From: Xenorhabdus eapokensis
GTDB lineage: Bacteria; Pseudomonadota; Gammaproteobacteria; Enterobacterales; Enterobacteriaceae
Reading direction: 5' to 3'
DNA length: 20,945 nucleotides
Assembly (NCBI RefSeq): GCF_001908105.1
Contig: NZ_MKGQ01000043.1
Coordinates: 1-20,945, forward strand
A model generated the notes under the pieces. That model did not search any database, was not told the origin of the DNA, and saw only the letters and a list, made by a program, of their open reading frames with translations. The position numbers were made by a program, and so were the translations under genes. Shown here piece by piece: positions 1 to 20,945 of the stretch. Position 1 is the stretch's first letter, and the number at the start of each line of letters is the position of its first letter.

Positions 1-165
1 AACCATTCATCTATCACATAGTGCAGGTAGATATTGGCAAGTACTGACGATACGATTGACCCTTGGGGACATCCGCACACATTGTCGGATATCTGTTTAT
101 GTGAGTTGTAGTGAGTAGAGTGTTGAAACATTGCGGTGGCGAATGCGTTGTTAATTTTATGATCG
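1..165 (-). pseudogene. Group II intron reverse transcriptase fragment, runs off the left edge
   Basis: Read on the minus strand, one frame gives residues ending GCPQGSIVSSVLANIYLHYV followed by IDEW. This is the conserved 'PQG...S..LAN.YLH' block of group II intron-encoded (LtrA-type) reverse transcriptases, which lies just before the catalytic YADD motif. That motif, if present, is beyond the window. Upstream in the same frame a TAG stop lies about 55 codons before the edge, and the intervening residues do not look like an intact finger/palm region, so this is an N-terminally truncated remnant. The catalytic half could still be intact outside the window. The family call is fairly secure; the exact upstream boundary (about 130-170) is not. 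Confidence 0.6.
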
Positions 166-205
166 AGCTAACTATCCAAGAACAAAGCACTACTCTTTGT
201 GATTT

Positions 206-621
206 TTGACTAAAACGATCCTTAATCTGGATGAATATGAAGCCGTCACTGTCGATCAAGTGCAGTGTAATGCGCTGATGAGAATGTCCGCTCCTATTGG
301 TGGTAAGCTACCGATGCACGCTTCCGGTGCTGGAAAAGCCCTGCTGTCTACCCTATCTGAGCAAAAACGCCTCCACTTGCTGCATAAAAAAGGGATGCAC
401 GCTTATACCCAACATACCTGTACCACCGCCGCAGCATTAACAGAAAATCTCGAACAGATCCGCAAGCAAGGTTTTTCATTTGATGATGAAGAACATGCGT
501 TAGGGTTACGCTGTATTGCTGCCTGTATCTATGTGATGAGCATCATGAAGCCTTTGCCGAAATAGGAAATCAGCCCATCGAAGAGCATCAGCAAGCTGAC
601 TCCTCAAAGGCTCACTCCTAA
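206..621 (+). pseudogene. iclR: Internal fragment of iclR-type transcriptional regulator, frameshifted
   Basis: The frame from about 222 to 530 encodes the effector-binding domain of IclR. It contains the stretches DQVQCNALMRMSAPIGGKLP, HASGAGKALL and FDDEEHALGLRC, very close to the enterobacterial acetate-operon repressor. The N-terminal winged helix-turn-helix half (roughly the first 115 residues) is absent. Near 530-535 the frame breaks: residues DEHHEAFAEI, expected next in IclR, appear in another frame, which then diverges and stops at 621. The last part of the domain is missing. With no DNA-binding domain this cannot act as a repressor. None of the usual aceBAK/metH neighbours is present, so the piece looks relocated or left over from a rearrangement. 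Confidence 0.75.
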
Positions 622-742
622 ATAGGGGTTCGATGTTTAGATTGGCGCTTTCGGTGCGCGGTGAAAATAAAAATGCCACCATCCCGTGTACGTTGGGTAC
701 GCGATGGGAACGGGTGGCAGCATGGGTTATTTCTGTAACCAC
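506..742 (-). CDS. Small open frame of uncertain reality
   Basis: A 78-codon frame opens with GTG and begins with residues resembling ATRSHRVPNVHG followed by MVAFLF. Its 3' third runs antisense to the decayed iclR fragment, which argues that the full length is not a natural gene. The first 45 codons lie in sequence not explained by iclR and have the flavour of short repeated prophage-associated frames seen in enterobacteria, but I cannot assign a family. No clear ribosome binding site precedes the start. I see no membrane segment or catalytic motif. Confidence 0.2.
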   Translation of the reverse strand: MVTEITHAATRSHRVPNVHGMVAFLFSPRTESANLNIEPLFRSEPLRSQLADALRWADFLFRQRLHDAHHIDTGSNTA

Positions 743-874
743 TCAAGGGAATGGGTAGAGAAATATTTCATTTTAGTTTCAGAGGTTAATTAATTGTTAA
801 GCATTATTCGCTTGTTATTGGGTAAAAATGGAGTTAAATATGGCTGCAAATGTACTTACTTTATTGGGGTGGTT

Positions 875-1363
875 ATGCCAATCGCGCTAAAGGATTATGT
901 TGAGTATCTCGCTACTGGTCGATATAGGCATCAGTATGTCAATCCTCACGGCCCTCTTCTCCGTGAATACCAAAAAGCTAATGGGAAAACATCTCTATAT
1001 ATAACGACTCGTTATCCTCCATATTTAGTGAGTCCTGCAAATCCTCAGGAAGGTGATGCTGGAGTGACAAGTAGGATAAGAAAGCTTTGCTTTATTCCTT
1101 CTGATAATGGAACATACGCATTGCCAGAGCATGACTGTGACATAGGAATCTATTCATATATAGATATTATTGTACCAATACTGTCAAGAGTAAGCTATTT
1201 ACTCACCTCAAGAGCTGCTGCAACTGCATTTTTCATGCAATTAATGAGCGATCAAGATATTACCTATCATATTCAGAATTATTTTAACCAAGAACGCCTC
1301 TATGGAAGATTACCCCCTCAATTCAATCAACGCTTTACAAATTATTATCGATATCGTTATTGA
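875..1363 (+). CDS. Hypothetical protein, 162 aa, unrecognised
   Basis: This frame starts at ATG 875, preceded by GGGGTGG about 3-9 bases upstream. A longer version starts at TTG 794 behind AGAGGT and would add 27 residues; its N-terminus (LLL, two Cys, FIGVV) is less convincing. The protein is soluble-looking apart from one moderately hydrophobic helix-like segment near the middle (IDIIVPILSRVSYLLTS). It has many Tyr residues and a striking aromatic/basic C-terminus (NYYRYRY). I recognise no domain. It is an isolated gene on the plus strand between the iclR remnant and an ISAs1 remnant, so it is probably accessory-region cargo. Confidence 0.5.
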   Translation: MPIALKDYVEYLATGRYRHQYVNPHGPLLREYQKANGKTSLYITTRYPPYLVSPANPQEGDAGVTSRIRKLCFIPSDNGTYALPEHDCDIGIYSYIDIIVPILSRVSYLLTSRAAATAFFMQLMSDQDITYHIQNYFNQERLYGRLPPQFNQRFTNYYRYRY

Positions 1364-1441
1364 TGTAAGGCTCTTTCGTTTCCCCGTACCATAAAAATCC
1401 ACCACCCCACTATCATTTGCCCTGAGGTGGCAATTGCCATC

Positions 1442-1552
1442 TTATTTAACCACCTCTACCGTAGCACCGCTTTCATTAGTGATATAAAGCTGATCGCCTT
1501 TGTAAAGGAATTGATATCCACCTCCCAGGGCAAACGGGTCTAAATTAACCAA
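1442..1552 (-). pseudogene. 3' tail of an unidentified gene, truncated
   Basis: On the minus strand a short frame reads LDPFALGGGYQFLYKGDQLY and continues to a TAA at 1442-1444. It looks like a genuine C-terminus (alternating hydrophobic beta-rich pattern) but has an in-frame stop about 35 codons upstream, where the sequence passes into the flank of the ISAs1-like transposase. It is probably the surviving end of a gene cut by insertion or deletion. The rest of 1364-1649 holds nothing else I can support apart from partly self-complementary GGTGG/CCACC-rich sequence at 1395-1440 that could be a terminator. Confidence 0.3.
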
Positions 1553-1649
1553 TTAATTTTTTTGGGGTACTTTTACTCATTTCAGTACGTTATTAATGGC
1601 TGATTGTGGTTTATCATGGATTTTCCATCTCCAATTCTTCTGAAACACG

Positions 1650-2623
1650 ATGATGAAAGCGACCTCTATCAGTCACGCCTTCGGGCATCTCAGCGACCCT
1701 CGGGTCAATCGAACTCAGCGCCACTCGCTTATCGATATTCTCACTATCTCAATTTGTGCCATCCTCTGCGGCTGTGAGAATTTCAATGACATTGAAGAAT
1801 ATGGAAAAACCAAAGAAGACTGGTTCCGGCAATTTCTGGCGTTACCTAACGGAATACCCAGCCATGATACCTTCAACGATGTCCTCAACCGACTCAACCC
1901 GCACGAGTTTAGCCACGCCTTTACCGCGTGGGTGAAAAGTCTGGCTCACCTGTCCGAAGATATTATTGCGTTAGATGGTAAAACAATGCGGAGCACACTG
2001 GATAAGGCCAGGGGGTTCCGGCTATCCATCTGGTGAGTGCCTGGTCGGTCGCCAACCAGCTTTGTTTTGGCCAAGTGAAAGTGTCGGACAAATCCAATGA
2101 GATCACCGCGATCCCCAAGCTGCTGGCCTTGCTGGATATCGAAGAGGCAACCATCACGATTGATGCGATGGGCTGCCAGCATCAGATAGCGGAGCAGATA
2201 GTGGCAGGTCAGGCGGATTATGTGTTGGCACTGAAAGGCAACCAGGGGGAATTTTATGAGGATATCAAACTGTTTTTAGATACCCATCTGGCCAATCACT
2301 TTGCCGGGATAGCACATGACCGAAACCGATGTGTCGAGGGGGATCATGGGCGTATAGAACAACGGCAGGTATGGCTGGTCAGTGATGTTGACTGGCTAAA
2401 AGAACGCCATCCACAATGGAAAACGCTGGGTGGAATTGCCGTGGTTGAATCTCATCGGGAAGTCAAAGGGAAAGCAGAGACGTATGAGCGACGTGACTAC
2501 ATCACCAGCCATCAGGCCAGAAGCGCCCAGTTTATCGCGTATGCAATACGCAGCCATTGGCAGATAGAATCGAAATTACACTGGCAATTGGATGTGAGTT
2601 TCAAGGTAGTAGACTCTTATTGA
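1650..2623 (+). pseudogene. ISAs1-family (H-repeat-associated) transposase, frameshifted and 3'-truncated
   Basis: Two consecutive frames make one ISAs1 transposase. The first (1650-2036) carries the N-terminal zone (HLSDPR, ILCGCENFNDI) and the first catalytic Asp in ALDGKTMR. The second (reading from about 2012 to 2623) continues with PAIHLVSAW, KSNEITAIP, TIDAMGCQ (second Asp), LALKGNQ and HWQIESKLHWQLDVSF, the zone containing the third acidic residue. The join is at the run of five G around 2009-2013, and one extra G would restore one reading frame. The end is also missing: after LDVSF the sequence becomes KVVDSY and stops, whereas family members continue for some tens of residues. No terminal inverted repeats could be defined. 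The copy is dead by both lesions. Confidence 0.88.
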
Positions 2624-2641
2624 CTTTGACAGAGGTTTATT

Positions 2642-2714
2642 TGGAGCAGTGAAGGGAATCGAACCCTCGTATAGAGCTTGGGAAGCTCTCGTTCTACCAT
2701 TGAACTACACTCGC
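2642..2714 (-). tRNA. glyU: tRNA-Gly (anticodon CCC), one base short in the acceptor stem
   Basis: The minus strand gives a tRNA with D-arm GTTCAATGGTAGAAC, anticodon arm GAGAGCTTCCCAAGCTCT (anticodon CCC, reading GGG), T-arm GAGGGTTCGATTCCCTT and an encoded CCA. It matches enterobacterial glyU almost exactly. The 5' acceptor strand is GCGAGTG, but the 3' strand reads CACTGC before the discriminator T, instead of the expected CACTCGC, so one C is missing and the gene is 73 rather than 74 bases. G3 would be bulged. Either the gene is damaged or there is a sequencing error. Its 3' end abuts the mobile-element region, as expected of an integration site. A good promoter lies just upstream. Confidence 0.9.
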
Positions 2715-2735
2715 ATCAACGAAGTGATGGCGTTA

Positions 2736-2764
2736 AATATATACCTCTTACTGAATCTCAGCAA
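2736..2764 (-). promoter_or_regulatory. Sigma-70 promoter of the tRNA-Gly gene
   Basis: On the minus strand TTGCTG (2759-2764) and TATATT (2736-2741) are separated by 17 bases. The predicted transcription start near 2729 leaves a leader of about 15 bases before the tRNA. It sits downstream of the lysS terminator, so the tRNA appears to be transcribed independently of the prfB-lysS unit. Confidence 0.55.
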
Positions 2765-2826
2765 GTAGTATATCGTTAATATTTGTCTATATTTCAGTCG
2801 GTTGTTTAAGATTTTTTGATGTATGT

Positions 2827-2862
2827 AAAAAACGCGCTGTCCGGTTAATCGGACAACGCGTT
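2827..2862 (-). terminator. Rho-independent terminator of lysS
   Basis: The minus strand carries AACGCGTTGTCCG, a six-base loop and CGGACAGCGCGTT (one G-U pair), immediately followed by a run of T. It begins 24 bases after the lysS stop codon and closes the xerD-to-lysS run. Confidence 0.85.
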
Positions 2863-2886
2863 TAGCCGGTTTTAATCAAAAAATGA

Positions 2887-4407
2887 TTATTTATGCGTAT
2901 GTGGACGCATTGCCGGGAACAGGATAACGTCACGGATGGTATGACTGTCAGTGAACAACATTATCATACGGTCGATACCAATGCCTAAACCTGCGGTTGG
3001 CGGCAAACCGTGCTCCAACGCAGTAATATAGTCTTCATCGTAGAACATCGCTTCGTCATCACCTTGATCTTTCTGGCGAACCTGCTCTGCAAAGCGTTCT
3101 GCCTGATCTTCCGCATCGTTCAGCTCCGAGAAGCCGTTACCAATTTCACGGCCACCGATGAAGAATTCAAAGCGATCAGTAATGAATGGGTTGTCATCGT
3201 TACGGCGCGCCAGCGGAGAAACTTCTGCCGGATATTCGATAATGAAGGTCGGCTGAATCAGGTGACTTTCAGCGGTTTCTTCAAAGATTTCACACTGCAC
3301 ACGGCCTAAGCCCCAGCCCTTTTCAACATCAATGCCCAAGGATTTCGCGATAGCAACCGCTTTGTCCATATCATCCAGATCTGCCATGTTGGTCTCTGGA
3401 CGATATTTGCAGATCGCTTCTTTCATAGTCATCTTGGCAAAAGGCTGACCAAAATCAAATTCTTGTTCGCCATATTTCACCAATGTTGTACCCAGTACTT
3501 CTTGCGTCAAAGTACGGAACAGTTCTTCGGTCAGTACGATCAGATCCTGGTAATCCGCGTATGCCATGTAGAGTTCCATCATGGTGAACTCTGGGTTGTG
3601 GCGCGGGGAGACGCCTTCATTACGGAAGTTGCGGTTGATTTCGAAAACACGCTCAAAACCACCGACCACCAAACGTTTCAAGTACAGTTCCGGCGCAATG
3701 CGCAAGTACATGTCGATATCCAGCGCGTTATGGTGCGTAATGAATGGACGCGCACTTGCACCACCTGGGATCGCCTGCATCATTGGCGTTTCAACTTCCA
3801 TGAAGCCTTTTTGGATCATGAAGCTGCGTAATGACGACATCACGTGGGAACGGATCTGGAATGCCTTGCGGGATTCATCATTCGAGATCAGATCCAAATA
3901 ACGCTGACGATAGCGCGTTTCCTGATCCGCCAAACCGTGGAATTTATCCGGCAGAGGGCGCAATGCTTTAGTCAGCAGGCGCAGCTCGGTACAATGGATA
4001 GAAAGTTCACCCGTTTGAGTTTTAAACAGCTTACCGCGTGCGCCTAAAATGTCACCCAAATCCCATTTCTTGAACTGAGTGTTGTAAATACCTTCCGGCA
4101 GGTCATCACGGGAAACGTAAATCTGAATGCGACCCCCCATGTCTTGCAAGGTTGCAAAAGAGGCCTTACCCATGATACGACGTGTCATCATGCGACCAGC
4201 GACAGTTACTTCGATGTCAAGCTCTTCCAGTTCTTCTTTAGTCTTGTCATCGTATTTGGTATGCAGATCTACGGAAATGTTTTCGCGACGAAAATCATTT
4301 GGGAAAGCAATGCCGTTGCTGCGCAGGGCAGCCAGTTTTTCACGGCGAGTTTTCAGTTCGTTATTTAAATCAGGAGCCTGTTCAGCTCCCTGTTGTTGTT
4401 GTGACAT
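2887..4407 (-). CDS. lysS: Lysyl-tRNA synthetase, class II
   Basis: This cytoplasmic enzyme charges tRNA-Lys with lysine using ATP. The 506-residue length matches enterobacterial LysS. The N-terminal OB-fold anticodon-binding domain covers about residues 65-145 ([20 protein letters not shown]). The class II catalytic core follows, with motif 2 around [20 protein letters not shown] and motif 3 [12 protein letters not shown] near the C-terminus. The start is ATG 4407 with GAGGA just upstream, 9 bases after the prfB stop, so the two genes form the classic prfB-lysS unit. The frame is intact and has the base composition of the core genome. The gene could in principle be the lysU paralogue, but adjacency to prfB identifies lysS. 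Confidence 0.97.
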
Positions 4408-4416
4408 TTTAGTTCC

Positions 4417-5515
4417 TCACAGGCCAGCTTTTAAGCTTGCTTCAATGAATTTATCCAAATCCCCATCCAGCACTGATTGTGTATTGCGGGTTTCTACACC
4501 AGTACGCAAATCTTTAATGCGGGAATCATCCAAAACGTAAGAGCGAATCTGACTGCCCCAACCGATGTCCGATTTGTTTTCTTCCATTGCTTGTTTATCT
4601 GCGTTCTTCTTCTGCATTTCCAGTTCGTACAGCTTCGCTTTCAACTGTTTCATCGCCTGGTCTTTGTTTTTATGCTGAGAACGATCGTTCTGACATTGGG
4701 TGACAATACCAGTCGGTACGTGGGTGATACGTACTGCTGATTCGGTTTTGTTAACGTGCTGACCACCAGCACCAGAGGCACGGTATACATCTATACGTAA
4801 GTCAGCCGGATTGATTTCGATATCAATATCATCATCCACTTCTGGATAGATGAAAGCAGAACTGAATGATGTGTGACGACGACCACCTGAATCAAAAGGA
4901 CTTTTACGTACCAAGCGATGGACGCCCGTTTCTGTACGCAACCAACCGTAAGCATATTCACCTATGATCTTAATGGTGGCTGATTTCAAACCTGCAACTT
5001 CACCATCAGACTCTTCCATGATTTCCGTCTTAAAGCCTTTGGATTCTGCCCAACGCAGGTACATGCGCATCAACATGCTGGCCCAATCCTGTGCTTCTGT
5101 ACCACCAGAGCCCGCCTGAAGATCCAGATAGCAGTTTGCGTTGTCATATTGGCCTGAGAACATGCGACGGAATTCAAGTTGGCTTAGTTTTTCTTCTAAC
5201 TGTTCCAACTCAGCGACGGCTTCATTGAAGGTTTCTTCGTCATCAGCTTCAACGGCCAACTCCAGTAGACCGTTCACATCTTCCAATCCTTGAGTCAACT
5301 GATCGATGGTTTCTACGATGCTTTCAAGTGATGAACGCTCTTTACCTAACGCCTGCGCCCGTTCCGGTTCATTCCAGACACCAGGCTGTTCGAGTTCAGC
5401 ATTGACTTCTTCTAAACGTTCTTTCTTGGCATCATAGTCAAAGATACCCCCTCAGAACTGCTGTCCGCTCAGACAGGTCCTGAATGTGATTTTTTACCGG
5501 ATTAATTTCAAACAT
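4417..5515 (-). CDS. prfB: Peptide chain release factor 2 (RF2), expressed by programmed +1 frameshift
   Basis: RF2 recognises UGA and UAA stop codons in the ribosomal A site and triggers peptide release. The gene is in two frames. ORF1 runs from ATG 5515 ([20 protein letters not shown]) to an in-frame TGA at 5438-5440; the second frame continues to 4417. The total of 1099 bases equals 365 codons plus stop plus one base, as expected for +1 shifting. The discriminator tripeptide SPF ([13 protein letters not shown]), specific to RF2, and the catalytic GGQ ([13 protein letters not shown]) are both present. RF2 sets its own level, because frameshifting is favoured when RF2 is scarce. An upstream in-frame ATG (5620) exists but is not homologous to RF2. 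Confidence 0.97.
5437..5452 (-). promoter_or_regulatory. RF2 programmed frameshift site
   Basis: The minus strand reads AGG GGG TAT CTT TGA C. The internal Shine-Dalgarno-like AGGGGG stands three bases before the slippery CUU codon, and UGA followed by C (the poorest termination context) is the shift-prone stop. The arrangement is identical in layout to the E. coli site. This is autoregulation, not a mutation. Confidence 0.96.
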
Positions 5516-5652
5516 ATTTTGTGTCTTATATACGTTGTGTATTATGAATAAACGATGGTCGCATGGATATTTTCGAACCGCGTATTGTAGCGGATCTATC
5601 AGGGGGTTTATACCCTTCATCTTTTAAATGCAGATCGAAAATCGAAGTTCAT

Positions 5653-7386
5653 TCAATAGAGCCAAATATGCTGGATCAGAAGCTGAACATCACGATTACC
5701 ACGAAATTCATTAATATCCAGTTTATAAGCCAATTCTACCGTTTTGACACTATTATCCGGCCAGCGACTGACATCAATATTAAATGCGATGCCATCTAAC
5801 ATTGGCCCACCATTTAATGGTTCAAGCATAACTTTCAGGTGCTTTTCACCCACAATGCGCTGTTGCAGTAGCTTGAATTTGCCGTCAAAAACCGGTTCTG
5901 CAAATGCCTGCCCCCACGGGCCACCCTCACGCAGAATTTCAGCCACTTCCAGCGATAATTCCCCCAAAGCTAATTCACCGTCACTCCAGATAACACCGTC
6001 AAGTTGGGTAATATCCATCCAGTCTGCCAGTAGTTCGGAAAAATAGCGCTGAAAGAGATCAAATTTGTCTTGTTCAATCGACAATCCCGCAGCCATCGCA
6101 TGACCGCCAAATTTCAACATCAATCCTGGGTGCAGCGTATCAAGACGTTCAAGTGCATCTCGCATATGCAAGCCATTTACCGAACGCCCTGAACCTTTCA
6201 AAGTACCATCGCCCGCCGGAGCAAAAGCAATCACCGGACGGTGAAAACGCTCTTTAATGCGTGAAGCCAAAATACCCACCACTCCCTGATGCCATTCGGG
6301 ATGGTAAATTGCTAACCCGTAAGGTAGCTGCGTATGGGTTCGCTCGATTTTATCGCAGATCTGCAAGGCTTCTTGCTGCATACCTTGTTCGATTTCTCGA
6401 CGGGTTTGGTTTAGGCTATCCAGCTCGCAAGCAATCTGACGGGCTTGCACCATGTCATCAGTCAATAGCAACGCGACCCCAACAGACATATCATCCAGAC
6501 GTCCGGCTGCATTTAACCGTGGTCCCAACGCAAATCCCAAATCACTGGCTGCCAATTTTGTCGATTCCCGTTTGGAAACTTCGAGCAGCGCTCGTATTCC
6601 CGCACAGCAACGTCCTGCCCGAATGCGATTGAGTCCTTGATATACCAAAATTCGGTTATTGGTATCGAGGGGAACCACGTCAGCCACTGTACCCAATGCC
6701 ACTAAATCCAGCAGCTCCGCCAAATTAGGTAATGGAATGCCTTGTTGCTCAAACCATGCCAATTTGCGCAATTCAGCTCTGAGTGCAGACATCAGATAAA
6801 ATGCAACACCAACTCCTGCCAATGCCTTAGAGGGAAAGGCGCAGTCAGCTAAATTAGGGTTGATAATAGCCTCTGCGGCTGGCAGAGTTTCGCCCGGTAA
6901 ATGATGATCAGTGACGATCACCTTGATGCCATGTTGATGTGCCGCGGCTACACCATCATGGGATGAGATCCCATTATCCACGGTGATAATCAGATCTGCG
7001 CTTCTTTTAACAACTTCATCAACTACCTGAATGCTTAATCCATAACCATCTTCAAAACGGTTTGGAACAAGGTAGTCAAGGTTACGATATCCCATTGCCC
7101 GCAAGGCACGGATGCTCAATGCGGTACTGGTTGCCCCATCAGCATCAAAATCACCAACAATCACAATGCGCCAATGTTCATGTAATGCCGTGATCAGCAA
7201 GGCCACTGCCTGCTCAATACCATTGAGGGATTGGTAATTGAGAAGTCCCTTTGCACTACGCTCCAATTCATTGGCCTGACGTATGCCACGCATAGCGTAT
7301 AAACGACGCAATAATGGATGAATATCGTTGGGAAGATGGTCAGGATCCGCCACCGGTCGGCGGCGGAGTTGTGTTTCTCTACTCAC
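5653..7386 (-). CDS. recJ: Single-stranded-DNA-specific exonuclease RecJ
   Basis: RecJ degrades single-stranded DNA 5' to 3' in the RecF recombination pathway and in mismatch and base excision repair. The 577-residue length equals that of the E. coli protein, with strong similarity throughout. DHH-superfamily metal-binding motifs are complete: DFDAD at 79-83, VDNGISS around 136-142 and TDHHLPG (D160, H161, H162). The DHHA1 region carries KGSGRS and KFGGHAMAAGLS, and the C-terminal OB-fold ends in LDINEFRGN. The start is GTG 7386; the ribosome binding site is weak, as often for this gene. It lies 50 bases after dsbC. The 137 bases between recJ and prfB hold no gene. Confidence 0.97.
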   Translation of the reverse strand: MSRETQLRRRPVADPDHLPNDIHPLLRRLYAMRGIRQANELERSAKGLLNYQSLNGIEQAVALLITALHEHWRIVIVGDFDADGATSTALSIRALRAMGYRNLDYLVPNRFEDGYGLSIQVVDEVVKRSADLIITVDNGISSHDGVAAAHQHGIKVIVTDHHLPGETLPAAEAIINPNLADCAFPSKALAGVGVAFYLMSALRAELRKLAWFEQQGIPLPNLAELLDLVALGTVADVVPLDTNNRILVYQGLNRIRAGRCCAGIRALLEVSKRESTKLAASDLGFALGPRLNAAGRLDDMSVGVALLLTDDMVQARQIACELDSLNQTRREIEQGMQQEALQICDKIERTHTQLPYGLAIYHPEWHQGVVGILASRIKERFHRPVIAFAPAGDGTLKGSGRSVNGLHMRDALERLDTLHPGLMLKFGGHAMAAGLSIEQDKFDLFQRYFSELLADWMDITQLDGVIWSDGELALGELSLEVAEILREGGPWGQAFAEPVFDGKFKLLQQRIVGEKHLKVMLEPLNGGPMLDGIAFNIDVSRWPDNSVKTVELAYKLDINEFRGNRDVQLLIQHIWLY

Positions 7387-7436
7387 AATTTTTATTCACT
7401 AACTTGTATTTACTGAATGAGATAGGTCGATTTTGA

Positions 7437-8138
7437 TTACTCACCATAATGTTCCAATTCAGCTAGCAAATCTTTCGGTGACAAATAACCACCGATCATA
7501 TTGCCATCTTTTAGAATAATCGCCGGTGTGCCCTTGACGCCAAACTGCAAGCCTAGCTGATATTGTTTCGCGATATCTGTCTTGCATTCCTGAATTGGAG
7601 AGACTTGTTCACCTTTGAAAACAGCGTTCAGTGACTTGTTCGGTGTCGCACTGCACCAAATGGATTGCATATCTTTAGCTGATTGATGTTGCAAACCATG
7701 ACGAGGGAACGCCAGATAACGGACAGTAATCCCCAACTCATTGTATTCTTGCATACTCTCATGCAATTTACGGCAATAACCACAGGTAATATCAGTAAAA
7801 ACAGTAACAACATGTTTTTCTTTTGGTGCTTTGTAAATAATCATTTGTTTTTTCAAAGCTTCCAGCTTTTTCACCAGAACCTGGTTGCTGATATTTTTGG
7901 GTATTTTGCCACTAATATCATAAAGTAAGCCTTGTAACAGGTACTTACCATCATCAGATACGTAAATAATGCCCTGTTCAGTTAGAATTGAACTCACACC
8001 TGGCAGTGGTGATGGGGTGATGTTTTCTGCCTTAATTCCCATTTTAGACAGGGTGTTATTGATGGTGCTCTCATCAGCAAAGGCATTGCTGACAACAGCA
8101 GTCAACAGTAATGAAAAGCAAAACGCGATCTTCTTCAT
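7437..8138 (-). CDS. dsbC: Periplasmic protein disulfide isomerase DsbC
   Basis: DsbC rearranges wrong disulfide bonds in periplasmic proteins and is kept reduced by DsbD. The start is ATG 8138, placed by AGGAAC just upstream and by the signal peptide that follows: KK, a hydrophobic core of about 15 residues and cleavage after AFA-21. A longer frame to 8159 would put extra charged residues in front and is unlikely. The mature part has the DsbC dimerisation domain, then a thioredoxin fold with active site CGYC (119-122), the cis-proline loop GTP (203-205) and the structural cysteine pair C162/C185. It is 233 aa, the usual length, and lies between xerD and recJ as in E. coli. Confidence 0.96.
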   Translation of the reverse strand: MKKIAFCFSLLLTAVVSNAFADESTINNTLSKMGIKAENITPSPLPGVSSILTEQGIIYVSDDGKYLLQGLLYDISGKIPKNISNQVLVKKLEALKKQMIIYKAPKEKHVVTVFTDITCGYCRKLHESMQEYNELGITVRYLAFPRHGLQHQSAKDMQSIWCSATPNKSLNAVFKGEQVSPIQECKTDIAKQYQLGLQFGVKGTPAIILKDGNMIGGYLSPKDLLAELEHYGE

Positions 8139-8170
8139 TATTTGTTCCTTTATTTTCACCTAATCCGCAG

Positions 8171-9142
8171 CTACCCGCGGGGATGATGTTGTTGATGCAG
8201 CACTTTAAGACGTTCGGTTGCTACATGAGTGTAAATCTGAGTTGTGGAGAGGTCACTATGACCTAATAACATCTGCACAACACGTAAATCTGCACCATGA
8301 TTGAGTAGATGTGTTGCAAAAGCATGGCGCAGGACATGGGGTGACAAGCGTTCAATATCAATGCCCGCCAATACGGCATAGTGTTTGATCCGATGCCAGA
8401 ATGTCTGGCGTGTCATCTGTGTTCCCCGCTTACTGGGGAAAAATACATCAGATACAGAACCATTCAATAAGCATTGGCGTCCATATTCCAGATATTTCTC
8501 CAGCCAATAAACGGCCTCTTCTCCCAAAGGAACCAATCTTTCCTTATCTCCCTTACCCACAATTCTGACTACTCCCTGACGTAAACTCACATCAGATAAG
8601 GTCAGGCCAACCAGTTCTGAAACTCGCAATCCGCAAGCATAAAGCACTTCCAGCATGGCCTTATCTCGCAATTCGATGGGGTGGTCAACCAAAGGGGTGT
8701 TAAGCAAATCTTCAACTTGTTTTTCACTTAAGTCCTTCGGCAAACGTTTCGGTAATTTAGGCGAAGATAACAATGCTGTTGGATCATCTTCCCGCATTCT
8801 TTCACGATATAGATACTGAAACAACCGCCGCATTGCGCTCAACAATCGGGCTGAACTGCTGGCTTTATAACCGCCATCCACTCGCTCAGCCAAAAATGAT
8901 TGTAATTCTATCGACTGCACTGAAAGTAAATCATGACCATAATGTATCAACCAATTGTTCAAGGCTTGTAAATCAAGCCGATAAGAAGTCAACGTATTTT
9001 CAGCCAGCGCTTTTTCCAGCCAGATAGTATCGAGGAATTGCTCTATCAGAGGATTGGCCGATGGATGTGGTTCCGTTGGATACTGTTTAATGACATCATC
9101 TTCCAATGAATGGTTGTCTGATAGGTGGTGTTTTCTTGGCAT
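8171..9142 (-). CDS. xerD: Site-specific tyrosine recombinase XerD
   Basis: XerD acts with XerC and FtsK at dif to resolve chromosome dimers. The full catalytic set is visible: R173 (GLRVSEL), K197 (VGKGDKE), H269 and R272 (SPHVLRHAF), H295 (LLGHSDL) and nucleophile Y304 (TQIYTHV). The start is ATG 9142, chosen because AGGAGG sits 4 bases upstream. This gives 323 aa, about 25 more than the 298-residue E. coli protein, with a hydrophilic N-terminal extension (MPRKHHLSDN...) before the conserved IEQFLDTIWLEK. A still longer frame reaches 9355 but overlaps the divergent fldB and has no support. It heads the xerD-dsbC-recJ-prfB-lysS run. Confidence 0.95.
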   Translation of the reverse strand: MPRKHHLSDNHSLEDDVIKQYPTEPHPSANPLIEQFLDTIWLEKALAENTLTSYRLDLQALNNWLIHYGHDLLSVQSIELQSFLAERVDGGYKASSSARLLSAMRRLFQYLYRERMREDDPTALLSSPKLPKRLPKDLSEKQVEDLLNTPLVDHPIELRDKAMLEVLYACGLRVSELVGLTLSDVSLRQGVVRIVGKGDKERLVPLGEEAVYWLEKYLEYGRQCLLNGSVSDVFFPSKRGTQMTRQTFWHRIKHYAVLAGIDIERLSPHVLRHAFATHLLNHGADLRVVQMLLGHSDLSTTQIYTHVATERLKVLHQQHHPRG

Positions 9143-9210
9143 TATTCCTCCTTTCTGTCTGCCTATCTGCGCCTTCCAATCGGCTATTATGCCTGAAAAA
9201 GCAATTATTC

Positions 9211-9219
9211 TGGTACAAT
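9211..9219 (+). promoter_or_regulatory. Possible extended -10 promoter for fldB
   Basis: TGGTACAAT (-10 hexamer at 9214-9219) matches an extended -10 element and lies about 35 bases before the fldB start, in the divergent xerD/fldB spacer. No good -35 hexamer is visible. Confidence 0.35.
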
Positions 9220-9253
9220 ACCGATCCTGATATTCAAAATTCCCTGATAAATA

Positions 9254-9775
9254 ATGATGAAAATTGGTCTCTTTTACGGCTCCAGTACCTGCTATACAGA
9301 AATGGTAGCAGAAAAAATACGCGATATACTCGGTGAAGATCTGATCGACCTGCATGATGTCAAGGATTGTGATCCCCGTTTGATGGAAGAATATTCTGTC
9401 CTGATCCTCGGTATTCCCACCTGGGATTTCGGTGAATTACAAGAGGATTGGCTGGCTATTTGGGATCAACTTCCCTCGTTAGATCTGGCAGGGAAAATCG
9501 TTGCTATGTATGGAATGGGTGATCAAATCGATTATGGTGAATGGTTTTTGGATGCATTGGGCATACTGTATCACCATCTGCTACCAACGGATGTTCAGTT
9601 TATTGGGTTTTGGCCAACAGAGGGTTATGAATTTACCAGCCCGAAACCGCTCTCCGAAGATGGCAAACATTTTGTTGGGCTGGCACTGGACGATGTGAAC
9701 CAATTCGAACAAACAGACGAACGTTTAAGCGAATGGTGTATGCAAATATTGGCTGAAATGGAAGCACTGTTTTAG
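9254..9775 (+). CDS. fldB: Flavodoxin FldB
   Basis: A 173-residue FMN-binding electron carrier of the cytoplasm, with the length and sequence of FldB rather than FldA. The N-terminal phosphate-binding loop is GSSTCYTE (residues 10-17). Conserved segments [34 protein letters not shown] and [13 protein letters not shown] form the flavin-contacting loops. Two ATG codons stand in tandem (9254 and 9257) and either could start the protein. It is divergent from xerD, as in E. coli. In relatives FldB is linked to SoxRS-type stress responses; nothing here shows a SoxS site. Confidence 0.95.
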
Positions 9776-9781
9776 CCGCCG

Positions 9782-10222
9782 TCACAGTTCAGGGTATTGG
9801 CGCATCAATTGATTCAAATGACGCCAGGCAACGGGCGACATACTATCTGATGCTATCCATAATCGAATTGGCGGTTGGTAGCATATATTTTCTGCCCGAC
9901 TAAATGCATGGAGCATAACAACCATTCCATAGCGATGGCGCCACGGTGGCTGAACGATGCGCCAGGCAGCTTTTTGCCAATGCACTTTGTTGCCTTTGAA
10001 CAGTACCAACCTGCCCTGACACTGCCGGATATTTTTCTGGCTCCATGCCCAACTGCTTATAATAATGGCAAACAGTGGAAACCAGAAAAATGGAAGCCAA
10101 AAACCAACACTGTTAATTGGCCAGGGTGCCACCAAAGCCGCAATTGCGACTACACCATGCACACCCGTGGAAAACAGGCGAGTATGGCGAGACTCCCTTA
10201 ATTTATTGTTCCACAGGACCAC
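9782..10222 (-). CDS. ygfX: YgfX/CptA-family inner membrane protein
   Basis: This 146-residue protein starts at GTG 10222 inside the end of sdhE (20-base overlap, so translation is probably coupled). Two adjacent hydrophobic segments (about residues 22-58) would anchor it in the inner membrane, and the C-terminal cytoplasmic part holds the family signature RIVQPPWR and [17 protein letters not shown]. In E. coli YgfX (CptA) has been described as a toxin-like protein acting on FtsZ/MreB and paired with SdhE; its true role is debated. The family call is firm and the toxin role is not shown by sequence. Confidence 0.88.
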
Positions 10223-10469
10223 GGGCTTGGTTTCTGCTCTGGATCAATTTCACCATATGATACAGCTCATCATCTTCGGGTCGTCCATGATTCATGAGCC
10301 AATTGAAAAGGTCGGGATCTGGGCACTCCAGCAAACGAACGAAAATTCGTTTGTCATCATCACTCAATGAATCATATTCATATTCAAAAAATGGCATGAT
10401 AGAAATATCCAGTTCACGCATTCCACGACGACATGCCCAGTGAATACGTGCTTTATTATCAATATCCAT
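10203..10469 (-). CDS. sdhE: FAD assembly factor SdhE
   Basis: SdhE promotes covalent FAD attachment to the flavoprotein subunit of succinate dehydrogenase and fumarate reductase. This is a full-length 88-residue copy, nearly identical to enterobacterial SdhE. The functional RGxxE motif is R15-G16-x-x-E19 (CRRGMRELD), followed by the conserved acidic helix region [16 protein letters not shown] and DLFNWLMN. The start is ATG 10469 with AGAGG upstream. It is first in a two-gene unit with ygfX and divergent from ygfZ. Confidence 0.97.
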
Positions 10470-10609
10470 GTTTAAAAAGCCTCTTTATCATTTTCATTCG
10501 TGCCATTAAGACGGCAATAAGATTATCAACGATTCTGGCCTGTTTTTCATCATCTGCATCGGTGAAATCACGAGATATATCGACAAGATGCGAAGCCTAT
10601 CGCAACAGA

Positions 10610-10637
10610 TTGACAATTCATGCCTTATCTATAAATA
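10610..10637 (+). promoter_or_regulatory. Candidate promoter for ygfZ
   Basis: TTGACA (10610-10615), a perfect -35 hexamer, is followed after 16 bases by TAAATA (10632-10637). It lies about 80 bases before the ygfZ start in the 249-base spacer between sdhE and ygfZ. I see no other gene in that spacer. Confidence 0.45.
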
Positions 10638-10718
10638 ACAGAATAACTCCTTTGCATTAAACCGCTTCTCTTTTACCATTATCGTCATTTCTCAGTTAAT
10701 TTACTGGCAGGAGCTGTT

Positions 10719-11720
10719 ATGACTTACCCAATTCCGTTTTCTGCACAATATCCATCTTCTTCTGCAACTCTACCACTGACTTTAATTTCCCTTGATGATT
10801 GGGGAATAGTGACAGCCACAGGCGCTGATGCGAAAAAGTATCTGCAAGGTCAGATTACAGCCGACCTTACCTCACTAAATGATAACCAGCATGTGTTAAC
10901 TGCCCATTGTGATGCCAAGGGCAAGATGTGGAGTAACTTACTCCTGTTTCAGCGTGGTGAAGGTTTTGCCTATATTGAACGCCGTTCATTGTTGGAAACC
11001 CAATTAACCGAATTGAAAAAGTATGCTGTGTTTTCCAAAGTGACGTTTGCCAAAGATGAAGAAAGCATCTTGCTCGGTGTCGCCGGCACAGGAAATCGGG
11101 AAGCGCTGACAGCCCTCTTCCCAACCCTGCCCGACACCGAATCTCCTGTTATCCAACATGAAACCACAACCCTTCTCCATCTGGCGCTTCCCGCTGAACG
11201 TTTCCTTATCATCACAGATAAAACCACCGCCGCTAAAATAACTGAAACGCTAGTCGAAGAGTTCCAATCTCAGTTGAATGATAGCCAGCAATGGCTGGCG
11301 CTGGAGATTGAAGCAGGAACTCCAGTGATTGATGCCGCCAGCAGTGCACAATTTATTCCACAAGCAACTAACCTTCAGGCCATCGAAAACAGCATCAGCT
11401 TTAAAAAAGGCTGTTATACCGGTCAGGAAATGGTAGCCAGAGCCAAATATCGTGGGGCAAACAAGCGAGCCATGTACTGGCTGGCGGGTAATGCCGCTTC
11501 CCTGCCTGTCGTTGGCGATGATTTGGAATGGCAGTTAGGCGATAAATGGCGTCGGACAGGCTCAGTATTAGCAGCGGTCAAACTGGCTGATGGTTCAATC
11601 TGGGTACAAGTTGTCATGAATAATGATATGGAAGCAGAGAGTATATTTCGTATCCGTGATGATGAAGGTAATGTTCTTACCATTCAAACATTGCCTTATT
11701 CCCTAAACGAAGAAAAATAA
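10719..11720 (+). CDS. ygfZ: tRNA-modifying / iron-sulfur assembly protein YgfZ
   Basis: YgfZ is a folate-binding protein of the IBA57/GcvT-like family that supports maturation or repair of certain Fe-S enzymes, including MiaB, the tRNA methylthiotransferase. The 333-residue protein has the N-terminal GcvT-like fold ([24 protein letters not shown]) and the family signature KGCYTGQE at 230-237 with the redox-important Cys232. The start is ATG 10719 preceded by CAGGAGC. It is followed after 16 bases by the HD-domain gene, so the two probably form a unit. Confidence 0.95.
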
Positions 11721-11736
11721 TTATTGAGGTTTTTGT

Positions 11737-12342
11737 ATGTCATTAGCTGTACCTTCTGTTGATTTCGGCCCTTTCACCGATGTCATTGCGTTTATCATGG
11801 AGCTGGATCAATTAAAATACGTCCATCGCAAAACAAAGTTATTGAATAATACGCGCCATGAAAACTCCGCTGAACATAGCTGGCATTTTGCTATTGCTGT
11901 GCTTGGCTTTGCTCCTTATGCCGGAGATGTGGACATTAGCCGCGTCGTACAAATGGCTTTGATCCATGACATTGTTGAGATCGATGCGGGTGATGTTATC
12001 GCGTTCGATCTGGCAGCCCGTGAAGCCATTCACGAACATGAAGTGAAAGCGGCTCACCGTATTTTTGGTTTACTACCGGAAACCCAGGGAAAATATTTTC
12101 TGGAACTTTGGCAAGAATACGAAGACGCCATCACACCGGAAGCGCGTTTTGCTAAAACCCTCGACAGAATTATGCCGGTATTTATGAACCTGCATAACGA
12201 AGGACAGAGTTGGGTTGAGAATAATATTCGTTTTGAGCAAGTTTACAACCTGCTCCACTTTGTTGCCGAAAGTTATCCTGAACTATGGAAATACCTGCTG
12301 CCTCAATTAGAAGCAGCAAAAGAAAAAGGCTGGTTGAAATAA
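11737..12342 (+). CDS. HD-domain phosphohydrolase (HDDC2/YfbR-like 5'-nucleotidase)
   Basis: A 201-residue all-helical HD-domain protein. Metal-binding residues are visible in order: H47 in AEHSWHFA, the HD pair H77-D78 with E81 (IHDIVEIDAGD) and D143 in TLDRIMP. This pattern is typical of the HDDC2/YfbR group that dephosphorylates deoxynucleoside monophosphates; the substrate here is inferred only. The start is ATG 11737 with GAGG seven bases upstream, 16 bases after ygfZ. The protein is likely cytoplasmic; I see no signal peptide. It is the last core gene before the accessory cassette. Confidence 0.85.
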   Translation: MSLAVPSVDFGPFTDVIAFIMELDQLKYVHRKTKLLNNTRHENSAEHSWHFAIAVLGFAPYAGDVDISRVVQMALIHDIVEIDAGDVIAFDLAAREAIHEHEVKAAHRIFGLLPETQGKYFLELWQEYEDAITPEARFAKTLDRIMPVFMNLHNEGQSWVENNIRFEQVYNLLHFVAESYPELWKYLLPQLEAAKEKGWLK

Positions 12343-12394
12343 TCTTCTGTCTTTTTTTCTTCTAATTCTCTAACAAGTATCCCTCGGCATAGAT

Positions 12395-12430
12395 CTATCT
12401 CTTGACCTATGAAATATGGTCAAGAGACAG
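12395..12430. repeat. 13-bp inverted repeat, terminator or transposon-end remnant
   Basis: CTATCTCTTGACC (12395-12407) and GGTCAAGAGACAG (12418-12430) are inverted copies with one mismatch, separated by TATGAAATAT. The stem would be strong in RNA, but no T-run follows directly (GGGGGTTTT comes 10 bases later), so a terminator for the HD gene is only possible. The outer sequence CTGTCTCTTGACC resembles the ends of IS50/Tn5-type elements. Confidence 0.55.
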
Positions 12431-12500
12431 GCCTGGCTGGGGGTTTTCTATATACAAAACAAAAAAACATATAATGTATATGCTTATTAGTCACATAGAT

Positions 12501-12830
12501 TTATATTTTTACATATTTTTTTGGAGCATTTAGTGATTTTTTATAACAAGTAATATATCCGTTTTCTTTTAATTTTAAATCAGCGTGCCAAGATACAGGA
12601 AAGCTAAGAATAAAACCTAAAATACCAATAAATGTAAGAAATTTAAAAATTGAATTATTTTTTTTGGGCGTCTTTGAAAGAGATAAACAATAAAGTATTG
12701 AAATGCAAAAATAACATAACAAAGGATAAAAAAACAATATTGCAATCATCCGCCATGAAAAAACAACCACATCAGAATGATGATACAATAAAAAGAACAT
12801 TTTTATATAAAAAACATTTATTTTAATCAA
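12501..12830 (-). CDS. Small membrane protein, DUF1240-like, start uncertain
   Basis: The product is up to 109 aa, with two strongly hydrophobic segments (about residues 25-50 and 65-82) and a C-terminal tail reading ENGYITCYKKSLNAPKKYV. That tail (GYxxC then basic residues and a Tyr-Val) resembles the DUF1240 proteins common as multicopy genes in Photorhabdus, Xenorhabdus and Proteus; the resemblance is from memory. The listed start is TTG 12830 and the first ATG is at 12800. The reading frame stays open upstream to about 12903 without any ATG, so the normal N-terminus may have been lost by truncation. It lies 82 bases after the malY-like gene and could be co-transcribed with it. Function unknown. 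Confidence 0.45.
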   Translation of the reverse strand: MIKINVFYIKMFFLLYHHSDVVVFSWRMIAILFFYPLLCYFCISILYCLSLSKTPKKNNSIFKFLTFIGILGFILSFPVSWHADLKLKENGYITCYKKSLNAPKKYVKI

Positions 12831-12912
12831 GTAATAATAACATTCTAAAATTATGGATAACCCATTTATAAAGAATGTTTGTAACTTAACAGGATTCTTT
12901 TAGAGGTTAAAA

Positions 12913-14094
12913 TTAACACTCTTCAAATAACCGGCTTAACCGTTGCATAGCTACATTTAATATTGAACGGGAACATGCAAAATTAATTCGAGCAAATCCA
13001 GCATAATCAGAACCAAATTTTATACCGTCATCCAGCCACAATCGAGAATGATTAAGTAATTTGCCCTGTAAATTCTGTGGCTCAATACCACTATTTCTGA
13101 AATCTAACCAACCAAGATAAAGAGCATCAGATTCAAAAAGTTTAACTTGAGGAAGATGATCTAAATATTGCTTTAGAAACCTTCGATTATCACGTAAATA
13201 TATCAGTAATTCAGACAGCCATAGGTCCCCATAGCGATAAGCTGCTTCACAAGCAACAAGCCCCAACATATTTGGAATATGCAATGAACAACGCGCATAT
13301 GTCCGTTTCAGTTCATCACGTACTCTTTTATTGGTGATAAATAAATTAGAGGTTTGTAACCCCGCAAGGTTGAATGTTTTACTTGGGGAAGTACAAGTAA
13401 TGCAGATATCTGCAAACTCATCATGAATACTGGCAAAAGGTTGATGATACTTACCCATGGTCAAAATCAAATCCTGATGTATTTCATCAGAAATAACCAT
13501 AATGCCATGACGCAAACAAACATTTCCCATAGCCGTTAACTCTTCTTTACTCCATACATGTCCTATTGGATTATGCGGGTTACACAAAAAAAATAGTTTA
13601 GTTTTTGGTGTGATAGCAGCTTCAAATTCATCAATATCCAACACATAATTCGCTGTTTTCTCAATCAACGGTGCGGTTACTACATGCCGTCCATTAAGCA
13701 ATGAACAGTTATAAAAAGATCCATAAACTGGTGGCTGAATTAAAATATCATCCCCCTGTTGAGTAAAAGTCTGGATGATAAGACTAAGACTATTCACTAC
13801 GCCAGGAGTCTGTACAATCCACTCTTCCCTAATTGACCAACCGTGATGCTGTAATTGCCACTGTATTATGGCCTCAAACATATCATCACTGGCTCTAGTG
13901 TACCCCAATATTCCTTTATTTATAGCATCATGAAGAGCATTCAGAACTTCATTAGGACATTTGAAATCCATATCTGCGATCCATAGTGGGAGAGGAGGCT
14001 CATTAATACTATGCAATAAATAAGGTGATGGATACTGCCATTTGATTAAATGGGAATCTTTATGATCAATAATGTCATCAAAATCATAAGGCAT
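12913..14094 (-). CDS. PLP-dependent MalY/PatB-type C-S lyase or aminotransferase
   Basis: This is a 393-residue fold-type I PLP enzyme. The family opening PPLPLWIADMDFKCP, the cofactor-contacting CNPHNPIG (171-178) and SDEIHQDL (202-209), and the Schiff-base lysine K239 in TSPSKTFNLAGLQ are all present. This is the MalY/PatB subgroup, whose members mostly cleave C-S bonds in cystathionine or other cysteine conjugates, giving pyruvate, ammonia and a thiol. Some act as aminotransferases. It is the last gene of the five-gene minus-strand cassette, 44 bases after the exporter, which suggests a role in making or processing a sulfur- or amino-containing precursor. Housekeeping MalY or MetC activity cannot be excluded from sequence. 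Confidence 0.88.
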   Translation of the reverse strand: MPYDFDDIIDHKDSHLIKWQYPSPYLLHSINEPPLPLWIADMDFKCPNEVLNALHDAINKGILGYTRASDDMFEAIIQWQLQHHGWSIREEWIVQTPGVVNSLSLIIQTFTQQGDDILIQPPVYGSFYNCSLLNGRHVVTAPLIEKTANYVLDIDEFEAAITPKTKLFFLCNPHNPIGHVWSKEELTAMGNVCLRHGIMVISDEIHQDLILTMGKYHQPFASIHDEFADICITCTSPSKTFNLAGLQTSNLFITNKRVRDELKRTYARCSLHIPNMLGLVACEAAYRYGDLWLSELLIYLRDNRRFLKQYLDHLPQVKLFESDALYLGWLDFRNSGIEPQNLQGKLLNHSRLWLDDGIKFGSDYAGFARINFACSRSILNVAMQRLSRLFEEC

Positions 14095-14138
14095 ATGAGA
14101 TCCTACTATTTTCTAGAAAATATTTTTTATAAGCGATA

Positions 14139-15335
14139 TTAATCAGTATTCATAACTAAATTATTTATCTTATATACATATAGTAGTATCCAAATAGCTA
14201 TAGATAACAAGAAATAAGCAATTATCATTGCTCGCCAATCGCTACTCCAATAGGTCATAACAAGCCAAGCAATCAATGATGAAAATGACATCTGTATCGC
14301 TGCCATCATTGCAGATGCACGACCCGCCAAATGAGTAAATGGAGATAATGCAATAGCTGCACCTGTGCCAATCAGTATGGCAAATCCCAAACTTCCCAAT
14401 GTCGCCGAAATGAGATAGGGCCAAACTGAAATCTTAAAAAGATAAACAGTTAAAACAAAACCGATCATTGCCAATAATAACAGTAATGCACCGCTATTCA
14501 GCATTTTAGTTGCTTTAACAAGCCCTAAAAATTTAGCAGTCAACAGGCTACCAGCAGTGATAGCAACAGCATTAACAGAGAAATAATAACCAAATCTATC
14601 AACCGGAATATGTAACATTTCAATAAGCACAACAGGTGAACTGGAAAAGAAGATCAATTGAGACGCAAACCCCAAACTACTTGCAAAACATCCAAGCAAA
14701 AATTCAGGGTGACGCAACACTTTCAAATATCCTGAAAATACCGTTTCAGGCTGAAATACAAAATCCTGACATCCTTCAAGTAACGGTTTCCATAAAGCAA
14801 GAAAACAACATAATAGAGTGAAAACTCCCAATACGTAAAAGGTAGACCTCCAACCATAGTTCACAACCAATACGCCACCAATAATAGGAGCCAACACTGG
14901 CACTAGGCTGATTACACCATTAAGTATACTGAATACTTTCCCTATTACCGCTCCTTGAAAACGTAATGGGATACTGGCGAGAACGGAAACTCCCATCGCA
15001 CCCGCACCACAGCCTTGCATCAGCCGTAATACTATAATTAAAGAAAAACTATCAGCAAAATATACCCCCAAACTTCCCAACGTATAAAAAGCTCCGCCAT
15101 ATAAGAAAACACGCTGAGCTCCCAACTGATCAACCATCGGCCCAAAAAATAACTGACTTAAACTTAAGCACAATACAAACCCACTGATCAACCATTGAGT
15201 CATTCCCGGTAAACTATGCAGTTCACGAGATATCATTGGCATACCTGGCAGGCAAAGATCCAAACCTAATGGTGCAGCAATCACCAACGGAAATAGCCAG
15301 ATAAGTTGTACAGTAATATTTCTTTTCTGTGCCAT
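14139..15335 (-). CDS. MFS drug/metabolite exporter, Bcr/CflA-like (DHA1, 12 TM)
   Basis: A 398-residue inner-membrane protein with about twelve hydrophobic helices. TM1 carries LGLDLCLPGMPMI, matching the 'D.YLPA.P' signature of the Bcr/CflA group. The loop 2-3 motif A reads GPMVDQLGAQRV, and TM4 has RLMQGCGAGAMG. Proton-driven export of a drug-like molecule is the family role. The start is ATG 15335, which overlaps the upstream gene's TGA by one base (TGATG), so translation is probably coupled; a TTG one codon earlier is less likely. Within the cassette it is the obvious candidate exporter or self-resistance pump for the product. Confidence 0.9.
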   Translation of the reverse strand: MAQKRNITVQLIWLFPLVIAAPLGLDLCLPGMPMISRELHSLPGMTQWLISGFVLCLSLSQLFFGPMVDQLGAQRVFLYGGAFYTLGSLGVYFADSFSLIIVLRLMQGCGAGAMGVSVLASIPLRFQGAVIGKVFSILNGVISLVPVLAPIIGGVLVVNYGWRSTFYVLGVFTLLCCFLALWKPLLEGCQDFVFQPETVFSGYLKVLRHPEFLLGCFASSLGFASQLIFFSSSPVVLIEMLHIPVDRFGYYFSVNAVAITAGSLLTAKFLGLVKATKMLNSGALLLLLAMIGFVLTVYLFKISVWPYLISATLGSLGFAILIGTGAAIALSPFTHLAGRASAMMAAIQMSFSSLIAWLVMTYWSSDWRAMIIAYFLLSIAIWILLYVYKINNLVMNTD

Positions 15336-16849
15336 CAATTAAAAGTTTCCTCTAGTTTTGATATATTTTGTTTGCTACATAAACGACGATTGATCAGAGG
15401 ATTTAATTGATGATAGCGATGACTAATAGACTGATAGATTGCTGATATCAGAGTAGCACTAATTTCGTGTTTACTAAAATCCGACACCATATCCTTTGAT
15501 GAAATTTCTCCCCTTATACCAGAAATAAATTCATAAAATGCTTTAGCTTTGGACTTACCTTTTAAGCCCTTTCGTCCACCTTCCATATCGATGATATTAT
15601 CAATATCAATAACTTCAATATGCTTTCCACCAAGAATTTTATGGTTGCGAAAAATATAAATCTCCAAATGTTCCTTTGTGCCAATACGACGATTATTATA
15701 TTGGTTACCAATAGGAAACTCGTCTGATTTGTATGAATGAAAGTGAATCGACTGAAAAGGACCTTGCTGAAATATATGGGATTCATGAGCGACACGACCA
15801 TTTCCCCTATAAAGATCGCGACCAATTGCCGTTATCCAACTTCTCTGGGAATACCCATTATGACACAAATTTATAGAAGCTGCAGTTATCGTTCTATCTC
15901 CTCGTTTAAAACAAATATTGCTGCTACAATCAACTTCACCAAAAGTCCCTAACAATATTTTTAATTGATTCTCATCATAATTATTAACCTCATCAAAAGC
16001 TTGTTGACCAAACAATTTATGGTAATCATTTAAAGTAAATTGTCGAAGAACATCATCAGGCCGAATTGCTGTCGAGAATACATCAATATTATCGTATTCT
16101 TTTTCTTCGTTGATAGCAGCCTCTAATACAAAAGGAATAATATCAAAGTAGTGATAACCACTATGTGAACATTTTCCATATCCTTGATTATAAGGATGAT
16201 AATGTTGCTCCACTATTTCAGTTGGCATACGCCATTGTCCATCGGAATGAAAAGTTTGTATGTTTGTTACTGGACAATTAGTCATAGTAAAACATTCATT
16301 AAGACGCTCTTTAATTAAATTAAAAGATGTTTGATACCTCCTTTGTGCCATCAAAGAGAAAACCTGATATGGATTACTATGCTTTTTTTCCTGATATAGT
16401 GAATTAAGAAAACAGTAATCATCAGAAATTTTCATCGACTTTTCAATTGATGTAGAAATATTTTCATAAGAAGATATAGGTTTATCCATCAAGATAGATA
16501 ACCCTGCATTTAGAGCCCATTTAGCGTATTTTAAATGAGATAATGGTTCAGTTGCAATAACAACTCCATTAATAGAATATTTACATACAACCTCATTTAG
16601 TATATTTTTTTCATATGCACTTAATTCATCTAGATTACCATTCCCACCAAAATATATTACTTCTGGCTTCAGTCTCTTATCTGATAAATATAATTCAATA
16701 TTTGATTTTTCAGATATCAAATCTATTGCAGCACATAGATTCAGTTGAGGATTATCAATCTCACCTTCCAATAATGGATAGTATATTCTTTTCGCATGAG
16801 GACCAAACCCAATCAATAGTAAATTGACTATAAAATTATTATTCATCAT
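15335..16849 (-). CDS. Gfo/Idh/MocA-like NAD(P)-dependent oxidoreductase, unusually long
   Basis: A 504-residue protein. The N-terminal Rossmann fold has LLLIGFGPHAKR (G14, G16). At 120-125 LMDKPIS is the counterpart of the EKP/DKP motif holding the catalytic lysine (K123), preceded by VVIATEPLSHLKYAKWAL, also typical. After about residue 150 the usual beta-sheet C-terminal domain cannot be followed, and the protein is some 130-170 residues longer than common family members (330-380 aa). The C-terminal part is rich in His, Tyr and Arg (HYHPYNQGYG, SHSGYHYFD). The substrate is unknown; sugars, cyclitols and imines are used in the family. The start is ATG 16849, after a TTG at 16858 two bases downstream of the carbamoyltransferase stop. 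It ends at a TGATG overlap with the exporter. Confidence 0.78.
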   Translation of the reverse strand: MMNNNFIVNLLLIGFGPHAKRIYYPLLEGEIDNPQLNLCAAIDLISEKSNIELYLSDKRLKPEVIYFGGNGNLDELSAYEKNILNEVVCKYSINGVVIATEPLSHLKYAKWALNAGLSILMDKPISSYENISTSIEKSMKISDDYCFLNSLYQEKKHSNPYQVFSLMAQRRYQTSFNLIKERLNECFTMTNCPVTNIQTFHSDGQWRMPTEIVEQHYHPYNQGYGKCSHSGYHYFDIIPFVLEAAINEEKEYDNIDVFSTAIRPDDVLRQFTLNDYHKLFGQQAFDEVNNYDENQLKILLGTFGEVDCSSNICFKRGDRTITAASINLCHNGYSQRSWITAIGRDLYRGNGRVAHESHIFQQGPFQSIHFHSYKSDEFPIGNQYNNRRIGTKEHLEIYIFRNHKILGGKHIEVIDIDNIIDMEGGRKGLKGKSKAKAFYEFISGIRGEISSKDMVSDFSKHEISATLISAIYQSISHRYHQLNPLINRRLCSKQNISKLEETFN

Positions 16850-16859
16850 ACAATCCAAT

Positions 16860-18578
16860 TTATCTCTTTAAGTTAATTGGCTTTTTCTCTAGCATATAAT
16901 TACCAACAAATAATGCATGCATTCCGATCGCTTTTCTAAAGCAATCAATAGCATCGATAGGAGATTCAACAATTGGCATACCAGCCAAATTGAAGCTAGT
17001 ATTGAGTACTACAGGAACACCAGTAATATTTCCAACTTCTTTAATCAAATTATAAAATTTTTGATTCGAAGCAGAAGATACAGTTTGCAATCTGGCAGTA
17101 CCATCCACATGAATACAAGCAGGCATATCAAATTTAGCTCGCTCTTTGACAGGAGCGACTTTCATCATATACGGAACAGGGGATAGAATATCAAAATAAT
17201 TATCAGCATTTTCCTCTAATACCACAGGGGCATAAGGTCTGAACCACTCACGTAACTTAATTTGGCTATTAAGAATTTCTTTCGTCCAACTATTCGATGG
17301 CGAAGCAAGAATGCTGCGATTACCCAATGCTCTCGGTCCATATTCACTACGATCCTGAAACCAACCAATTATTTTACCATCAGCAATTAAATGTGCAGCT
17401 CGATACTCAGGATCACTTATTCTCTTAATAATAAACTCTTTTTCATAAACACGAACACTTCTCTCAATTTCATCTTCTGAATAAATAGGCCCTAAATAAG
17501 GTGAAGAGTTAAATTTAGGAATTCTACTATCTTTTTTCCAGAAATAATCAGCTGCCGCACCGAGAGCCAAACCAGCATCACCAGGAGAAGGAGGTACATA
17601 AACAGTAATATTCAGCTCCTCTTCCAGCTTACGATTCATTACTGAATTCATAGCCACACCACCAACAACACATAATGTATCAACATTATATTTATCAATT
17701 AATCCCTTCACCCGATGGATGATCGATTTATGCAATTGATCTTGAGCCCACGCTGCTAAGTGCATATCAAAAGGACGAATAACACCAGTCTTTAAGCGAC
17801 GTTCTGGAATGTCAATACCCTGCTTTTTAAACCAATTCCGAATATCTTTTATGCAATTTTCAATATAACCTTCATTCATCAGCGCAGAGACTACACCAGT
17901 ATCTGTTTCAATAAATGGTGAATAGTCTGAAAAAACATTAGGATCACCAAATGAAGCAAGTCCCATGGTTTTTCCTGATTCACGATAACTATCAAATCCG
18001 AGATAACAAGTCACGTCACCATAAAATCTTCCATAACCTTGATCGCAAGAATGCGTATTGTCCTGGGCTATCAGATACAAATTATCATTCTCATACAAAT
18101 AATAACTAACCTGTTCAGCTGCATTATTCTCTAACACTATAGGATCAGTTCTTTCACCAAGAATATTACCTGTGTGATCAGCAACAACAACCAATGCACG
18201 CTTAATATCCGTTTGACTAATAGCACTTAAGGCGTGGGCAGAGTGATGTGATTTCACAATATGGATATTGTCAAAACCAGGAAATAACGCATTTAATTCT
18301 TTTTTAAGGTTATCATCAAGAGTATCTAAGTCAATCATCGGCTGGCCAAAACTGACAACAGAAATCGCCGAAATATCATCTAGTAGCAGATTATTTCTTT
18401 CCAATATTTCCTTAACCGCATAAACAACGTGACCATCATATTTCTTCTTTGAAATCCGTTCTTCAGCTATTGCCATAATAACTTGATTTCTATCAGCCAA
18501 TACAACATTACCATCATAAGTCACAGTACCATCTGCTAGCATAGGAATATTAATAGCTAACACTACTTCTTTTTTCAT
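16860..18578 (-). CDS. O-carbamoyltransferase, NodU/CmcH/TobZ family
   Basis: A 572-residue enzyme expected to move the carbamoyl group of carbamoyl phosphate, through carbamoyl-AMP, to a hydroxyl of a small molecule. The Kae1-like N-terminal domain has metal-ligand-type HHSAH (H111, H115) with D134 (ADHTG). SCDQGYGRFYGDVT and ESGKTMGLASFG, then VVGGVAMNSVMN (304-314) and PPSPGDAGLALGAA (329-342), build the ATP site. The C-terminal YrdC-like part has EYGPRALGNRSILASP (412-427) and VLNTSFN (524-530). All expected motifs are present and the length is standard. The start is ATG 18578 with AAGG upstream, 21 bases after the methyltransferase. Relatives include NodU (nodulation factors), CmcH (cephamycin) and TobZ (tobramycin), i.e. 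tailoring enzymes; this supports a secondary-metabolite role for the cassette. Confidence 0.93.
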   Translation of the reverse strand: MKKEVVLAINIPMLADGTVTYDGNVVLADRNQVIMAIAEERISKKKYDGHVVYAVKEILERNNLLLDDISAISVVSFGQPMIDLDTLDDNLKKELNALFPGFDNIHIVKSHHSAHALSAISQTDIKRALVVVADHTGNILGERTDPIVLENNAAEQVSYYLYENDNLYLIAQDNTHSCDQGYGRFYGDVTCYLGFDSYRESGKTMGLASFGDPNVFSDYSPFIETDTGVVSALMNEGYIENCIKDIRNWFKKQGIDIPERRLKTGVIRPFDMHLAAWAQDQLHKSIIHRVKGLIDKYNVDTLCVVGGVAMNSVMNRKLEEELNITVYVPPSPGDAGLALGAAADYFWKKDSRIPKFNSSPYLGPIYSEDEIERSVRVYEKEFIIKRISDPEYRAAHLIADGKIIGWFQDRSEYGPRALGNRSILASPSNSWTKEILNSQIKLREWFRPYAPVVLEENADNYFDILSPVPYMMKVAPVKERAKFDMPACIHVDGTARLQTVSSASNQKFYNLIKEVGNITGVPVVLNTSFNLAGMPIVESPIDAIDCFRKAIGMHALFVGNYMLEKKPINLKR

Positions 18579-18599
18579 AATAGAACCTTATTTTTCAAT

Positions 18600-19421
18600 C
18601 TAATACTTTTTGGCACGTAGTAAAAACATTAATGGTATAGATAACAGTTTATCATCAAAGCACCACCACCCTTCTTCATTTTGTGACAACTGAGAAAAAA
18701 CCTTGTAGAAACTTTTATCAAATTCTTTAAATACAGTTAAATGAAGATTTTCATTCATCAAATTTGTTATTATTTCAGAAATGCTATGAAACCAGATATA
18801 TTGTTCCTGATTTTTTATCGGACTATCTCTATTCGCATAAGAATATTTATAGTTTGCTTTTATAGGTTTTCCAGAACTAGCATTCACAAAAATATTTTTA
18901 CTATTAAAAGGAGCATTATCCTGACTAGGGTTACTAAACATACGAGCAAAAGGATGTTCATCAACAATAATAAAATCCCCCCCTAACTTAAGATGTGAGG
19001 ATATTGTTTTCGCCCATAGGCTTAAATCTTGAAGCCAAACAAGAACTCCATACGAAGTATAAATAAGATCAAACTCACCAAGATTTAAAGAAGATAAATC
19101 ATAGACATTAGCACAATAAAAGTTCGTTTTAAGGCCAAATTTATTTTTGATTTTTTCCGCACAACCAATAGATAAAGAAGAATAATCAATAGCTGTGACT
19201 TTTGCTCCTAACATCTCAAGAGCTAAACTATCTAATCCAATATGACATTGTAAATGAAGAACTTTTTTCCCCTCTAAGTTTTCTAGTTCTGATAACTCTA
19301 TATTTTTTAATTTATATTTCAATGGATCATAATTATCAACATCATAATCAGAACAACTGGAATGTATCTGAGATAGTTCATTCCAGAACTTAATGTTCTT
19401 GTTATCATATAAAGATTCCAA
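18600..19421 (-). CDS. Class I SAM-dependent methyltransferase
   Basis: This is the first gene of the cassette, 273 aa. Motif I is VLHLQCHIGLDSLAL (54-68), a variant of the usual glycine-rich loop found in a subgroup of small-molecule methyltransferases, followed by VTAIDYS with acidic D79 for the SAM ribose. FDLIYTSYGVLVWLQDL is the motif IV/V region and LKLGGDFIIVDEHPFARMF is post-motif II. The start is TTG 19421: GGAG (19429-19432) is seven bases upstream, and no in-frame ATG lies between it and the preceding stop. The rare start may keep expression low. The acceptor (O, N or S) cannot be told. The gene is strongly AT-rich compared with the core genes, suggesting horizontal origin. Confidence 0.9.
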   Translation of the reverse strand: MESLYDNKNIKFWNELSQIHSSCSDYDVDNYDPLKYKLKNIELSELENLEGKKVLHLQCHIGLDSLALEMLGAKVTAIDYSSLSIGCAEKIKNKFGLKTNFYCANVYDLSSLNLGEFDLIYTSYGVLVWLQDLSLWAKTISSHLKLGGDFIIVDEHPFARMFSNPSQDNAPFNSKNIFVNASSGKPIKANYKYSYANRDSPIKNQEQYIWFHSISEIITNLMNENLHLTVFKEFDKSFYKVFSQLSQNEEGWWCFDDKLLSIPLMFLLRAKKY

Positions 19422-19731
19422 TGCATAACTCCATTATAGTCAAATAAAAAATCATATGAAAATTTATAATTAATGTTATCAAATCATATTGAACATCACC
19501 AGAATAATGAATATATTTATTCAAACTCATTTATATTCTGTATATCTATTTAACACCAGATAAATTTAATAGAATTTAAACTCTAAAACACATATATCTT
19601 GTGAAATATAAAGATACAGAATATTAATTTAATAATAATTTTATTTCTTGGCCTAGCCTAATAATTGCAATTTCTGCGAAAGGTGGTCAGTTGCTATAGT
19701 AGGCATCTCTCCTACCAAAGGAAAATGCACT
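19422..19731. other. AT-rich region upstream of the cassette, no gene
   Basis: These 310 bases are very AT-rich and hold no supportable gene. They must contain the promoter of the minus-strand cassette if it is transcribed on its own. Several weak TTGATA/TTGAAT and TATAAA-like hexamers occur on the minus strand, but none at convincing spacing, so I do not name one. Such composition is typical of H-NS-silenced acquired DNA, which is inference here. The IS30-family remnant begins near the right edge. Confidence 0.4.
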
Positions 19732-20382
19732 ATGGCCTATACACAACTGATTGAAATAGAAAAATATCAGATTTTCAGCTTAAAGTGTTAGAGAATCTCC
19801 ATGCTGCCATAAAAGCAGTAAAGGTGACACCAGAGATAACACAGTTGATTAAGTAGTTAATTTGGCAAGATTTAAGCCCTGAACAACCTGTGGGTTATCT
19901 CAAGCGGAAAATGAGAATATCTTTACATCATGAAACGATTTATAGATTGATTTACAAAGATAAAATTAATAGTGGTGATCTATGGCAGCATCTAAAAATT
20001 GCCAAAAAACGTATCGTAAACACTATGAAAGATGAGCACAGAGGAAAAATCAAAAATAGAGTCAGTATTGATAATCCTCTAAAAATCATTGATAAAAAAA
20101 CAGCGTATTAGTGATTAGGAAAGTGATACTATCATTGGAAAAGATCATAAAAGTGCACTATTAACATTGGTTGAAAGAAATCCGCTATTTACCATCAGTA
20201 TTAAACTTGAAGATAAAACAGCTCACCTTGAAAAAGAGGAGTAAATGAGAATACCAATGGATTAATTAAAGATGGCTTCCCAATAAGGAATAAATTTTAA
20301 TAAGATATCAGAGCAGGAGGTAAATCTTGTGGCAAATCGCTTAAATAAACGCCATAGAAAAACGGGTCGTGACTCCAATAGT
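19732..20382 (+). pseudogene. IS30-family transposase remnant, multiply disrupted
   Basis: Pieces of an IS30-family transposase appear in order across frames. They are: MAYTQLIEIEKYQIFSL at 19732, then a stop; LSPEQPVGYLKRKMRISLHHETIYRLIY (cited in parts) at about 19870-19960, the hallmark ISHETIY zone; an ESDTIIGKDHKSALLTLVER block at 20119-20178, the region with the first catalytic acidic residues; NTNGLIKDGFP at about 20249; and ISEQEVNLVANRLNKRHRKT at about 20302-20365. In-frame stops and frameshifts lie between every block, and roughly a third of the usual length is missing. The last block is cut where the IS1-family end begins near 20382. The copy is non-functional and old by its number of lesions. 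Confidence 0.85.
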
Positions 20383-20763
20383 TAGATTACCCTATAAAGA
20401 ATAGTATTCCCGTTCGATGAAAGTCCCTATCACCTTATCGTGCATCTCCTCTGATTTGGAATAACCTATCGTCCTTCGGTTCAGTCTTTTTAAACGTGTA
20501 CGTAATGTCAGATTGGTTCTTTCTATACGTTGGGTATAATGTTTTCCAACAATATGTTTTTCTTCAGGAAGTCGGTTGTAAGGTGCATAATCATCCGTAC
20601 AGTAAAACCTGACATTAAAAGGTGATAATAACTCAAGGAGTTTGCGTAAAGTCGCCGTACTGCGATCACCAAAAACATGTGCCACAACTCGCTTGAGGCG
20701 AGGCTCCCAGGCATACCAGAGCCAGCGTTGATTCTTTTTACTTCTCACAAATGACCATTGCTG
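20382..20763 (-). pseudogene. insB: IS1-family element, 3' part of insB, interrupted by a group II intron
   Basis: The minus strand encodes the C-terminal two-thirds of an IS1 InsB transposase. It begins QQWSFVRSKKNQRWLWYAWEP with further conserved blocks VAHVFGDRS, LLSPFNVRFYCTDDYAPY, YTQRIERTNLTLRTRLKRLNRRT and SKSEEMHDKVIG, stopping at 20392. The sequence GTTAGATTACCC around 20381-20392 is the probable end of the element, about 10 bases past the stop as in IS1. Upstream (to the right) the insB frame is broken exactly where a group II intron 3' end appears. The DQQW/DEQW residue region of InsB continues into the exon, so the remaining 5' part of the IS should lie beyond the intron, outside the window. 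Confidence 0.87.
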
Positions 20764-20945
20764 GTGAGTAGACCTGCCCAGTCACCCGGGCAGATCCCTC
20801 CTCAGAACCGGACATGCAGAACTACCGCATCCGGCTCCCGACAGACCCCAGTCGTCACACCTATTCAGCAAGAATTGAACATTGAATGGACTTTCCAGCT
20901 TGAAGGATAACCCAGCACTTTCAGGATCAAAGTCAGCTTTTCCCA
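20764..20945 (-). mobile_element. Group II intron 3' end (domains V and VI), runs off the right edge
   Basis: On the minus strand 20805-20837 forms domain V: GAGCCGGATGCGG, a short loop and TCTGCATGTCCGGTTC, with the catalytic AGC near its 5' end and a two-base bulge. It is followed by a domain VI-like hairpin around CTGCCC...GGGCAG (20773-20793) and a probable 3' splice junction ending CTCAC at 20764, next to the insB exon CAGCAATGG. The intron is in the same orientation as insB, as expected for insertion into the transcribed strand. Whether an intron-encoded protein is intact cannot be seen; the 20838-20945 part shows no convincing reading frame. Confidence 0.8.

What the first reader, a model, noticed from the sequence alone, without database searches (positions are those of the whole stretch)
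12913..19421. Five-gene coupled cassette that looks like an uncharacterised small-molecule biosynthesis and export locus
Seen: five minus-strand genes with gaps of 21, about 10, -1 and 44 bases, all visibly AT-rich, between core genes and nested IS debris. Known: NodU/CmcH/TobZ enzymes carbamoylate hydroxyls of secondary metabolites; Bcr/CflA pumps export drugs; MalY/PatB enzymes cleave C-S bonds or transaminate. Inference: together they make or tailor, then export, an O-carbamoylated and methylated compound. No NRPS, PKS, RiPP precursor or adenylation domain is present, so either the scaffold is a simple primary-metabolite derivative (sugar, cyclitol, amino acid) or it is supplied from elsewhere. 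I do not recognise a described cluster of this composition.
Basis: partly seen in the sequence, partly recalled or inferred. Interest (0 to 1): 0.75.

Follow-up and report, generated by a model that had tools for sequence, protein, structure and literature searches.

The report
Mobile five-gene metabolite-making and export operon
Five neighbouring genes in what appears to be a Xenorhabdus genome recur together, in the same order, in other bacteria and look like a compact kit that builds, decorates (with methyl and carbamoyl groups) and exports an unknown small, perhaps sugar-like, molecule.

Summary
In detail: five tightly spaced, AT-rich minus-strand genes at 12913-19421 encode a methyltransferase, a NodU/TobZ-type carbamoyltransferase, a divergent Gfo/Idh oxidoreductase, an MFS transporter and a PatB-type PLP enzyme. 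The same five genes in the same order occur in X. bovienii, X. doucetiae (two genes interrupted) and an unnamed Dickeya-like genome; the four loci lie at three sites and are under purifying selection. Methyltransferase, carbamoyltransferase and oxidoreductase look like the core: seven further contigs, one from a Chlamydiales MAG, appear to carry all three, and in one the first two are fused. The oxidoreductase is the surprise: a 507-aa branch of the Gfo/Idh fold with His where an ordinary member has Asp, in 129 of 129 sequences compared. Relatives occur in other islands of Actinobacteria, Vibrio, Patescibacteria and DPANN archaea, mostly without the other four genes. Best model: oxidise a sugar-like hydroxyl, possibly aminate, methylate, O-carbamoylate, export, as in aminoglycoside tailoring. 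Substrate, steps and product are inferred; nothing was assayed. Five literature searches found no description of this operon.

The parts
18600..19421 (-). Class I SAM-dependent methyltransferase (MT), 273 aa, TTG start; first gene
   Evidence: PF08241/PF13649/PF03848 above gathering; AF2 model pLDDT 89.1, generic class I MT fold; fused to the carbamoyltransferase in P0137
16860..18578 (-). NodU/TobZ-type O-carbamoyltransferase, 572 aa
   Evidence: PF02543 72.4 and PF16861 218.5, both above gathering; aligned to 7xb6 and TobZ with the HH..AH (TobZ only), EYGPRALGNRS-like and RP.AP stretches kept
15335..16858 (-). Divergent Gfo/Idh/MocA-fold oxidoreductase, 507 aa (longest ORF from TTG; ATG start at 16849 likely)
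14139..15338 (-). MFS (DHA1-like) transporter, 399 aa, presumed exporter
   Evidence: PF07690 129.6; nearest TIGR00710 184.8, below cut-off 200.9; overlaps the Gfo gene by 4 bases in all four loci with the starts used
12913..14094 (-). PatB/MalY-type PLP enzyme (C-S lyase or aminotransferase), 393 aa
   Evidence: TIGR04350 409.9, cut-off 340; best PDB match PatB 6qp3, PSKTFN motif kept
11737..12342 (+). HD-domain gene next to the cassette, marking the edge of the insertion site
   Evidence: PF13023/PF12917; a close match in 30 of 30 genomes of the genus of X. bovienii; HD-gcvP interval variable; gcvP itself lies outside this window
20392..20748 (-). IS1 transposase on the far side of the cassette
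   Evidence: PF03400 156.8

Best explanation
A horizontally moving five-gene operon for making or tailoring a small polyol or sugar-like metabolite and exporting it. Most likely chemistry, all inferred: (1) the Gfo-fold enzyme oxidises a hydroxyl of a sugar, cyclitol or nucleoside-type substrate taken from primary metabolism, using NAD(P); (2) the PLP enzyme may aminate the ketone, its least certain role; (3) the methyltransferase methylates the amine or a hydroxyl; (4) the carbamoyltransferase makes carbamoyl-AMP from carbamoyl phosphate and ATP and carbamoylates a hydroxyl; (5) the MFS pump exports the product. Methyltransferase + carbamoyltransferase + oxidoreductase looks like the inherited core; PatB and MFS accompany it in the four Enterobacterales loci read. 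Shown: gene families, order, conservation, constraint, different sites, a fusion, the fold. Inferred: every reaction, the substrate, the product. Confidence in a dedicated biosynthesis/tailoring-and-export operon is about 0.7; in a 3-keto/3-amino sugar route about 0.3.
For: All five genes, same order: X. bovienii L001 (72-79%), X. doucetiae L029 (85-91% by piece), unnamed Dickeya-like L034 (68-79%). Different sites: X. doucetiae has it between the HD gene and gcvP, the window next to the same HD gene; that interval is empty (about 210 bp) in X. bovienii, which holds the cassette elsewhere. dN/dS 0.11-0.18 against X. doucetiae and 0.07-0.12 against X. bovienii for all five, the latter rough because dS is 1.3-2.3. 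MT-carbamoyltransferase fusion P0137, apparently on the contig that holds Gfo P0018 (equal length). Distances of the three proteins correlate over 10 loci, r 0.90-0.95, Mantel p 0.0001. WlbA, GnnA and GenD2 are among the nearest solved folds of the oxidoreductase. Precedents: GenD2, GenS2 and GenN oxidise, aminate and N-methylate one sugar position (PMC4340712, abstract and passages); NodS and NodU N-methylate and carbamoylate the same sugar residue (PMC5080398, passages).
Confidence: 0.6

Rival explanations
1. The cassette decorates a surface polysaccharide or lipopolysaccharide sugar: a nucleotide sugar is oxidised, methylated and carbamoylated, and the MFS protein has an unrelated role.
For: WlbA and GnnA, among the best structural matches of the oxidoreductase, act on UDP-sugars (titles; LPS role recalled); carbamoyl and methyl groups occur on glycans (recalled).
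Against: Read by eye, no glycosyltransferase, flippase or polymerase gene recognised in the flanks of the window, X. bovienii, X. doucetiae or Dickeya-like loci; an MFS gene overlaps the oxidoreductase gene in four of four loci.
Confidence: 0.15
2. A detoxification or resistance operon: the enzymes modify (methylate, carbamoylate, oxidise, or cleave the C-S bond of) a foreign or self-made compound and the MFS pump expels it.
For: MFS nearest to drug-efflux models and a C-S lyase family member; sporadic distribution.
Against: Class III carbamoyltransferases are described as modifying secondary metabolites (PMC9633730, passages); none of the drug-efflux models listed for the MFS protein reaches its cut-off (25 of 37 matched families were shown).
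Confidence: 0.12
3. Same kind of operon, but the scaffold is not a sugar: an amino-acid or nucleotide derivative, with PatB supplying or removing an amino or thiol group. (These odds overlap with those of the best explanation, since both are biosynthesis-and-export.)
For: In Patescibacteria and DPANN contigs the oxidoreductase sits beside a thymidylate-kinase-like protein and a NUDIX hydrolase, or beside aminoacyl-tRNA-synthetase-like proteins; PatB-family enzymes act on amino acids (names).
Against: I did not see those neighbours in the Enterobacterales five-gene loci; many of the named entries in the top 50 of the fold lists are sugar or cyclitol enzymes.
Confidence: 0.25
4. No functional unit: genes that landed together in a plasticity hot spot and are decaying.
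For: gcvP is a published plasticity site (PMC3091717, passages) and the HD-gcvP interval is very variable; X. doucetiae has MT in two frames and PatB split.
Against: Identical order at other sites in X. bovienii and the Dickeya-like genome, constraint on all five genes, three-gene core in at least two phyla.
Confidence: 0.04

Closest known systems
GenD2-GenS2-GenN tailoring of gentamicin (PMC4340712)
   Different: Here the PLP enzyme belongs to the PatB family, the oxidoreductase has 507 residues and His in place of the usual Asp, there is a carbamoyltransferase, and I saw no aminoglycoside scaffold genes.
TobZ / NovN / GdmN class III carbamoyltransferases
   Same: Two-domain architecture and conserved stretches.
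   Different: Best PDB match 220 bits over residues 178-565 only; acceptor unknown; no companion antibiotic cluster recognised.
NodS-NodU pair of nodulation factor biosynthesis
   Same: A methyltransferase and a carbamoyltransferase that act on one sugar residue in Nod factors (PMC5080398, passages).
   Different: NodU equivalog model scored 151.5 against a cut-off of 1000; no nodABC recognised by eye in the flanks.
Kanosamine operon ntdCAB / kabCAB (PMC8788734, passages)
   Same: Small operon pairing a sugar 3-dehydrogenase with a PLP aminotransferase to make an amino sugar from glucose 6-phosphate.
   Different: No phosphatase gene here; methyltransferase, carbamoyltransferase and MFS added; sequences not compared.
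Gfo islands of Streptomyces, Kitasatospora and Embleya plasmids
   Same: Relatives of the oxidoreductase (33-36% identity) in a shared gene block in the six records opened.
   Different: Partners, as annotated, are CoA-ester lyase, MaoC, GNAT, phosphotransferases, Ldh-type and LLM oxidoreductases, PIG-L; none of MT, carbamoyltransferase, MFS or PatB found there by tblastn.

Membership tests
Class III O-carbamoyltransferase (NodU/CmcH/TobZ) | Carbam_trans_N and Carbam_trans_C domains above curated cut-off | tested here: met
   72.4 against 24 and 218.5 against 27 bits
Class III O-carbamoyltransferase (NodU/CmcH/TobZ) | Metal-binding His pair and C-terminal conserved stretches present | tested here: met
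   HH..AH aligned to TobZ (a 6-bit stretch), and the EYGPRALGNRS, RPYAP and LNTSFN stretches aligned to TobZ and 7xb6; metal role of the His pair as described for GdmN (PMC9633730, passages)
Class III O-carbamoyltransferase (NodU/CmcH/TobZ) | O-carbamoylation activity | not testable with these tools
   no assay
NodU proper | NF041651 equivalog cut-off | tested here: not met
   151.5 bits against 1000
Gfo/Idh/MocA oxidoreductase | PF01408 above gathering score | tested here: not met
   20.0 bits against 24; many relatives are listed with PF01408
Gfo/Idh/MocA oxidoreductase | Rossmann plus alpha/beta two-domain fold | tested here: met
Gfo/Idh/MocA oxidoreductase | Catalytic Lys of the (E/D)KP motif and DxxxH | tested here: inconclusive
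   Lys126 in DKP and His236 invariant, but His232 stands where an ordinary member has Asp, 129 of 129 sequences (register from a weak hhalign, E 0.26; motif recalled)
PatB/MalY C-S lyase | TIGR04350 subfamily cut-off | tested here: met
   409.9 against 340
PatB/MalY C-S lyase | beta C-S lyase activity rather than transamination | not testable with these tools
   no assay
Bcr/CflA efflux pump | TIGR00710 subfamily cut-off | tested here: not met
   184.8 against 200.9; MFS_1 met
GenD2/GenS2/GenN-type 3-amination route | PLP aminotransferase of the GenS2 family | not tested
   No GenS2 sequence compared; the protein here falls in PatB
GenD2/GenS2/GenN-type 3-amination route | 3-dehydrogenase activity | not testable with these tools
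   fold match only
Surface polysaccharide cluster | Glycosyltransferase, flippase or polymerase genes alongside | tested here: inconclusive
   None recognised by eye in the flanks held of four loci (1.5 to 13 kb a side); not scanned by HMM
Single operon | Co-transcription | not testable with these tools
   Spacing 21, 1, -4, 44 and similar in the other loci
Anti-phage defence system | Match to PADLOC models | tested here: not met
   No hit for four proteins; MT only a partial 36-bit hit (E 6e-10) to the methyltransferase part of mad2

The most novel reading that the evidence does not exclude
The 507-aa oxidoreductase belongs to an undescribed, widespread redox family (signature SDGQWRxP...QGYGKxxHSGYHxxD, with His in place of the usual Gfo Asp) that serves as an interchangeable core enzyme of unrelated cryptic metabolite islands: MT + carbamoyltransferase + MFS + PatB in Enterobacterales, PIG-L and phosphotransferase blocks on Streptomyces plasmids, kinase + NUDIX blocks in Patescibacteria and DPANN archaea, aminoacyl-tRNA-synthetase-like blocks in Omnitrophota, Parcubacteria and a Nanoarchaeales archaeon. 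The islands would make a related class of unknown metabolites, including in ultra-small cells not known for secondary metabolism.
Probability: 0.3. Interest if true: 0.75.

Novelty: new variant of a known kind. Interest (0 to 1): 0.5.

Why it matters
It points to a compact route to a carbamoylated metabolite with no NRPS, PKS or RiPP hallmark, so standard cluster finders may pass over it (none was run here), shared by Xenorhabdus and, by inference, Dickeya (insect and plant associates, recalled). The three-gene core reaches at least two phyla, so identifying one product would explain several orphan loci. The oxidoreductase family links these to islands in Actinobacteria and in DPANN and Patescibacteria genomes, which would make a question about small-molecule chemistry in those lineages testable.

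Tried and rejected
Defence system: PADLOC gave nothing useful. Phage or E. coli carriage: no match in the phage records or, at DNA level for 12850-16800, in the E. coli genomes. Two IMG/VR contigs carry a 34% relative (2 of 20 stretches). Plasmid carriage: ten records match the oxidoreductase; the seven opened hold none of the other four genes (tblastn). RNA element: only the tRNA-Gly. Promoter and terminator scans did not exceed shuffles. A first genome scan with the carbamoyltransferase alone confirmed none of 30 stretches; the oxidoreductase alignment gave 13 loci from 61 stretches. Metallophore analogy (MFS beside a dehydrogenase) was searched in papers and dropped for lack of support. A search for a Dickeya handle through pectate lyases (24 of 394 genomes) led to a genus with no oxidoreductase match, 0 of 25; a family draw then gave G759. 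Vibrio genus: 2 of 227, one the centre itself at 51% (the 2-gene form), one marginal with stops. Relatives of PatB and MFS were not searched in the protein database, as the three searches went to the oxidoreductase, carbamoyltransferase and MT, so how far PatB and MFS follow the core is unknown beyond the fetched loci. Contig sharing is inferred from identical lengths of the longest contig in the tables, not from the DNA, except in the four loci read. The tables list 120 proteins each of 1133, 7763 and 530 hits. Alignments used 35 of the oxidoreductase set and 36 of the MT set. Print searches for this operon: (4 papers; 16, 15 listed; 39, 20 listed; 1; 0), of which titles and abstract starts were seen; some searches were for precedents. 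Absence is from that library and those terms only.
Full report
What is there. Five ORFs on the minus strand, in transcription order MT 18600-19421, carbamoyltransferase 16860-18578, oxidoreductase 15335-16858, MFS 14139-15338, PatB 12913-14094. Gaps are 21, 1, -4 and 44 with the longest ORFs; GC3 is 0.21-0.32 against 0.40-0.52 in seven core genes of the window. Pfam and NCBIfam support a class I methyltransferase, a two-domain carbamoyltransferase, an MFS protein and a PatB-family PLP enzyme; the 507-aa protein matches PF01408 only below its cut-off. On one side lie a ygfZ-like gene (named by eye) and an HD-domain gene, with a DUF1240 gene between; on the other IS1 and another fragment. The window is probably Xenorhabdus: its HD protein is 80-99% identical to the best match in each of 30 genomes of the genus of X. 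bovienii.

Conservation of the unit. tblastn of the five proteins on fetched loci found all five, in the same order, in X. bovienii T228 (L001, 72-79%), in G012 (L029, 85-91% by piece), whose contig length equals that of an X. doucetiae protein record, and in the unnamed G759 (L034, 68-79%), taken to be Dickeya because its proteins resemble the Dickeya hits (inference). The oxidoreductase and MFS genes overlap by 4 bases in all four. All five genes are under purifying selection: omega 0.11-0.18 against L029 and 0.07-0.12 against L001, the latter rough at dS 1.3-2.3; synonymous sites are saturated against L034. In L029 MT lies in two frames, which could also be a sequencing error, and PatB is split at about residue 77 by an insertion that looks like an IS630-type element by eye; intact copies exist in the other three loci.

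Mobility. I fetched the downstream side of the HD gene from 28 of the 30 genomes (left out: G012, already held, and G029, at a contig end). The distance to gcvP was under 250 bp in 4 of 28 (L052, L057, L058, L060), and gcvP was not reached within about 10 kb in 6 of 28 (L038, L041, L042, L043, L051, L053; L042 ends with its contig). L060 is from X. bovienii, so its cassette lies elsewhere. In X. doucetiae gcvP follows MT directly; in the window the IS fragments follow and gcvP is not in view. gcvP is listed among the plasticity sites in PMC3091717 (passages). Distribution is sporadic. The oxidoreductase matched in 2 of 30 Xenorhabdus genomes, the centre G001 and G012; in 1 of 394 in an order draw, the centre itself; in 5 of 392 in a family draw, of which two at 74-77% (one the centre) and three at 27-33%; in 1 of 9 in the genus of G759, again the centre; in 0 of 25 in another genus; and in 2 of 227 in Vibrio, the centre and one marginal match. 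The genome nearest by the HD protein, G032 at 99%, has none.

The core. Protein searches with the oxidoreductase, carbamoyltransferase and MT return proteins whose longest contigs have identical lengths. Eleven carbamoyltransferase-oxidoreductase pairs were matched this way among 39 oxidoreductase and 30 carbamoyltransferase rows typed in. Adding MT (read), all three share contigs of 10396, 9275, 24626 (Aeromonas sp. MR16), 698249, 508727 and 158918 bases (a Chlamydiales MAG), and in a seventh, 13721, MT and carbamoyltransferase are one 846-aa protein (P0137). Equal length is not proof, but the Chlamydiales carbamoyltransferase and oxidoreductase also bear consecutive names. Pairwise distances of the three proteins over ten loci (window, L001, L034 and these seven) correlate at r = 0.95, 0.90 and 0.94, each with Mantel p = 0.0001; host relatedness may add to this. 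Against it: of 22 loci, one holds all five genes, one (Vibrio splendidus L010) oxidoreductase + MFS, one (L007) a distant carbamoyltransferase on the other strand, and the rest only the oxidoreductase (L013 also a weak MFS match).

Other genomic settings of this family. Streptomyces, Kitasatospora and Embleya plasmids carry it in a shared block with CoA-ester lyase, MaoC, GNAT, phosphotransferases, Ldh-type and LLM oxidoreductases and PIG-L, as annotated in six records. S. microflavus L009 has it near a ketosynthase-acyltransferase protein, WbqC and PIG-L. In Patescibacteria and DPANN contigs it stands beside a thymidylate-kinase-like and a NUDIX protein (by eye in L002, L004, L007, L008, L011, L012; confirmed by Pfam in L004 only), or between class II aminoacyl-tRNA-synthetase-like proteins and a radical SAM/SPASM protein (L003, Omnitrophota, by Pfam, one of the two synthetase-like proteins just below its cut-off; L005, Parcubacteria, by eye). 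L012 (Nanoarchaeales) also has two synthetase-like proteins. Distant relatives in three Enterobacterales genomes sit with citrate-synthase-like and nucleotidyltransferase-like proteins, and in L035 and L036 with MFS and AMP-binding proteins (L035 by Pfam, the rest by eye).

How it probably works. The carbamoyltransferase keeps conserved stretches of TobZ and 7xb6, so carbamoyl phosphate and ATP should give carbamoyl-AMP and an O-carbamoyl product (mechanism as in PMC9633730, passages). An MT beside a carbamoyltransferase recalls NodS and NodU (PMC5080398, passages). A Gfo-fold dehydrogenase with a PLP enzyme and a methyltransferase recalls GenD2, GenS2 and GenN, which act in concert on one sugar carbon (PMC4340712, abstract and passages), and ntdCAB for kanosamine (PMC8788734, passages). 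I therefore favour a small sugar- or cyclitol-like product, oxidised, perhaps aminated, methylated, carbamoylated and exported. PatB is the weakest link, since its family model is named for C-S lyases and it is split in X. doucetiae. None of these reactions was tested.

Verdict. It is an uncharacterised, mobile tailoring-and-export operon of familiar enzyme classes in a combination I found in no paper returned by five searches of the library, with an unusual oxidoreductase family as its most interesting part.

Noticed in passing
L002, L004, L007, L008, L011, L012: In Patescibacteria and DPANN contigs the oxidoreductase relative is repeatedly near a thymidylate-kinase-like protein and a NUDIX hydrolase (by eye; Pfam only for L004).
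   Followed up: partly
L003:537-5990, L005:1607-7132, L012:7405-9709: Class II aminoacyl-tRNA-synthetase-like proteins near the oxidoreductase, with a radical SAM protein in L003 and L005: possible amide-ligase pathway.
   Followed up: partly
L016-L021 (Streptomyces, Embleya, Kitasatospora plasmids): A shared block of about ten genes around the oxidoreductase relative on large plasmids, with PIG-L and phosphotransferases; product unknown to me.
   Followed up: partly
L035-L037: Distant oxidoreductase relatives in Enterobacterales beside citrate-synthase-like and nucleotidyltransferase-like proteins, and in L035 a TPP enzyme, an MFS protein and an AMP-binding enzyme: another cryptic island.
   Followed up: partly
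L029:13540-13640 and proteins P0255, P0263: In X. doucetiae the MT frame changes near codon 53 at a short run of A; the X. entomophaga-contig protein is also a 204-aa form that starts at the same internal Met, so a similar break may exist there.
   Followed up: no
L014, L015: IMG/VR viral contigs of 186 and 108 kb encode a 34% relative of the oxidoreductase.
   Followed up: no
window 1650-2623: Transposase-like ORF pair (DDE_Tnp_1_assoc and DDE_Tnp_1) split over two frames next to tRNA-Gly at 2643-2714.
   Followed up: partly
window 12501-12830: DUF1240 protein, 109 aa, GC 0.23, between the HD gene and the cassette.
   Followed up: partly
window 794-1363: 189-aa ORF without any Pfam match, near an IclR C-terminal fragment.
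   Followed up: partly
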